Origin: Planctomycetia bacterium
Lineage (GTDB): Bacteria; Planctomycetota; Phycisphaerae; UBA1845; UTPLA1
Direction of reading: 5' to 3'
DNA length: 64,000 nucleotides
NCBI GenBank assembly: GCA_015200345.1
Contig: CP054187.1
Span: 1,534,470-1,598,469, forward strand
Shown here: one piece after another, positions 1 to 64,000 of the stretch
Layout of the letters: each line of letters begins with the position of its first letter
How positions within the stretch are numbered: position 1 is the stretch's first letter
Position numbers and translations under genes: made by a program
The notes under the pieces: model-generated
What the model was told of the DNA's origin: nothing
Database searches by the model: none
The model's input: the letters and a program-made list of their open reading frames with translations, nothing else

Positions 1-1
1 T

Positions 2-613
2 TTCATCCGCCTGCCCGATCAGTCGCTCTTTGAAATCGGCTACGCCGGCCACAACGGGCATGAGTACACACCCATCGGCCGCCAGATGGTCGCCGATGGA
101 AAAATCGACAAATACAAACTTTCGCTCGATACCCTCATTCGTTACTTCAAGGAACACCCCGAAGACATCGACACCTATTTGCACCTCAACAAGCGATACG
201 TTTTCTTTCAGGAATCCACGGGCGGGCCGTACGGCTGCCTCGCCGAGAAGGTTCGGCCCTATCACTCCATCGCCACCGACAAGGACATCTTCCCCCGCGC
301 GGGCCTCGCGTTTGTTGACACGCGCATTCCCGACGAGCGCGACCACGGCACCAAGCGGCCGTTCCGCACGTTTGTGCTGGACCAGGACCGCGGCGCGGCG
401 ATCCGCGCTCCGGGCCGCTGCGACATCTACATGGGCGTCGGCGACGAAGCCGGCAAGATGGCGGGATTCACCTACAGCGAGGGGCGGTTGTATTACCTGT
501 TCCTGAAAGACGGCGTGCAGCCGCCGGGGCAGATGGCGGGGCAACCGGGCGCGGCGGAATCGACGGAATCGACGGAATCGTCCGGGGCGACGATGACGTC
601 ATCGGGCGAATGA
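2..613 (+). CDS. MltA-type lytic murein transglycosylase, 3' part (5' end outside window)
   Basis: The reading frame is open from base 2, so the gene starts before the window. The visible 203 residues match the C-terminal half of MltA, which cleaves peptidoglycan glycan strands to give 1,6-anhydromuropeptides in the envelope. Family landmarks are GYAGHNGHEYTPIGR near the left edge, KRYVFFQE, and the 3D-domain segments AFVDTRIPDE, FVLDQDRGAAIRAPGRCDIY and MGVGDEAGKMAG. The 3D domain carries the family's catalytic Asp residues; DQDRGAAI and GVGDEAG are where I would place them. The C-terminal tail is a low-complexity TESTEST segment. It converges on and overlaps the next gene by 15 bases. Family assignment is firm; the missing N-terminus prevents any statement on signal peptide or lipidation. 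Confidence 0.88.
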   Translation, partial: FIRLPDQSLFEIGYAGHNGHEYTPIGRQMVADGKIDKYKLSLDTLIRYFKEHPEDIDTYLHLNKRYVFFQESTGGPYGCLAEKVRPYHSIATDKDIFPRAGLAFVDTRIPDERDHGTKRPFRTFVLDQDRGAAIRAPGRCDIYMGVGDEAGKMAGFTYSEGRLYYLFLKDGVQPPGQMAGQPGAAESTESTESSGATMTSSGE

Positions 614-1843
614 TGAATCGCGTTCCACCCGCCCCGCTTCCTCCGCAATCGCCATGAACAGATTCTGCTCCGCCGCGGAATACTTCCGCCCGCGGCGGGC
701 CACGACCTTCAGCGCCACGTCCAGCGCCTTGACCGGGTCATTTCGCGCCGCGCCGGCATCCGTCAGCCAGCTGAAACTCGGCACGAACTGCGGCGGCATG
801 CGGCTTCCCAACACGTTGCAACCGTAGCCGAACACCGCGCCGGTCGGCAGCCGCGTGCCAATAGCGGTCTTGGTGTGATCCCCGATGAACGCACCGACAA
901 ACGTCTGCCCGGATTCAACCGGCACGCCGTTGATCGGCACGCGAACCGGGCCGTACGTATTCTTCAAATCGCTCCCCACCGTGTCCGCGCCGAGGTTCAC
1001 CCACTCGCCGACGTACGAATGCCCGATGAACCCGTCGTGCTGCTTATTGGAATAGCCGTGAAAAATCGTGCCCTCAACCTCGCCGCCGATCTTGCACGCC
1101 TCGCCGATGCTGCACCCAGGCCGCACGGCCGCACCGGGATTAATAATACATTTGTCACCGATATAGCACGGCCCCACGATCACCGCGCCGGGCGAAACCG
1201 TCGCGTTCTCCCCGATGTAGATCGGTCCTTCCTCGGCATCCAGCACGGCGCCGGGCTTGATCGTTGTTCCACCGCCGACGTGAATTGCGTGCCCGCTCAC
1301 GAGGTGCGCGCCGGCGTACACGCGACCCAGCACGTCGCACTGCCGCTGCGCCGCCTGCCGCACGATCTCGCCCGCGTTCTCCTGCACCGCCTGCCACGGC
1401 CAGTCGATCAGCCTCCAAATCTCGTCCGACATCGTCGCACCGGCCAGCCCGCCCAGCTTCTGCCGCAGGGCTACCGGATCGAGCAATACGTTTGGCGTCA
1501 ACTGCGAACCCAGCGCCCGATTCACCCGCGCGGCCACCAGCACCTCCCCTTGCCACACAGCCGACATCGGAGGCAACGCGAACGCGGCTCGCAGCAACAC
1601 GCGCCCGTTCACCCACAACTGATCGTCGCAGGTCGAGGGTTGATTCACGCGCCGCGGCTGCCGCTCGGCCATCACCGCCGCCAGCACCGGACGCACGAAT
1701 ACCGCATCGGCTGTTCGATTGACGGCCGTCTCGATCTTGGCCAGCAGGTTGTCGAAACCGATCCGGAGATTAAACGTCGCGCGGGAATAGACCAGCGGCA
1801 GCAGGTTGCGAAAGCCCGCGTCTTCAAACACGATCAAGGACAT
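599..1843 (-). CDS. GlmU-like sugar nucleotidyltransferase with left-handed beta-helix domain
   Basis: A 414-residue protein. The N-terminal part (VFEDAGFRNLLPLVYSRAT, then RIGFDNLLAK) resembles the divergent nucleotidyltransferase half of the alternative GlmU family of Bacteroidetes and Planctomycetes, where the classical GlmU pyrophosphorylase motif is poorly kept. From about residue 180 come hexapeptide repeats of a left-handed beta helix (HVGGGTTIKPGAVLDAEEG, IGENATVSPGAVIVGPCYIG, IINPGAAVRPG), followed by conserved GYSNKQHDGFIGHSYVG. The inferred role is sugar-1-phosphate uridylylation and/or acetylation for UDP-GlcNAc-type precursors; which activity remains is not readable. It lies 26 bases downstream of priA on the same strand and overlaps the MltA gene tail to tail, a setting consistent with cell-wall work. 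Confidence 0.8.
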   Translation of the reverse strand: MSLIVFEDAGFRNLLPLVYSRATFNLRIGFDNLLAKIETAVNRTADAVFVRPVLAAVMAERQPRRVNQPSTCDDQLWVNGRVLLRAAFALPPMSAVWQGEVLVAARVNRALGSQLTPNVLLDPVALRQKLGGLAGATMSDEIWRLIDWPWQAVQENAGEIVRQAAQRQCDVLGRVYAGAHLVSGHAIHVGGGTTIKPGAVLDAEEGPIYIGENATVSPGAVIVGPCYIGDKCIINPGAAVRPGCSIGEACKIGGEVEGTIFHGYSNKQHDGFIGHSYVGEWVNLGADTVGSDLKNTYGPVRVPINGVPVESGQTFVGAFIGDHTKTAIGTRLPTGAVFGYGCNVLGSRMPPQFVPSFSWLTDAGAARNDPVKALDVALKVVARRGRKYSAAEQNLFMAIAEEAGRVERDSSFAR

Positions 1844-1869
1844 GGCCGAATCATCCCCTCCCCCGCGCG

Positions 1870-4308
1870 CTATTGCAACGACACGGGGTCTACGTCCACG
1901 ACGACGCTCTGGATCGCACTGCGCAGCGCCCCCTCCGCCCGAAAGGCATCCATCGCCGCCAGCACCGCATCGCCGCCCGAAAATATCATCACGATCTCGT
2001 AGCGATACTGATCGCGCAGCCGGGCGATCGACGCCTCGCGCGCCGGCTGCACCGTCCCCCCGAGATTTCGCTTCGCCAGAATGGCCCGCAGCCGATCCGC
2101 CATCGCGATCGATTCCTTCGACAGTTTCGACGCCTGCCGGTCGGCCAGGACGATCCGCACCATCCGCGTCGCCGGCGGCAGATGATTGCGCCGACGGCTC
2201 GCCAGTTCCCGCTCGGCGAATGCTTCGTAGTCGCCGCGAACGGCGTGCTGCACGGACTCGTTGTCCTTGGCGAACGTCTGCACCACGACGTGCCCGCCGG
2301 CAAAGCCCCGCCCGCTGCGGCCTGCGACCTGCAACACAAGTTGAAACGTGCGTTCCTCGGCGCGAAAGTCATTCTGTGCCAGCGCCGTATCGGCGCTGAC
2401 GACGCCGACAAACGACACGAACGGGAAATCCAGCCCCTTGGCGATCATCTGCGTGCCGACGAGCACGTCGAACTCGCGCCGCTCGAAGGCTGACAGCACC
2501 TCGGCGTAGTCCGCCGCGCGCTGCATCACGTCCGAGTCCATGCGCCGGACGCGGGTCGCCGGAAACTTCCGCGCCAGCTCCTCTTCAACACGCTGCGTCC
2601 CCAGGCCGAACCGCACCATTCTCCCGTCGCAATTGGACATCGGGCACTGCACCGGCGGATTCACACGATTGAGACAATAATGGCAATGCACCTGCCCCGT
2701 CGTCTGGTGAAACACCATTCGCACGCTGCACCGCGGGCACGTCGCGACGTAGCGGCACTTGGGGCAGTGCAGGTAACTCGCATAACCCCGGCGGTTCAGC
2801 AGGATCACCGCCTGTTGCCCCTGGTTCAGCGTCGCCGCCAGCCGGGCCTCCATCTCGCGCGAGAGCAGATGCACCCCGCCGCGCGCGTGATGCTCCTCGT
2901 GCATATCGACCAGATGCACCTGCGGCATCGGCAGATCGCCGACGCGGCGCGGCAGGCGCAGGAGTTTGTAGTGCGGGCGCGTCTTGAGATTCTGCCACGT
3001 CTCCAGCGACGGCGTCGCCGACCCCAGCACGCAGACGATCCCTTCCAGCGACGCGCGCCGCACCGCGACATCCCGCGCGTGATACCGCGGGCTGGCCTGG
3101 CTCTTGTAGCTCGGCTCGGCCTCCTCATCGACGACGATCAGCCCCAGGCTCGGACAGGGTGCGAACACCGCGCTGCGCGTGCCGATGACCACGTCCACTT
3201 CGCCGCGCGCGATCGCACTCCACGCGCGCGACCGCTCCACGTCGCTCAAGCCGCTGTGCAGCGTCGCCACGCGGTCGAACCGCGCCGCCAGCCGCACGAT
3301 CGTCTGCGTCGTCAGCGCGATCTCCGGCACAAGAAAAATCGCCTGCCGCCCAGAGGCAATGACGCGCCGGATCGCCGTGACATAGACTTCTGTCTTACCG
3401 CTGCCGGTCACGCCGAACAGCACCTGCACGCTGAATCCGCCTCTTCCGATGGCCGATTCGATGGCATCCACGGCCGCCTGCTGATCCGCGTTCAGCGAAA
3501 AGTCCGGCTCGTGTCGCTCCACCACCGGCGCGGATGCTTCCAGCGGCTCACGTTCGACCTCGATCGTCACGCGCCCGCGCCGCGCCAGTGTTTGCACCGT
3601 CGCAGCGCTGCATGCCGCCGCCGTGCACAGGGCCGCGATCTCCATGCGCCCCCCCGCGTTTGCCAGCACGGATACGATGCGCGCCGTCTTCTCCGCAAAG
3701 CCGGACGGACGGCGCTTTTTCGCATGCGTCGCGCGTTCATCGTTCACCGGGCCGACGCACCCCGGCTTTGATTGATCGTTCGCTATCGTACTCTGTTGCG
3801 ATTCTTCGCCCGAAGTACGTTTGCTCGTGCAATCGCCTCGTTGATCTGCTTTGTCGGGGTGCGCTTCCTCGTGCGCTGCGGTATCCACCCATTGAACGTA
3901 GCGCACCTTCCGAAAGCCCGCCTTGCGCCGCGCGGCTCGGGGCACCAGCAGATCCAGTGTGCGCCCCAGTGGCGCCGCGTAGTACCGTGACACCCATTGG
4001 CCGAGTTCGAGCAACCGCTCCGGGATCGGATCGCACGATTCATCCACCGAAAGAATCGGTCGCAACGACGTTTCCCACGCTCCTTCGGACACCGCGATGC
4101 AGATCGCGTCCGCCGGCACGCCGCTTCGCCCGAACGGAACGCGCACGCGTGCGCCAGGCTTCACCGCCGCCGCCAGTTCCGCCGGCACGCGATACGAATA
4201 AGGCTTGTCCACCGGGCGCAGCAGCGCGATCGTCGCGACCGGCCCGTGTTCGAGCGACGGCTTTTCCATCAGGGAGCCGGTGAATCGATCTCGCTTTCGA
4301 GATGACAT
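1870..4308 (-). CDS. priA: Primosomal replication restart helicase PriA
   Basis: PriA binds stalled or repaired forks and reloads the replicative helicase. Visible in order: the N-terminal 3' DNA-binding domain (ATIALLRPVDKPYSYRVP), Walker A GVTGSGKTEVY, the DEEH-like box VVDEEAEPSYKS, GSATPSLETW, then eight zinc-binding cysteines in CPKC, CPRC, CHYC and CPMSNC, and helicase motifs DVLVGTQMIAKGLDFP and QVAGRSGR. Roughly 60 residues between the 3' DNA-binding and winged-helix parts (after VQWVDTAAHEEAHPDK) are low-complexity and lineage-specific. The open frame reaches 4482, but that would run into the divergent ABC gene at 4400. Starts at 4308 (MSSRKRD) or 4269 (MEKPSLE) are realistic; neither has a strong ribosome-binding site. 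Confidence 0.95.
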   Translation of the reverse strand: MSSRKRDRFTGSLMEKPSLEHGPVATIALLRPVDKPYSYRVPAELAAAVKPGARVRVPFGRSGVPADAICIAVSEGAWETSLRPILSVDESCDPIPERLLELGQWVSRYYAAPLGRTLDLLVPRAARRKAGFRKVRYVQWVDTAAHEEAHPDKADQRGDCTSKRTSGEESQQSTIANDQSKPGCVGPVNDERATHAKKRRPSGFAEKTARIVSVLANAGGRMEIAALCTAAACSAATVQTLARRGRVTIEVEREPLEASAPVVERHEPDFSLNADQQAAVDAIESAIGRGGFSVQVLFGVTGSGKTEVYVTAIRRVIASGRQAIFLVPEIALTTQTIVRLAARFDRVATLHSGLSDVERSRAWSAIARGEVDVVIGTRSAVFAPCPSLGLIVVDEEAEPSYKSQASPRYHARDVAVRRASLEGIVCVLGSATPSLETWQNLKTRPHYKLLRLPRRVGDLPMPQVHLVDMHEEHHARGGVHLLSREMEARLAATLNQGQQAVILLNRRGYASYLHCPKCRYVATCPRCSVRMVFHQTTGQVHCHYCLNRVNPPVQCPMSNCDGRMVRFGLGTQRVEEELARKFPATRVRRMDSDVMQRAADYAEVLSAFERREFDVLVGTQMIAKGLDFPFVSFVGVVSADTALAQNDFRAEERTFQLVLQVAGRSGRGFAGGHVVVQTFAKDNESVQHAVRGDYEAFAERELASRRRNHLPPATRMVRIVLADRQASKLSKESIAMADRLRAILAKRNLGGTVQPAREASIARLRDQYRYEIVMIFSGGDAVLAAMDAFRAEGALRSAIQSVVVDVDPVSLQ

Positions 4309-4399
4309 GGCTCTCATGATACCGCCGCACCGGAGCGGGTTCCTGCCTGGCCGCAGGTGGCGACATTGCACGCTCTGCGCGCTCGCGTACAGTAACGGC

Positions 4400-5188
4400 A
4401 TGGTCGAAGTGCATGAACTGACCAAGGACTTCCCCACGACCGAGGGCGGGTTGAAGCGCGTCGTCGACGGGGTCTCCTTCATCGTCCGGCCGGGGGAAAT
4501 CTACGGCCTGCTCGGGCCGAACGGGGCTGGCAAGACCACCACGCTTCGCATGATCAGCGGCCTGCTCACGCCGACCGACGGCTGGGCCTCGCTGAACGGC
4601 CACAACGTGCGCCACGATCGCGAAGCCGCGAAGCGCGCGCTGGGCTATCTCACCGCCAGCACGGGCTTGTACCAGCGTTTGACGCCGCGCGAGTTTCTGC
4701 GCTACTTCGGCGAGTTGCTCGGTATGACTCCCGCCGCCATCGACCGCCGCATCGCCGCCCTGTTCGACTGGCTCGACATGCACAGCTTCGCCGATCTGCG
4801 CTGCGGCGGACTCTCCACCGGCCAGAAGCAACGCACCAACATCGCCCGCGCTCTGCTGGGCGATCCGCCCGTGCTCATCCTGGACGAGCCGACGCTTGGG
4901 TTGGACGTGCTCACCAATCGCATCGTGCTCGACTTCGTCCGCGCCGAGGCGACCGCCGGCAAGGCGATCATTCTCTCCACGCATTACCTCGACGAGGCGG
5001 AGACGCTCTGCCATCGCTTCGGCCTGCTGCACGAGGGGCGGATCGTCGGCGAGGGCGATCTTGCGGCGCTGCGGCAGCGCGCCGGTCGCCAGCGGCTGTC
5101 GGAGATCTTTCTGCACCTCTGCGGCCATTCCGAGCACGTGCTGGCGATGAGCGGCGCGACGGCAACTCGTCTGCGCGGGGGAAAGTGA
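4400..5188 (+). CDS. ABC transporter ATP-binding protein (NatA/CcmA-like)
   Basis: A 262-residue ATPase of the ABC-2 exporter type. It has Walker A GPNGAGKT at residues 39-46, the signature GGLSTGQKQR, Walker B VLILDEPTLGLD and the H-loop STH. ATP hydrolysis here would drive the membrane partner encoded 6 bases downstream, so the two form one operon and one complex at the inner membrane. The start at MVEVHELTKDF aligns with the family; the longer open frame upstream lies antisense to priA. NatA/NatB-type systems export sodium or drugs in characterised bacteria. The substrate here is unknown. Confidence 0.92.
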   Translation: MVEVHELTKDFPTTEGGLKRVVDGVSFIVRPGEIYGLLGPNGAGKTTTLRMISGLLTPTDGWASLNGHNVRHDREAAKRALGYLTASTGLYQRLTPREFLRYFGELLGMTPAAIDRRIAALFDWLDMHSFADLRCGGLSTGQKQRTNIARALLGDPPVLILDEPTLGLDVLTNRIVLDFVRAEATAGKAIILSTHYLDEAETLCHRFGLLHEGRIVGEGDLAALRQRAGRQRLSEIFLHLCGHSEHVLAMSGATATRLRGGK

Positions 5189-5194
5189 GACACG

Positions 5195-7555
5195 ATGACG
5201 TCACGCTTCCGCCGCGTCTGGGTTGTCTTTCGCAAGGAACTGCTCGACACGCTGCGCGACCGTCGCACGCTGGTGGCGATGATCGTCGTGCCGATCGTGC
5301 TCTACCCGATCCTGATGCTCGTGATGGTGCAGGCGCTCCGCATGGAGGCCGGACGGCGACAAGTGGAGCTGTACACCGTCGCCGTGCCCGACGAGGCGCA
5401 TCGCGCGTGGTTGTACGGCGTCCTTCATCGCGACGATGCCGAACGCGAAATCGGCGGCGCTGAATTGAAGTCGACTCCGGCGCAACACCCGGATCAATCG
5501 CCCGGGCAGACGCCGCCCGATGCCGGGCTGTCGACCACGCTGACCGCCGATCAGTTTGAGATCACCGTCGCCGGCGATCAGTCGCTCTGGAATCTTGTCA
5601 CGCGGCAATCGCACCAACTGGGGCTGATCGTCGAACCGCCGCCCAACGCGACCCATTGGGCCGACGCCACCAATCGCGCGGCGCAATTCATCTACAACGA
5701 GACCGATCCGCGCAGCGAGTTCGTCTTCAATTACCTCGCGCGCGTTCTCGACCGCGAGGCCCAGCGCGTGATTCGCGCGCGGGTCATCCGCGCGGCCGGC
5801 AGCGATCAACTCTTGCAGCCGTTCACCACCGCAGCCCTTTCCACCGCCAGCCCGCAGCAGCGGTTCGCGAAGATCCTCGCGATGGTGGTCCCCTTCCTGC
5901 TCGTCATCATGTCCGTCACCGGGGCGATGTATCCCGCGATCGACCTGACGGCCGGTGAGCGCGAACGCGGCACGCTCGAAACACTCGCCGCGTCGCCGGT
6001 TCCCATCGGTCAAATCGTCGCCGGGAAGTTCGGCGTCATCGTCACCATCGCCATGGTCAGCACGGCGCTCAATCTCGCTTCCATGTCGGCCGTCATTCAT
6101 TTCGCCGGACTGGAGCAACTGCTTGATCTGAAGTCCCGCCGAGCCGCGCCGCCAACCGCCGCATCGTCGGCGTCCACCGCCGACGGGGAGAATAACGTCG
6201 TCACGACGCACTCGCCGCCACGTGCGCCGGGTGACACCGCGCGATCGACGGCGCTGCGTCAACACGACTATCTCACGATGCGGCAAAACCTCGAAGCCGA
6301 CGCCCGCAAGCAGACAAGCTTTCTCGTGCTCGCCGCACCGCTCGTCATGCTGGCCATGATCCCCTTCGCCGTGCTCTTCAGCGCCGTCATGCTCGCGACG
6401 TGCAGTTTCGCGCGCACCTTCAAGGAAGCGCAAAACTACATGATGCCCGTCATGATGGCCGCGATCATCCCAGCGATGGTCGTCAGTTACATGCCGACCC
6501 TCAAGCTCGAAGGCACGTTGCTCGTCGTTCCCGTCGCGAACGTCGTCGTGCTCATTCGCGATCTCTTTCTCGGTCAGACAAACGGCACGGCCGCCGCGAT
6601 CTGCCTGCTGTCCACGAGTTTCTACGCCGCCGCCGCCGTCGCTACCGCGGCGAAACTCTACGGGCACGAAGCCGTGCTCTTTTCCGATGTCGCGGGTTAC
6701 AAGACGCTGCTGCGCCGGCGATTTATCCTGCCGCGACCTCGGCCCGGACCCGCCATGGCCCTGCTCACGGTCGCCCTCGCGTTCCCCGTCTACTTCTATT
6801 GGCAATCCGCATCGATCACAGTTGACAGTACGGCCGACAGACTCCGCAGCGCCGTCGCACTGGGCCAGATTCTGATCCTCGCGGCACCGCCGCTCTTGCT
6901 CGCCTGGTATGCCAGGCTCGACTGGCGCGAGACGTTTTCACTGCGCGCGCCGGCCTTGCTTCCAACGCTTGGCGCGCTGCTCATTGCCGCGTCCATCGTC
7001 CCCGTCGGCCAATTGCTGCAACAAATTCAGGGCTGGGCCGTCCCCGGTCTGCGCCCCAGCGGTGAACTATTCCGCAAACAGGCCGAACTAATGCTTGATG
7101 GATCACTCGCCGCCATTCTGATCGCGTTCGCGCTCATCCCGGCCATCTGCGAGGAGATTCTGTTTCGTGGATTCCTGCTCGGCGGACTAAAAGGCCGTGC
7201 CCGGCCGGTCGTCGTTGCGATGATCGTCGGACTCGCGTTCGGTCTGTTTCACATCTACGCAGAGAAAATTCCGCTGACGACCGTGCTTGGGGTTGTCCTC
7301 TCGCTCGTGTGCCTGTATTCCGGCAGCATCTTCCCCGCCATGCTCATTCACGTCGCCAACAACGGATTGGCCCTGCTCGCCGCTCGGCCGGAAGGCGCGC
7401 GCCTCGTGGGGTGGTTCGGCTTGGTTGATGCTTCGGCGGCGGGCGAGATCGTGTTCAACGCCCGCGCCGCGATGTTCCTCGCGGCGTTTCTGGTGGGGAT
7501 GTTGTTCGTCGTCGCAGGTCGTCGTGGTGAAGGACAACTCGCCCATAGCGATTAG
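5195..7555 (+). CDS. ABC-2 permease fused to CPBP-family intramembrane protease
   Basis: A 786-residue membrane protein in two parts. Residues 1 to about 500 form a NatB-like ABC-2 permease: VFRKELLDTLRDRRTLVAMI at the N-terminus, a large extracytoplasmic loop, then transmembrane helices beginning KILAMVVPFLLVIMSVTGAM and the coupling motif TAGERERGTLETLAASPV. Residues from about 525 form a CPBP (CAAX/Abi) domain with the paired glutamates E653-E654 in AICEEILFRGFLLGG, the FGLFHIY His motif and a third His in HVANNGLALL. CPBP enzymes are intramembrane glutamic endopeptidases. A 60-residue polar insert (SRRAAPPTAASS to RSTALRQHDYL) interrupts the permease half. It follows its ATPase by 6 bases. 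The fusion is a known planctomycete architecture; what the protease half cleaves is unknown. Confidence 0.9.
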   Translation: MTSRFRRVWVVFRKELLDTLRDRRTLVAMIVVPIVLYPILMLVMVQALRMEAGRRQVELYTVAVPDEAHRAWLYGVLHRDDAEREIGGAELKSTPAQHPDQSPGQTPPDAGLSTTLTADQFEITVAGDQSLWNLVTRQSHQLGLIVEPPPNATHWADATNRAAQFIYNETDPRSEFVFNYLARVLDREAQRVIRARVIRAAGSDQLLQPFTTAALSTASPQQRFAKILAMVVPFLLVIMSVTGAMYPAIDLTAGERERGTLETLAASPVPIGQIVAGKFGVIVTIAMVSTALNLASMSAVIHFAGLEQLLDLKSRRAAPPTAASSASTADGENNVVTTHSPPRAPGDTARSTALRQHDYLTMRQNLEADARKQTSFLVLAAPLVMLAMIPFAVLFSAVMLATCSFARTFKEAQNYMMPVMMAAIIPAMVVSYMPTLKLEGTLLVVPVANVVVLIRDLFLGQTNGTAAAICLLSTSFYAAAAVATAAKLYGHEAVLFSDVAGYKTLLRRRFILPRPRPGPAMALLTVALAFPVYFYWQSASITVDSTADRLRSAVALGQILILAAPPLLLAWYARLDWRETFSLRAPALLPTLGALLIAASIVPVGQLLQQIQGWAVPGLRPSGELFRKQAELMLDGSLAAILIAFALIPAICEEILFRGFLLGGLKGRARPVVVAMIVGLAFGLFHIYAEKIPLTTVLGVVLSLVCLYSGSIFPAMLIHVANNGLALLAARPEGARLVGWFGLVDASAAGEIVFNARAAMFLAAFLVGMLFVVAGRRGEGQLAHSD

Positions 7556-7760
7556 CGAACAAACGCCGCGCGCACGTGTAGTCGTCATACAACAGCAGAT
7601 CACGCAAGCGATTGAACAAGACCAGGGCACTCTCTCGGGCGCTTCGATTGCTTGCGCGATAAGCTCCTTTTCGCTATCCGCTACTCACATTCCCCCTTCC
7701 GCCTTGTCGCGCCCGGCCTCATTCGGCACAATATGCTGAATCCCGGAGAGACGCTTCCCC

Positions 7761-8771
7761 ATGAAAGCCGCCCGCTATCACCAGACCGGCAAGCCCGATG
7801 TCATCCGCTACGAAGACGTGCCCGACCCCGTGCCGCAGCCGGGCGAGGTGCTGCTCAAGGTTCGCGCCGCCGCGCTCAACCGGCTCGACGTCTTCCTTCG
7901 CAGCGGCGCGACCTCGATGCCCGGCTTCACCCTGCCGCACATCGGCGGATTCGACTTCGCCGGTGAAGTTGCCGCCGTCGGCCCCGGCGTCGATCCAAGG
8001 CGCATCGGCGAATCCTGCGTCGTCAATGCTCGCGTCACCGGCCCCGCGGCGCGCGGCCGGCTCGACATCCTCGGCATCGCCCGGCCCGGCGGATTCGCGC
8101 AATTTGTCTGTGTTCCCGCGCACTGCCTCGCCCCCAAACCCGCGAACTACTCGTGGGAAGAATCCGCCGCGTTCGGCTGCGTCTATCTCACTGCGTGGTA
8201 CGGCCTCATCCTTCAGGCAGCCCTCAAACCCGGCGAGACCGTTCTTGTTCACGCGGGCGGCAGCGGCGCGGGCACCGCCGCCATCCAGGTCGCCAAGTCC
8301 GCCGGCGCGACGGTCATCACCACCGCCGGAACCGACGAAAAGTGCGCCAAGGCGCGCGAGCTGCTCAAGGCCGATCATGCGATCAATTACAAATCGCAAA
8401 ATGTCGCGAAAACCGTGCGCGATCTCACCGGCGGGCGCGGCGTCGACGTTGTGTTCGATCCCGTCTGGGGTGAAACCGCCGAATCCACGATGGAGTGCAT
8501 CGCCCTGCGCGGCCGCTGGATCGTGCTCGGCATGGTCGGTGGTCAGATGGGGCGGATCGAAGCAGCGAAGCTGCTCTTCCGCGAGGTGACGATTCGCGGC
8601 ATCGTGGAGTTCTATTCCGACGAATCGCAGATCGCCGGCGCGTGGAACCTGGCGCATCGGGGTCTCGTGCGGCCGATCATCAGCAAGGTCTGGCCGCTCG
8701 CTGATCTGGCGCAGGCACACGCCCAGATGGAGAGCGGCGACGTGTTCGGCAAACTCGTCGTGACGCCGTGA
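7761..8771 (+). CDS. Zinc-independent medium-chain dehydrogenase/reductase (quinone oxidoreductase-like)
   Basis: A 336-residue MDR-superfamily oxidoreductase. The N-terminal GroES-like fold starts MKAARYHQTGKPDVIRYED and includes LLKVRAAALNRLDVFLR. The Rossmann nucleotide-binding loop is HAGGSGAGTAAIQVAK and the tail GDVFGKLVVTP is typical. The catalytic-zinc signature of alcohol dehydrogenases (GHE) is replaced by GFDFAGE, and the structural-zinc Cys cluster is absent, so this should be an NAD(P)H-dependent quinone, enone or enoyl reductase rather than an alcohol dehydrogenase. The substrate cannot be told. It stands alone, 205 bases after the ABC gene; that gap holds nothing I can name. 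Confidence 0.85.
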   Translation: MKAARYHQTGKPDVIRYEDVPDPVPQPGEVLLKVRAAALNRLDVFLRSGATSMPGFTLPHIGGFDFAGEVAAVGPGVDPRRIGESCVVNARVTGPAARGRLDILGIARPGGFAQFVCVPAHCLAPKPANYSWEESAAFGCVYLTAWYGLILQAALKPGETVLVHAGGSGAGTAAIQVAKSAGATVITTAGTDEKCAKARELLKADHAINYKSQNVAKTVRDLTGGRGVDVVFDPVWGETAESTMECIALRGRWIVLGMVGGQMGRIEAAKLLFREVTIRGIVEFYSDESQIAGAWNLAHRGLVRPIISKVWPLADLAQAHAQMESGDVFGKLVVTP

Positions 8772-8826
8772 CGCGCGCGGTGGAAGGTCCATCACACGAC
8801 TCCGCTCCAGATGCGATGCTCAATAA

Positions 8827-8854
8827 AAAGCCCCGGGCAATTGCCCGGGGCTTT
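8827..8854 (-). terminator. Rho-independent terminator, probably serving the DUF11 gene on the minus strand
   Basis: A perfect 28-base palindrome with a GC-rich core (CCCCGGGC/GCCCGGGG). Read on the minus strand it is followed by TTTTTATTG, so it best terminates the minus-strand gene that stops 48 bases away. It also lies 55 bases after the plus-strand dehydrogenase gene and may end both transcripts. Confidence 0.85.
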
Positions 8855-8901
8855 GGGTTGAAAAAACACTCGTTCTTCGCCGTTTCAAGTTCAATCGGAC
8901 G

Positions 8902-11001
8902 TCATCGATAGATGTGCGTGCTCTCGCTCTCTTCGACAGGCGTCTGCAACTGGTCGCTCGTCATGTTGCAGCGGAATCGCACGTCGCCGCCTTCCAGGCC
9001 GCGCACCTTCACGCGATACACCGCCTGGCCCTTCTCCGCCAGTCGCGGCAGCGGAGCGAAGCGAATCTCCTGCCCGCCGACCGTGTGATTGACCGGACCG
9101 CTCGCGCTGATGAACTCCAGCTCCGGCGGCAATGTCACGTTGATGACTACATTCGTGCCTTCGGCTGTGCCCTGGTTCGTCGCGTAGATTTCATACGTCG
9201 TCTCGGCGCCGACCTCGATCGGATCTTCCAGGTCCACGACTTCCAGCAGCATCGCCGGCACGCCTTCGGCCTTCGTCGTCGCCGACGCCACAGCTTCGGC
9301 ACAATAGCTCTTCGCTTCGACCGTGTTCGTGTACGTGCCCTTCTCGGTCGGCTTGAGCGTCACGGTCACGCTCTTGCTCTCGCCGGGGTTCAGATCGCCC
9401 AGCCGCCAGACCACGCGGCCGCCTTTCAGCGTGCCGCCGTCGGTCGACTCGACAAACTGCGTCCCGCCGGGAACCTCGTCGGTCAGCACGGTATCCACCG
9501 CCGTCGCGTTGCCGCGATTGGCGACCGTGATCTCGTACTTCGCCGGCCGGCCGATGTACCGCGTGCCGGGGCCGGTTTTGGTGATCTCCAGTTCAGGCTT
9601 GAGGACGACCGTCTTCGTGGACGCCTCGGCGTTCAACCCGCCGTCTTCCGTCGCAGTGGCCTGATTGGTGAACTCACCGATCGTGGACGACTTCAGCGTC
9701 GCCGCGTACTCCCGCGATTCGCCCGCCGCCAGATCCCCGACTGCATAAGTCAGGCTGCGCTGGCCGTCGATCGTCATCCAGCCGTCGGGCAGGGTATCGG
9801 TGATGCGCACGTTCTTCGCCGCGCCGCTGCCCGTGTTGCTCACGCGCAGTTTGACGGGAATCGTATCGCACAGCATGACCGTGTCCGGTGCGGTCTTGAC
9901 CAGTTGCAGCGACGGCTCGACGACGCGCGTCGCCGAGCAGATCGACGTGTTGAACGTGACCGTCGCGCAGCCGCGCAGATCGCCGACCTGCTTTGCCGTG
10001 CCGGTGACGACCAGCGTCCTGGTCTCGCGCGCCGCCAGCGTGCCGATCGCCCACGAGAAGCCGTCCTCGATCTTGTCCACCTTCGGTTCCGTCGAGCGAA
10101 CCTCCATGCCCTCGGGCGGGTGCTCATAGAGCATCACGTCGGTCAGCCCGCAGCCGGTCGTGTTCGTCACTTTCAATTCATACGTCATGCCGTTGCCGAG
10201 CCGCACTTCCGCAGGAGTCACGCGCTCGAGAATCACAGCCGCCGCGGCGCGATTGCCCGGCGGGAAGAACTGCCTCGTCGTGCCGTAGGTCTCCTTCACG
10301 CCCGCCGACTTCGCCGGCATGCGCGACGACGGCGACGCCTTGGGCGCCGGGCTTTCGACATGCGTCGGTCTCGGCGCGGAATGGGCCAGCGTGGTTCGCG
10401 GCCGCTCGTCCTGCGAGGAGCCGCTGCCCTTCATGTGCGCCTCCGGCGTCGACGACGATGATCGAATGGTCATCATCTCGTCGTCCGCAGCCCGGCGCGG
10501 CTGCATGTGCCCATCTTCGCGTTCGGCGACGCGCGCCTTGGCGGCGCGGCGCTTTTCGATTTCGGTGCGCGGATTGTGAGGGGTGCCCTGATACGTTCGA
10601 TCCACGCGCGGCGGGTTGCTGGTGTGATCATTTGTCGGTGCCGGCTCGGGCAACGGCTCCATTTCCTCGTCCGGCTCGGTGCCGTCACGAAAGCCCGCTG
10701 GGACAATTCTCGCGCGCGACTGGGCGATGGCGGGCTGAACGGATGTAGCCAATCTCGGCTCATGCGAAGTCTTCGCGGAATCGGATCGCGAAGCCATCGT
10801 TTCGGGGGTCGTCAGCGACTCCGTCATCGCCTCGCCATGCCAGGCCTCGGTCGCGTCCGTTGAAGGGCGCTCCGGCGTCCGGAAGAAACCGCCCGTGCTC
10901 GGTACCTTGATGCCGCCGGAGGCGATCACATACGCCGCCGAAACGATCATCGTTCCGCCCATCAGCCCCAGGATCAGTTCGGCCATCCGTTGCCACTTCA
11001 T
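8902..11001 (-). CDS. Membrane-anchored DUF11-repeat protein
   Basis: A 699-residue envelope protein. The start MKWQRMAELILGL is fixed by AAGGAG ending 7 bases upstream. A single N-terminal membrane segment (ELILGLMGGTMIVSAAYVIA) precedes about 230 residues of low-complexity Pro/Arg/Ser/Glu-rich sequence. From about residue 260 come four or five DUF11 (TIGR01451-type) beta domains, each with a pattern such as YELKVTNTTGCGLTDV, VKLRVSNTGSGAAKNV, YEITVANRGNATAVD and YEIYATNQGTAEGTNVVINV. DUF11 domains are Ig-like modules of large surface proteins, including chlamydial OmcB. It is downstream of a related DUF11 lipoprotein with near-identical C-terminal module order, so the two arose by duplication. 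No catalytic site was seen; a structural envelope role is inferred. Confidence 0.82.
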   Translation of the reverse strand: MKWQRMAELILGLMGGTMIVSAAYVIASGGIKVPSTGGFFRTPERPSTDATEAWHGEAMTESLTTPETMASRSDSAKTSHEPRLATSVQPAIAQSRARIVPAGFRDGTEPDEEMEPLPEPAPTNDHTSNPPRVDRTYQGTPHNPRTEIEKRRAAKARVAEREDGHMQPRRAADDEMMTIRSSSSTPEAHMKGSGSSQDERPRTTLAHSAPRPTHVESPAPKASPSSRMPAKSAGVKETYGTTRQFFPPGNRAAAAVILERVTPAEVRLGNGMTYELKVTNTTGCGLTDVMLYEHPPEGMEVRSTEPKVDKIEDGFSWAIGTLAARETRTLVVTGTAKQVGDLRGCATVTFNTSICSATRVVEPSLQLVKTAPDTVMLCDTIPVKLRVSNTGSGAAKNVRITDTLPDGWMTIDGQRSLTYAVGDLAAGESREYAATLKSSTIGEFTNQATATEDGGLNAEASTKTVVLKPELEITKTGPGTRYIGRPAKYEITVANRGNATAVDTVLTDEVPGGTQFVESTDGGTLKGGRVVWRLGDLNPGESKSVTVTLKPTEKGTYTNTVEAKSYCAEAVASATTKAEGVPAMLLEVVDLEDPIEVGAETTYEIYATNQGTAEGTNVVINVTLPPELEFISASGPVNHTVGGQEIRFAPLPRLAEKGQAVYRVKVRGLEGGDVRFRCNMTSDQLQTPVEESESTHIYR

Positions 11002-11155
11002 GCTCATGCTCCTTGCAGACTCATCGCCGCTTCCCACCGTTCGGCGTCTCGGCGCTTCGTCGCACTCTCTCACGGCGAGCAGGCTCGCCGGCTACATGTC
11101 ATAGCATCCGCCATTTCGACCATTCGTCGTTTCGACGCATCGCCTTTCTGGCGTT

Positions 11156-13426
11156 TCAATAAATATGCGTGCTCTCGGTTTCCTCGACCGGCGAGGTCGT
11201 CTGGTCCGTCGTCATCGTCGCGCGGAACCGTACGTCGCCCGTTCCCTTGCCCTTGACCGTCACGCGATAGACCAGCTTGCCGCCCGGTGGCACCGACGCC
11301 GCGGGGGCAAAGCTGACCTGCGGGCCTGTGTTCGTCGCCTCGGTCGGACCGTGCGCCGCCACGAACTCCTGCTGCGGCGGCAGGTAGCAGTTGATGACGA
11401 CATTCGTCGCATCGGCCGAACCCTGATTCGTCACGACGATCTCATACGTCTCGTTCTGGCCGACCTCGATCGGGTCGTCCTTGTCGATGACTTCCAGCAG
11501 CACGGCCGCGATGCCTTCGACATCCGTCGTCGCCGACGCCTTCGCCTCGGTGCAATACGCCCGGGCGACCGTGTCGTTTCGGAACACGCCGCTCTCGTTG
11601 CACTGCACCGTCACGGTCACCGTCTTCGACGCGTCGGGGTTCAGCGTGCCCAGTCGCCAGACCAGCTCGCTGCCGTTGTGCCGCGGTCCGTCCGACGCCT
11701 GCGTCAGCACCATGCCCGGCGGCAATACATCCGTGAGCATCACGTCGCGCGCCGGCGCGTCGCCGCGGTTCATCACCGTGATCTCAAACGTCGCAGGCCT
11801 GCCCAGGTAGCGCTTCTCCGGACCGGTCTTGGTCACCATCAATTCGGGTTGGCGAATCACCGTCGTACACGCCGCCTCGGCGCGGAGATTGCCCTCGCCC
11901 GTGGCAATCGCTCGAACGGGGTAACTGCCGCGCGTCGCCGCCTTCACGTTGAAATGCGCCCGCTTCGACTGGCCCGCCTCCAGCGTGCCCGCGTCAAACG
12001 TCATCGTCGAGCGGCCGGTTTCGGTCAGCAACCCCGGCGGCAATTGGGCATTCACCACGACGTTCGTCGCCGGCGCGTCGCCCGGATTGCTCACGCGCAC
12101 CGAGTACGGCAGCACGTCGCAGGTAATCGCCTCGCCGATGCACTGCAATTCCAGCGCAAGCTGCGGCGCGATGATCTCCGTGTCCGCGCAGTCACGCGCC
12201 GACAATCCCTGCGACGCCGTTACCTCGGCGCAGTTCGTGTACCGCCCCGTATGGATCGCCCGCACGTTCACCGTCAGGGTGCGCTTGCGCCGCGCCGAAA
12301 GCTTGTCAAAGTTCCATACCAGCACGTTGCCGCGAATCTCCGCCGGCGGATTCGCCGAGACGTACTCGACTCCCAGCGGAAGCGGGTCCGAGACCGACAC
12401 GTCCAGCGCGTCAGCCGTCGAAGGATTCGTCACGACGACGTTGTAGACGAACTGCTCACCCAGGTTGGCGAACTCCGGCGCGTCCTTGTCGATCGTGATC
12501 TTCGGTGCGATCCATTGCTTGGTCGTGCCGCCCGTCGCAATGTGCCGCGCCGGCTTGCAACACTTTTCATCAGCGGGGCGGATGATATCGATCTGGATAT
12601 TGTTCAGACCCTCCTGCGGCTGAACCTGCGTCAGCACGGCACGGGCGATGCCGGCGCCGTCGGTCCTGGTCGTCACCGTCTCGGTGCCGCTCGGCTGAAA
12701 CGAGCCGGGAGGCCCGTCCACAAGCTTGTAGTTCACGATGTAGTTCGCCAGCGGCGTCCCGTCGCTGATGCGATACACGCGCGTCTCCAGATCGTGCGGC
12801 GTGCCCGTGGGATTCTGCGCCGGCGGCGGCCACTCCCATGCCACGTCGTACCAATGCTTGACCGCGAAGACCTTGTGCTTGTCCCAGTTGAAAATGCCCG
12901 GGGCGTACACCGTGATGTGGGTGTCGCCCTCGATCGGCGATGTGATCACGCACCAGGTCTGCCCAGGCTCCAGCGTGATGTCGTCCGACGGGTCATCGTT
13001 CCCGCGCGTCAGAACATGATTGAAGTTGTTGGTGTGCGAAATGGCGAACTTGTTCGTGACTTTCATGCCGCGGCTGGCACGCCACCCGCTTTCGTCCACC
13101 TCCACGATGTCGCCGACGCTGCCGTCCGCGATGATCCATTCCACGCGACGGTTGGGCAGCGGCTTGCCGTCCTTGTCACGCACCGTGGCGATCAACACGT
13201 GCTGCGTCTTCACCGGGTTCACGTCCTCGGCCGGGCTCAACTCGATCGTGCCCGCGTAGGGGTCCCAATCCGAGTAGTACCCGCCTTCCGGCGGTTTCGG
13301 ATGCGTCTTGATCTCGTCGCCCGTCGCCGGCCATGTGCCCGAATGCGGCATGTGCTCGCGGCACCCCGCTGTCGCGACCACCATGGCGGCCGCCAGGCAC
13401 ACCACCCACGTGTACTTCAGCTTCAT
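11156..13426 (-). CDS. DUF11-repeat lipoprotein
   Basis: A 756-residue lipoprotein. The frame is open to 13837, but the start MKLKYTWVV is set by GGAG 6 bases upstream and by the signal peptide with lipobox VATAGC. An N-terminal region of about 330 residues contains Ig-like segments (VLIATVRDKDGKPLPNRRVEW; VNYKLVDGPPGSFQPSG). Then come DUF11 modules: FVYNVVVTNPSTADALDVSV, YSVRVSNPGDAPATNVVV, FEITVMNRGDAPARDVMLTD and YEIVVTNQGSADATNVVINC. The last two modules and the C-terminus (VRFRATMTTDQTTSPVEETE) parallel those of the neighbour at 8902-11001. The two genes are 154 bases apart and probably co-transcribed. The role is inferred to be structural, on a lipid-anchored face of the envelope. Confidence 0.83.
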   Translation of the reverse strand: MKLKYTWVVCLAAAMVVATAGCREHMPHSGTWPATGDEIKTHPKPPEGGYYSDWDPYAGTIELSPAEDVNPVKTQHVLIATVRDKDGKPLPNRRVEWIIADGSVGDIVEVDESGWRASRGMKVTNKFAISHTNNFNHVLTRGNDDPSDDITLEPGQTWCVITSPIEGDTHITVYAPGIFNWDKHKVFAVKHWYDVAWEWPPPAQNPTGTPHDLETRVYRISDGTPLANYIVNYKLVDGPPGSFQPSGTETVTTRTDGAGIARAVLTQVQPQEGLNNIQIDIIRPADEKCCKPARHIATGGTTKQWIAPKITIDKDAPEFANLGEQFVYNVVVTNPSTADALDVSVSDPLPLGVEYVSANPPAEIRGNVLVWNFDKLSARRKRTLTVNVRAIHTGRYTNCAEVTASQGLSARDCADTEIIAPQLALELQCIGEAITCDVLPYSVRVSNPGDAPATNVVVNAQLPPGLLTETGRSTMTFDAGTLEAGQSKRAHFNVKAATRGSYPVRAIATGEGNLRAEAACTTVIRQPELMVTKTGPEKRYLGRPATFEITVMNRGDAPARDVMLTDVLPPGMVLTQASDGPRHNGSELVWRLGTLNPDASKTVTVTVQCNESGVFRNDTVARAYCTEAKASATTDVEGIAAVLLEVIDKDDPIEVGQNETYEIVVTNQGSADATNVVINCYLPPQQEFVAAHGPTEATNTGPQVSFAPAASVPPGGKLVYRVTVKGKGTGDVRFRATMTTDQTTSPVEETESTHIY

Positions 13427-13841
13427 GGCATTCTCCATCTTCGATGAAACTGGACGAGAGGCCTCCGCCGGAGACGCGCTCGCGCCTTCACTCGAGGTCA
13501 CATGAGTTGATGCAACGGTCGCTCCATTGACACTTGTGCCGTCATGAATCTGGCGGGCGAACAACGAATCTCGACGTGCATCCTTGCTCATCGAACAATG
13601 CTCCATCCGTGTCTGGGTCTGTCGCGCCGCGACGGCCGCGCCGCTCGACTGCGCGAACAAACCGGCCCGCGCGAAGCGTGTGGACCCCGCGCGGACCTCT
13701 CCTATTCGACCCGATAAGGCAGGGCCTTCATTTAGAAATGGGACCTGTTTCGAGTTCTCGGCCGCAGAAGCGCTCCCGACGACCGATAAGCAGGCGAGAT
13801 CAATTCCGCCGCCCAGTGCAGGCTGGACGTTGCGCATAGAA

Positions 13842-13871
13842 AAGGCCGCCGCGATCGCTTGCGACGGCCTT
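13842..13871 (-). terminator. Candidate hairpin terminator
   Basis: AAGGCCG pairs with CGGCCTT across a short loop, with three more pairs after one mismatch. On the minus strand it is followed by TTCTATG, a weak T tract. It could end the transcript of the lipoprotein gene that stops at 14070. Confidence 0.45.
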
Positions 13872-13882
13872 CGGCTTAACTC

Positions 13883-14001
13883 TAGAACCGAATTTCAAAA
13901 CTCCTCTCCCCTTGGGGGAGAGGGAAATGTGGTTCAAACGAAATGATTCACCCTCACCCCGACCCTCTCCCTGGAAGGGAGAGGGAGTTTTGAAACAGCT
14001 T
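13883..14001 (+). repeat. Dispersed MITE-like palindromic repeat, copy 1
   Basis: It begins TAGAACCG, then TTTCAAAACTCC, and ends GGAGTTTTGAAACAGCTT, so the ends form an imperfect inverted repeat. Two internal hairpins are built from CTCTCCC/GGGAGAG arms. The centre contains GTGGTTCAAACGAAATGATT. Compared with the copy at 60684 it lacks about 12 bases after the first hairpin. Confidence 0.85.
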
Positions 14002-14069
14002 GTCCTCAAAATGCGCTGGATGCGCTGGGCGGCATGGCTGCGACTTCCGGCGGCCAAGCTCGATCGCCA

Positions 14070-15692
14070 CTAACGAGGCACGATTACCGTCTCGCCGGTG
14101 TCGCCGGAGTCCTGAATCCCTGCCACGCTCGGTTGTTCGTTCACCGGATCGGCCACCGGTCGAAGGCGCGGGTCGTCCGATGCGACGTACGTTTCGATGA
14201 ACCTCGCGATGTCGCCGGTGAATCGCGGACGCGGCAGTGACCACACGACTTTCGCTGTGCTGTCCGCCACGTTGCCCAGCAGCCGCCACGGATGAGCGAT
14301 GCTCCAGCGCGGATCGGCCTGCTTCTGCATCGCCACCGTCGCCGGCAGCGGAACCAGCAAACCGTTCCCGTGCGTCGGATCGCCGGCAGCGAGCATGGCC
14401 GATCGTCGCAGATCGTTCAGTGTTAGATCGACGGCGAGCGGATCATCTTCATCCGCGAGTGGCGCGCGACGCTCCGATGGAAGTGTCTTGTTTGTGGCAC
14501 TGCTGGCAGGCTGTTCGACCGGTGCGGCCGTGGAATGGCTCGACGTCGCAGGCGCCGCGGCAATCTCAATCGGTTGATTGGCGATCACCGCGCTCGTCGG
14601 TTCGCGGCGCGTCGCCTTGGCGCTGCCCGCATCCGCCATGCCGCCGGCCGCCGAGTCGTCCAGCACGTCGTTACGGATCTCCGTCGTCATCGGCCCGCGA
14701 TGCACCTTCGCCAGCGATTCATGCGTCTGCGGCACCAGGTCTCCATCCGGCTCGCGACCAGCACGCGGCGTCGCGCGGGACGACGCATCCTCGGGCAACG
14801 TAAAATCGCCCGTGCCTGATCCGCTCTTCGTCATCTCCGTACCGGCCGGCTCCACGGCCTTCGGCTCCCCCAGGTCCGATACGACCTGCAACGCATACGA
14901 ATAGGCAAGCCCCAGATTGGCCGCGCGATCCATCGCCTCCACTCGGAAGCGAATCTCGTGATCCACCGCCTCCGACGGAATCTCGTAGCTGATCGATCCG
15001 CTGTCTGCCAAATCGCGCTGCACCTCGATCGGCTTGTGATCGTCCGACGTGAAATCCATCGCCATGCTGATCGTGACGGGATTCTCAATCAGGTGATAGT
15101 CCTTCGCCGTCCACGAAATCGTGATCGTCTGACCCGGCGTGTACCACGTCTGCTCCGGCTCGATGAAAACCTCCACCTCGGGCGGCGTCGTATCAACGTG
15201 ATAGACCCGCTCGGGGAAGGCGGGCGTCTCTTTGGCAGGCTCCTGGCCAGGACCGATGAAGCGAATCCCGTAATCGCCGTCTTCCTCCACCTCAAACGGG
15301 AAGAACGTCTGCTCACGGCCGAAATAACCCGCCTTATGCCAGTGGAAGCCGTTGTTATCGGTCCAATACAATGCCACCTGCGGCACTTCCTCCGGCGTGT
15401 ATCCCGCCGGACGGCGAATCATGACAACTTTCTCACGCGTGAAGTAATGCAGCGGGTCGTTCGGCCGCGCCTTCACTTCGGGGGTCAACTCGGCCGCCGG
15501 CTTCACGTAGCTCGGCTGGTTGTAGGCCCACTCCGGATACTGATTCGGTGGGTCGAAGGAGGCGTCCTTGTCGCTGCGCGGGGTGTTGTCCTTGCGCGCG
15601 AAGGGCGCGGGCATCTCGCTGCATGCGCTAAGAAGGAAAGAAAAGACAACCGTCGCGAAAACGGTCAGCCGCATCCGTGTGCTGTTCCACAT
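14070..15692 (-). CDS. Secreted lipoprotein with Ig-like segments, function unknown
   Basis: A 540-residue lipoprotein. The start MWNSTRMRLTVF is supported by AAGGA about 8 bases upstream and a signal peptide ending in the lipobox LLSAC. Residues about 90-290 look like one or two beta-sandwich units: VALYWTDNNGFHWHKAGYFG, GDYGIRFIGPGQEPAKETPA, VDTTPPEVEVFIEPEQTWYT and IRFRVEAMDRAANLGLAYSY. The phrase DTTPPEV is typical of bacterial Ig-like domains. The remaining 240 residues are mostly low-complexity, with a short folded-looking C-terminus (WRLLGNVADSTAKVVWSLPR). I do not recognise a named family. It lies upstream of the two DUF11 genes on the same strand, and the three may build one envelope structure. 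Confidence 0.75.
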   Translation of the reverse strand: MWNSTRMRLTVFATVVFSFLLSACSEMPAPFARKDNTPRSDKDASFDPPNQYPEWAYNQPSYVKPAAELTPEVKARPNDPLHYFTREKVVMIRRPAGYTPEEVPQVALYWTDNNGFHWHKAGYFGREQTFFPFEVEEDGDYGIRFIGPGQEPAKETPAFPERVYHVDTTPPEVEVFIEPEQTWYTPGQTITISWTAKDYHLIENPVTISMAMDFTSDDHKPIEVQRDLADSGSISYEIPSEAVDHEIRFRVEAMDRAANLGLAYSYALQVVSDLGEPKAVEPAGTEMTKSGSGTGDFTLPEDASSRATPRAGREPDGDLVPQTHESLAKVHRGPMTTEIRNDVLDDSAAGGMADAGSAKATRREPTSAVIANQPIEIAAAPATSSHSTAAPVEQPASSATNKTLPSERRAPLADEDDPLAVDLTLNDLRRSAMLAAGDPTHGNGLLVPLPATVAMQKQADPRWSIAHPWRLLGNVADSTAKVVWSLPRPRFTGDIARFIETYVASDDPRLRPVADPVNEQPSVAGIQDSGDTGETVIVPR

Positions 15693-15909
15693 GTCAAGCA
15701 TCCTTGCTGAACAAAGGTCCCTGCGGGCGAATTGTAACGCGGCGGGCCGATTGTCAACAGGCGTGCCAAACGGCAAATGGCGTGCTGCCATATGCCGCTT
15801 CGACGCCGCGCTATGCGGATATCGTCGCACACCGCTTCCGCGCTTGATGCCGCGAACGGCTCGGCGTCAATGAATCGAACGGGATGCGTGCCCAGAGATC
15901 ATGAACAAA

Positions 15910-16698
15910 CTATCGAAACGCCGCCACGCCCCGGCGAAAGATCCGCAGACCATCGCTATCAGTATTGCCGGCTGCGATCCAGTCGGGGGCTTGCGACGGA
16001 TCCACGTACCGCTCCGGGTGAGGCATCAGCCCAAGTACCCGACCCGTCGCGTCGATCAGCCCAGCCGCGTTTTCAATGCTGCCATTGGGGTTGGCAGGCC
16101 CCATGCCGAAACTGCCCGATTCGGCCCCCGCACCGGAATCCTCCCCGACGTAACGCATCGCCACGTGCCGCTGGAACGCCGGCCGCGCCCGCTCCGACGC
16201 ATCCAACGTCGTCCACACGCGCCCTTCGGCGTTCGCCACCGGAAGGATCATCGTCTCGCCGCGCTCCAGCATCGGGCAGGCGTCCGTATCCACACGGCAG
16301 CGAACCCACCGGTCCTCATACCGCCCGCGATCCCCCAAGGTCAGTGTGAACGGGGCGTCGGACTCCCGCCCTGGAATCAGACCCAGGCTCACCAGCACCT
16401 GGAACCCGTTGCAGATTCCCAGGACCAGTCCTCCGCGATCGACGAAACGAAATAACTCGTCGCCGACATTCAGTCGCAGTTGATTCGCAAAGATGCGACC
16501 GCTGGCGATGTCGTCGCCATACGAAAATCCTCCAGGGATCGTCAGCACCTGATGCTCCCCCAGCAGGCCCGGGCGCTCAATCAGACGATTGACGTGGATG
16601 ACCGTCGGGTCCCCGCCGGCAAGCCGCCACGCGTGCGCGGTCTCCTCGTCGCAATTCGTACCCGGCGCTCGAAGTACCAGCACGCGAACCGAAGCCAT
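15910..16698 (-). CDS. purQ: Phosphoribosylformylglycinamidine synthase, glutaminase subunit PurQ
   Basis: PurQ releases ammonia from glutamine for PurL in the fourth step of purine synthesis in the cytoplasm. The 262-residue protein has class I amidotransferase motifs: IPGGFSYGDD, the nucleophile C96 in GLVLGICNGFQ, and the catalytic His-Glu in LMPHPER. It is longer than the roughly 225-residue short PurQ forms, owing to an insertion after the nucleophile region and before GLIDATGRVLG. The start MASVRVLVLRAPGTNC aligns with the family, although the frame continues upstream. PurL and PurS are not in the window. It is divergent from the metal-chelate importer operon. Confidence 0.95.
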   Translation of the reverse strand: MASVRVLVLRAPGTNCDEETAHAWRLAGGDPTVIHVNRLIERPGLLGEHQVLTIPGGFSYGDDIASGRIFANQLRLNVGDELFRFVDRGGLVLGICNGFQVLVSLGLIPGRESDAPFTLTLGDRGRYEDRWVRCRVDTDACPMLERGETMILPVANAEGRVWTTLDASERARPAFQRHVAMRYVGEDSGAGAESGSFGMGPANPNGSIENAAGLIDATGRVLGLMPHPERYVDPSQAPDWIAAGNTDSDGLRIFRRGVAAFR

Positions 16699-16864
16699 GC
16701 GCAAATTGTAATCCTCACAGCGCGGCCGGCCAAGCGAAGTTCGAGCTTGCTGCGAACGAACCATTCAAGTTTCGCCAGGCGTGTTCGCAACACCTGCTTG
16801 CGCTCCCGCTCTTTGACGCCTGCGCTACCGCAACTGACAATGAGCGCTTCGGAGGACTCCCCCG

Positions 16865-17833
16865 GTGATGCGCCCGCGTGCCCACGATTGCAATCGAACC
16901 GCGCGAACGCTCCGGGTCGCGGCCGTCCTGTCGCTTGCGACGTTGCCTGTCTGCGATCGTTCATCCGACGTTGCACCGCCGACCTCCCACGCGACGGCAC
17001 ACGACCCCGCCGCGACGCAGCCACAAACGAATTCGCCTCGTTTTCGCCGCATCATCTCCATCTCGCCAGACGCCACCGAGATGATCGGCGCGCTCGGAGC
17101 GGCCGATCGCCTCGTCGCCGTCAGCTCCTTCTGCATCGACCCGCCGCAGGTGATGAAGCTTCCGCGAATCGGCGGGCTGTTCGACGTCAACCTGGAACTT
17201 GTGCTGCGCTTGCAGCCGGACCTGATTGTGTTGCGCGGCGACCATCGCGCCGTGCAGGAGCTTTGCGAGCGAAACCGCATCCCCATCTACCGCGATCGTA
17301 CCAATACATTTGACGACATCTTTCAGACGCTCGGCGACCTGGGCGAGTTGCTCGACGCGACGGACCGGGCGGAGCAGATCGCCGCCGCGATGCACGAGCG
17401 GCTCGCCAAGATCGAATCCGCCCTCGCACCGCTGCCTCGTCCACGTGTCTTCGTCACGCTCTCACGAAACCCCGACACGCTTGCGGCCGTCATGACCGCC
17501 GGACAGAATACCTTTGTCGATGAGATCATCCGCCGGGCCGGCGGCATCAACGTCTTCGCCGACGCCTCGCTTGATTATCCGCAGGTCAGTCCCGAAGCCG
17601 TCCTCGCCGCCCGGCCCGACGTGATCATCGAGTGCATGCCGGAGGTCGCCATCACGGACGCCTTGCGCGACAAGGTCGTTAAGACGTGGAGACCCCTGGC
17701 CCAGCTGCCGGCCGTCGCGTCGGGCCGCATCCATCTGCTCGACCTGCCGCACGCGCTGATCCCGTCCCACCGGGTCGTCGACACAGTCGCCGCCGTCGCG
17801 CGCATCCTGCATCCGGAGGCGAAGCTTGACTGA
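16865..17833 (+). CDS. BtuF-type periplasmic substrate-binding protein of an ABC importer
   Basis: A 322-residue helical-backbone metal-receptor protein that would deliver cobalamin, haem or an iron chelate to the permease. After an N-terminal signal (TLRVAAVLSLATLPVC; a weak lipobox) and a polar linker comes the family core: RIISISPDATEMIGALGAAD, RIGGLFDVNLELVLRLQPDL, PDVIIECMPE and GRIHLLDLPHAL. GGAGG lies 9 bases before the GTG start used here, and an ATG follows directly. It overlaps the ATPase gene by 8 bases, giving the order binding protein, ATPase, permease. No B12 riboswitch was recognised upstream, so the ligand is uncertain. Confidence 0.87.
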   Translation: MMRPRAHDCNRTARTLRVAAVLSLATLPVCDRSSDVAPPTSHATAHDPAATQPQTNSPRFRRIISISPDATEMIGALGAADRLVAVSSFCIDPPQVMKLPRIGGLFDVNLELVLRLQPDLIVLRGDHRAVQELCERNRIPIYRDRTNTFDDIFQTLGDLGELLDATDRAEQIAAAMHERLAKIESALAPLPRPRVFVTLSRNPDTLAAVMTAGQNTFVDEIIRRAGGINVFADASLDYPQVSPEAVLAARPDVIIECMPEVAITDALRDKVVKTWRPLAQLPAVASGRIHLLDLPHALIPSHRVVDTVAAVARILHPEAKLD

Positions 17834-18647
17834 CGCCGCCACGCCCATCCTGACCCTCGATCGCGTCACGTTCGGCTTCCCGCGCCGGCCGGACTTCCTC
17901 AAGCCCGTCACCCTGTCCATCGCGCGCGGCGACCTCTGGACCGTCATCGGTCCCAACGGCGCGGGCAAGTCCACGCTGCTGCGACTGATGGGCGGACTGG
18001 CCAGGCCGACCGGCGGCATCGTCCGAGTCGAATCCGAAGACATTTGGGACCTGCCCGCGCGACTGCGCGCCCGGCGCATCGCGCTTCTGCCGCAGCACCT
18101 GCCGCGCGATCTGGGCCTGACCGCGCGCGAGGTCGTGCTGATGGGCCGCTTTCCCCATCGCCGCTTCGGACTCTTCGACCGGCCCGCCGACCAGGCCGTC
18201 GTCGCGGATGTCATGAATTTGACGCAAACGACCGCCTTCGCCGACCGCTCCATCGACACGCTCTCCGGCGGCGAGGCCCAGCGCGTCCACGTCGCCGCCG
18301 CCCTGGCCCAGCAACCCGATCTGCTGCTGCTCGACGAACCAGCCGCCGCCCTCGACCTCAATCATCAACTCCTGCTTCTGGACATCCTCCACGAACTCAC
18401 GCGACGCCGCGGCCTGGCCGTCGTCGTCGTCACGCACGATCTCAACTTCGCCTGGCGCGCCGCTTCCCATGTCCTGCTCCTGCACGAGGGCCGACCGATC
18501 GCCTCCGGCGCGCCCGCCGACGTGATGCGACCCGAAACGCTTGAACAGGTCTATGACGTGCGGCTGGGTCGCGCCGCCGCGCCCCGCGCCCGCGGCGACT
18601 GGCTCGTTGTCACCGGCCCGCGCCAATCCGACGGAGCCCCGTCATGA
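17826..18647 (+). CDS. BtuD/FecE-type ABC importer ATPase
   Basis: A 273-residue ATPase with Walker A GPNGAGKST, Q-loop LLPQHLP, signature LSGGEAQR, Walker B LLLLDEPAAALD and H-loop THD. It starts with TTG at 17826, inside the end of the binding-protein gene, with GGAGG spaced 6 bases upstream; that TTG is the best-supported start. It shares four bases (ATGA) with the permease gene, so translation of all three importer genes is coupled. It powers uptake of cobalamin or a siderophore-like chelate across the inner membrane. Confidence 0.93.
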   Translation: MTDAATPILTLDRVTFGFPRRPDFLKPVTLSIARGDLWTVIGPNGAGKSTLLRLMGGLARPTGGIVRVESEDIWDLPARLRARRIALLPQHLPRDLGLTAREVVLMGRFPHRRFGLFDRPADQAVVADVMNLTQTTAFADRSIDTLSGGEAQRVHVAAALAQQPDLLLLDEPAAALDLNHQLLLLDILHELTRRRGLAVVVVTHDLNFAWRAASHVLLLHEGRPIASGAPADVMRPETLEQVYDVRLGRAAAPRARGDWLVVTGPRQSDGAPS

Positions 18648-19690
18648 TCTCCGTCACACCCGCGCGATACTGGTTCACTCTTTTCTGCGGCGCGGCCGTC
18701 CTCGGCGCGGTGCTGCTGCTCGCTCCGGGAATCGGCAGCCAGACATCGGTCGGACCGATCGAAGCCTGGCGCGCCTGGCAATCGCCAGACGCGAATCCCC
18801 TGGCGTATCAAATCGCTTTTTCGCTTCGACTGCCGCGCACGTTGCTGGCGGTGCAGGTCGGCATCACGCTCGCGCTGTGTGGCGCGGTCTTTCAAACGCT
18901 TTTTCGCAACCCCCTCGCCACGCCCTACACCTTGGGGATCTCCAGCGGCGGTTCGCTCGGCGCGCTGCTCGCCATCAAACTCGGCTTCGAAGTATCCCTC
19001 CTGGGAATCTCCAGCATCTCCCTCGCAGCGTTTCTCGGCGCGATGGCCGTCGTCGGCGTCGTCTTTCTCGTCACGCGCGGCGCCCGGCGATTCACCACCA
19101 ACGAACTGCTCCTGTCCGGCGTCACGCTCGGCCTGTTCTGCTCGGCCATGATGATGCTCGTCACTTACTTCTCTAACGCGCGGCAGACCTTTGAAATCGT
19201 CCGCTGGATGATGGGCTCGCTCGACACCGTCGGTCACTTCGAAAACACCACCAGCCTCCCGCTCACCGTCCCCGCGTGGATCGTGCTCATCGCCGCCGCG
19301 CGCAGCCTCAATCAGTACCTGCTGGGCGACGAACTGGCCCGAACGCGCGGCGTTAATATCGACCGATTGCGATTACTATGCATCTTCTTCGCCTCCCTCG
19401 CCACCGCCGCCGTCGTCGCCATCTGCGGACCCATCGGGTTTGTCGGTCTCGTCGTCCCCCAGATCATCGCGCTCCTCACCGGACGCGACTGCCGAATTCT
19501 CTTTCCGATGTCGGCGCTGGCGGGCGGCGTCTTTCTCGCCGTCTGCGACTGGATCAGCCAGCTTGCCATGACCTGGGTCGGCTGGGCGTCCCACCGCGAC
19601 CTGGCCGGCGTCATTCTGCCCGTCGGCGTCGTGACGGCCGTGGTCGGCGTGCCCATCTTTCTCGTTCTGCTGCATCGACGCATGGTCTGA
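18644..19690 (+). CDS. BtuC/FecCD-type ABC importer permease
   Basis: A 348-residue polytopic permease of the FecCD family. Landmarks are RLPRTLLAVQVGITLALCGAVF, FRNPLATPYTLGISSGGSLG and the conserved GPIGFVGLVVPQI segment, followed by IALLTGRDCRILFPMSALAG. About nine or ten membrane helices are visible. The start overlaps the ATPase gene by four bases. With the preceding two genes it makes a complete inner-membrane importer, but no TonB-dependent receptor is in the window. Confidence 0.93.
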   Translation: MISVTPARYWFTLFCGAAVLGAVLLLAPGIGSQTSVGPIEAWRAWQSPDANPLAYQIAFSLRLPRTLLAVQVGITLALCGAVFQTLFRNPLATPYTLGISSGGSLGALLAIKLGFEVSLLGISSISLAAFLGAMAVVGVVFLVTRGARRFTTNELLLSGVTLGLFCSAMMMLVTYFSNARQTFEIVRWMMGSLDTVGHFENTTSLPLTVPAWIVLIAAARSLNQYLLGDELARTRGVNIDRLRLLCIFFASLATAAVVAICGPIGFVGLVVPQIIALLTGRDCRILFPMSALAGGVFLAVCDWISQLAMTWVGWASHRDLAGVILPVGVVTAVVGVPIFLVLLHRRMV

Positions 19691-19770
19691 TGCCGCTCAT
19701 CGGTTTGTCGCCCGGCTGGTCCGCGCGTATCCTTATGCGGCGGGCAGCCTGTCGCGCCCGACACCTACGC

Positions 19771-20415
19771 ATGATCGATTCCGAACACCCCGCGACCGAT
19801 CCACAGCCAACGCTCCCTCCGGTTCCGCGCCGAAATCCGCGAAGACGAACCGCCGTGCTGGTTGCGCTGCTGATGATCGGTGCGGCGTCGTATGCGGGGT
19901 ATCAACTTTCGGCTCGCTACCCCCGGCGACTGGCGACGGTGCGAGACGGCGTGCTCTACCGCTCGGCGCAGCCCAAGCCCCGGCATCTAAAGACACTTGT
20001 CAAAGACTTTGGGATCAAGACGCTCTTCATCGTTCGCGACGTCGGCGGCGAGACCGTTCAGAACGAAATCGCCGAAGCCCGCCGACTCGGCCTTCGCGTC
20101 ATCGAAGCCCCCGTTGTCAGCCGTCAGCCTGTCCCGCCTGAACGCATCCGCGAATTCTTCGATTGCCTGGACGATCCGGCCAATCTTCCTGTCCTGGTCC
20201 ACTGCTCCGCCGGTCGGCACCGCACCGGCGTCCTCTGCGCCGCCTATCGCATCGAGCGCGACGGCTGGTCGAACGACCGCGCCGTGGAAGAACTGCTCTC
20301 GTTCGGCTTCGACGTCGAGCCGCACCGGCTGCTGCTGGATCAGGTCCGCGCCTACCGCCCGCGCGCCCCGGCGGCGGTTTCCAGCTCCGGCGCGAACGGG
20401 GAGATGAGCGACTGA
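19771..20415 (+). CDS. Membrane-anchored protein tyrosine/dual-specificity phosphatase
   Basis: A 214-residue protein with one N-terminal membrane anchor (TAVLVALLMIGAASYAGYQL) and a Cys-based phosphatase domain. The P-loop is HCSAGRHRTG, with nucleophile C145 and R151; LYRSAQP and IVRDVGGE are typical of this family. The acid Asp is not clearly placed. Members act on phosphotyrosine, phosphoinositides or other phospho-substrates. An in-frame ATG at 19690 overlaps the permease stop codon (TGATG) and would add 27 residues, so the start is uncertain. It is 3 bases upstream of a LAB_N gene, which hints at a lipid- or glycolipid-linked role. Confidence 0.82.
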   Translation: MIDSEHPATDPQPTLPPVPRRNPRRRTAVLVALLMIGAASYAGYQLSARYPRRLATVRDGVLYRSAQPKPRHLKTLVKDFGIKTLFIVRDVGGETVQNEIAEARRLGLRVIEAPVVSRQPVPPERIREFFDCLDDPANLPVLVHCSAGRHRTGVLCAAYRIERDGWSNDRAVEELLSFGFDVEPHRLLLDQVRAYRPRAPAAVSSSGANGEMSD

Positions 20416-20418
20416 CGC

Positions 20419-20871
20419 ATGACGCCTCGCACCACCACCGATTGCGCCGCGCTCCTGCTCGCCGCCCGGCCCGAGGCCGACGCCGCGTCGACCAACGATG
20501 GAAGCGATCCGTGGCTTCTCGTCGGCCTCCTCGCACAAGCCGTCATCATGGTGACATTTATCTGGCAGTGGTGGGAATCCAACCGGCGCGGCCGATTCTG
20601 GCTGCCGCCCTTCGCCGCCGCCCTCGCCCTGCTCGCCACCGCCGCCCTCCTGGCCTACGCCCTGAACCGCGCCGATCCGGTCTTCATCTTCGGCGAGGCC
20701 GTCTATCTCGTCATCGCCCTGCGCATGCATTACCTCGCCGTGCAGTTCAAACGTCGCGTCGAACACGCCCAATGGCCCGGCTTCCCTCGCGTCTCTCCGG
20801 AAGTCGCCGAACAACGCCACGTCGAATCCTCCGCCTCCCTCTCCGGAAAAATCGACACGGATCAAAAATAA
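20419..20871 (+). CDS. Stand-alone LAB_N (lipid A biosynthesis N-terminal) membrane protein
   Basis: A 150-residue membrane protein. PWLLVGLLAQAVIMVTFIWQ, the WWESNRRGRFWLPP loop, LLAYALNRADPVFIFGEA and VIALRMHYLAV match the LAB_N domain (PF07578), which is found fused to LpxB or as small proteins beside glycosyltransferases. Three membrane helices are visible. Its biochemical role is not settled in the family. The first 30 residues and last 35 are polar and not conserved. It follows the phosphatase gene by 3 bases and is probably co-translated with it. The repeat element begins 26 bases after its stop. Confidence 0.85.
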   Translation: MTPRTTTDCAALLLAARPEADAASTNDGSDPWLLVGLLAQAVIMVTFIWQWWESNRRGRFWLPPFAAALALLATAALLAYALNRADPVFIFGEAVYLVIALRMHYLAVQFKRRVEHAQWPGFPRVSPEVAEQRHVESSASLSGKIDTDQK

Positions 20872-20897
20872 CCCGCCGTCGATTCCGTCCCCACTCT

Positions 20898-21031
20898 ACA
20901 AGCTGTTTCAAAACCCCCTCTCCCTTTCAGCGAGAGGGTCGGGGGTGAGGGTGAATCCTTTCGGTTGAACCACATTTCCCCCTCACCCAACCTCTCCCCC
21001 AAGCGGGAGAGGAGTTTCGAAACCAGTTCTA
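20898..21031 (-). repeat. Dispersed MITE-like palindromic repeat, copy 2 (inverted)
   Basis: Same element as at 13883 and 60684, in the opposite orientation: it starts ACAAGCTGTTTCAAAAC and ends GTTTCGAAAC followed by the complement of TAGAAC. Its TAG coincides with the stop codon of the minus-strand lipoprotein gene at 21029-21031. It sits between two convergent genes and may also act as a transcription barrier. Confidence 0.85.
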
Positions 21032-21952
21032 ACGCCTCGGCTGGTAATGAAGGATCGGCCGGCGGATGAACGCCTCCCCGTCGATCGCCGCCTGGAGCCG
21101 GTCGTAGTCTTCCAGGACGTCCCGGTTCGCGTCAAAAAACGCCTCCACCATCTTCCAGTTTCGCAGCACCACGGCATGCGAGCGGAACCGATTGTCGTCG
21201 TCGTTGTCCAGAATGATCGTCAGCAAATGCTGCATCGCGTAGGCCTCGGAATCGGTGTCCGCATTGCCGATGCCGATCCCCACGCGACCCAGCACGCGCT
21301 TCAGATGCCCGATGCGATCCGCCTTGAACTTCTGCACCCCGATGCTCTGCGCCAGGCCCGGCGTCGTGATCACCGGCGCGCGCGGGAACCCATTCGCCTC
21401 CAGCCAACGCTTCGTCTTCTCCAGCAAAAAACCCGGCCGCGCCGTCAGATACACCAGCCCGAATCGTTCGTTCAACTTCGTCAGCACCGCCGCGGCATCG
21501 TCAAATGGCCGCGAGGCCATATCGTGTTCGTCGAACACCAGCTCGCGGTAGTGCGTCATCGACACCGTGCCGTCAATGTCGCACACGATCACCATTCGCC
21601 CGGGTGGAAATCGAAACACCAGCCCCTCGCCTTTCAGCGGGTCGCCCGCATGTCGCGCCTCGGCGCGGAAGTGCGTCGCATCGACCGGCAACTCGCACGC
21701 CAGCCGGGCCACGCCCATGTCATTCGTGACGGCCTCGCCCAATCGCTGTTCGTGGATATGAAACGAGACCGGCACACCCGCGATGCCCGTCATGCCGCCG
21801 CGCACCGTACGCTCCAGGCGCGCCTCGAGCACGGTCTTCTGATCCGGCGTGTAGAACGCATCGCTGACCACCAGCATGGCTTGCTGACACCCCGTCGTGC
21901 AAGCCGCTATGGCGACGAGAACCGCCGTCACTATTGGCCGATGGTTTCGCAT
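21029..21952 (-). CDS. Lipin/LNS2-like HAD-superfamily lipoprotein
   Basis: A 307-residue predicted lipoprotein. The start MRNHRPIVTAVLV has GGAGG about 8 bases upstream and a signal peptide with lipobox CTTGC. The first half contains a beta domain (GVPVSFHIHEQRLGEAVTND). The second half is a HAD hydrolase: nucleophile motif VIVCDIDGTVSMTHYREL with the DxDGT signature, then LVYLTARPG, and a conserved Lys region QKFKADRIGHLKRVLG followed by GIGNADTDSEAY. This resembles LNS2/lipin and APP1-type phosphatidate phosphatases. The inferred activity is dephosphorylation of a lipid or sugar phosphate outside the cytoplasm. It starts 18 bases after a BtuF-like gene, so the two are likely one operon. 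Confidence 0.8.
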   Translation of the reverse strand: MRNHRPIVTAVLVAIAACTTGCQQAMLVVSDAFYTPDQKTVLEARLERTVRGGMTGIAGVPVSFHIHEQRLGEAVTNDMGVARLACELPVDATHFRAEARHAGDPLKGEGLVFRFPPGRMVIVCDIDGTVSMTHYRELVFDEHDMASRPFDDAAAVLTKLNERFGLVYLTARPGFLLEKTKRWLEANGFPRAPVITTPGLAQSIGVQKFKADRIGHLKRVLGRVGIGIGNADTDSEAYAMQHLLTIILDNDDDNRFRSHAVVLRNWKMVEAFFDANRDVLEDYDRLQAAIDGEAFIRRPILHYQPRR

Positions 21953-21969
21953 TCCAGTACCCTCCAAAA

Positions 21970-22890
21970 TCACGGCAACGGGGCAACGCCGTGTGCCCTC
22001 GCTGCGGCGGCAGTCATGATGCCCGCCGACGGATGAATCAACTCGGCGAGAAGCTCCAGACTCTCCACCAGTCTTGGACCGGGCCGGCTGAAATAGGCAT
22101 TGCCATCCACCACATGAATCCGTCCCGCTCGCACGCACGAAAGCCCCTCGTATCCTGCATGGCCCCGCAAGATCGGCAGGTCACGCTTCGTTCGCTCGAT
22201 ATCAAAACCGCAGCACGCCACCACGAGCACCTCCGGATCGGCCCGCACGATTTCCTCCCAATCGACGCCGCGCGAACGCTCGCCCGCGCGGCCGAGCATC
22301 TCCCGACCGCCCGCCAGCTCGACCAGCTCCGGCGACCAGTGCCCGCTCGAAAATGGCGGATCGATCCACTCCAGCAGCACCACGCGCGGACGCTTCGCGA
22401 TACGGCTCGCTCGCGTCGCAACCATCGCCACACGCGCTTTCAATTCAGAGACCACTTTCATCGCGCGATGAGCAACCCCCGCCGCCTCCCCCACGGTGAG
22501 CATGCTCTCGAAGACATCTTCCAGACGAGTCGGTTCGAGATTGACCACCTTCGGCCGGCCGGGCAGCCTGCACACCGCAGCGGCGACGTCCGACGCCGCC
22601 ACGGCACAGACATCGCACAACGTTTGCGTGACGATCAGGTCGGGCTGCACGCGCTCCAGCGTCGCCGGATCGAGCTTGTAAAGTGTGCGATCTGTCTTGA
22701 GTTGCGCGCGGACCATCTCGTCGATGTCGCGACTGGCCGCGTCGGTGGGAATCAGCGTGTGCGTCACCTTCGGCAAGCTGCGCACCGCCGGCGGATAATC
22801 GCATTCATGCGTCACGCCGACCAGTTGGTCGCCCAGGCCCAGCGCGCACACGATCTCGGTCGCGCTCGGTAACAATGAAACAATACGCAT
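21970..22890 (-). CDS. Cobalamin-binding-type (BtuF-like) protein without signal peptide
   Basis: A 306-residue helical-backbone metal-receptor protein. The core begins immediately: MRIVSLLPSATEIVCALGLG, then LVGVTHECDYPP, a Cys-rich TQTLCDVCAVAA, LLEWIDPPFSSGHWSPELVE, and GRIHVVDGNAYFSRPGPRLV. This second BtuF-like lineage usually lacks a signal peptide and is annotated as cobalamin-binding protein. The start is family-typical and preceded by AAGGA about 10 bases away. It is only distantly like the secreted BtuF at 16865. The THECDYPP and CDVC cysteines could be ligands for a metal, but this is inference. Confidence 0.85.
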   Translation of the reverse strand: MRIVSLLPSATEIVCALGLGDQLVGVTHECDYPPAVRSLPKVTHTLIPTDAASRDIDEMVRAQLKTDRTLYKLDPATLERVQPDLIVTQTLCDVCAVAASDVAAAVCRLPGRPKVVNLEPTRLEDVFESMLTVGEAAGVAHRAMKVVSELKARVAMVATRASRIAKRPRVVLLEWIDPPFSSGHWSPELVELAGGREMLGRAGERSRGVDWEEIVRADPEVLVVACCGFDIERTKRDLPILRGHAGYEGLSCVRAGRIHVVDGNAYFSRPGPRLVESLELLAELIHPSAGIMTAAAARAHGVAPLP

Positions 22891-23087
22891 CGGAGTTGTT
22901 CCTTCCCGGCAGGCGCCACGGGCGGTCTCGTCGCCTGGCTGCCATGATATACCCTCTCGGCTCGATCGATACGTTCGACCGAGTCGATCACAGCCCACAA
23001 TTCGGTGTCAAGCCGCCGATTCACGGATACCGTCCAACCTGCTCGAGCCTTGTCGCCATGCGAAATGCCGGGGGTGAAGCACCTCGC

Positions 23088-23093
23088 TATAAT
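23088..23093 (+). promoter_or_regulatory. Candidate -10 box for the DsbD-domain gene
   Basis: A perfect TATAAT lies 37 bases before the TTG start at 23131. No convincing -35 box was found at the right distance, so this is only a candidate. Confidence 0.35.
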
Positions 23094-23130
23094 CAGCCCG
23101 GCAAATGCCCGTTGGCACGTGGAGCCTCCC

Positions 23131-24003
23131 TTGGCGCGGTTCACTCTCAACAATCTCTCCTGTGCCCAGGCTGCTGCAATCGGACTTGCATCGGCTTGGT
23201 TGACCGTCGGCGTTCATGCGGCTGTGGCGCAAGATACCAAGTCCAGCGCCGCCTATCCCGGAAACGAATTCGTCAACGTTCGGCTCACCTCCGAAAAATC
23301 CACCGTCGCCTTGTCGGGCACGTCCGACCTCGCCGTCATCTTCGACATCACGCCCGGCTGGCATCTCTATTGGCGAAACCCCGGCGACTCCGGCCTGCCG
23401 CCGCGCGTTGCCTTCAAGCCCATCGACGGCGTCACCTTCGGACCGCCGCAATGGCCGGTGCCAAAGCGCAAGGTCGAAGGCGATATGCTTCTCGATTACA
23501 TTTACGAACGCGAGCTGGTCCTGATCGTCCCCGTAACGCTTGATGCCAGGTTCGCGGGCGGTTCCAGCCTGTCCCTGACCGCCGAAGTTGAATGGCTCGT
23601 CTGCAAGGAGCGATGCCTACAGGGCCGTGCGATCCTGACGGCGTCGATCCCCGTCGCGGATGGCGGCTCGCTCTCGCCCGACGCAAAGCGTTTCTCCGAT
23701 GCCCGCGCTCGACATCCCATCTTGGCCGCCGAGTTCAAGACCTGCGAATCGCGATGGGAAGGCCTCAGGCTGACGATTCGCGTGAAGGACGCAACGAGCC
23801 TCACGTTCTTTCCGTATGAAAACGATGAAAACGTCTACCCCCACGACCTGATCCGCGACGGCTCCGTGAAATCCGACACGCTCCGGTTGCGGTACGGCGA
23901 GGACGTCGCCCGTTTGAAGCGCGTCGCCGGGATCCTGTCGGTCACGCGAAGCGGCCGCGAGACGTACCTGGAAATCAGCGTCAAACCTCCGGATTTGAAA
24001 TGA
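23131..24003 (+). CDS. Stand-alone DsbD N-terminal (thiol-disulfide) domain protein, secreted
   Basis: A 290-residue exported protein. The TTG at 23131 is chosen because GGAG lies 6 bases upstream and it gives a clean signal peptide (QAAAIGLASAWLTVGVHAAVA). The mature protein matches the DsbD N-terminal domain family (PF11412): VIFDITPGWHLYWRNPGDSG, YIYERELVLIVPV and the cysteine pair in WLVCKERCLQG. In DsbD this domain receives electrons from the membrane domain and passes them to periplasmic partners. The membrane and thioredoxin domains of DsbD are not encoded here. A peroxiredoxin-like gene begins 68 bases downstream on the same strand, consistent with envelope thiol chemistry. Confidence 0.85.
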   Translation: MARFTLNNLSCAQAAAIGLASAWLTVGVHAAVAQDTKSSAAYPGNEFVNVRLTSEKSTVALSGTSDLAVIFDITPGWHLYWRNPGDSGLPPRVAFKPIDGVTFGPPQWPVPKRKVEGDMLLDYIYERELVLIVPVTLDARFAGGSSLSLTAEVEWLVCKERCLQGRAILTASIPVADGGSLSPDAKRFSDARARHPILAAEFKTCESRWEGLRLTIRVKDATSLTFFPYENDENVYPHDLIRDGSVKSDTLRLRYGEDVARLKRVAGILSVTRSGRETYLEISVKPPDLK

Positions 24004-24071
24004 CAGCGGTTCTGCATCGTCGCGGCCCGGCGTTCGGCGCGACGATGCAGTCAGCAATAAGGAGCACACAC

Positions 24072-24737
<666 letters not shown>

Positions 24738-25043
24738 TCGCGGCGCGGCATAGAACGCCGCGATTCTGGTTGACGGCGAAGAAGGCGCGGCGTGAAGTAC
24801 TGATCGAGCCGCGGCAAATAAAGCCTGATACGGGAACCGCGTCAGAGACAAACATTGCGGCAAGCGAACGAGAAGCCGCGGTCCATCCCACGGGCCGCGG
24901 CCTTTTTTTCCGCTGCGGACAAAGGCCGACCCGATCCTTCGTCTGTTCGCTCATTCCGCCGGCGGCGCGGCGATCCGGTCGTTGTGCATCAACCTCGAAC
25001 GGCGCCACGATCGCCCAGAAGGACGGGTCTCGGGTAAACAAAA
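24738..25043. other. Intergenic region with a duplicated gene end and a terminator
   Basis: Between the redoxin gene and tRNA-Pro. A 17-base segment spanning the redoxin stop codon (24724-24740) recurs at 24790-24806. The terminator is listed separately. No gene was recognised. Confidence 0.6.
24875..24909 (+). terminator. Rho-independent terminator after the redoxin gene
   Basis: GCCGCGG pairs with CCGCGGC across a 13-base loop and is followed by CTTTTTTT. It ends the plus-strand transcript about 140 bases after the redoxin stop codon. Confidence 0.85.
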
Positions 25044-25119
25044 TCGGGGCGACTAGATTCGAACTAGCGACCTTCTGCACCCCATGCAGACGCTCTAGAC
25101 CAGGCTGAGCTACGCCCCG
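25044..25119 (-). tRNA. tRNA-Pro (anticodon GGG)
   Basis: The minus strand folds into a full cloverleaf. The acceptor CGGGGCG pairs with CGCCCCG, giving the C1-G72 pair typical of bacterial tRNA-Pro. The D arm is GCTC/GAGC. The anticodon stem TCTGC/GCAGA encloses loop ATGGGGT, so the anticodon is GGG and reads CCC/CCU. The T arm has loop TTCGAAT. Discriminator base is A; the CCA end is not encoded (TTT follows). Confidence 0.95.
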
Positions 25120-25132
25120 TAGCTGCACGAGC

Positions 25133-25160
25133 ATTCTAATCGATCCACGTGCCGGCTCAA
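25133..25160 (-). promoter_or_regulatory. Promoter of tRNA-Pro
   Basis: On the minus strand, TTGAGC and TAGAAT are separated by 16 bases and end 13 bases before the tRNA 5' end. The distance and fit to the housekeeping sigma consensus are good. Confidence 0.6.
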
Positions 25161-25423
25161 GACGGCCCCGCGAGCACTCAAAACTCGCATCGCAACTACA
25201 CCACAATCGATGCCCGACCGCCCGCGTCCGCTGCGGACTTCCCCCGCCCCTGTCGCGTTGACATCTGCCCCCGTGATTCATAGCCTAGCTCGCCGCAAAC
25301 AAGCCCGGCGGCCGATGCCGCTGCGCCGATCCGTCTGCTTGCTGGGACGCACCGCGGGTGGGCGGCAAGTTACTGGAAGATGGCTTCCGCCGTCGAACGA
25401 AACAGACCGAGGCAGACCCGCAC
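25161..25423. other. Non-coding stretch before the GT2 gene
   Basis: With the tRNA promoter this makes a gap of about 300 bases. The GT2 frame is open from a GTG at 25358, but the added residues are Arg-rich and not family-like. Nothing else was recognised. Confidence 0.5.
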
Positions 25424-26704
25424 GTGGACGACGCCCTTTTTATCCTCATTCTCCTCTACTTCGGCGGCGTGCTGTGGCTCACCTACAGTCTGTTCAGCAC
25501 GATTTTCCTCCTTCGACAACAGCAGCAGATCGCCGCCGCCCCGCGCACCGGGCGAGACTGGCCCACGATCGACGTGCTCGTCCCCGTCAAGGATGAAGCG
25601 GATACCATCGGCGCGTGCCTTCAATCCATCCTCGATCAGGACTATCGCGCCACCACCGGCGGCACGCAAATCGCCGGTGCGACCTCCGCTTCCAACAATG
25701 CCGGTAGACAGGACGCCGCGCAAACCAACGCGTCGGATTCGCCCCCCGACGGCCGGCCGCGCCTGCTCGTCGTGAACGATCGCTCGACCGACAACACCGC
25801 CGCCGCCGTGCAGGCGGTACAGGACGCCCACCCCCATGTGAAACGACTGGACATCCGCGAATTACCCGAAGGCCTGTACGGCAAGCCGCACGCGCTGCAC
25901 GCACTCGCCCCGCAGCTTCGCGGCGACGTGCTGGCGTTTGTCGACAGCGATCTGCATCTCGAGCCACACTGCCTGCGCACGCTGACGCATCACCTGTTGC
26001 AGCACAATCTCGACTGGGTCGCGACGATGGGCCGGCCGGAGATTTCGCGCTTCTGGGAGCGGCTGCTCGTGCCGCTGCTGGGCGCGATCACCTTCGCCTG
26101 GTACGACCCGCGGAAGATCAGCGATCCAGCGTGGCCCAATGCCGTTGGCTCGGCACTGATGATCTGCCGCGCGTCGGCCTATCGCGCCATCGGCGGGCAT
26201 CGCGCGGTCATCAACATCTACGACGAAGACAGCGAGCTGATCCGCATCGCCAAGCGCGCCGGCCAGCGCGTCAGCTTTGTCATGGTGCCCGAGCTGTTCC
26301 GTCAGCGGCATTACGGCACGCTGAAGCGCACCATTCACGGCATCACGCGCACCCTCGTCGGTGGATTGAAAACGCTCCCGCGCATTTTCATCACCATCAA
26401 CTCGATGTTCTTCGTCTCCGTGCTGCCGATGGTGCTCCTGGGGGCCGTCGGCATCGCCGCCGCGCGCGGGGCGACGATCCCGCACGGCGGGCTCCTCGCG
26501 GGAATCGCCGCGCTGCACCTGGTCGTCTCCACCGCGCTCATTCGCGTCGTCCATCGCACGGCCGGAACCGGCGGCTCGGCCGTGTGGCTGCACCCACTGG
26601 GAACCCTGATGATGACATACATTTGCCTGCGAGCGGCCGTGCACCTGCTGCGCGGCGCGCGCATCACCTGGCGAGGGACCTCCTACGAACGCAGCCCTGC
26701 TTGA
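25424..26704 (+). CDS. Membrane glycosyltransferase, family GT2
   Basis: About 426 residues. An N-terminal membrane helix (ALFILILLYFGGVLWLTYSL) is followed by a GT-A domain: IDVLVPVKDEADTIGACLQS, the nucleotide-binding Asp in LLVVNDRSTDNT, the DxD-type motif AFVDSDLHLEP, and RQRHYGTLKR as the acceptor-site R/QxxR-like motif. Two or three C-terminal membrane helices follow. A polar insert of about 40 residues (after ILDQDY) separates the first strand from the rest and is unusual. The start is either this GTG, which gives a natural topology, or a GTG at 25358. The product is likely a lipid-linked or ceramide-type sugar transfer. The next gene is a GT-C glycosyltransferase. Confidence 0.85.
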   Translation: MDDALFILILLYFGGVLWLTYSLFSTIFLLRQQQQIAAAPRTGRDWPTIDVLVPVKDEADTIGACLQSILDQDYRATTGGTQIAGATSASNNAGRQDAAQTNASDSPPDGRPRLLVVNDRSTDNTAAAVQAVQDAHPHVKRLDIRELPEGLYGKPHALHALAPQLRGDVLAFVDSDLHLEPHCLRTLTHHLLQHNLDWVATMGRPEISRFWERLLVPLLGAITFAWYDPRKISDPAWPNAVGSALMICRASAYRAIGGHRAVINIYDEDSELIRIAKRAGQRVSFVMVPELFRQRHYGTLKRTIHGITRTLVGGLKTLPRIFITINSMFFVSVLPMVLLGAVGIAAARGATIPHGGLLAGIAALHLVVSTALIRVVHRTAGTGGSAVWLHPLGTLMMTYICLRAAVHLLRGARITWRGTSYERSPA

Positions 26705-26822
26705 AAGACAGTTTGAAAACCTCCGCCGCCACGCCGCCCGCCCCCTCGCCTGGATCGGACTGCCCCTGCTGCTGCACGTCTGGTCGCTCACCGGGCCGTT
26801 CTGTTTCGATGACCTGAACCTC

Positions 26823-28460
26823 GTGCTCAAAGCCGAACGCTATCTCGCCGCCGAATCGACCGATCCCTCGCTCTTTCGCTTCGCCCCCGATGCCGACGCC
26901 TGGCGGCGCCTGCGGCGGACAGGGTCCTATCCGTGGTGGTCGCCGGCCGACGGACGCGCCGATTTCTTCCGCCCGCTGGCCGAGGCCGCGTTCTATCTTG
27001 ACATGAAGCTATTTGGCCGACAGGCCTGGGCGCACCGAATGATGAGCCTCGCCGTGTTTGTGGTCGCCCTCGTTCTGCTGCACCGGCTGTTGCTCCGAAT
27101 GGGCGTCGATCCCTTGCGCGCCGGCCTCGCGACGATGATGTTCGGCGTGTCACAGGCCGCCGCCCAGCCCGCCACGTTCATCAGCAATCGCAGCGATCTG
27201 TTAGTACTCATGGGCGTTTGCACCGCCGCGCACGCCTTCGCACCGCTCATCGCGCCAACGGCCGCGCGAAAGCCCGCTCGCGCGGGATCAACCGTGGCAA
27301 TTGCCGGACTGGGTTTCGCCGGTGCGCTGCTTAGCAAGGAGATCGCCGTCGGCTGGGCGGGGACCATCGTGCTGTTCGAAATCTGGCGGCGAATTCGCGG
27401 AGACCAGACCCCGCAGCCACGCCTGCTCGCCGCGATGCTCGCGCTGACGCTGGTCTTTCTCGCCGCGTATGTCGCTTACTACGTCAGCACGCGCGCCGGC
27501 GCCGGTTCACGGACCGCCCTGCTCGCCGGTGCGCCCAAGAGTGGCGTCTTTTATCTGTCACTCTGGCTGCTCGGCGCGCCGATCAATCTCCTCACCGATC
27601 GCGGAGTCGACACCCTCATCCCCCTTGCCGTCGGCTGCCTCATCACCCTCGTGCTCATCGCGCCGCACGTGCGCCGCATGCTCGCCGCTGACCCGGCCGC
27701 ACGTTTCTTTCTCTGCTGGGCCAGCGCCTTTGGCGCGATCGCCCTGCTCACTGCGCCAGAGGCCCGCGCCCTGTGCCTCGCCACGCCAGGCTGGGCCTAC
27801 TTCCTCGCCCACCTGCTCCTGCCGAAGGAATCCGCCGCGCCAAACGGACCACGCCCTCCCTCGCTCCTGCTCCGTCACCATCTCCTCTTCTCCAACGGCG
27901 GCATCGGCATGGCCGCGGCCGTCGGCATCGTCGTCGTCTCCATGCAGGCCGAGCGCCGGGCCCAATCGCACATTCAGACTTGTGTCGCTTCACTGGATAC
28001 GCCGTTGCGCGATGGCGACACGATGATCCTCCCCGCGCCCGAGATCGATCTGGAATGGCTCGCCGCAGGCGATCGCCTGCAATTCCTCACCGGCCGGCGA
28101 GACGTCGCGCTGCATTTCCTGCACGCTGCCGACGCACGCTCGAAGATCGACCACGTCGATGCCCACACCCTGCGCGTCGCGCTCGATCAGGACGCAACCG
28201 ACCGCGCCTGGAACGAATGCTCCTGGCTCTATCGCTACTGGATGCCCAAGCCGTCCCTGCTCGATTCCGCTCTGGCGGCGCGCATGCTTGGCGCCGGCTG
28301 GACACCGCGAATCGGCGCGCGGTTCGATCTGCCCGATTTCACCGTGGAAATCAGCGGGGTGAAGGATAATCAAATTACGGAATTGAACTTTCGATTCGCC
28401 CGGCCGCTGGACGACCCGCGCCTGCACATCGCGACGGGCCAATCCAGCCCACGCGGTTAA
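26823..28460 (+). CDS. GT-C membrane glycosyltransferase (PMT/TMTC-like); true start probably farther upstream
   Basis: At least 545 residues of a polytopic protein with about ten helices. FRPLAEAAFYLDMKLFGRQ, FISNRSDLLVLMGV and GFAGALLSKEIAVGWAG match the DUF1736/TMTC-like group of GT-C enzymes, which use polyprenyl-phosphate sugars outside the membrane. The GTG at 26823 is the first conventional start in frame. However, coding-like sequence continues upstream to about 26703 and encodes a helix (WIGLPLLLHVWSLTGPFC) and FDDLN, where such enzymes carry the catalytic acidic pair. No ATG, GTG or TTG serves that extension, so a CTG start near 26697, overlapping the GT2 stop, or an assembly error is possible. 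Coupled to the GT2 gene. Confidence 0.75.
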   Translation: MLKAERYLAAESTDPSLFRFAPDADAWRRLRRTGSYPWWSPADGRADFFRPLAEAAFYLDMKLFGRQAWAHRMMSLAVFVVALVLLHRLLLRMGVDPLRAGLATMMFGVSQAAAQPATFISNRSDLLVLMGVCTAAHAFAPLIAPTAARKPARAGSTVAIAGLGFAGALLSKEIAVGWAGTIVLFEIWRRIRGDQTPQPRLLAAMLALTLVFLAAYVAYYVSTRAGAGSRTALLAGAPKSGVFYLSLWLLGAPINLLTDRGVDTLIPLAVGCLITLVLIAPHVRRMLAADPAARFFLCWASAFGAIALLTAPEARALCLATPGWAYFLAHLLLPKESAAPNGPRPPSLLLRHHLLFSNGGIGMAAAVGIVVVSMQAERRAQSHIQTCVASLDTPLRDGDTMILPAPEIDLEWLAAGDRLQFLTGRRDVALHFLHAADARSKIDHVDAHTLRVALDQDATDRAWNECSWLYRYWMPKPSLLDSALAARMLGAGWTPRIGARFDLPDFTVEISGVKDNQITELNFRFARPLDDPRLHIATGQSSPRG

Positions 28461-28479
28461 GTGGTTTAGAGTGCCGCGA

Positions 28480-29661
28480 TTACGGCACCTCGATCGCCAT
28501 CGCCACCGCGTTCCCCCCGCCCAGGCACAGCGACGCCACGCCCCGCTTGCGACCCAGAACCTCCAATGCGTTGATCAGCGTCACGATCACCCGCGTCCCG
28601 CTGCATCCGATCGGGTGCCCCAGCGCGATCGCCCCGCCCAGCACGTTCACCTTCTCGTGCGGAATCTCCAACTGACGCATGCACGCCAGCATCTGCGCCG
28701 CAAACGCCTCGTTGATCTCGAACAGATCCACGTCCTTCATCTTCCAGCCGGCCTTCTCCACCGCACCGCGAACCGCCCCCACCGGCGCGATGAACAGCTC
28801 CTTCGGCGCCACGCCGAACGTCGTGTGCGCGACGATCCGCGCTCGCACCGGCCAGCCCCGCTTCGCTGCCTCGGCCTCCGACGTAATCAGCGCCATGGCG
28901 GCCCCGTCCGTCAATTGCGACGAGTTTCCCGCCGTGATCGTGCCGTCTTTCTCGAAGGCGGGCTTGAGTTTCTTGAGGTCATCCAGCGTCACATCCGACC
29001 GGATCGACTCATCTTCCGCCAGCACCATCGGCCCCTTGCGGCCCGGCACTTCGATCGCGGCAATCGTTCGATTGAAGTGCCCCGCCTTGGCAGCAGCCGC
29101 CGCGCGGCGATGGCTCTCCAGCGAGTATGCATCCTGGTCGTCGCGGCTCACACCGTATTTTCGCGCCGTGTACTCCGCCGCGTTGCCCATGCCCCATTTC
29201 TCAAACGGGCATGTCAGGCCGTCGGACACCATGCCGTCTTCCATCGTCATGTGCCCGAACTTCACCGCGCCCGTTCGCGTACCGCGCACGTAGTACGGCG
29301 CGTTCGACATGCTCTCGATGCCGCCAGTCAGAATCGTCGTCGCCTCACCGAGACGAATGTTGTTGTCCGCGTTCATCGCCGCGCGCATGCCCGATCCGCA
29401 AACCTGATTCACCGTCACCGCCGTGATCGTCTCCGGCAGGCCCGCCTTCAGCGCCACCTGTCGCGCCGGGTTCTGACCCGCCCCGGCCTGAAGCACCTGA
29501 CCGATCAGCGCCCAATCCACTGCTTCGACAGGACACTGGATCGCCTCAAGCGTCGCTTTCGCCACTTGCGCCCCGATGTCCGTCGCGCTAAGCGGGCTTA
29601 ACGCTCCCAGAAGCTTGCCCATCGGGCTGCGACGTGCTTCGACTATCACGCTGCGTGTCAT
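28480..29661 (-). CDS. Thiolase (acetyl-CoA C-acetyltransferase)
   Basis: A 393-residue thiolase that either cleaves 3-ketoacyl-CoA in beta-oxidation or condenses two acetyl-CoA. All active-site motifs are intact: the acyl-accepting C88 in VNQVCGSGMRA, EINEAFAAQ with its His-pocket residues, GGAIALGHPIGCSG with the His, and the second Cys region CLGGGNAVA. It is head-to-tail with two acyl-CoA dehydrogenase genes on the same strand, which favours fatty or branched-chain acyl-CoA breakdown. A 260-base gap separates it from them, so it may have its own promoter. Confidence 0.94.
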   Translation of the reverse strand: MTRSVIVEARRSPMGKLLGALSPLSATDIGAQVAKATLEAIQCPVEAVDWALIGQVLQAGAGQNPARQVALKAGLPETITAVTVNQVCGSGMRAAMNADNNIRLGEATTILTGGIESMSNAPYYVRGTRTGAVKFGHMTMEDGMVSDGLTCPFEKWGMGNAAEYTARKYGVSRDDQDAYSLESHRRAAAAAKAGHFNRTIAAIEVPGRKGPMVLAEDESIRSDVTLDDLKKLKPAFEKDGTITAGNSSQLTDGAAMALITSEAEAAKRGWPVRARIVAHTTFGVAPKELFIAPVGAVRGAVEKAGWKMKDVDLFEINEAFAAQMLACMRQLEIPHEKVNVLGGAIALGHPIGCSGTRVIVTLINALEVLGRKRGVASLCLGGGNAVAMAIEVP

Positions 29662-29921
29662 GCAATATCCCCGGTGGCGGCGGCCGTGGAGTCCTCCCGG
29701 TGGCCGTCGCGGTCATGCCGTGCGGGCAACCCTGCCCACCTTATTGAAATTATAACGGAATTTGTGCAAACGCAACAACAGGAACGGCCCACGACATGCC
29801 GGGATCGTCCAAATCGCACCGATTATACCGAATCTAAGGCATTATCGGCATCAGACCCGCAAGAGGAGTGCCTGTTGCTCTTCGTGCAGATGCGAAAGGA
29901 GGTCCGCGGATGAAGCGGCGA

Positions 29922-31118
29922 TCACACCGCCGAAACGCGCTGCGGCTCGCGGATGAGACTCTCCGCGATCGTCATGCGCTGCATCTCGCTCGTGCCTTCG
30001 TAGATCTCGGTGATTTTCGCGTCACGCAGGTAGCGCTCGACTTCGCTCTCGCGGCAGTAGCCCATGCCGCCGAAGATCTGAATGGCGTGGTTCGCGCAGA
30101 ACGTGGCCGTCTCGGAGGCGAACACCTTGGCCATCGCCGGAATGTGCAGCGAGTGCGCCCCCTGCGCCTTCAGCCAGCAGCCCTTGTACAGCAACGCGCG
30201 CGACGCCTCGATCCGCACCGCCATGTCGGCGATCTTCCATTGTATCGCCTGAAACTCCGACAGACTCTTGCCGAATTGCCGGCGTTGCAGAGCGTAATCC
30301 GTCGAGCGATCCAGCGCCGCCTGCGCGATGCCCACCGCCTGCGCCGCGATGCCCAGCCGGCCACCGTCGATCGCCGTAAGCGCGATCTTCAGCCCGCTGC
30401 CGCGCTCCCCGATGAGATTCTCCGCCGGAACCCTGGCATTCTCGAAAATCAACTCCGTCGTGCTGCTGCCGCGAATCCCCAGTTTGTCTTCATGCTTGCC
30501 GACCGTCACGCCCGGTGTGTCCTTCGGCACCAGCAGGCAGCTCGCATTGCGCCGGTCGCCCTCATCCGTCCGCACAAACAACAGGATCACGTCCGCCTCG
30601 GCCCCGTTGGTCACCCACATCTTCGTGCCGTTGATGATCCACTCGTTGCCCTTCAACTCGGCCCGGCATTTCATCGCGCCGGCATCCGAACCGCTGCCGG
30701 CCTCGCTCAACGAAAAACAATTCAGCCACTCGCCCGACGCCATCTTCGGCAGCCACGCCTTCTTCTGCGCTTCGTTCCCGAACTTCAGTATCGGGTCGAT
30801 CACCAGCGAGTTCTGCACGCTGTTGATCACGCCGACCGATGCATCGGCATACGACAGCTCTTCCACGACGATCGCCGACGCCAACGCGTCCAACCCCGGG
30901 CCGCCGTACTGCTCCGGAATGCAGATGCCCTGGTACCCCATCTCACCCAGCTGCCGAATGATCTCACGCGGGAACTCGCCCTTGAGGTCGCGCTCCATCG
31001 CCCCCGGCGCCACCACGTTCCGTGCGAAATCGCGAATGCTCTCGCGAAGCATCGCGTGATCCTCGTCCAGCTCATAGCCGTACCCGATGGGGCCTGATGT
31101 CGTTATCGTGTCGTTCAT
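29922..31118 (-). CDS. Acyl-CoA dehydrogenase
   Basis: A 398-residue flavoenzyme that introduces the alpha-beta double bond into acyl-CoA and passes electrons to ETF. Landmarks are QGICIPEQYGGPGLDALA, CFSLSEAGSGSDAGAM, IINGTKMWVTNGAEADV (FAD contact), FGKSLSEFQAIQWKIADM and IQIFGGMGYCRESEVERYLR. The catalytic Glu is expected in RDAKITEIYEGTSEMQRM. The start MNDTITTSGP follows AGGGCGG. It lies 73 bases downstream of a second acyl-CoA dehydrogenase gene of the same orientation; they share the family fold but differ strongly. Confidence 0.94.
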   Translation of the reverse strand: MNDTITTSGPIGYGYELDEDHAMLRESIRDFARNVVAPGAMERDLKGEFPREIIRQLGEMGYQGICIPEQYGGPGLDALASAIVVEELSYADASVGVINSVQNSLVIDPILKFGNEAQKKAWLPKMASGEWLNCFSLSEAGSGSDAGAMKCRAELKGNEWIINGTKMWVTNGAEADVILLFVRTDEGDRRNASCLLVPKDTPGVTVGKHEDKLGIRGSSTTELIFENARVPAENLIGERGSGLKIALTAIDGGRLGIAAQAVGIAQAALDRSTDYALQRRQFGKSLSEFQAIQWKIADMAVRIEASRALLYKGCWLKAQGAHSLHIPAMAKVFASETATFCANHAIQIFGGMGYCRESEVERYLRDAKITEIYEGTSEMQRMTIAESLIREPQRVSAV

Positions 31119-31191
31119 GCCGCCCTGCACTCTCGTTGATTCAATCGCCCAAACCCCGCTACCCTCACCCGCTGTACTTGCCACGCGATGA

Positions 31192-32343
31192 TCACGCCCT
31201 GCGCCGCTGAAACTCCGCACGAGCGATCAGCATCCGCTGAACCTCGCTCGACCCCTCCCCGATCTCGCACAACTTGTTGTCACGCACCAGCCGCTCCACG
31301 CACACATCCTTCACATACCCCGCACCACCGTGAATCTGGATCGACTCCCAACCCACCCGGCTCGCCATCTCCGACGCGTACAACTTGGCGATCGAACTCA
31401 ATCGCTTGTCCGGACGCCCCGCGTCGTGCGTGCTCGCCGCCTGACGAACCAGCAGCCGCGCCGATTCCACCAGCGTCTCCATGTCCGCCAGCTTGAATGC
31501 AATCGCCTGATGGGCGTGCAGCGGAACTCCGAAGCTTTTGCGCTCCGCCGCGTACTTCACCGCCTCCTCCAGGCAGCCGCGACCCAGCCCCACCGAGAGC
31601 GACCCGATCGTGCATCGCCCGCGATCCAGTACGCGCAGCGCATCCACGTACCCCTCGTTGTAGTTCCCGCAGAGGTTCTCCTCGGGTATCTCGCAATTCT
31701 CGAAATTCACCGGGACCGTGTCGCTCGCGCGCATACCCATCTTGTCTTCCGGCTCACCGACGATCAGACCTGGCCGATCACGCTCCACGATGAACGCCGA
31801 GATCGTCCGAGCCCCGCGCTTCGGCTCCGTCCGCGCCGTCACCACAAAGACCCCGGCGCGCTTTCCGTTCGTGATCCAGAACTTGCGACCGTTCAGCTTC
31901 CAGCCGGTCTTCGTCCGCTCGGCGCGCGTCGTCATCGCCTCGGCATCGGTTCCGCAGTCCGGCTCGCTCAAACACCACGAGCCGATGACCTCGCCCGACG
32001 CCAGCCTCGGCAGCCACTGGGCCTTTTGCTTCTCGTTCGCCGCCAGCCGAATGTGCGTCGCACACAGTCCCAGGTGCGCCGCGAGGAACAAGGCCGTCCC
32101 ACCGCACCAGCGGGCCAGTTCCTCCGTCACGACCGTCATGCCCAGCAACCCCTGACCCGCGCCGCCGTACTCTTCCGGAATGGTGACCCCGAGCAAACCG
32201 ATTCGACCCATTTCGGCGACGACTTCCTCCGGCAGCCATTTCACCTCGTCCCACTTCCGGGCATTGGGCGCGATGACTTCCAGAGCGAACTTACGGGTCA
32301 GATCGCGAAACGCGGCAAGGTCTTCCGACAGCTCATAACTCAT
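31192..32343 (-). CDS. Acyl-CoA dehydrogenase (second paralogue)
   Basis: A 383-residue acyl-CoA dehydrogenase. Motifs are GVTIPEEYGGAGQGLLGM, SWCLSEPDCGTDAEAM, KFWITNGKRAGVFVV, FGVPLHAHQAIAFKLADM and IQIHGGAGYVKDVCVERLVR, with RDNKLCEIGEGSSEVQRM at the catalytic-Glu end. Asp in LSEPDCGTD replaces the usual Ala/Gly-rich LSEPxAGSD pattern. The start MSYELSEDL is preferred; a GTG three codons earlier is possible. Together with its neighbours it suggests oxidation of short or branched acyl-CoA; the exact chain cannot be told from sequence. Confidence 0.93.
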   Translation of the reverse strand: MSYELSEDLAAFRDLTRKFALEVIAPNARKWDEVKWLPEEVVAEMGRIGLLGVTIPEEYGGAGQGLLGMTVVTEELARWCGGTALFLAAHLGLCATHIRLAANEKQKAQWLPRLASGEVIGSWCLSEPDCGTDAEAMTTRAERTKTGWKLNGRKFWITNGKRAGVFVVTARTEPKRGARTISAFIVERDRPGLIVGEPEDKMGMRASDTVPVNFENCEIPEENLCGNYNEGYVDALRVLDRGRCTIGSLSVGLGRGCLEEAVKYAAERKSFGVPLHAHQAIAFKLADMETLVESARLLVRQAASTHDAGRPDKRLSSIAKLYASEMASRVGWESIQIHGGAGYVKDVCVERLVRDNKLCEIGEGSSEVQRMLIARAEFQRRRA

Positions 32344-32517
32344 GTTGCACACTCGATGCGGAAAGGGCGATCGCCCCTATCAATCTGCTTGACAATGGGT
32401 TACGCGATGCAGAACCGGCAATCCATCTGCAATTATAAACCGCCCTTGCACAGCGTCAAAGCCCGCTTGCGTCGCTGCTCCCAATACTGCTTGGGGACCA
32501 GTCCCCCGGAGCTGCGA

Positions 32518-33426
32518 TCAGTCCCGACACGGCAAGAGCCGATGGCGACCCTTTCCATCCAATGCCACACGCCACAGCGCCTCATGCGGATCCTGGCCCA
32601 GCAACAAGCGCCAGTCGTTCCGAACCGCCTCTTCCAGCAGGCGGCCCTTCGCCTGCATGTTCTCGTACGGCAGCAAGTCATAGGCCATGTTGTACCGCAA
32701 TCCGACGTGTGCCGAGGTCGGCATCAGATCGGCCGGCAGCACAATCGTCACCCCGCCGCCGCGAAGCACCACGCCCTGCTGATGCCGCGTATGACCCGGC
32801 AGCGGCCGCACCGAAACCCCCGGCGCGATCTCGGCCTCCCCCTCGACGAGTGACAGAATACCGGCACGCTCCAGGGGCGCGAGGTTTTCCTTGCGATAGG
32901 TTCCCGTCATCACAGCGTGATGGTTGACGGCATCGTCCCACTCGCCGCGTTGCACGATGTACTTCGCGCGCGGAAACGCCGGCAGGAATCCGCCTCGTCC
33001 ATCCGCCACCGTCCCACCCCCCGCATGATCGAAATGAAGATGCGTGAGGACGACCACGTCAATCGTGGCGGGGTCGATCCCTGCCGCGCAGAGCGAGTCC
33101 ATCAATCCGAACGGCGACAGGCGAAAGAACCCCCGCTCCTTCTCTTCATACTTCGACGCCGCGCCGACGCCCGTTTCGATCAGCACGCGCCGACCCCCCG
33201 TTTCCACCAGCACGCACGTCGTCGCGAGCGGGATGCGATTGGCCTCATCGACTTCCACCAGCCTGGACCACATCGGCTTGGGAATAATGCCGAACATTGC
33301 CCCGCCATCCAGCCACAACCCACCGCCGTCGAGCAGCGTCATCCGCAAGTCGCCAAGATGTAGCCTGTGCGGCGTCGCCGTGGGGCCGGTTCGAGCCTGA
33401 TGGGTCGAGATGGGCGACGCAGTCAT
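32518..33426 (-). CDS. Metallo-beta-lactamase-fold hydrolase
   Basis: A 302-residue MBL-fold protein. The metal signature is LTHLHFDHAGG (HxHxDH), with a further His in PLPGHTRHQQG and an Asp in VLPADLMPTSAHVG. TTCVLVETGGRRVLIETGVG is the usual first strand pair. Such proteins hydrolyse lactones, thioesters or other esters. The sequence resembles the quorum-quenching lactonase/beta-lactamase-like branch, but the substrate cannot be assigned. The frame continues 12 codons upstream to a TTG; the ATG at 33426 is used. It is divergent from the PrpD gene and 174 bases upstream of the acyl-CoA dehydrogenase pair. Confidence 0.87.
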   Translation of the reverse strand: MTASPISTHQARTGPTATPHRLHLGDLRMTLLDGGGLWLDGGAMFGIIPKPMWSRLVEVDEANRIPLATTCVLVETGGRRVLIETGVGAASKYEEKERGFFRLSPFGLMDSLCAAGIDPATIDVVVLTHLHFDHAGGGTVADGRGGFLPAFPRAKYIVQRGEWDDAVNHHAVMTGTYRKENLAPLERAGILSLVEGEAEIAPGVSVRPLPGHTRHQQGVVLRGGGVTIVLPADLMPTSAHVGLRYNMAYDLLPYENMQAKGRLLEEAVRNDWRLLLGQDPHEALWRVALDGKGRHRLLPCRD

Positions 33427-33488
33427 AGTCTCGTTTATAGTGACTTGCGAAAGGTGAATCAATCAGCTTCGTGCGCCGAGCCGACCGC

Positions 33489-33516
33489 TTTGATTCCGCC
33501 GCTGGACCGCTATAAT
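33489..33516 (+). promoter_or_regulatory. Sigma-70-type promoter of the MmgE/PrpD gene
   Basis: TTTGAT and TATAAT are 16 bases apart, 50 bases before the MmgE/PrpD start codon. The -10 box is perfect. It stands in the divergent gap with the MBL-fold gene. Confidence 0.65.
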
Positions 33517-33565
33517 CGCGGCCCGATTTCAATCACGCCCATTCAAACGAAAGGACGCTCCCTCC

Positions 33566-34939
33566 ATGTTGCTCGCGGAAAAGCTCGCCCGCTGGACCCA
33601 CAAGCTCAAGTATTCCGACCTCACCAAGGATGCCATTCACGAGTGCAAGCGCCGATTCATTGATTCGCTCGGAACCGCATTGGGCGCTTACAAATCCAAG
33701 CCCGCGACCATTGCCCGCGCCACCGCAGCCGCCCTGCCCATCAAGAACGGCGGTTCCGTCGTCATCGGCACGAACCTCCGAACAACGCCCGAGCTCGCCG
33801 CCTTCGCCAACGGCGCCCACATCCGCTACCTCGATTACAACGACACGTACCTGTCTAAAGAACCGGCACATCCGTCCGATAATATCGCCGCCACCCTCGC
33901 CGTCGCTCAAGCCGCCAACCGATCCGGCAAGGACTTGATCCTCGCCACCATCATCGCGTACGAAATCCAGTGCCGGCTCTGCGATGCGGCCTCGCTTCGC
34001 GCGCACGGCTTCGATCATGTCACGTACGGCGCCTTCAGCGCGACGCTCGGGGCGGCCAAGCTCTGGGGCATGTCCGTCGAGGAAATGATCCACGCGCAGG
34101 GACTGGCCGGCGTCTGCAACATCGCCACGCGGCAGACCCGTACCGGGCAAATTTCCATGTGGAAGGCCTGCGCCTTCTCGAACGCCTGCCGCAATGCGAT
34201 CTTCGCCGCCAACCTGGCGCGACAAGGCTTCACCGGCCCGCACGAAATCTTCGAAGGCCCAAAGGGCGTCTTCAAAATGCTCACCAAGACCCCCTTTGAC
34301 GTGCAGCTCGGCTCCAAATCCGGCGGATACATGATCAACAAAACTTACATCAAGTTCTGGCCCGCCGAGTATCACGCCCAAAGCTCCATCGACGCCGCCC
34401 TGCAAATCCGAAAGCAGTTCATGGCCGACGGCTACAAATGGCAGGACATTGCCAAGCTTGAAATGGAATCCTTCGAAGCCGCCGTCTCCATCATCGGCAG
34501 CGAGCCGGAGAAGTGGCGGCCCACCAGCCGTGAGACCGCCGATCACAGCATGGGCTACATGACCATCGCCGCCCTCATCGACGGCGACGTGACGCGCGAA
34601 ACCTTCTCACCCAGAAAATTCACCAACAAGAAATACCTCGATCTTCTCGACAACACCACCATCGTCGAGGCCGACGACCTCAACGCCGGTTATCCTGACG
34701 GCATCCCCAATCGCCTAAAGCTGCACATGAAGGATGGCCGCATCTATCAGATGACCGTCACGTATCCCCGCGGCCACGCCGGCAACCCCATGACCGATGA
34801 CGAGGTCGAGTACAAGTTCTCGACGCTGGCCGAAGGCGTCATTCCCGAGCGATTGCAGCGCAAGCTGCTCGATCAGATGTGGTCGCTCGACAAGGCGCGG
34901 GATGTCCGCAAGCTCTGGGCGTTTCCGGTTTCAAAGTAA
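33566..34939 (+). CDS. MmgE/PrpD family protein (2-methylcitrate dehydratase-like)
   Basis: A 457-residue MmgE/PrpD protein. Landmarks include DAIHECKRRFIDSLGTALGA, the conserved HIRYLDYNDTYLSKEPAHPS with acidic and His residues of the active cleft, GVCNIATRQTRTGQISMWKA and SKSGGYMINKTYIKFWPAEY. Characterised members dehydrate 2-methylcitrate in propionate breakdown or act as cis-aconitate decarboxylases. No prpB or prpC is in the window, so the substrate remains open. It has its own promoter and an AAGGA site. Its neighbours are acyl-CoA oxidation genes, which could generate propionyl-CoA. Confidence 0.92.
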   Translation: MLLAEKLARWTHKLKYSDLTKDAIHECKRRFIDSLGTALGAYKSKPATIARATAAALPIKNGGSVVIGTNLRTTPELAAFANGAHIRYLDYNDTYLSKEPAHPSDNIAATLAVAQAANRSGKDLILATIIAYEIQCRLCDAASLRAHGFDHVTYGAFSATLGAAKLWGMSVEEMIHAQGLAGVCNIATRQTRTGQISMWKACAFSNACRNAIFAANLARQGFTGPHEIFEGPKGVFKMLTKTPFDVQLGSKSGGYMINKTYIKFWPAEYHAQSSIDAALQIRKQFMADGYKWQDIAKLEMESFEAAVSIIGSEPEKWRPTSRETADHSMGYMTIAALIDGDVTRETFSPRKFTNKKYLDLLDNTTIVEADDLNAGYPDGIPNRLKLHMKDGRIYQMTVTYPRGHAGNPMTDDEVEYKFSTLAEGVIPERLQRKLLDQMWSLDKARDVRKLWAFPVSK

Positions 34940-35094
34940 TTCGCTATCGACCGTTGCAGAGCGCGGATTCAGTCGCGCGCTTGCAGCGCTCGTCTCACAC
35001 GCCAAGCACGCACGCCTCTGAAAGCCACTGGCGTTTGCCCGGGGCTTTGTTGCTGCACGGAGTGCGGCGAACGCGGCGCGAACGGCCCGCGCAT

Positions 35095-35136
35095 AAAAAA
35101 CCGCGGCCCCTGAAGGTTGCCCTTCAGAGGCCGCGG
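35095..35136 (-). terminator. Rho-independent terminator of the giant secreted-protein gene
   Basis: CCGCGGCC and GGCCGCGG form a long stem together with CTGAAGG/CCTTCAG, with a small bulge. Read on the minus strand a run of six T follows. It lies 34 bases after the stop codon at 35170. Confidence 0.88.
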
Positions 35137-35169
35137 GGTTGAACAACTTATCGCGTCAACTCAACCGGA

Positions 35170-38100
35170 TTACGGCTGGGTCGCAACGATCGAGAACGAA
35201 CCCGTCGCACCGTGCCAGCCGGTGATTCGGATTCTGTAGGTGACATTCGCCGTCGCATTCCACTGGACGCGCGACGCGCTGCCGCCACCACAGAAGTCGT
35301 CATCACAGCCGACCTCGGTCAGCGATCCGCACGTTCCGCTGTACACGACCATGATCATGTCGTATGCAGCGTCGGTGCAGCCATTGACCGTCGTCAGACC
35401 GCCGACCGTCGGTGTGAACGTGTACCAACCGTCGCCGGAGGTATTCTGGCCTCCGCCGGCGCTCTCGCAGGACGGAACCAGACCCGGGCTGGGCGTCAGA
35501 CCCACGGTCGTCCCAACCTTCGGAACGTTCAGCGTGAGCGGCGTCGCGTCGGCACAGTTGTCCGGAGCCAGCTGCGGGCAAGGATTCGCCGTGCAGTTCT
35601 GACCCAGGGTCCACGAACCACCGATCAGGTTCAAACACGTCGGCTCGTCGCTGTCCTGGCACAGGATATTCGGTCCGACCGTGTAGCAGCAGCGGCCTTG
35701 AGGCAGACCACAATCCTGCTTGTCGATGCGGATGTTATCCAGACAGAACGCGAAGTCACCACTCAACAGGTCACCCGCCGTGTAGTTGGCCTGACCAGCC
35801 GTACCGCCCGCTCGGGAAGCCGAGACGTTGTTGGCCGTACCAGCCAGCGACCACAGCCAGCAGCAATCGCCTGACGCGTTGTTGACAATCTCGATCCAGT
35901 AGCACGTGCCCGCCGTGACGTTCACGCCCGGGATCGTCGCTTCGTAGCGCCACTGCGTGGCCTGACCGAAGCTGCCGATCGGCGGGATGAATCCGTCAGC
36001 CGTCTTCGTCGGCACCACCGCATGCGGACCGGACAGCACGCTGCCCGGGACACCGGCGTTGTCGTTGAAGATGGTGATGCGGAAATCATCGCCCGTGCCG
36101 GCCTGGTTCGAGCAGACCGTGCCACCGGCCAGGTTCAGGTAGAACCCATGCCAGCAGACGCTCGTGATCGTGCCGCTGACGTTCGGGCGGAAGTCGTCGG
36201 TCGTCCGCTGATTGCAGCCCAGGGCCGCGCTCAACGCACTCACCGCACCACCGTCCGAAGTCGTCACGTGGCACTTGGCCGGATCAACACAGGTACCGAT
36301 TGCCGGGCAATCCGTACCGGTGAGCAGCAGGTTCACGAAGCCCGGCACGTCGGCCAGCGTAATGGCATAGTCGCCATTGATGTCGGCCCGGCACGTGTTC
36401 AGGTTGTAGCAGCCGTCGACCGGGAACAGATTGATCGGCGGAGTGAGCAGGTTCTTGACGAACAGCTTCACGTCCTGACCGTTGCGCTTGCCGTCGTTGT
36501 TCATGTCACCCTTGCAGCAGACCTGCGCCGGGGCGGCCGCACAACTGACGGTCAAGAGGTAATCCGTTCCGCAATCGATGCCACTGAACACGTTGGGAAC
36601 CACGATGATAAGGTACTCACCGGGGCATACCGACGCCGAGATTGGCGTATCTTCGCAGGCCGCACCCGCCGTGGCCGACGCAATGCCGAACAGGTCGCCG
36701 GCACAGGGGTCACCCGGGTTACCGATCTTGAAGATCGACGTGATGCCGCGGAAACCACCGTTGAACGTGACGTTCAGCGTGCCGGCCGTCGCGACCGACA
36801 GGCGGTACCAGTCCGTGTCGCGGCGGTTCTGCGTGACGGTCCCGTCGAGGAAGGTGTAAGTACCCGCCTCGCCGCAGATCGTCGAGTTGCACGTGATCGT
36901 CTTGAACACGTTCGGGGTGCTGTTGCAGCCGCCGTTGGTCGTGTCCACGTAATTCGCCGCACAAATCGGCTCGTTCTCCGGCACGCCGCCGCCCGGACAG
37001 GTAATCGCACAGGCGAAGCACTGGGGCGAAGACGTGACCGTCAGCGACAGCAGAACCGGCGTTCCGCAGTTTTCCGGAACCGGATCGATCGTCGTCAGCG
37101 GCGAGTTCTGAATCGAGTTGAACGCGCCGACTTCGATGAAGATGAAGTTGCCCGGGAAGAACGGCGACGACGGCGTCGAGCCGACCGTCACACAGACGCA
37201 CGAGTCAACTTCCGCGCCGGCGAAGCACGGGGCAATGCCTTGCGCCGTGACAGCGGTCAGCTCGTTCGGCGAGCAATCGTCGTTGGTGACTTCCGGTGTA
37301 CCGACGCACTCACCCGTTGTCGGATCCATGACGCCATCGGCGTAAATCGCAAGCACGGTGTCGAAATCCGAACCACAGGTGCTGAACGTGATGCCCTGGC
37401 CAGGCGTCGCCGTGACCGGGATCCGGTACTTGAAGAACGTCCGCTTGCGGACGGCCTTGGTCGTGGTGCCGAAGCCGCTCGGAAGCAGTTCAGGACCCTG
37501 ACCATCCGGACCGGACAGGCGGAACGGCTTGAAGCACGCTTCGCCGATTTCCGGGCACGGAACCGTCTTGCAGCCGATGCCGGTGAACGGCGTCAGGGTC
37601 GGATCGCCCTCGGTCGCGTCATAGACGCTGGTGAAGAAACCACCGTCCTGCTCACACGTCGACGGATCACCGGTCGTGATCGCGCAAGCGCCATCGGGCC
37701 AGCAGCAGCGGCCGGAGTTGGCGGTCCACGGGAAGGCCGCGACCGGGACGAAGTCGATCCTCAACATGCCAGGACCGCGATTGGCGTCCGTCTCATCGAA
37801 GGTGGCCACGCGGATCTTGAAGCACTCATCGACAGCCGGCGCACCGCCGCCGCCGATATCCGAGATCGCCAGGTAGGAAGCGAAGTTGCCGCGATTGATG
37901 TTGATGTCATCGTTGCAACCGATTTCTTCGAGGTTGGCACATTGCGTCGCCTGGTTAGAACCGCAATCGACGCGGTAGACCGCCACGCGCGTGTCAACGC
38001 AGGAGTCGTATGTGCTCACAACGAGGCGACCAGCCACGGCGCCGGCCGGCACGTTCGCAACGGTCGGGCGGTAGTCCCACCACATGTCGCGGAACATCGG

Positions 38101-39840
38101 AACCGGACCGTTTTCGCACGTCGCGGTCGTGGTCGTGCTCTCCGTGGTTGCAAACGTGGTGTCGAACGCGACCATGACGGTGCTGTTCGTCAGCGTGATC
38201 TTCGTCAGACAGGTCTCGTTGGTCGGCGGAGTCGGACACGTGACCGAACCGCAGGTCGAGCCGTCGCCCTGGTAAACACCACCGGCGAGGACACAGCCCA
38301 ACGCATTCGTGCGACCTTGCGGGTCGTTCGGGTTATCCACACAACCCGTCGGCAGACAGCAGGCGCCATCGGGCAGGTCGCACGGCTCGCAAGTCAGAAC
38401 ACCGCAGTACTGAATCCCGCACGGGAAGCCAACGGTGGTCGGCGCTCGCGCCACGGCGTAGTACGTGCCAGGAGGCAGACACGCCGTCGCAACGGCCGGC
38501 AGACAACCGGCGCCCGAGGTGCCCGAAGCGACGTCGCCCGGGCCGGACGGGGTAGCGAGGTTACACGGACCCGGAGGAAGCGGGATGAAGAGCTGGGCAT
38601 TGGCGCCCGCCTCGCTCGTGACCGTCCACGTGACGCGCGAGGTGCTGGTCAGCGTGAAGCGGTAGTAGTCGTTGTCGCGGCGGTTCTCGACCACCGTGCC
38701 ATTCTGGAAGGTGTAGGTTCCCATCGTGCCGAACACGCGATCGCCGCACTGGATGTTCGTGAAGTTCGGGTTGTTGGGATCCGGAGAGAAGGCACAACCG
38801 CTGTTGGTCGTGTCCACGTAGTTCGCCGCACAATCCGGCTCGTTGTCGATGATGTTGGCATTGCAATCGATCGTGGCCGGATCGGCGTCGGTGCCCTGGA
38901 TCACGTTGCAAAGAACGCAAGGCGGGGCCTCGGCACAGGTGCCTTCCGTCCAGCGGTGGAAGTATTGCAGACAATCGCCCAAGGGCGTCGGATCAGTACA
39001 GACAGCCGTCTGCTGATTGCAGCAGGCGCCGTCAGGACCCGAACTGGCCTGAATCTGAATACCAAAGTTCGCAATGGGATTTCCGCCGAAGAAGAAAGCC
39101 GTGGCCGCACAATTAGGCGTGTCCTGCATCAGGAACACGTCGCCGCTGGAGCCGATTTCACCGGCGCCCGAGAAATCTCTCGTGATGGCCCAGGCAGGAC
39201 CGGAACCGCCACCCGTCGCCACCGGCGTCACGAGTCCGATGTTGACCGTGTTCGGAATGAGGACGTCGGGGAAGGTGAAAATCTCGTTGTGGAAGCCGGG
39301 GGCGACCGTCAGAGCCAACTGCTCCGCAATCAGCACGGCGCCGGCATCGGTACAGAACGGGGAGGTCGTGTTCCAGATCTGGCACCGCAGCGGAAACGCC
39401 GGAATGCCACCGAACGAACCGACGAACACCGTGATCGTGCACACAAAGCGGTTCGTGCCCGCCATCGTGCAGGTGTCAGCCGTGATTCGCCCTTGACCGG
39501 CGATGATAAAGGCCGACGTCGCGCCCTGCATGTTGTTGTAAATATCAATGCATGCGCCGCGCGGATTGCCACCCTCTGCATCCTCGCCGCCCAAGCCGGA
39601 CAGATCGACCGGGATCACGCGATCCGCATCCGCCAGCAACGGACTCATGCCGCCGGCGGCAGCCCAATCAACCGGTGTCGCCTCGTCGGCGACCGCCGGC
39701 CGGCCCGCTTGTGAAACAACGGAAGCCGAACTCGACTTGTCGGTCGAGTCGGCCTTCGCCGTCCACGTCGTGTTGGCGATGATGGCGCAACACATGCACG
39801 CCGTCATCCACAGCGTCTTAAAGCCTCTTGCGTTACTCAT
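35170..39840 (-). CDS. Giant Cys-rich secreted protein with duplicated beta domains and dockerin-like doublet
   Basis: A 1,556-residue exported protein. The start MSNARGFKTLWMTACM is set by AAGGAG spaced 9 bases; a signal peptide ends near TTWTAKAD. Cys-rich GxCC modules recur four or more times (DGACCNQQTAVCTD, DGACCLPTGCVDNP, SGRCCWPDGACAITTG, QGRCCYTVGPNILCQD). Two long PPC-like beta units are internal duplicates: both begin with ANYVDTTN-x-GC and contain a YTF..GTV..NRRD.D.YR core. Around residue 1,170 is a dockerin-like pair, GDMNNDGKRNGQDVKLFV and ADINGDYAITLADVPGFVNL, which bind calcium in cellulosomal dockerins. No enzyme motif was seen. It probably belongs to the planctomycete cell surface. 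A strong terminator follows. Confidence 0.85.
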   Translation of the reverse strand: MSNARGFKTLWMTACMCCAIIANTTWTAKADSTDKSSSASVVSQAGRPAVADEATPVDWAAAGGMSPLLADADRVIPVDLSGLGGEDAEGGNPRGACIDIYNNMQGATSAFIIAGQGRITADTCTMAGTNRFVCTITVFVGSFGGIPAFPLRCQIWNTTSPFCTDAGAVLIAEQLALTVAPGFHNEIFTFPDVLIPNTVNIGLVTPVATGGGSGPAWAITRDFSGAGEIGSSGDVFLMQDTPNCAATAFFFGGNPIANFGIQIQASSGPDGACCNQQTAVCTDPTPLGDCLQYFHRWTEGTCAEAPPCVLCNVIQGTDADPATIDCNANIIDNEPDCAANYVDTTNSGCAFSPDPNNPNFTNIQCGDRVFGTMGTYTFQNGTVVENRRDNDYYRFTLTSTSRVTWTVTSEAGANAQLFIPLPPGPCNLATPSGPGDVASGTSGAGCLPAVATACLPPGTYYAVARAPTTVGFPCGIQYCGVLTCEPCDLPDGACCLPTGCVDNPNDPQGRTNALGCVLAGGVYQGDGSTCGSVTCPTPPTNETCLTKITLTNSTVMVAFDTTFATTESTTTTATCENGPVPMFRDMWWDYRPTVANVPAGAVAGRLVVSTYDSCVDTRVAVYRVDCGSNQATQCANLEEIGCNDDININRGNFASYLAISDIGGGGAPAVDECFKIRVATFDETDANRGPGMLRIDFVPVAAFPWTANSGRCCWPDGACAITTGDPSTCEQDGGFFTSVYDATEGDPTLTPFTGIGCKTVPCPEIGEACFKPFRLSGPDGQGPELLPSGFGTTTKAVRKRTFFKYRIPVTATPGQGITFSTCGSDFDTVLAIYADGVMDPTTGECVGTPEVTNDDCSPNELTAVTAQGIAPCFAGAEVDSCVCVTVGSTPSSPFFPGNFIFIEVGAFNSIQNSPLTTIDPVPENCGTPVLLSLTVTSSPQCFACAITCPGGGVPENEPICAANYVDTTNGGCNSTPNVFKTITCNSTICGEAGTYTFLDGTVTQNRRDTDWYRLSVATAGTLNVTFNGGFRGITSIFKIGNPGDPCAGDLFGIASATAGAACEDTPISASVCPGEYLIIVVPNVFSGIDCGTDYLLTVSCAAAPAQVCCKGDMNNDGKRNGQDVKLFVKNLLTPPINLFPVDGCYNLNTCRADINGDYAITLADVPGFVNLLLTGTDCPAIGTCVDPAKCHVTTSDGGAVSALSAALGCNQRTTDDFRPNVSGTITSVCWHGFYLNLAGGTVCSNQAGTGDDFRITIFNDNAGVPGSVLSGPHAVVPTKTADGFIPPIGSFGQATQWRYEATIPGVNVTAGTCYWIEIVNNASGDCCWLWSLAGTANNVSASRAGGTAGQANYTAGDLLSGDFAFCLDNIRIDKQDCGLPQGRCCYTVGPNILCQDSDEPTCLNLIGGSWTLGQNCTANPCPQLAPDNCADATPLTLNVPKVGTTVGLTPSPGLVPSCESAGGGQNTSGDGWYTFTPTVGGLTTVNGCTDAAYDMIMVVYSGTCGSLTEVGCDDDFCGGGSASRVQWNATANVTYRIRITGWHGATGSFSIVATQP

Positions 39841-40317
39841 GGACACCTGCTCCTTAAAAAATGGATCCATCAAAACGGGAGAACATTGGGCCACTTTCGA
39901 TGCGCTCCGGCAACGAACACGCCTTGCTCTGTCTGATTAGACCACCCTCTTGCTGTTCATCCCCACTCACGGTTAAACACATCGAGACCGTCGCACGCGC
40001 GGCGGCCGCGAAGAACGATTTTCGTCTAAAAACTGCGTTCCCATCCCTTCGTGCGAGGCTTTTCGGGAGCGGGATTCCCCGAAGACATCTCGGACGATTA
40101 CACGCATGTTACCAATATTCGAGGCTCCGCGTCAAGCCAAATCGGCCTTTCAGACGCCAAACCGAAGCAACTATTTCTGAAACTGACTCACTCCGCCATC
40201 CGAACGCAATCCTTTTTAAAAGCTGGAGTTAGCGATAAAATGCCTCGCAGCGATAACCGATACAGGTCAAATCTGTCTGTGCATAAACACCTATCAATAC
40301 CCCGATTTTGATACAGG

Positions 40318-40347
40318 TTAACGAAAACTACAGCAATGTCCTATAAC
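40318..40347 (+). promoter_or_regulatory. Candidate promoter of the gene at 40413
   Basis: TTAACG and TATAAC are separated by 18 bases, about 65 bases before the start codon. The -35 box overlaps the second GATACAGGT(C/T)AA repeat, which could be an activator or repressor site. Confidence 0.35.
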
Positions 40348-40393
40348 TGTTACAAAAATCCCGAGTTTCCGTTGATCCGTCGCGTTTCCGTCT

Positions 40394-40411
40394 CAACGAT
40401 TATCATCGTTG
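40394..40411 (+). repeat. Inverted repeat directly before a start codon
   Basis: CAACGAT and ATCGTTG are perfect arms around TATC, ending one base before the ATG at 40413. It replaces any ribosome-binding site and could be an operator or a hairpin that masks initiation. Confidence 0.6.
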
Positions 40412-40412
40412 C

Positions 40413-41078
40413 ATGGCCAGCGACCTGCCCGTGATATCGGCCCTGGTGCCACGGAGCATCGATGCGATTGCCGACGCGGCGCACGCGGTGCAGGCCAACG
40501 TCGCCGCGCTGCGCGTGGCGTGGTGCCGGCACACCGGAGAGACGGCGGTAGCGCACGAAATCCGCACGCCCTCGCCCGGCCCGGTGCGGCGGATGCGCGA
40601 AATCCTGATCCTGCCGCGCGTGCTGAAGGAATATACTTTCGGCGAAATATCGCTCCGGCTCCGCCAGGTCTGGGGCGAGTTCTGTGCCCTGTGCTGGCTG
40701 TTCCCGCACGTCGATCCGCAGCAACCCATCGTTTTTGATCCGCTCCCGCCGGCCGAATCCATCCGCTGCTGCGCCGACATCCAGACCAAGCTCGCCGAAA
40801 TTCAGCGCGGCCTCTGGCGCCTTCGGCATGAAATATACATACGTCAGATTCCGACCCCCGGGGCCGTTCCCGGACTTCAGGCCGAGCACGAAATCGCCCT
40901 CGCAATGCCCGTCAGCGTCTATGGCCAGCCGGTTCATGAGGCGCCCGATGAACCCCTGCTGGCATGCGCTTGCGAATACGCCGGCATGCTCGCCGCTCTG
41001 CGCTGGGCCACGGATTCGCGCTGGACGTGGGAAGCTCCGGGAATCATGGATGTGATCCCAGCCCCGCATGATCTGTAA
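40413..41078 (+). CDS. Hypothetical protein
   Basis: A 221-residue protein that I do not recognise. It is preferred over the longer minus-strand frame because its codons have the strong GC bias at third positions seen in neighbouring genes. It starts MASDLPVISALVPRSIDAIA and has no signal peptide or membrane helix. The middle has REILILPRVLKEYTFGEISL and FCALCWLFPHVDPQQ, and the C-terminus is Trp-rich (LRWATDSRWTWEAPG). There is no ribosome-binding site; an inverted repeat abuts the ATG. It is 218 bases upstream of the gspE-like gene on the same strand. Confidence 0.6.
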   Translation: MASDLPVISALVPRSIDAIADAAHAVQANVAALRVAWCRHTGETAVAHEIRTPSPGPVRRMREILILPRVLKEYTFGEISLRLRQVWGEFCALCWLFPHVDPQQPIVFDPLPPAESIRCCADIQTKLAEIQRGLWRLRHEIYIRQIPTPGAVPGLQAEHEIALAMPVSVYGQPVHEAPDEPLLACACEYAGMLAALRWATDSRWTWEAPGIMDVIPAPHDL

Positions 41079-41296
41079 CCTTTTGTCAATCGAAATGTTA
41101 CGCTCAATTAGGACTGCCTCGCAAATCGCGCCCGGGCAAGCGACGAATGCAACCGCCAACCGGAGGCGAGCGTAAGAACCAATGCGCCGATAGACTTCGG
41201 GGAACGGTTCGCACTGGTCGCAAGGCCGCCCCGGCGGGAAGGCGGCGCGCTGCCATGATCGCGTTGCAACGGACTAAGATCCCCCAACGGACCCTC

Positions 41297-42967
41297 ATGA
41301 ATCTCGGTGATATTCTCCTGGAACAAAAGGCCATCACGCCGGAGCAGCTCCGCGCGGCCAACGAGCAATGCGGTCCGACCGATCGCCTGGATCGCGTGCT
41401 GGTGCGTTTGGGCTTCTGCACCGAGACGACGGTGCTGGAGGCGCTGGGGGCGTTGTATCATTTCGACGTGGTGGACCTGACGTCGCCGGGCATCAAGGTG
41501 GATTTGGACATCCTCCGCAAGATGCCGTCGAAGCTGGTGCATCGGTCGAAGCTGATACCGCTGGACCGGGTGAACGGTTCGATTCGGGTCGCCACGCCGG
41601 ATCCGTTTCAGATTTATGCATTTGACGAGTTACGAATGCTCTGCGGTCTGGAAGTGCGACCGGTCCTCGCGAAAGAGAGCGAGATCAACGAGATCATCAA
41701 GAAGCACTTCGGCGTCGGCGGCGACACGGTCAGCCAGTTGGTGGAAGACGACGGGCTGGAAGTCGTCAGCGAGGTCGGCGAATCGGCCGGCGACCTGGCG
41801 CAGATGGCCGAGGACGCCAGCGTCATCAAGCTGGTGAACGAGATTCTCCTCGAAGCGATCAACGAACGGGCGAGCGACGTTCACATCGAGCCGTACGAGC
41901 ACGATTTGAAGATCCGCTATCGCGTGGACGGCGTTTTGCGGAACACCAACGTGCCGCCGCAGATTCGCCAATTGCAGGCGGCGATCATCAGCCGCATCAA
42001 GATTCTGGCGAATCTGAACATCGCCGAGCGCCGCGTGCCGCAGGACGGCAGCTTCAAGATCAAGGTCCACTCGCGCGAGATCGACCTTCGCGTCAGCATC
42101 ATTCCGATGGTGTTCGGCGAGGGCGTGGTCATGCGTATTCTCGACAAGCAGGCGATTCTGCTGTCGATGTCGGACCTGGGCTTCCAGGACGCGATGCGCA
42201 AGCAGTTCGAGCACGTCATCAGCCAGCCGCACGGCATTCTGCTGGTGACCGGACCGACCGGAAGCGGTAAGACGACCACGCTGTACGCCGCCCTGAACAG
42301 CATCAAAAGTGACGAGATCAAGACACTCACCGTCGAGGATCCGGTCGAATACCACCTCGAGGGGATCAACCAGGTCGGCGTGAATCTCAAAGCCGGGCTG
42401 ACGTTCGCCAAGGGCATGCGCGCGTTTCTTCGACACGACCCCGACGTCATCATGGTCGGTGAGATTCGCGATCTGGAGACCGCCGAAACGGCGGTGCAGG
42501 CATCGCTGACCGGTCACTTCGTCCTGTCGACGCTCCACACAAACGATGCGCCGAGCGCGACGACGCGCTTGCTGGACATGGGCGTGGAGCCGTTTCTGGT
42601 TTCCAGTTCGCTGGAAGCGGTGCTGGCCCAGCGTCTGATTCGCACGATCTGCAAGCATTGCAAGGAAGAGTACCTGCCGGAAAAGCACGAGATCCCGCCG
42701 GACTTCAACTACCAGGGCGAGAAGCTGTTCCGCGGGCGCGGCTGCCGCGAGTGTCGCAACACCGGTTATTCCGGCCGGAAGGGCCTGTTTGAATTGATGG
42801 TAATGGATGACGACCTTCGCGAGCTGGTCCTGCAACGATCAAGCGCCGGCAAGATTCGCAATCTGGCCATCCAGCATGGGATGGTTCAACTTCGAGACGA
42901 CGGATGGGAAAAGGTGCGCAAGGGCATCACGACCCTCTCCGAAGTCGTGCAGGCGACCAAAGGATAG
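41297..42967 (+). CDS. Type II secretion/type IV pilus assembly ATPase (GspE/PilB)
   Basis: A 556-residue assembly ATPase. The N-terminal T2SSE_N/MshEN-type domain (MNLGDILLEQKAITPEQLRA; FDVVDLTSPG) precedes the catalytic core: Walker A GPTGSGKTTTLYAAL, the Asp box RASDVHIEPYEHDLKIRYR, Walker B VGEIRDLETAETAV and the His box LSTLHTNDAPSA. The C-terminal zinc site has CKHC and CREC. It powers pilus or pseudopilus assembly at the inner membrane. The open frame begins at 41147, but MNLGDILLEQK is the family start. GspF, GspD and pilin genes are not adjacent, which is common in planctomycetes. Which of the two systems it serves is uncertain. Confidence 0.93.
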   Translation: MNLGDILLEQKAITPEQLRAANEQCGPTDRLDRVLVRLGFCTETTVLEALGALYHFDVVDLTSPGIKVDLDILRKMPSKLVHRSKLIPLDRVNGSIRVATPDPFQIYAFDELRMLCGLEVRPVLAKESEINEIIKKHFGVGGDTVSQLVEDDGLEVVSEVGESAGDLAQMAEDASVIKLVNEILLEAINERASDVHIEPYEHDLKIRYRVDGVLRNTNVPPQIRQLQAAIISRIKILANLNIAERRVPQDGSFKIKVHSREIDLRVSIIPMVFGEGVVMRILDKQAILLSMSDLGFQDAMRKQFEHVISQPHGILLVTGPTGSGKTTTLYAALNSIKSDEIKTLTVEDPVEYHLEGINQVGVNLKAGLTFAKGMRAFLRHDPDVIMVGEIRDLETAETAVQASLTGHFVLSTLHTNDAPSATTRLLDMGVEPFLVSSSLEAVLAQRLIRTICKHCKEEYLPEKHEIPPDFNYQGEKLFRGRGCRECRNTGYSGRKGLFELMVMDDDLRELVLQRSSAGKIRNLAIQHGMVQLRDDGWEKVRKGITTLSEVVQATKG

Positions 42968-43077
42968 GGCCACTTCCCGGCGCCGAAGCGGTATTCTTCC
43001 TCCTGCAACAAGACCCGTGTATCTTTATGATCGCTCCGTGCGCAGACCGGGATCGGCAGGCTTCCGCGGATTTGCAC

Positions 43078-46056
43078 TCACAAGGTCGCGACCAGCGCGG
43101 CGGCGTTCAACAACGACTCATACTGCTGCACCAGTTCATCCACCTTCGCTCGCGCGGCGTCGACGGGCCGGCGTGCTTCGGCCGCAACGTCCGCGTCGGC
43201 CTTCATTCGGGCCTGGGCCTGGGTGAGGGCGGCTTCCTGCTGCACGATGCGATCGGGCAGCTTCGCCCGCTCGATTTCGGCATCGGCGGCGCGCTGCCGA
43301 GCCGCGGCGAGCGCGATCTGCGCGGCGTTGCGCGCCCGATCGGTCCGCTGCATGTTCTCCTGCGCATCCGCCGCCGATTGCCGGAGAAGGGCCAGCGCTT
43401 CCTCCGCCTTCGCAAGCGCCGCGCTGCCGGATGGCTCCGCAGCAACCGCCGAAGCCGCGGGCTGCGATGCAATCGGACCCGACGCGGAACCAGCCGGTTG
43501 GGTGGAGGTCGGTGCCGCGTCGCCCATCGGCGCAGCGGCCAGGCTCCGCCGAAGCGCTTCGACCGACTCGGAGAATCTCGCGGTTGCTTCCATGCTGCGG
43601 CGATGCTCTGCTTGCGCGATTTCGGCATGCTGTTCCGCCTCGCGCAGCGTCTGCTCGGCCGCCTGCACCGCTCGCGCCATCTCGGCCAGCGTCGCCGGCG
43701 CGTTTGAAAGCTGCGCACGCATGGCGTTCAGTTCCGCGGCGACCCGCTCGGCCGCCCGGCGTGATTCCTCGGCGACGGCGGCGATCGGCGCGAAACGTGC
43801 TTCCGCTTCGGCCAAGGCTTCGCGCGCGGCGTCCAACTGCATGCGCACTTCTCCGGCGCGCCGTAGCGCCAGCCGCGCTTCAGCCCATCGAACCGCCTGG
43901 TCCGCGTCCTGCTCCGACTTCGCAGCCTGATCGGCTGCCGTTTTCGCGGCATTCAACGCCGCTTCGGCCTCGCGCTCACGGGCCTGCGCCTGCTCCAGAC
44001 CGGCCTGGGCGGCGGCCGTTTGGTTGACCATGCCGTCGCGGCGGGCCGTCGCCGCGGCCAGAAGCGACTCGGCCTGCTGCATGGCGCCACGGGCTTCTTG
44101 TTCGGCTGCCACGGCTGCCGTCCGCTGTGCTTTGGCCGCATCCGATGCCGCCATCGCCGCCTTCAATGCCTCGGAAGTCTGCGCCGCTCGCGCCAGCGCG
44201 GCCGCCGTTTCGGAGGTATCAGCCGGTTGCGTCGCCGCGACGGCATTCGACGACGTTGCGCCCGCGACCGCCGCCTGCGCGGCTGCGTCCGCATCCACCG
44301 CCGTCTTCAACGCCTGCAAGCTCGACTCCACGAGACTCGATGCCGCGGCCGTCGATTGTGCCGCAAGCGCGACACGACCGGCTGCCTCTTCCCGCGCGCG
44401 CCCGAATTGTTCGACTTCCTGATTCGCCGCCGCCGCGGCCGCCTGCGCCGACGCCAGTGCGGCGGCGGCCTCGGTTCGCGCCGTTTTCGCTTGATTGAGC
44501 GCGTCGGTCGCGTCCGCCAGCGCAGCCTGCGCCGCGTCGCGCGCCTGCAACGATTTTCCGTGCGATTCCCGGGCGACTGTTACCTCCTTGATCGCGCGGG
44601 CCAGTTGCTCGGGCCACGGCAAGGGGCTGGCCGTCGCATCGCCCCGTACGCCGCCATCCGTCGCCGACCACACGCGCAGCCGCCCGGCCCAGTCGCCCGC
44701 GATGATTCGATCCTCGCCTGCGGTCGCTGCGGAGCCGTTCACCAATGCTGCCGCGAGCGCCAAGTCCTCCATCGGCCCCAGCGACCGGACCATGCCACCG
44801 TTCGCATCCCAAAGCTTGACGTGTCGATCGCGACCCGCCGTCACCGATCGGCCATCTGCCGCGAAACACACCTTCAGGCACCCACCCTCGTGCGCGGGCC
44901 ACTCCTTCACCATCGTGCCGCCGTTCACCTCAAACCATCGGACGCGTCCATCCTCGCAGGCCGTCGCAAGAAGGTTCGAGTCACTCCGCCATGCCAGCGC
45001 CGTCACCGCTGCCGGATGCGACGCGAACGCGAGGTACGGCGCCGCTGACTCGGCCTCCCAAAGATGGACGTTTCCTCCGCGATCCGCCGTCGCGAGCAGA
45101 ACGCCGTCGGGACTGTATGCCACAGCCGTGACCCAGTCCGTATGCTTATCGATGCGATGGCGAAGCTGTCCATCGGCGGTGGAAAACACTTTCACGCGGC
45201 GCGACGGGCCGCCCAGCGCGACAAATTGCTCCAGCGGATCGATGTCGGCGGCCAGAACCGAGTCCGTTTCATCGCCCACCATGCCGAGCAGGCGACCATC
45301 GGCGGTTGCCCAGATCGCGACGCCGCCGGTTCGCGCCCCCTCGCCCACGCCGGCAATGAGTACGCGGCCGGATCGACTGAAGCGAAGCGTATTGGGAAAT
45401 CCGCGCGGAACAGGGAGCACGCCGATGAGTTCGGCTGTGCGCCCGTCCAACAGCAGAACCTGTTTCTGCGCGGTCGCGGCAATGAGCGGGCGGAACGGAT
45501 GCGCAACCAGATCGAGCACCGCGCCGCCGCGTGCCGTCGTCACGAGGTTGGCGAGCGGGTAGCGCGCCCGGATAGGCTGGGCGGCCTCGGCTGCCGGAGG
45601 CGTCGTGCTCACCGCGGCCAGTACCGGCGCGGCGGACTTGGGGGCGGTGCTGGAGGCGGTTTCGAGGCAACCGCCGGCGATCCACCGGCGAATCAAATCT
45701 ATTTCCGTCTCATTCAACGGGCTGCCCGAGGGCGGCATGAACGGTTCGCGGGTTCGCTTCACGACGGCGAGCAGCGTGCTGCCGTCCGGATCACCGGGTT
45801 TGAGCACCGCGCCGCCGCTGCTGCCGGCCATGGCGGGGCCGAATGCGCCAAGGTCGAGACCGCCCTTGAGACGATCGGCGTTGTGACAGTTCAGACACCG
45901 GTTGGCGAGCAGCGGGCGAACGTGATCGACGTATGTGACCTTTTCGTCGGCTGTGACCGACGCCGCACCAGGGATGAACGCACTCCAAACCATCGCGCAG
46001 CGCATCGCAGCGAATGCGAATCGTGGCGGACGGGATGAGCGCGGGGTCGTTAACAC
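43078..46056 (-). CDS. Planctomycete cytochrome c (PSCyt1) - WD40 - coiled-coil protein
   Basis: A 992-residue exported protein with three parts. Residues 1-130: signal peptide and PSCyt1 haem domain with CLNCHNAD and the distal Met region PFMPPSGSPLNETEIDLI. Residues about 165-500: WD40 repeats (WVTAVAYSPDGVLLATADRG, VTALAWRSDSNLLATACEDG, VTAGRDRHVKLWDANGG). Residues about 520-990: a very long Ala/Glu/Gln/Arg-rich coiled coil. GAGGA about 9 bases before the GTG start supports the start. It is the last gene of the PSCyt/PSD operon and starts 12 bases after the preceding gene. Haem binding follows from CxxCH; the function is unknown. Confidence 0.85.
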   Translation of the reverse strand: MLTTPRSSRPPRFAFAAMRCAMVWSAFIPGAASVTADEKVTYVDHVRPLLANRCLNCHNADRLKGGLDLGAFGPAMAGSSGGAVLKPGDPDGSTLLAVVKRTREPFMPPSGSPLNETEIDLIRRWIAGGCLETASSTAPKSAAPVLAAVSTTPPAAEAAQPIRARYPLANLVTTARGGAVLDLVAHPFRPLIAATAQKQVLLLDGRTAELIGVLPVPRGFPNTLRFSRSGRVLIAGVGEGARTGGVAIWATADGRLLGMVGDETDSVLAADIDPLEQFVALGGPSRRVKVFSTADGQLRHRIDKHTDWVTAVAYSPDGVLLATADRGGNVHLWEAESAAPYLAFASHPAAVTALAWRSDSNLLATACEDGRVRWFEVNGGTMVKEWPAHEGGCLKVCFAADGRSVTAGRDRHVKLWDANGGMVRSLGPMEDLALAAALVNGSAATAGEDRIIAGDWAGRLRVWSATDGGVRGDATASPLPWPEQLARAIKEVTVARESHGKSLQARDAAQAALADATDALNQAKTARTEAAAALASAQAAAAAANQEVEQFGRAREEAAGRVALAAQSTAAASSLVESSLQALKTAVDADAAAQAAVAGATSSNAVAATQPADTSETAAALARAAQTSEALKAAMAASDAAKAQRTAAVAAEQEARGAMQQAESLLAAATARRDGMVNQTAAAQAGLEQAQAREREAEAALNAAKTAADQAAKSEQDADQAVRWAEARLALRRAGEVRMQLDAAREALAEAEARFAPIAAVAEESRRAAERVAAELNAMRAQLSNAPATLAEMARAVQAAEQTLREAEQHAEIAQAEHRRSMEATARFSESVEALRRSLAAAPMGDAAPTSTQPAGSASGPIASQPAASAVAAEPSGSAALAKAEEALALLRQSAADAQENMQRTDRARNAAQIALAAARQRAADAEIERAKLPDRIVQQEAALTQAQARMKADADVAAEARRPVDAARAKVDELVQQYESLLNAAALVATL

Positions 46057-46068
46057 GAAGCGGGTTCC

Positions 46069-48585
46069 TCAATGGTTGAACATGAATTCGCGGCTGTTCA
46101 GGATCGCCCAGAAGACATCTTCCAGCGCCGCACGCAGGGCGGCGTCGTCCGGCTTTGCGTCCGGCCTGGTCGGATCGACCGGCGGGAGCTGATCGAGCAA
46201 TCGGGCGCGCTCGGCATCGGTCGGTCTGCGTGAGAGGCACGTCACATAGAGCTTGTCAACGATCTCCGCCGGTGAACGGCCCTGCCCGATGAGTTCCGCC
46301 ACGACGCCGCCTTGCTTGATCCGCTGGTGCACGGTCTCACCGTTGAGCAGGTGCAGCGCCTGGGACAGATTCGGCTCCATGCGCACCTCGCAGGTGCAGA
46401 CCGTGGCGCGGGTGGAGCGCCCGAACGTCGTCAGAAAATAGTCATATGTATTACCATCGGGAATCTGCACCGCCCTGGCGCCGCGCGGCAGTCCGGCGAA
46501 CTTGTTGGGGGTCCGCGTCACCTGCGCGACCGCGTCCAGGAGCGACTCCGCGCGGATTCGACGCACCTGCATCCGCGAGAAGTTTGACACATCCGACGCG
46601 TTGGATGCGTTCGACTCGGCCGCACGCTGGTAGGCGTGCGACGTGCAGAGGTCGCGCACGAGCCGGCGATGGTCGAACTCGTACGCGATCAGCCGATCCG
46701 CCAATGCCTCCAGCAAGGGGCCGTTCGACGGCGGATTGCTGACGCGTAAATCGTCAGCCGGTTCGATGATTCCGCGGCTGAAAAAATGCGCCCAGGTGAA
46801 GTTCGCCACGTTTCGCGCGAACATCCGGTTGTCCTTCGCCGTCAGCCAGTCGGCCAGCACGGCGCGGCGGTCCTTTCCAGCCACGTCTGCGACCGGTCCG
46901 CCGAGGAACTTCGGGGCCATGACCCGCCCGCCGACGGGATGTTTCAGGTCGCCGCCGCCGCCGTTGAAGATGATCATCTCGCGCGGGTCCTCGCCGCCCT
47001 TGCGTCCGACCTGCGAGAAAAACGCGGCGAAGCCGTAATAGTCGTCCATCGTCCAGCGATCGAAGGGGTGATTGTGACACTGGGCGCACTGGATGCGCAT
47101 GCCGAGAAAGGCCTGCGCGACGTTCTCGGCGAGTTTCAATACATCCGTCTCAAGTTGATAAAAGTTGGTCGCGGGGTTGGTAAACGTGCCGCCGTTGGCC
47201 GCAAGGAGATCGCGCACGATCAGGTTGATCGGCGTGCCCGCCGCCAGTCGCTCGCTCAACCAGCCGTGGTAAAGCAGCATGGCTTTCTGCGAGACCTGGA
47301 GCGTCGAGCGGACTCCGAGGCGCTCGGCCCATTTCATGACCCACAGCTCGGTGAACTCCTTGCGCGCCATCAACTCGTCGACCAGCTTGGCGCGTTTATC
47401 CGGCGCGGGGTCGGCGAGAAAGCGTTCGTACTCGTCGGGGGTCGGAAGCAGGCCGATGAGATCGATCGTGGCGCGGCGCAGGAACGTTTCGTCGCTGCAC
47501 AGCTCCGATGGCGTGATGCGCAGCTTCGCAAGTTTGCGATCGATGTGTTCATCGATGTAGTTGCCGGGTTGTCCGGGCGTTGGCGGCGGTGGAATCACGC
47601 CGGCAGTTGAATCCGCGGGGACAACGATAACCGACGTGCCGACCGTCAGCGCGTCGAACCGGGCCATGACCAGCGCCTCGCCGGCGTGCGCCGCGCGGAC
47701 GACGCCATCGGGCGACGCCGTCACCGCGAATTCGTTGTTGCTGATGAACGTCGCCAGGTCCGTCACATCGCGATCGGTGCCGTCGGAATAGGCCGCCCGG
47801 ACAACGAGCGTCTGCGAGCGTCCGACGCCGCCCAGCACGATGTCCTGCGGGAACAACTCCAGCCCGACGACAACCGGCACGTCGGCCGGATCGGCGGGGC
47901 TGCCGGCGGCCAGCCAATCGACAATTGTCTTGTATCGCGCATCGCCGCGCTCCATCAGCTTGCCGCCGGTGTGCGGCGCGCCGCCGACCGCCTTGAGCAG
48001 CATCAGGCTTTCTTCCGGCAACGCGGGATTCAGCCGCCGCCCCGGAGCCTCGCGCGTCACCGTGCGATAGTCACCGGCCGGATCGTAACCAAACAGCGAC
48101 AGGTGGAAGCCGTCCTGCCCGCGAGCCGATCCGTGGCACGCGCCGTTGTTGCAGCCGCTCTTGGTCAGCGCCGGCAGCACGTCCAGTCGAAAACCGACCG
48201 GCCGGCGCGACGCGGCGTTCGACACGGTGATGGGAACGTCCACGCGATGAGACTGCCACGTCACCGTCAGCGTCGTCTGCCCATCGGCGACCGGAACCAC
48301 GGCGCGGCCCCGCAAACCGGCCAGCCTGGCATCCGCCACGGCAACGGATGCCTCGGTTGTCAGGTCATGCGTCACGCTAGTGGCATCAACACCGCGCACG
48401 ACGAACGACTGGGCATCGTGGCCGCCCTGAAGCGAAATGGTGGCCGGGAATACGTCGATCCGCTCCATCACCGGTAGACCGGTGGCCGCGGCGGGCATGG
48501 TAGTCGGCAATGCATCGCGCGTCGGCGTGGCCGCGAAGGCCGCATGGCCAAGCACGAATGTCACAATTACGACAACGCGGGTCAT
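46069..48585 (-). CDS. PSCyt2/PSD1 (DUF1549-DUF1553) protein with Ig-like domains
   Basis: An 838-residue exported protein, one of the hallmark planctomycete families. The start MTRVVVIVTFVLGHAAFA is supported by GGGAG spaced 7 bases and overlaps the upstream stop codon by four bases. Order: Ig-like (BID_2-type) region with GCNNGACHGSARGQDGF, AYSDGTDRDVTDLATF, then DUF1549 (FLRRATIDLIGLLPTPDEYE), a CxxCH in QCAQCHNHPFDRWTMDDYYG, and DUF1553 (FARNVANFTWAHFFSRGIIE; MEPNLSQALHLLNGETVHQR). Both CHGS and CQCHNH Cys-His motifs suggest haem attachment. The biochemical function is unknown; it always sits beside DUF1501 genes. Confidence 0.93.
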   Translation of the reverse strand: MTRVVVIVTFVLGHAAFAATPTRDALPTTMPAAATGLPVMERIDVFPATISLQGGHDAQSFVVRGVDATSVTHDLTTEASVAVADARLAGLRGRAVVPVADGQTTLTVTWQSHRVDVPITVSNAASRRPVGFRLDVLPALTKSGCNNGACHGSARGQDGFHLSLFGYDPAGDYRTVTREAPGRRLNPALPEESLMLLKAVGGAPHTGGKLMERGDARYKTIVDWLAAGSPADPADVPVVVGLELFPQDIVLGGVGRSQTLVVRAAYSDGTDRDVTDLATFISNNEFAVTASPDGVVRAAHAGEALVMARFDALTVGTSVIVVPADSTAGVIPPPPTPGQPGNYIDEHIDRKLAKLRITPSELCSDETFLRRATIDLIGLLPTPDEYERFLADPAPDKRAKLVDELMARKEFTELWVMKWAERLGVRSTLQVSQKAMLLYHGWLSERLAAGTPINLIVRDLLAANGGTFTNPATNFYQLETDVLKLAENVAQAFLGMRIQCAQCHNHPFDRWTMDDYYGFAAFFSQVGRKGGEDPREMIIFNGGGGDLKHPVGGRVMAPKFLGGPVADVAGKDRRAVLADWLTAKDNRMFARNVANFTWAHFFSRGIIEPADDLRVSNPPSNGPLLEALADRLIAYEFDHRRLVRDLCTSHAYQRAAESNASNASDVSNFSRMQVRRIRAESLLDAVAQVTRTPNKFAGLPRGARAVQIPDGNTYDYFLTTFGRSTRATVCTCEVRMEPNLSQALHLLNGETVHQRIKQGGVVAELIGQGRSPAEIVDKLYVTCLSRRPTDAERARLLDQLPPVDPTRPDAKPDDAALRAALEDVFWAILNSREFMFNH

Positions 48586-51314
48586 GGCACCGCTCCCTTG
48601 GCCGAACCGCCCGGCGCCTCGCCGGCGGAAGCCGGCTTGCTTACCGCGGCGGCTTTCTCGGCGGCCTGCTTTCGCAACTGCTCCAATCGACTCAACGGCT
48701 TGGGCGCGGGGGCGGCAACAGACGGCGGCGCGGCCGGCACTGCGGCGACAGCGGGTGCGGGGGCCGGCGGCGGTGCGTCGATGCGAAGCACGCCGCCCTG
48801 TGCCACGCGATGCGTAATCTCCTCGCCGTTCTGTACAAGCGACAACTGGCACAACAGGCCGCCATGCTGGCCAATCGGCGCCTCGGGACCTGTGGCCACG
48901 TCGAAGACAATTTCCTTGTCCGCCGCCGTGATCTGTTTCGGCGAACAACTCGTATGCGCGGGCAGGCCGAGCATCGTCAGCACCGCCGTCCCCTCAAAGG
49001 GCCGCACCGGCTCCAGCTTCACGAGCAGCGACGCGGTCTGCCCTCGCTGCGCCGCAGCCATCTGAATTGTTCCAATGACGAACGGCCGCTCGACTTGCAG
49101 CGGCGTCAGCGCGCTGGAGACCCAGACATCGCCGCCCGCGATGCCGGCCCGTGCAAGGATGACGACGTTCGACGTGCGAACCGGCGCGTCGGGCGCGGCA
49201 CTTAATGGGTACAGGACTTCGGCAGCGCTCACCGGCACCGGCACGGTCACGGCCGACGCAATGCCCGGCGGGTTCCACAGCATTTGAAGCGTCACCTCGC
49301 CGGTGAAGCCCGCCTCGCGCGTGACGCGGACCTTCAGGGCTTTCGAGCCGTTCTGCACGAGCGGCGACTTGGGCGGCTCGATATCGATCCGAAACGGCGC
49401 GGGCTGCGTGACGGCGGCGGCAAGCCGATCCACGTGTGTTTGATAGTAAACCGTCTCATTTGGAGCGGCGATCACCAATGGGATCGTCTGGCGAAAGGCG
49501 CCGATCAGATCCGCGCTGGCGTCGCCCATCTTGATGCGGCCGCGCACGTCCACCAGCGACCCGGCCAACGGGGCATCGGCCGCGGCCTCGAACACGACCG
49601 GCGTCACGCCGCGATCCGCTTCGATCCCGGTTGAGTGTACCGTTACGCCACCCGGTATGCTGCCAAACTCCAGCGCCACGGCGCCGCCGGTGTTCTGACG
49701 ATCTGCCCGGACCAGCACGGCGAAGCGATTGCCGCGCGGCACGGCGACCGCCTGCAAGTGCTGCGGCCGCTTCGCGTCCACGCGCTCCAGTGCCAGGCCC
49801 AGGCTTGCACGCGGCGGGGCAATTTCCACGACATATACAAACGTATCACCGCCCCGCCCCAGGTGATCCCGCACACGCAGCTCGTACTCTCCATCGGCCG
49901 GCGCGGTCCAGTTCAGCACGCTATCGACCCCCGCGCCATCATCGACGCCGGCCAGCCCCTGACCGGCCGCATCAAACACCTCGACGATGCAGTCGAGCGG
50001 GCTGCGCAGCCGCCGCGCGAACGACTCAATCACCAGGTTCTGTCCCTTTGCCGCGCGGAAGCGATGGCGGTCCACTTCGCCCGGCGCGGCGATGACGCCG
50101 TACACGGCGCAGGGCGCCGAAAGCACGGCCGGCTCGACGGGCGCGCTGGTTGGCGAAGCCGACGGACTCCCGGGCAACGGTTCGCCGCGCGCCGGATACG
50201 GGCAAGGCCGCATCCAGACCGGCGATGGCGACACACCGGTGTCATCGCTCGCGTTGATCGGCCACGCCCCCGCCGCATCGGCCGGCATGACGCCCGGCGG
50301 CGGGCGCACCGCCCCCGCGGCATCGCCCAGCAGCGTGACCGCCGGCTCCTCCCCGGGGCGTCCGACGGGCGGATACGCGACGCGCGGTCGCGGGAACGTG
50401 CCGACGTGCAGCCGATAGCGCGACTGCTCGCTGCCGCCGAGCGACGCATCACGCACGCTGATCACATACACGCCGTCGACCGGCGCGACGATCGACGCGA
50501 CGCTGTCCTGAAGCAACAGGGACGAATCATCGCTGACGGCCTGCTCAAAACGACGCGAGTCGAGAATCGCCACGGCCGGGTCGAACATCGCCCGCCCCAG
50601 GCGCATGGCCTCGATCTCGGCCGTGAGCCGCTGGCCCTTCTTCACTTCCACCGCGTAGTAATCGATATCTTCGAGCGTGATGGCGCCGTCGATCGTGCTG
50701 TTCAATGCGATCTTCTGCGGCGCGGCGAAGTCGCCGTTGGGCTCGACCTCGGCCACGACCGGCAACGCGCCGACCCAGACGGTGCGCAGCTCGGTGACGC
50801 CGCCGGCCGTGCGCAGCCGCAGCGGATGCTCGCCGAGCGGGCAATCCGCGGCCACCGCGCAATTCATGACAACAGTATTATTATCAACCGCCTTCAGGTC
50901 CCTGACGGACACGCCGGGCTTGTAGAACAGCGCTTCGGAGACCTCGCCCAGTCTCGCCCCGCGCAGGGTCAGCGCACCGGTTGTGCCGCGCGTCAAGCCG
51001 GCGGGCATGATGTCGTGCAACTCCGGTGAGCCGGCGACAACGATCGGCGCGGACGGCGACGCCGGGGCAGTGGTCGGTGCAGCCGGCGCGGACACGGGTG
51101 CGGCCGACGCGGTCGTCGGCACCATCGGCTCGCCCGCACGAACCGGCGAGATCAAAACCGGTGCGCCAAGTGCAACCACCATGCAACACATGGCCGCCAG
51201 AGGTCGCAAGCATGCCACCCTGTTCAGCAGCCCTGCTACGTCCATGCCGGAAACCCGCTCCCTGACGGTCGCGGTTCGGTTGGAAACTGATCGCGGATCG
51301 TTTCGTACCATCAC
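48582..51314 (-). CDS. Exported PPC-domain protein of the PSCyt/PSD operon
   Basis: A 910-residue exported protein with the signal AAMCCMVVALGAPVLISPVR. Two pre-peptidase C-terminal (PPC) beta domains are visible: YYAVEVKKGQRLTAEIEAMR to YVISVRDASLGGSEQSRYRL, and HRFRAAKGQNLVIESFARRL to YELRVRDHLGRGGDTFVYVV. An N-terminal IPT/TIG-like piece (LTLRGARLGEVSEALFYKPG) and C-terminal Ig-like segments follow. The last 80 residues are Pro/Ala-rich. It overlaps its neighbours by four bases on both sides, so it is translationally coupled; an alternative start is 51245. No catalytic triad was seen, so it looks like a structural or binding partner. Confidence 0.85.
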   Translation of the reverse strand: MMVRNDPRSVSNRTATVRERVSGMDVAGLLNRVACLRPLAAMCCMVVALGAPVLISPVRAGEPMVPTTASAAPVSAPAAPTTAPASPSAPIVVAGSPELHDIMPAGLTRGTTGALTLRGARLGEVSEALFYKPGVSVRDLKAVDNNTVVMNCAVAADCPLGEHPLRLRTAGGVTELRTVWVGALPVVAEVEPNGDFAAPQKIALNSTIDGAITLEDIDYYAVEVKKGQRLTAEIEAMRLGRAMFDPAVAILDSRRFEQAVSDDSSLLLQDSVASIVAPVDGVYVISVRDASLGGSEQSRYRLHVGTFPRPRVAYPPVGRPGEEPAVTLLGDAAGAVRPPPGVMPADAAGAWPINASDDTGVSPSPVWMRPCPYPARGEPLPGSPSASPTSAPVEPAVLSAPCAVYGVIAAPGEVDRHRFRAAKGQNLVIESFARRLRSPLDCIVEVFDAAGQGLAGVDDGAGVDSVLNWTAPADGEYELRVRDHLGRGGDTFVYVVEIAPPRASLGLALERVDAKRPQHLQAVAVPRGNRFAVLVRADRQNTGGAVALEFGSIPGGVTVHSTGIEADRGVTPVVFEAAADAPLAGSLVDVRGRIKMGDASADLIGAFRQTIPLVIAAPNETVYYQTHVDRLAAAVTQPAPFRIDIEPPKSPLVQNGSKALKVRVTREAGFTGEVTLQMLWNPPGIASAVTVPVPVSAAEVLYPLSAAPDAPVRTSNVVILARAGIAGGDVWVSSALTPLQVERPFVIGTIQMAAAQRGQTASLLVKLEPVRPFEGTAVLTMLGLPAHTSCSPKQITAADKEIVFDVATGPEAPIGQHGGLLCQLSLVQNGEEITHRVAQGGVLRIDAPPPAPAPAVAAVPAAPPSVAAPAPKPLSRLEQLRKQAAEKAAAVSKPASAGEAPGGSAKGAVP

Positions 51315-52648
51315 GCAGGCTTCGCCAGTATCTCCGTCAGCACGCGGCCGCCTTTGACAATCTCAACCGGCCGGCCACCGGGCGCCATCAGCTCCTTGTC
51401 CGCGGGAATGCCAAGCTGGTTATAGACAGTCGTCGCCAAATCCTCGATGCCCACCGGGTCCTTCGCCGGCTCGCTCGCCGTCGCGTCGGTCGCGCCATGA
51501 ACCAGCCCGCCGTGCACGCCGCCACCCGCCAGCACCGCGCTGAACACGCGCGGCCAGTGATCCCGTCCCGCGTCGCGATTCAACTTCGGCGTGCGGCCGA
51601 ACTCCGTTGTCACCATCACGAGCGTCCTGCCGAGCAGACCTCGCCGATCCAGATCGCGAATCAAAGCCGCAAAGCCCTGGTCGAACTGCCGCAACTGGCC
51701 GCGCACGCCGTCAGCGATGCCCGCGTGATGATCCCAGCTTCCGAACGTCATCGACACAAAACGCACGCCCGCCTCGACCAGTCGCCGACACAACAGCATC
51801 CGCTGGCCCGCGGCATGACGACCATACTCGTTGCGAATCGCGTCCGGCTCGGCCGCAAGATGAAATGCCTCGCGCGCCTGGGCCGAACTCAACAGCGTGT
51901 ACGCGCGCTGATAGAACTCGTCCATCGCCGCGACGGCGTCGCCGGTCTCCATCGCGTGGAAGTGCGCATCCACCGCGTCGAGCATGCGCCGCCGCCGCTC
52001 GAAGCGCTGATGATCGACGTCGCCCGGCAGCGACAGATCACGCACGGCAAAAGTGCTCTCCGCCGGATCGGACCCGACCGAGAACGGCCCGTACTTGTTG
52101 CTCAAGTACCCCGACCCGGCGAACTCGTTCGGCACGCCCGGCACGCAGACATAAGGCGGCAGGTCGTTCCGCCCGCCCAGCTCATGCGACACGACCGACC
52201 CGAACGACGGATAGGCCAGTGCTGTGCTCGGGCGATAGCCGGTGAACATGTTGTGCGTGCCGCGCTCGTGCGCGGCTTCGCCGTGCGTAAGGCTGCGAAG
52301 GATCGTCAGCCTGTCGGCGATCTTCGCCGTCTCACCGAGGCACTCGCTGAATGCCACGCCGGCCAGGCAGGTGTTCACCGTGCCGAGCGGGCCGCGATAC
52401 TCGATCGGCGCGTAGGGCTTGGGGTCGAACGATTCCTGCGCGCTGATGCCTCCGGGCAGGAAGATGTGAATAACGGAATCGGCGACCGCCGCCTTGGCCG
52501 CGTACTGCTTCTGATCGGCTAGCGCCAGCTTCTGAAGATACTCGGGCAGCAGCAGACCCAGCCCGCCGACCAGCCCGACGTACACAAATTCACGCCGACT
52601 CGGTTTGGTGTGGTCCGCCCCGCCGCAGCCGCAATCCCCGTGGGCCAT
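51311..52648 (-). CDS. DUF1501 protein with Tat signal
   Basis: A 445-residue exported protein, first gene of the PSCyt/PSD operon. The start MAHGDCGCGG has GGAG spaced 6 bases. The twin-arginine signal SRREFVYVGLVGGLGLLLPE fits export in folded form. DUF1501 landmarks are VIHIFLPGGISAQESFDPKP, ILRSLTHGEAAHERGTHNMF and LVMVTTEFGRTPKLNRDAGR followed by DHWPRVFSAVLAGGGVHGG, giving the sulfatase/alkaline-phosphatase-like fold with conserved His and Asp. The family's substrate is not established. DUF1501 and DUF1549/DUF1553 pairs are among the most expanded families of planctomycetes. Confidence 0.94.
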   Translation of the reverse strand: MAHGDCGCGGADHTKPSRREFVYVGLVGGLGLLLPEYLQKLALADQKQYAAKAAVADSVIHIFLPGGISAQESFDPKPYAPIEYRGPLGTVNTCLAGVAFSECLGETAKIADRLTILRSLTHGEAAHERGTHNMFTGYRPSTALAYPSFGSVVSHELGGRNDLPPYVCVPGVPNEFAGSGYLSNKYGPFSVGSDPAESTFAVRDLSLPGDVDHQRFERRRRMLDAVDAHFHAMETGDAVAAMDEFYQRAYTLLSSAQAREAFHLAAEPDAIRNEYGRHAAGQRMLLCRRLVEAGVRFVSMTFGSWDHHAGIADGVRGQLRQFDQGFAALIRDLDRRGLLGRTLVMVTTEFGRTPKLNRDAGRDHWPRVFSAVLAGGGVHGGLVHGATDATASEPAKDPVGIEDLATTVYNQLGIPADKELMAPGGRPVEIVKGGRVLTEILAKPA

Positions 52649-52842
52649 GGTCGTCTCCACGTGTTGAAAGGAGGTGCCGCGCGGCGAACGACTCCACGAC
52701 GAACCCGCGCGATACGCGGCTGAAGATTGTAATGGATTGTTCCAGCAAATGGGAACGCCGGCCATGCGGCGGTGCCGGTCCATTCGGGTGTGGGCACAGG
52801 CGAATAGAGCCTGTGCCTTCGAGAAGCAAACCTGACCCGTCC

Positions 52843-53265
52843 CTACTCGGCGTAGGCAGCGAGCGCCTTGCGCAGGCCTGCGGGCAGCGGCTCGGGCACG
52901 ACTTCATCACCGCGACGGCGCATGCAGGCGATCTGCTGCTCGCCGCGAGCAGCCAGTTCCTCGCGCCCACCGCGAATGCGGAAATATTCGAACTTCATCG
53001 TGACCTGGTTCTGCGTGAGGCCGGCCAGCCGCATGCGAATCAGCACTTCGTCAAAGGCGGTCAACTCCGCGAGGTATTCACACGATACGCGCGTCGTCAC
53101 CAGCGCCAGGCCGTGGCGCAGCTCGTCCAGTACTTCCGGCGCATGATCGCGCAGAAACATCTCGCGGCAGCGACCCTGCCAGCGCACATGATTGGCGTAA
53201 TAGACATTCCCCACGAGGTTCGTCTCTTCGAACCCCACCACGAACCGGCACTCATACGCCCGCAT
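52843..53265 (-). CDS. Enediyne-type hotdog thioesterase (CalE7/SgcE10-like, TEBC)
   Basis: A 140-residue hotdog thioesterase. The block ETNLVGNVYYANHVRWQGR with REMFLRDHAPEVL is the hallmark of enediyne thioesterases such as CalE7 and SgcE10, which release the nascent polyene from the PKSE carrier protein. The Asn, Tyr and Arg of this block correspond to the residues important in CalE7. FDEVLIRMRLAGLTQNQVTM and EQQIACMRR also match. The start MRAYECRFVVGFEE lies 14 bases inside the end of the PKS gene, so the two are coupled. It is smaller than general acyl-CoA thioesterase neighbours would require, and the context makes the enediyne branch far more likely. Confidence 0.9.
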   Translation of the reverse strand: MRAYECRFVVGFEETNLVGNVYYANHVRWQGRCREMFLRDHAPEVLDELRHGLALVTTRVSCEYLAELTAFDEVLIRMRLAGLTQNQVTMKFEYFRIRGGREELAARGEQQIACMRRRGDEVVPEPLPAGLRKALAAYAE

Positions 53266-56200
53266 GCCGCGCCCCCGCTGATTCGTGCATCGCCAGCAAG
53301 CCCACGGCCACCGCAGGCCGGCCTCCACGTTCTGCGAACACGACTGTCATTGATATGGCACCGCCCGCGCGAATCGTGAGCCACCCGTCGCGGTGGAACT
53401 CCTTGAGCGTCAGCGGAACATCGTGCGGCAGCCCGGCCTTTGCCGCGCATTCGATCACGGTCCACACGCGAGTCGCCGCCGCGTCGAGCGATTCACCCGC
53501 CACGCCGGCAATCTGTTCGGCCAGCGCGAACCGCGCCGTGCCGAGCAAGCCGCGCCAGGTATCACGCGGGCGCGATGTCACCAGCTCGACGTCGCAGCCG
53601 AGCCGGGTGGCGTCGTCCGCAACAATGGCGAGTGTCAGGCCCGCGCCGTGCGACGTCGACACGCTGCGGCCGTCCCACGCTTCCGGTTTTCCGTCGGATC
53701 GGTGCGACCAGCGCGAATCCGAATCCAACAAATCACTTAGCGCCGCATCCGATTGCGCGCGACGGTTCATCGTAGCGGAGTCAGTGCCGTTTCCACCGTG
53801 GCCGTTTCCGTTCGCGCTCGGCTGCGGCGCGCCATGCTCCTCAACCAGCGCGACTCGCACCGAGGCACCAATCAGATCCGCCGCGCGCCGTTCAAGACTG
53901 GGCGCGAGCAGGACCGGCGCGTGCGCCCCGTGATGAGCAGCGGGCGCAATCGCTCGAAGTTTCAGCCCGTGCCATGCCTCGATCAACTCGCCGTCCGGCG
54001 CGAAGACCTGCACGTCGTAAACGAAGTCCGCGCCGCTGTGCGATCGCTCGCGCGCCTCGACGTAACGCGCCGAATCGGCTCGCACCGCGTGAACGTCGAG
54101 GCGCTCGACGCCGGTGGGCAGAATCGTCGCGTGCGGAATGCATGCCTGAATCGCATGAATCGTGCCGTCGCGCGCGGCCGGGCAGCCCAGCATGAGATCG
54201 GCCGGCAGATACGATCCGAACCAGCGGCGAGCGCCGCCATTCACAAGGTCGTCCGTCGCAGCTTCACCAAGTTCCGCGAGACACGCCTTCGCCGCGAGCA
54301 CGTGATAGCCTCGCACAACGCGGAAGCGGCCGGTGTGAAAGAGCAGCTTGCCGTATAGGTCGGCATCGGGAATGAGATTCAAGCGCGGCGGGAGCGTGGC
54401 AGGCGTCATCCGGGCCGAAACGTTCCGGCTCGGTTGCAACGCCGAATCGAAACGGCAGATGGCGCGGAAATGATCGACGGCGAAACCGGTTTGCGCACTG
54501 CGCACCGCCACGTCGATCGTTCCGTCCTCGCGCACGAGCGCGGCAATGCGAATCGTCACGCCGCCGTCGGGCACGACGACGGGCTGGGCTAGCTCTACAT
54601 CTTCGAAGCTCGGCGGCGTTTCGGTTCCTGCGACGGCCATCGCGACCTGCGCCATCGCCTCCAACCCGAGGACGGCCGCGAACAACCGCTCGCCGTGGAA
54701 CACATGATCGTCCAGGTACGGATCGGTCGAGGGAGAGAGCTTCGCGTCGACCACCAGCTCGATGCCGGGATAATAGACACGCGGCGATTCCAGGAATCGG
54801 CGGAACGGCAGCGGCGGCCCTTCCAGCGTCAGCGTCGGCGCGTCGCCGAACCGGCTCGTCACCAGCACGCGCGACGGCGTATCGTGCGAAAGCAAGCGCT
54901 TCATCACGCGCACGCCCTCGTCCGGCGTGATCGCGCGAATGCCCTGCCGCGCCAGCGCGTCGATCCGGCCCAGCCGCTCGCCCATGCCGACGCCAGACCA
55001 GACCGACCACTCAATCGCCAGCGACCGGCAGCGCGGATGCTGCGCGCCCCACCGCTCCACCAGCGACGCCAGCCAGTCGTTCGCCACGGCGTAATCCGCT
55101 TCGCCCGCCATGCCGGCTCGCGCGATGAGCGAGCCAAACGCGACAAACAGCTTCAATCGATCCGCATTCACCGCCGCCAGCACGTTCCGCGCCCCCTGCA
55201 CCTTCGGCCGCAGCGTTTCATGGAACGACGCCTGGTCCAGATGCTGAATCAGCTTGGGCGTGTTCGCGCCGGCCCCGTGCAAAAACGCCGTCACCGGACC
55301 CAGCGCTCGCTCGGCCTCGCGCACCGCCGCCGCCACCGACTCGGCGTCCGTCACGTCGGCGCGAAGATACTTGAAGGAAACGCCCGACTGCTCGAACCGC
55401 GCGAGATTCGACGCCAGCTCTGTATCGCGCGACGGATCCGACCGCCCGAGCAGGGCCAGTTTGACGCCTGTCTCACGAGCCAGATCCAGCGCGCACTCCG
55501 CGGCGATGCCCTTGCCGCCCCCGGTCACAAGCAGAACGTCATCCGCGGTGAGTGACGTGACCGTGCCTGTCGCCAAGGCGCCAATCGCGCAAGCGGTCGA
55601 ATCATCCCCCTCTCCGTGCGTCATCCCCACGAAATCGATTGCTTGCGCCATCGGCTGCTTCAGCGGCGTCAGGACCGGTTCGTACCGCCGACCCCGCGCA
55701 TCGTAGCGCACTTCACGGAAACCCTCTGCATGCCGCGTCTCCGCCATCACCCAATCGGCGGCCTGTTCATGCGCCGTCGGCACATGGACCACGCTCACCG
55801 CGACATGCGGCGCCTCGAGATGCAACGTCCGCGCGAACGCCTCGGCTCCCATTCCCCCGGGCAACTCGCCCGCACGCGAATCCTGCACAATCACCAGCCG
55901 CGCCGGGCTGTTGTCCCGTAATACGGCCCGCGCGCCTTCCAGCAACATGGCTGCGCTGCTCTCGGCGTATTGCGGCGGCACGCAAACCAACACGCCCGCG
56001 CCGCGACCGCCCCGTGCCAGCGCCGCGCTGATCCGACCCTTGAACGGACACAATTGATGCGCGATCACCCGCCAGCCATCGGCCGACGCCGCCAACGGCG
56101 ATTCGAACTCATGATCTCGTAGCGACTCATGCGTGTCACTTCCGTCGAACGCGCCGGCCGACCGCAACGGCCGCTCGCGCCACGTCACCGCAAACGGCCG

Positions 56201-59200
56201 CACCCAGCTATCGACTCCGGCGGGCGGGGAATCGTCCGGACTGCTCGTGCCATCGGCTGCCGCGCCGCCGATCGCGCGAAGCTCGTCCAGCGCCTGCGCC
56301 AAGCCGCCAACGGTCGCACCCGCGTAGGCCGTCGGCGAGACCGGCGCGGGTAACCCCAATCGCTTACAGGCGGCTACCGCGATTTGCCCGACCACGATCG
56401 AATTGAGGTGCAGATCGCCCAGCAGGCGGCTGCTCTCCGTGACCGACTCCGCGGGCAGCTCCGCCTTCTGCGCGACCAGCTCGCGAATGACATCGAGGGC
56501 CGATTCGCCGGAATCCGATACGACGCCGACCGCTGTGCTCACGGCAGCGTACTCCGGCACGGAGGCAGCGCCCGACAAAGCGACGACGCCGGCGCGATCA
56601 AGAACCGGCGCCGATTCACACGGACTGGCGATGAATCGCGGACGCCGATTCAAATCGAACGGCCGCGTCAGGCGATCCTCAAACAAAGCCCGCACTCGAA
56701 CCGGCGCGCCGACCGCGTGAACCGCTCCGGCGGCGCAGAGCAAACCGCGTACCGATTCGCTCGCGGCATCCATCGAAACCACGGGCGTCGGCGCAAATCG
56801 GCTGACCAATCCACCCAGAACACGACCCGGTCCGGCCTCGATCAGCAGATCCACGTCGTGGGCCATTCGCCGGACGGCCTCGGTGAAGCGGACCGGCGCG
56901 ATCACCTGCGAAACAAGTAATGCTTCGATATTTTCGCCTGCGGTCAGTTCGCGCCCGGTGATCGTCGACACGACCCGGCGCAACGGTGGCCGGAGCGATT
57001 CGCGACGCAACTGCTCCGCGAGCGGCCCGGCGGCCCGGCTGACCAGTGGCGAATGAAATGCGTGCGAAACTTTGAGGCGCGTCGCACCGATTCCGCGCGC
57101 ATCGGCCCGGGCCATGATCTGCGCCACTGCCTGGCACTCACCCGACACCACTGTCAAATCCGGCGCGTTGATCGCGGAGACGACCGCGCCCGTACCCGCT
57201 GCCAGCGCCTCGACCTCGTCGGCCGAAGCCATGATCGCCGCCATCGCGCCGTGCGGCTCGGGCAGGTCGGCCATCGCGCGGCCGCGCACCCTGGCGACGC
57301 GCAGCAGCGCCGATTCGTCCATCGCGCCGGCCCAGTGCAGCGCCGTCAGTTCGCCCAGACTATGCCCCGCCGCGATCTGCGCGGCGATGCCCAGCCGGCC
57401 CAGCGCCCGCAGCGCCGCCAGCTCCGCCGCCACGATCGCCGGCTGCGCGACATCTGTCTGCACGTCATCGCCGTGCATCGGCAGGTCCGCCGCATCATAA
57501 AGCGCGCGCACAGTTTCAAACCGATCGCGCCAGGCGCCGCCATCGCGCCGAGCCGCGCAGCCCTGACCGGGAAAGATCAGGCCGATCCGCGGCGATGCGT
57601 GACCACTTCCCAGGAAGACGCCTGTCGCATCGATGCGATTCGTCTCGCCCGAGTCGATCCACTCAACCAACCGCCCCGCCCGTTCAGCCAACTCGCTCGG
57701 CGTGCCGGCCACCACCGCCCCGCGCCAGGCGCGGTTCGCATCGGTTCCGATCGAATCTCCCTCGCGATCCGCGCGGTTGGCCAAGTCCGCCGCAAGATCG
57801 ATCAGCTCGGCGCGCGATAGATTCGGCGCGATCGCCGCCACACGAGATGCTTGTTCGCGAAGCACCGAGGCGGACGCCGCGGAGAAAACGAACAACTCCG
57901 CATCCTGCGCAAACGAATGCTGCCGACGCAACCGAATCGTGCGCGCGGTCGGCCCGCGCGGCGGCCCCTCCAGCACGACATGCGTATTCAACCCACCGAA
58001 ACCCATGGCGCTGACCGCTGTGCGCATCGGCTCGGTGCGATCCCACGCCTCGGGCGCGCGCGCCACGCGCAGCGCCGCATCCTTCTCGCGAAGAATCGCA
58101 TGCGGCTCACCGCAGCCGGTGATCGGCGGAATGACGCCTTCGCGCGCTGCCACCGCCGCCTTCAACAATCCCGCCAGGCCCGCCGCCGCCTTCGTATGCC
58201 CGATGTTCGCCTTGATGGAGCCGATCGCCGCGGGCCGGGCCGCGCCCGCCTCGCGCCGAGCGGCCGTCAGCACGCCCAGCTCCGTCTCGTCGCCGACGCG
58301 CGTCCCGGTGCCGTGGCCCTCAAAGTAGTCAATCGTATCAATCCCGAAACCCGCCCGCTGATAAGCCCGCTTCAGCGCCAGCCGCTGCCCCGCAGGCTCC
58401 GGCCGCGTGATGCCGCCGCTGCCGTCCGACGAAACCCCCCAGCCGCGAATGACCGCGTGAATCCGTCGGCCCTGCGCGATCGCTTCCTGCTCGCGCATCA
58501 GCACGACAAAGCCGCACCCTTCGCCCGGCCAGAACCCCGACGAGCGCGCGTCATACACGCGCATATCGTCACTCGCCAGCGCGCCGGCCTTGGCGAAGCC
58601 GATCAACTCGAACGGGTCGAGGCTCAAGTCCACGCCGCCGGCGATCGCGATATCCAGATCGCCCGCGACAATCGCCGAACAGGCATTCGACACCGCCAGC
58701 AGCGACGCCGCGCAGGCGCCGTCCAGTGTGTATCCGCCGCCCTTCAGATCGAAGTGATTGCAGATGCGCCCGGCGATCGTGTTCGACAGCCCGCCCGCCA
58801 GGGTCTCCTCGTTCACCGTCGGGAACGGCTGCTTGTATCGCGGTTCGAGCGTTTGCAGAAACGACTCGATCTCCTCCGATGTGCGACCCTGTTCGGCCAT
58901 CGCCGCGCCAACCACGCGCCGCACGTACGGCCAGCGCAGCCGAAGCACGTTCGCGCGCGACGTATCACCCGTCAGGGTGTTGGCCAGTAAGACACCGGTC
59001 GATTCTTTCGGAAGGTCGGCGCCGCCCTCAAACCCCGCGTCGGCCAAAGCCTGCGTCGCGATGTCCAGGGCCATCCAGTGCGCGAGATCGGCCGAGCGGA
59101 ACTGGCTGCCCGAGACGCGAAACGTCACGCGGTCAAACTCATAACCCTCGATCAGCGCCGCCTCGCAGGAGTAGGTGCGATCTTCGGCCGCGCGATCGCT

Positions 59201-59356
59201 GGAGAAATAATCCTCCATGCGCATCCGTTCGGGCGGCATTCGTCGAAACGACCGCCGCTGCGCCAAGACATTCTCCCAAAGCTCCGACGGCGTGCGAGCG
59301 TCCGGATACCGGCAGGCCATGCCCACGATTGCGATGCCGTCGCGACGAGGTGTCAT
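53252..59356 (-). CDS. Enediyne-type iterative type I polyketide synthase (PKSE)
   Basis: A 2,034-residue PKS with all domains of the enediyne type. KS: C215 in TLDGACAASL, H348 in FEGHGTGT and H387 in ANIGHTKA, after the family block PPERMRMEDYFSSDRAAED. AT: S666 in AAGHSLGEL and H768. ACP: S986 in LGDLHLNSIVVGQ. KR: TGGGKGIA at 1278-1285, S1409 and Y1422. DH: H1551 in YLDDHVFHGERL and D1730 in AARDGTIHAIQACIP. PPTase: GCDVELV at 1920-1926 and the WTVIECAAKAG motif at 1965. The integrated PPTase and KS-AT-ACP-KR-DH order are diagnostic. Known PKSEs make a linear polyene from malonyl-CoA in the cytoplasm. The ATGA overlap with the DUF1702 gene fixes the start; 141 upstream codons are excluded. 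Confidence 0.95.
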   Translation of the reverse strand: MTPRRDGIAIVGMACRYPDARTPSELWENVLAQRRSFRRMPPERMRMEDYFSSDRAAEDRTYSCEAALIEGYEFDRVTFRVSGSQFRSADLAHWMALDIATQALADAGFEGGADLPKESTGVLLANTLTGDTSRANVLRLRWPYVRRVVGAAMAEQGRTSEEIESFLQTLEPRYKQPFPTVNEETLAGGLSNTIAGRICNHFDLKGGGYTLDGACAASLLAVSNACSAIVAGDLDIAIAGGVDLSLDPFELIGFAKAGALASDDMRVYDARSSGFWPGEGCGFVVLMREQEAIAQGRRIHAVIRGWGVSSDGSGGITRPEPAGQRLALKRAYQRAGFGIDTIDYFEGHGTGTRVGDETELGVLTAARREAGAARPAAIGSIKANIGHTKAAAGLAGLLKAAVAAREGVIPPITGCGEPHAILREKDAALRVARAPEAWDRTEPMRTAVSAMGFGGLNTHVVLEGPPRGPTARTIRLRRQHSFAQDAELFVFSAASASVLREQASRVAAIAPNLSRAELIDLAADLANRADREGDSIGTDANRAWRGAVVAGTPSELAERAGRLVEWIDSGETNRIDATGVFLGSGHASPRIGLIFPGQGCAARRDGGAWRDRFETVRALYDAADLPMHGDDVQTDVAQPAIVAAELAALRALGRLGIAAQIAAGHSLGELTALHWAGAMDESALLRVARVRGRAMADLPEPHGAMAAIMASADEVEALAAGTGAVVSAINAPDLTVVSGECQAVAQIMARADARGIGATRLKVSHAFHSPLVSRAAGPLAEQLRRESLRPPLRRVVSTITGRELTAGENIEALLVSQVIAPVRFTEAVRRMAHDVDLLIEAGPGRVLGGLVSRFAPTPVVSMDAASESVRGLLCAAGAVHAVGAPVRVRALFEDRLTRPFDLNRRPRFIASPCESAPVLDRAGVVALSGAASVPEYAAVSTAVGVVSDSGESALDVIRELVAQKAELPAESVTESSRLLGDLHLNSIVVGQIAVAACKRLGLPAPVSPTAYAGATVGGLAQALDELRAIGGAAADGTSSPDDSPPAGVDSWVRPFAVTWRERPLRSAGAFDGSDTHESLRDHEFESPLAASADGWRVIAHQLCPFKGRISAALARGGRGAGVLVCVPPQYAESSAAMLLEGARAVLRDNSPARLVIVQDSRAGELPGGMGAEAFARTLHLEAPHVAVSVVHVPTAHEQAADWVMAETRHAEGFREVRYDARGRRYEPVLTPLKQPMAQAIDFVGMTHGEGDDSTACAIGALATGTVTSLTADDVLLVTGGGKGIAAECALDLARETGVKLALLGRSDPSRDTELASNLARFEQSGVSFKYLRADVTDAESVAAAVREAERALGPVTAFLHGAGANTPKLIQHLDQASFHETLRPKVQGARNVLAAVNADRLKLFVAFGSLIARAGMAGEADYAVANDWLASLVERWGAQHPRCRSLAIEWSVWSGVGMGERLGRIDALARQGIRAITPDEGVRVMKRLLSHDTPSRVLVTSRFGDAPTLTLEGPPLPFRRFLESPRVYYPGIELVVDAKLSPSTDPYLDDHVFHGERLFAAVLGLEAMAQVAMAVAGTETPPSFEDVELAQPVVVPDGGVTIRIAALVREDGTIDVAVRSAQTGFAVDHFRAICRFDSALQPSRNVSARMTPATLPPRLNLIPDADLYGKLLFHTGRFRVVRGYHVLAAKACLAELGEAATDDLVNGGARRWFGSYLPADLMLGCPAARDGTIHAIQACIPHATILPTGVERLDVHAVRADSARYVEARERSHSGADFVYDVQVFAPDGELIEAWHGLKLRAIAPAAHHGAHAPVLLAPSLERRAADLIGASVRVALVEEHGAPQPSANGNGHGGNGTDSATMNRRAQSDAALSDLLDSDSRWSHRSDGKPEAWDGRSVSTSHGAGLTLAIVADDATRLGCDVELVTSRPRDTWRGLLGTARFALAEQIAGVAGESLDAAATRVWTVIECAAKAGLPHDVPLTLKEFHRDGWLTIRAGGAISMTVVFAERGGRPAVAVGLLAMHESAGARHAGV

Positions 59357-60369
59357 GAAACCCCCTCCCGCAGCCTCGCGCTGATGGCCGCACGCCAGGC
59401 CTCGAACGCCGTACCGTCGCCGTTTTCGGGCGCAACGACATCGAGACATTCGTCTGTGATGCGTGCCGCCGCATCCGCCGACAAGCCGCACAACAAACGG
59501 CACGCCCGATCGGTGTGCTCGGCCGGATTGCCGGCGCGCTGCCTCGCCTTGGCCGCGAAGGCCGCCCCCTGCCCCAGCGAAAAGCGATGCTCGACCGCCA
59601 GCGCCGCCAAGCACTCGAGGTCGGACGATTCGACGCCGCCGGCGTAGGCACACGCCAGCCCGACCCCACTCCAAAGATCGGCGCGCCGGGCCGCATCCAT
59701 CGCGACGATCTGCTCCGCGATCCGCGAAACATCCGCGCCCAGCGCGAACCACATGCCGCGGCCCAGGCCCATGTCCCACGCGCGCAGCGCGTAGCCGTGC
59801 AATCGACGCGGTCGATCCCCGCGCAGCACGGCCCGCGCAGGATGAAAGTACGCGTCATGAAACGCCCATCCGTCGATCGCCAGCCAGCGCAGCAATGGGT
59901 CCATTCGACTCAACGATTTGCCGATTCCCATCGGCAGCCGCGCCATGGCCCAGCCCGCTCCGACGTACACCATGTAAACGTGTGCGCTTCCCACACCGGT
60001 GACCAAGCGCTGCCAGCGCGAGCGATTCCACGGCGTCAGCGCGTCGAGCAGGTACAACGCCATGGCCGCGCCTTCAAAAGCAAAGCCGCGCCGCTCGTGA
60101 TCGGCCGTCTCCAACCGTTCGGCCAGCTCCGTGAGATCCGCCGAATCCAACGCCGCGTGGTAACCATAGACAAACGTCTCACCGATCTGTTCCAGCCGCG
60201 CCCCGGCGCGCGGGTGAACCGCCGTCACGCCGCGTCGCGCAAGGGTAATCTCGCGAAGATCAATGCCCAGCAGCCGACGACGAACCGCACGCCAAAACGA
60301 ACTTCCCGCAGCGCGCCGCGATGATTCGGCGCGGGCCGTGACCGGCTCACCGCATGCGGTGGTTGCCAT
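59353..60369 (-). CDS. DUF1702 (UnbL-type) enediyne cassette protein
   Basis: A 338-residue protein of the DUF1702 family, a constant partner of enediyne PKS genes (UnbL type). Landmarks are RAVRRRLLGIDLREITLARR, FVYGYHAALDSADLTELAE, RGFAFEGAAMALYLLDALTP, VYMVYVGAGWAMARLP, GMWFALGADVSRIAEQIVAM and ADLWSGVGLACAYAGGVE. Its chemistry is unknown; the family is considered part of warhead formation. No signal peptide or clear membrane helix is visible. The start MATTACGEPVTARAE has GGAG spaced 7 bases. It is the first gene of the three-gene operon and overlaps the PKS gene by four bases. Confidence 0.9.
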   Translation of the reverse strand: MATTACGEPVTARAESSRRAAGSSFWRAVRRRLLGIDLREITLARRGVTAVHPRAGARLEQIGETFVYGYHAALDSADLTELAERLETADHERRGFAFEGAAMALYLLDALTPWNRSRWQRLVTGVGSAHVYMVYVGAGWAMARLPMGIGKSLSRMDPLLRWLAIDGWAFHDAYFHPARAVLRGDRPRRLHGYALRAWDMGLGRGMWFALGADVSRIAEQIVAMDAARRADLWSGVGLACAYAGGVESSDLECLAALAVEHRFSLGQGAAFAAKARQRAGNPAEHTDRACRLLCGLSADAAARITDECLDVVAPENGDGTAFEAWRAAISARLREGVS

Positions 60370-61031
60370 CGGGATTCTCCGAGTTCGGCGGCCGGACTGA
60401 TCGGGTACCGCCGCAGACTCCATGTGCAACCTGGACGCGGAACCATCCGACCAACCGGAGACGTGGAATCGAGAGCGATCGGACAGGTCGCCGTTTGCCG
60501 CCCTCTCCGACACTACACTACGACTTTGGCCTGTCCGATTCAAGCATTCTGGGCCTTTCAACGCACCGGGCGAGTTCAATATCACAGTAAAACGTCGCGC
60601 CTGACCGCCCCCTCGCAACAAGCCGCTCCGCTTGAGTCGTTGTGAATCGTCGGTATGCACGGCAGACCCCTTCCTCCGTTCCCATAGAACCGATTTCAAA
60701 ACTCCTCTCCCCCTTGGGGGAGAGGCCGGGTGAGGGGGAACTGTGGTTCAAACGAAATGATTCACCCTCACCCCAACCCTCTCCCTGAAAGGGAGAGGGA
60801 GTTTTGAAACAGCTTTTAGCATGGCTCTAGCCAACGTGATGACGAATCTCCCGGCACGATGGCCGTTTAAAGAATCCAATGGACGCGCACGCGGTTGAAT
60901 CGTCTTCCAATGGGGAGTAAAATCGCGTCCGTTCCCTTCATGGGCAGCCCGGGTGTTTTACCCAGAGCGGGTCGCAGGCCTTCCGTCCGCGACACCTCGG
61001 CCTGGATGCGACCTCTCTCCGAGGGTCTTCC
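60370..61031. other. Divergent gap between the PKS operon and the UnbV gene
   Basis: This 662-base gap carries copy 3 of the dispersed repeat, listed separately. It must hold divergent promoters for the DUF1702 and UnbV-type genes; I could not place either with confidence. An open frame on the minus strand up to 60699 is not family-like and is left out. Confidence 0.6.
60684..60815 (+). repeat. Dispersed MITE-like palindromic repeat, copy 3
   Basis: The fullest copy: TAGAACCG, TTTCAAAACTCC, hairpin CTCTCCCCC/GGGGGAGAG, the centre with GTGGTTCAAACGAAATGATT, hairpin CCCTCTCCC/GGGAGAGGG, and GTTTTGAAACAGCTT. It is nearly identical to copy 1 apart from an extra 12 bases. Confidence 0.85.
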
Positions 61032-63086
61032 ATGGCGATTTCGCTGCGATTGCTGGTAATGGCGTCCGCGCTGATTGGCGGATACGTCTGGGTTCGCCCC
61101 GCGCCGCCGGAGCGACCGGCCGCGCACGTGCGTTTTGAGGAACGCGCCGCGGCCGCAGGCTGCCGTAATGTTCACTCGATGTGCCGGCTCCATCCGGCCT
61201 TTGAGAACATCATGCCGTGGTTGTCGTCGGTCGGAGCGGCGGCGGCTGCGGCGGACTACGACGGCGACGGCTTCGCCGATTTGCATGTCACGCAAAGCGG
61301 CCGAGGGCAGGCGAACCGGTTGTTTCACAATCGTGGGGATGGGACGTTTGAAGACGTGACGGCGGCGGCCGGCGTCGGCATCGGCAACGCGGCCGGGGCG
61401 TGCATGCACGCGATCTGGGGCGATCTCGACAACGACGGCGACCTGGACCTGTACGTGATCAAGTGGGGCGATAGGAACACGCTTTTTCGCAACGAAGGCG
61501 GCGGGCGGTTCACCGATATCAGTAAAAAGTCGGGAGTCGATTTCTGGGGCTACGGCAACGCGGCGACGTTTTTCGACTACGACCGCGACGGGCATCTCGA
61601 CATTCTGCTCGGCAACTATTTCGCCGACACCATCGTGGACGAGAAGACCGGCAGCAGGGTGCGCAACGATTTGTGGAACCCCGTCTCGACCAAAATCATG
61701 CACGAGACCTTCACCCACGCGGCCAACGGCGGGCGAAACGTGCTCTATCGCAATCGCGGGGACGGCACCTTCGAAGACGTCACGACCGCCGTCGGCATGA
61801 CCTTTCACGGCTGGACGCTGTCGGTCGGCGCGGGCGATCTGAACAACGACGGCTGGCCCGATCTGTACATCGCCAACGATTTCGGCCCCGATGAGTACTA
61901 CCTCAACACCGGCGCGACGGAGCAGCCGCCGCGCTTCCGGCTGGTGATCGACCCGCGCGGCCATCCCGGCGTGGGCAACGACTGGTGGAAGGGCATGAAC
62001 GTCGATTTCGGCGACGTGAACAACGACGGCTATCTGGATATCTACGTGACAAACATCCTCTCGCGCAAATACAAGACCGACGAAGGCAACATGCTCTGGC
62101 TCAACTGCGGCGACGCCGCGATGACCGGCGGGCGCGGTTTCAAGAACATCGCCGAACCGGCCGGCGCAATGGACGGTGGCTGGGGCTGGGGCGGAAAGTT
62201 CGCAGACTTTGATCTCGACGGTTTGATGGATATCTTCACCGTCAACGGCTTCGTCACCGGCCACCCCGATCGGACGTATTGGTATCACATTCAGGAGATG
62301 GTGACGCAGACGAAGAATCAGACCGTGGACACGCGCGACTGGCCGGTCATGGGCGATCGCGATCTCTCCGGTCGCGAGTTGAGTCGATTGTTCATGCAGC
62401 TTCCAGCCACCGCCGATCGCATCCAAAGAACCGATCACGCAAGCGATCGAATCGAACGCGCCACGAGCAAAAGCCAGCGAGCCGCGGGCGAAAGCCAGCG
62501 AGCCGCGGGCGAAAGCCAACGAGCCGCGGGCGAAAGCCAACGAGCCGCGGGCTTCAGCCCGCGCGGCGCTACGAACGGGAACGAACCCCGTTTTTGCGAT
62601 GCCGCCGAAGCTGCCGGCATCACGGACACGTACAACGGCCGGGGCATCGCGCTGGCGGACTACAATCACGACGGATTGCTGGATATCTACGTTGCCAATC
62701 AGGGCGCGCCGTCTTCGTACTACGTCAATCGCACCACGCCGCCGGTCGGCGCGTCGTTCCTTCGAATCCAACTCATCGGCCGACCCGATCTGCCCCTGCG
62801 GCTGGGCGGACGTACGCTCGCGTCCACGACGAACGCCGTCGGTGCGAGGGTCACGATCCAGACCTGCGCCGGCATCATGATGCGCGAAGTCCAGGGCGGC
62901 ACCGGTTACTCCTCGCAATCGGAGTATCCGCTGCACTTCGGCGTGCCAAATCCCGCGGCCGTCGAGCGCATCACCGTACAATGGCCCAGCGGCCGCACGC
63001 AGGAGGTCACCGACGACGCGGCGCGCAAACTGGTGGGACATCACCTTCGCTGGGTGGAAGGCGCGCAGCCGGAGGTGCGAAAATGA
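61032..63086 (+). CDS. FG-GAP/ASPIC-UnbV protein (CRTAC1 family)
   Basis: A 684-residue exported protein with FG-GAP (VCBS) beta-propeller repeats and a C-terminal ASPIC/UnbV domain. It starts MAISLRLLVMASALIGGYVW with GAGGG spaced 6 bases. FG-GAP units carry calcium-loop patterns such as ADYDGDGFADLHVTQSG, GDLDNDGDLDLYVIKWG, FDYDRDGHLDILLGN and GDLNNDGWPDLYIANDFGPD. The C-terminus has ALADYNHDGLLDIYVANQG, VGARVTIQTCAGIMM, GYSSQSEYPLHFGV and ITVQWPSGRTQEV, the ASPIC/UnbV signature. UnbV genes are part of the enediyne cassette, but the same family is also common in planctomycetes outside it. A 21-base tandem repeat lies in the linker. Confidence 0.92.
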   Translation: MAISLRLLVMASALIGGYVWVRPAPPERPAAHVRFEERAAAAGCRNVHSMCRLHPAFENIMPWLSSVGAAAAAADYDGDGFADLHVTQSGRGQANRLFHNRGDGTFEDVTAAAGVGIGNAAGACMHAIWGDLDNDGDLDLYVIKWGDRNTLFRNEGGGRFTDISKKSGVDFWGYGNAATFFDYDRDGHLDILLGNYFADTIVDEKTGSRVRNDLWNPVSTKIMHETFTHAANGGRNVLYRNRGDGTFEDVTTAVGMTFHGWTLSVGAGDLNNDGWPDLYIANDFGPDEYYLNTGATEQPPRFRLVIDPRGHPGVGNDWWKGMNVDFGDVNNDGYLDIYVTNILSRKYKTDEGNMLWLNCGDAAMTGGRGFKNIAEPAGAMDGGWGWGGKFADFDLDGLMDIFTVNGFVTGHPDRTYWYHIQEMVTQTKNQTVDTRDWPVMGDRDLSGRELSRLFMQLPATADRIQRTDHASDRIERATSKSQRAAGESQRAAGESQRAAGESQRAAGFSPRGATNGNEPRFCDAAEAAGITDTYNGRGIALADYNHDGLLDIYVANQGAPSSYYVNRTTPPVGASFLRIQLIGRPDLPLRLGGRTLASTTNAVGARVTIQTCAGIMMREVQGGTGYSSQSEYPLHFGVPNPAAVERITVQWPSGRTQEVTDDAARKLVGHHLRWVEGAQPEVRK
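62472..62555 (+). repeat. Four tandem 21-base repeats inside the UnbV-type gene
   Basis: Units of the form AGCC(A)GCGAGCCGCGGGCGA encode SQRAAGE in frame. The fourth unit ends TTC and runs into the palindrome GCGGGCTTCAGCCCGC. The repeat lies in a low-complexity linker between the propeller and the last FG-GAP block. Confidence 0.85.
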
Positions 63087-64000
63087 CCTTGCACGCTTGC
63101 CGCGCCCCAGTGCGCCGCGCACTGGTTCGTCCGGCCTGGTTGGTGATCGCGGTGATTGCCGCCGGGACCGGTGCGTTCGCCTGGTCGCGTGTCGGACTGC
63201 TCGATCTGCCGAGCGTGCCACGCGATCTCGCGCTCGACGCGACCGGGTTGGGCGAGCTGGCCGCAATGAAGCAGCTCGACGACGCCCTCCACGCGCCGCA
63301 ACGTTCCGATCAGAAAGCCGATCGCACGGGCGATCACCCTTTGTCGCCCGCCGCTCAACGTGTTCGCGACGGCCTGAATCTGATTCGCGCCGGCCAATCC
63401 GAAGCCGGCCTCGTTGCCATGCAGCAAGGCGTCGCGCAGGATCCCGACAACCTCGTGCTGTCCAACGCCTACCGGATGGCGTGCTTCAAACTTCGCCGCG
63501 CTGCGATGGCTGATGCGCGCCGGGCGTCCGCTTCGCCGGTTGCCGCGACCGGCGCGGTCAATTCCGTCTTTCCCGCCTACCTCGAAACACAGCCGATCGC
63601 GCTGTTGGAAAAGTTGGTGAAGGAACACCCCTCGCGCGAAACGCGACTCGCCCTGGCGCTCGCGTGGGTGGATGAAATGCTGCTCTTCCCCGCGCTGGAA
63701 GTCAAAGCTCCCGCCAGCGTCGAAAGCGTGCGCGAACTCACCGCCATCCTTGATGGCGCCGGTACGATCAAGGCAACGCAGGCGACCGCCAATCCGTACT
63801 ACGTTCCCGCGCTTTTCGCGCGGGGGTTGAATCACCTGCATCGCCCCGCGCGGCTTGTCTGGCCCGAGGCCGACAAGACGCCGCCCGATGCCGCCGTGCA
63901 GGACATCGGCCGCTGCATCGCCGTGGGCCGGAAGTTCAACGTCGGCGCGGCGCGGCTTCAGGCCACGCTCGCCATCGCGCTGGGCGACGCGTACGTCAAG
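63083..64000 (+). CDS. Membrane-anchored protein with repeat region, 3' end outside the window
   Basis: At least 306 residues, cut by the window end. It overlaps the UnbV-type gene by four bases (ATGA), with GGAGG spaced 7 bases, so it is strongly coupled to it. After an N-terminal helix (PAWLVIAVIAAGTGAFAWSR) comes AAQRVRDGLNLIRAGQSEAG and GVAQDPDNLVLSNAYRMACF, which resembles a TPR helix pair. Later parts (ETRLALALAWVDEMLLFPAL; YYVPALFARGLNHLHRPAR) look helical as well. Pairing of CRTAC1/UnbV genes with TPR proteins is known in planctomycetes. I cannot name a function. Confidence 0.75.
   Translation, partial: MTLHACRAPVRRALVRPAWLVIAVIAAGTGAFAWSRVGLLDLPSVPRDLALDATGLGELAAMKQLDDALHAPQRSDQKADRTGDHPLSPAAQRVRDGLNLIRAGQSEAGLVAMQQGVAQDPDNLVLSNAYRMACFKLRRAAMADARRASASPVAATGAVNSVFPAYLETQPIALLEKLVKEHPSRETRLALALAWVDEMLLFPALEVKAPASVESVRELTAILDGAGTIKATQATANPYYVPALFARGLNHLHRPARLVWPEADKTPPDAAVQDIGRCIAVGRKFNVGAARLQATLAIALGDAYVK

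What the first reader, a model, noticed from the sequence alone, without database searches (positions are those of the whole stretch)
52843..60369. Enediyne-type PKS operon in a planctomycete-like genome
Three overlapping minus-strand genes encode DUF1702 (UnbL-type), a full KS-AT-ACP-KR-DH-PPTase PKSE and a CalE7/SgcE10-type thioesterase. This combination is the core of the enediyne warhead cassette, best known from actinomycetes. In the sequence, all three genes overlap and every catalytic residue I looked for is present, so the operon looks functional. Known from the family: PKSE plus its thioesterase give at least a polyene such as pentadecaheptaene. Inference: the host makes a PKSE-derived polyene or enediyne. 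No self-resistance, halogenase or apoprotein gene is seen, so the metabolite may be simple or the rest may lie beyond 64000.
Basis: partly seen in the sequence, partly recalled or inferred. Interest (0 to 1): 0.93.

Follow-up and report, generated by a model that had tools for sequence, protein, structure and literature searches.

The report
Mixed-type enediyne gene cassette in planctomycete
A planctomycete genome carries all five core gene families of the cassette that actinomycetes use to build enediyne anticancer compounds, but two of the five are of a strongly diverged second type with an extra partner gene, shared with Ktedonobacteria, so the bacterium likely makes a polyene or polyyne relative of enediynes by a variant route that a close relative, likely already in culture, could be used to test.

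Summary
DUF1702 (UnbL), a KS-AT-ACP-KR-DH-PPTase PKSE and a CalE7/SgcE10-type thioesterase lie at 60369-52843, minus strand. The PKSE is 46% identical to SgcE; its KS groups with SgcE, apart from the host's own PUFA synthase; the catalytic residues checked are in place. New: UnbL, PKSE and thioesterase are as similar to 19 standard loci as those are to each other, but UnbV (31% against 53%) and UnbU (29% against 51%) are not; with the TPR protein they match the module in 4 of 4 Ktedonobacteria loci, and no standard UnbV/UnbU was found in these genomes. Best reading: a working cassette whose second-type UnbV-TPR-UnbU module does the post-PKS job. Exchange or early divergence is unresolved; no product is known. 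Five accessory genes of the C-1027 cluster have no homologue within 163 kb, so a mature enediyne is not indicated.

The parts
52843..53265 (-). TEBC, hot-dog thioesterase of CalE7/SgcE10 type (140 aa)
   Evidence: 4HBT_2; 59% identity to CalE7, 55% to SgcE10
53252..59356 (-). PKSE, iterative type I PKS, KS-AT-ACP-KR-DH-PPTase (2034 aa)
   Evidence: 46% identity to SgcE, KS in the PKSE group, catalytic residues aligned
59353..60369 (-). UnbL, DUF1702 protein (338 aa)
   Evidence: PF08012 355.8 bits; one DUF1702 match in the genome
60370..61031 (.). intergenic region between the two divergent gene sets, probable two-way promoter (662 bases)
   Evidence: inference from gene order; same divergence in G392
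61032..63086 (+). UnbV of second type, FG-GAP repeats plus UnbV_ASPIC (684 aa)
   Evidence: PF07593; 31% mean identity to 19 standard UnbVs, 43% to Ktedonobacteria
63083..64000 (+). TPR-like protein with one N-terminal hydrophobic stretch (373 aa), cut by the window end; it runs to 64204. Further parts lie past the window, on the + strand, in continued coordinates: UnbU of second type 64189-65220 (L001:359-1390), MMPL transporter 65240-67966 (L001:1410-4136), secreted-looking 656-aa protein with domains A and B 68446-70416 (L001:4616-6586).
   Evidence: TPR: relatives between UnbV and UnbU in 4 Ktedonobacteria and G392; no Pfam match, 'TPR' is my reading. UnbU: PF03116 39 bits (cut-off 27.7). 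MMPL. 656-aa protein.

Best explanation
The locus is a complete enediyne-type core cassette in which a standard UnbL-PKSE-thioesterase half is joined to a divergently transcribed, strongly diverged second-type UnbV-TPR-UnbU half, and together they likely make a C15 polyene and turn it into an iodinated or alkyne-bearing product. Shown: gene content, domain order, aligned catalytic residues, KS placement, the contrast in identity between the two halves, the matching Ktedonobacteria module, and that profiles of the standard UnbV/UnbU find only the second type beside the cassette in those genomes. Inferred from the characterised family (recalled): the PPTase domain arms the ACP, the KS condenses malonyl units with KR and DH acting each round, and the thioesterase releases a heptaene; the membrane and extracytoplasmic UnbV/TPR/UnbU module, with UnbL, then carries out the post-PKS oxidation or iodination that the five-gene cassette performs in actinomycetes; the MMPL protein exports the product. 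A mature ring-closed enediyne is not predicted from the neighbourhood.
For: Family scores; CalE7/SgcE10 as nearest solved relatives; SgcE 46% over 2010 aligned columns; KS tree, PKSE one side of a branch, 89/98. Identity means to 19 standard loci (17 of the 24 standard five-gene loci, plus C-1027 and G396) against those among themselves: PKSE 49/48, UnbL 45/45, TE 63/56, but UnbV 31 (max 34)/53 (min 43) and UnbU 29 (max 32)/51 (min 36); window to Ktedonobacteria UnbV 43, UnbU 34. The 4 Ktedonobacteria loci read UnbL-PKSE-TE-UnbV-TPR-UnbU; the other 24 of 28 loci with all five genes have no TPR match. Standard UnbU and UnbV profiles score the second type at 90-133 and 204-260 bits in G000, G392 and the 4 Ktedonobacteria genomes, against 517 and 1143 for the standard pair of same-family G396. 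Block conserved and under purifying selection in the same genus.
Against: UnbV-UnbU relatives also stand without PKSE in planctomycetes (L136, L140, L141; fused in L132-L135), and UnbV relatives of similar score lie elsewhere in G396 (240 bits, about 90 kb from its cassette) and at places not checked in G436 and G437 (188-226 bits), so the neighbouring module could have another job. The gene sets are divergent, not one operon. In the genus the flanks are syntenic too, so conservation there does not define the cluster. AU tests do not show a separate origin. The KS bootstrap had not settled and the tree holds no modular or aromatic PKS. The L020 genome is a MAG. No product, expression or enzymology.
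Confidence: 0.7

Rival explanations
1. The working unit is only UnbL-PKSE-thioesterase and makes a plain polyene; UnbV-TPR-UnbU is an unrelated neighbour.
For: UnbV-UnbU pairs without PKSE in the fetched stretch exist in the phylum; two MAGs with UnbL-PKSE-TE (L031, L019) show no UnbU match at all, though they are draft genomes.
Against: The same second-type module with the same TPR gene is in one run with UnbL-PKSE-TE in 4 of 4 Ktedonobacteria loci. In the host genome it is the only UnbU over 21 bits, and the one other PF07593 protein is distant (146 bits to the window's UnbV, long branch).
Confidence: 0.2
2. UnbV and UnbU here are not a separate type brought in from outside but an early or fast-evolving branch of the same cassette genes.
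For: AU tests do not reject one clade of all PKSE-linked UnbU (p 0.776) or UnbV (p 0.606) against the PKSE-free pairs, nor PKSE or UnbL trees that put window and Ktedonobacteria together (p 0.157, 0.807).
Against: PKSE and UnbL of the same loci show no such distance; in the free quick trees the standard UnbU and UnbV are cut off by a long branch with SH-aLRT 100 and the window genes fall among the others.
Confidence: 0.4
3. It is a PUFA-type or other lipid synthase that resembles PKSE.
For: PfaA model TIGR02813 matches with 487.7 bits.
Against: Cut-off is 1010 bits; the host has a separate locus over that cut-off (1549 bits) whose KSs branch apart; DUF1702 and the CalE7-type thioesterase adjoin the PKS.
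Confidence: 0.03

Closest known systems
C-1027 enediyne cassette of Streptomyces globisporus C-1027 (plasmid NZ_CP013739, L146; the record names DUF1702, CRTAC1, RnfD-type, type I PKS and thioesterase; gene names SgcE and so on are recalled, SgcE10 tied to 4i4j)
   Same: All five core families; PKSE 46%, SgcE10 54%, DUF1702 37 and 41% identical in the aligned parts.
   Different: Standard-type UnbV and UnbU, UnbL-UnbV-UnbU-PKSE in one direction with the thioesterase about 6.5 kb on, two DUF1702 copies, no gene between UnbV and UnbU, and accessory genes absent around the window's cassette.
Ktedonobacteria cassettes (Ktedonobacter robiniae, Dictyobacter aurantiacus, Tengunoibacter tsumagoiensis, one MAG; L041, L072, L079, L020)
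   Same: UnbL-PKSE-TE plus second-type UnbV-TPR-UnbU.
   Different: All genes in one direction; no MMPL relative found in the fetched flanks; UnbV 43% and UnbU 34% identical to the window's.
   Same: Whole block and flanks syntenic, block proteins 80-96% identical.
   Different: PKSE carries the name PpsE in its record; otherwise the same system.
CalE7/CalE8 and DynE7/DynE8
   Same: Thioesterase 59% to CalE7; linker-AT region matches DynE8 best among solved structures.
   Different: Only single parts compared, by sequence; calicheamicin- or dynemicin-type tailoring genes were not searched for.

Membership tests
Enediyne PKS cassette (E3/E4/E5/E/E10, PMC5181780 passages) | PKSE with KS-AT-ACP-KR-DH-PPTase, KS in the PKSE group | tested here: met
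   (PPTase by alignment with SgcE, no Pfam hit)
Enediyne PKS cassette | TEBC/E10 hot-dog thioesterase | tested here: met
Enediyne PKS cassette | DUF1702 (UnbL) | tested here: met
   355.8 bits against 25
Enediyne PKS cassette | UnbV and UnbU families present beside the PKSE | tested here: met
   PF07593 68.9 bits, PF03116 39 bits (cut-offs 23.4, 27.7)
Enediyne PKS cassette | UnbV and UnbU inside the standard clade of cassette UnbV/UnbU | tested here: not met
   outside, identity ranges do not overlap; hence filed as a variant. A wider clade of all PKSE-linked genes is not rejected
Enediyne PKS cassette | product is a heptaene, diiodotetrayne or enediyne | not testable with these tools
   no chemistry
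9-membered enediyne cluster of C-1027 type | homologues of five C-1027 accessory genes (SgcE6, P450, DUF5987, GMC oxidoreductase, TIGR03084; that these are the SgcE6-E9/E11 set is recalled) in the neighbourhood | tested here: not met
   none at E 1e-3 in 163 kb of this genome or 40 kb of G392; rest of the genome not searched
PUFA synthase (PfaA) | TIGR02813 over cut-off | tested here: not met
   487.7 against 1010.1 bits

The most novel reading that the evidence does not exclude
A second, separately evolved UnbV-TPR-UnbU membrane machine, found in two distant phyla, performs the polyene-to-polyyne step of enediyne-type biosynthesis, and in planctomycetes it comes with its own MMPL exporter and a cassette-linked secreted protein (domains A/B) that holds the reactive product outside the cell, giving a new family of polyynes or enediynes.
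Probability: 0.25. Interest if true: 0.82.

Novelty: new variant of a known kind. Interest (0 to 1): 0.6.

Why it matters
What UnbL, UnbV and UnbU do is the open part of enediyne core biosynthesis. A cassette whose PKS half is standard and whose UnbV/UnbU half differs across its length is a natural swap experiment: what the two UnbV/UnbU types share marks what the reaction needs, and the extra TPR-like protein suggests a membrane complex. The same block sits in a same-genus genome that appears to be the cultured RAS2, so product and knock-outs could be sought outside actinomycetes. It also documents a full core in a single-contig planctomycete genome; the metagenome survey I read lists other phyla for its enediyne KSs, not this one (PMC10308959, passages; literature search).

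Tried and rejected
Rejected: PUFA-type synthase. Left open: exchange against early divergence of UnbV/UnbU (AU tests not significant); my first wording, 'replaced from outside', was dropped for this reason. In one search the 16-locus family and the 11-locus family with minus-strand representatives were set aside as likely antisense frames, without a further test. The host's own FabF-like loci were meant as outgroup rows of the KS tree but gave no rows.

One search used a wrong accession (PF07779); ignore it. Papers: (enediyne with planctomycet) listed 19 papers; I read passages of two of them (PMC10308959, PMC4247773) and only the listing of the rest, none of which is headed as a planctomycete enediyne study. 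(enediyne with Ktedonobacter; CRTAC1 with enediyne; two of UnbV, UnbU, enediyne) gave 3, 0 and 0 papers. Passages were also seen of PMC5181780, PMC7374466, PMC11563203, PMC3368417 and, in its reference list only, PMC12234687. The diiodotetrayne paper (PMC11658463) and the genome-neighbourhood paper (PMC4753101) are not held; what I say of cassette products is recalled.
Full report
WHAT IS THERE. PF08012 scores 355.8 bits (cut-off 25); the PKS carries KS, AT, one PP-binding, KR and DH domains over Pfam cut-off, and the PPTase part was read from alignment with SgcE. The nearest solved structures of the thioesterase are CalE7, 4i4j, 5vpj and DynE7; 4i4j is SgcE10, since its stretch is identical to the thioesterase in the C-1027 producer's record. 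The linker-AT part matches DynE8 best. The PKSE is 46% identical to SgcE over 2010 columns; by domain KS 62, AT 49, ACP 54, KR 58, DH 42, PPTase 36%. The catalytic positions checked are filled; near the DH aspartate the window and G392 have Cys where 9 other PKSEs have Asp.

The plus-strand gene 61032-63086, 662 bases from UnbL and divergent from it, is UnbV (FG-GAP repeats and PF07593). Reading on in the same genome (3.88 Mb, one contig) gives a TPR-like protein 63083-64204 (ATGA overlap with UnbV), UnbU 64189-65220 (PF03116), an MMPL-family transporter 65240-67966 and a secreted-looking 656-aa protein 68446-70416. So all five core families are together. The genome has one DUF1702 match and two PF07593 matches, the second far away and distant. 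On the other side, below 52783, stands a DUF1501/PSCyt2-PSD1/PSCyt1 gene group of the planctomycete kind, with no biosynthetic family among its hits.

HOST AND RELATIVES. A same-genus genome, G392, is one contig of 4,324,589 bases, the length of the longest contig of the 85%-identical PKSE named for Phycisphaerae bacterium RAS2; [quoted passage not shown] The whole block, flanks included, is syntenic there, and the ten genes measured show pN/pS between 0.05 and 0.26. In the phylum sample DUF1702 is in 6 of 392 genomes, two of them weakly (28 and 60 bits); among 41 relatives in 13, of which 3 (G000, G392, G396) carry the strong type, about 356-358 bits. G396, same family, has a standard cassette in the order UnbL-UnbV-UnbU-PKSE-TE. 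Of the other strong genomes of the phylum sample, G071 shows only UnbL in the 18.9 kb fetched, G003 shows UnbL, UnbV and UnbU up to a contig end, and G335 shows UnbL-UnbV-UnbU-TE with no PKSE in 20 kb. Beyond the phylum, 525 thioesterase relatives were confirmed in genome contigs and the best 80 were kept; 68 of the 80 show PKSE and 28 all five genes within the fetched flanks, many of the others being cut by contig ends or the 10 kb flank. Enediyne-type loci outside actinomycetes were already in print for Herpetosiphon (PMC3368417, passages), Cyanobacteria (PMC4247773, passages) and, as KS sequences, several phyla (PMC10308959, passages).

KS TREE. 53 rows: 44 PKSE rows (window, G392, G396, C-1027 and 40 of the 68 loci with PKSE, chosen by me), three rows called PUFA (two of the host's own PUFA locus; the third, from G107, I put there without a test) and six single KSs used as root. 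PKSE forms one side of a branch (89/98; bootstrap not settled; 90% of 200 bootstrap trees), window and G392 inside it together with SgcE. Modular and aromatic PKSs were not in the tree.

THE MIXED CASSETTE. Of the 28 five-gene loci 22 read UnbL-UnbV-UnbU-PKSE-TE, one reads UnbU-PKSE-TE-UnbL-UnbV, one has a second UnbV-UnbU pair, and four, all Ktedonobacteria, read UnbL-PKSE-TE-UnbV-TPR-UnbU. UnbV of those four scores 410-423 bits against the window's, the other 36 loci with UnbV at most 244. Mean identity to 19 standard loci (17 of the 24 standard five-gene loci, plus L146 and L162; seven left out by my choice), against identity among those 19: PKSE 49/48, UnbL 45/45, TE 63/56, UnbV 31/53, UnbU 29/51, without overlap of ranges for the last two; Ktedonobacteria show the same pattern. 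In free quick trees the standard UnbU (31 rows) and UnbV (30 rows) are cut off by a long branch with SH-aLRT 100; these rows include G003 and G335, where no PKSE was seen. Window and Ktedonobacteria fall on the other side with UnbV-UnbU pairs that have no PKSE in the fetched stretch. Profiles of the standard UnbU and UnbV score the second type at 90-133 and 204-260 bits in G000, G392 and the four Ktedonobacteria genomes and find no copy like that of G396 (517 and 1143 bits); two further UnbU matches there are weak (20-21 bits). UnbV relatives of 188-240 bits also occur in G396 away from its cassette and in G436 and G437. AU tests do not settle history: one clade of all PKSE-linked genes is not rejected (0.776, 0.606), and PKSE and UnbL trees do not reject window with Ktedonobacteria (0.157, 0.807). 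So a two-type cassette is shown; exchange is not.

ACCESSORIES. Close MMPL relatives adjoin cassettes in other phyla (for example L021, L056, L068, L070, L057; 8 of 80 loci by the plain search) and in G396. The 656-aa protein has two domains without a Pfam match: domain A or B occurs in 15 of the 80 loci, L067 only weakly, and domain B is in 8 of 392 genomes of the phylum, 3 of them (G000, G003, G335) among the 6 DUF1702 genomes, near UnbL in each (about 9 kb off in the window's genome, within 3 kb in the other two); the chance of 3 or more is 1.1e-4 for 6 genomes (2.2e-5 if only the 4 strong ones, chosen afterwards, are counted), without correction for kinship. Domain A is in 7 of 392, two of them DUF1702 genomes.

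MECHANISM AND LIMITS. From the characterised family (recalled): self-arming of the ACP, iterative condensation with KR and DH, release by the thioesterase, and post-PKS work by UnbL/UnbV/UnbU, which in actinomycete cassettes gives iodoheptaene, diiodotetrayne and pentaynes. UnbV and the TPR-like protein have one N-terminal hydrophobic stretch each and UnbU seven hydrophobic stretches, fitting a membrane and extracytoplasmic module. Five accessory genes of the C-1027 cluster have no homologue within 163 kb, so I do not predict a mature enediyne; the rest of the genome was not searched for them. The step assigned to the second-type module is inference.

Noticed in passing
L164, L165, L166, L169 (G431, G413, G425 same order; G395 same family): A distant DUF1702 (120-132 bits) stands beside two single ketosynthase genes with Cys-His-His in place in three loci (one KS before a contig end in the fourth); L164 also has two domain A proteins and a close MMPL relative. 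It looks like a type II-style counterpart of the cassette.
   Followed up: partly
L142 (G133): A UnbV-TPR fusion frame (1035 aa) next to a weak DUF1702 and a KS-like gene that lacks the Cys-His-His residues.
   Followed up: partly
L138 (G335): UnbL-UnbV-UnbU-thioesterase-MMPL in a row with no PKSE match in the 20 kb fetched.
   Followed up: no
L001:4616-6586 (window coordinates 68446-70416): Unnamed secreted domains A and B recur beside PKSE cassettes in several phyla; possible carrier or binding protein.
   Followed up: partly
L132-L135 (G255, G214, G149, G178): UnbV and UnbU fused into one long frame, without PKSE or DUF1702 match in the fetched stretch.
   Followed up: no
L031 and L019 (Pirellulales and Verrucomicrobia MAGs): UnbL-PKSE-TE with no UnbU match in the genome: possibly a reduced, polyene-only form, or missing data.
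   Followed up: no
G000:C1 about 2320000-2330000: The host also has a PUFA synthase locus over the PfaA cut-off.
   Followed up: no
G000:C1:3531319-3532857: A second gene of the host with two domain A copies, far from the cassette.
   Followed up: no
P0122: The RAS2 PKSE is named 'Phthiocerol synthesis polyketide synthase type I PpsE' in its record, a misleading name.
   Followed up: no
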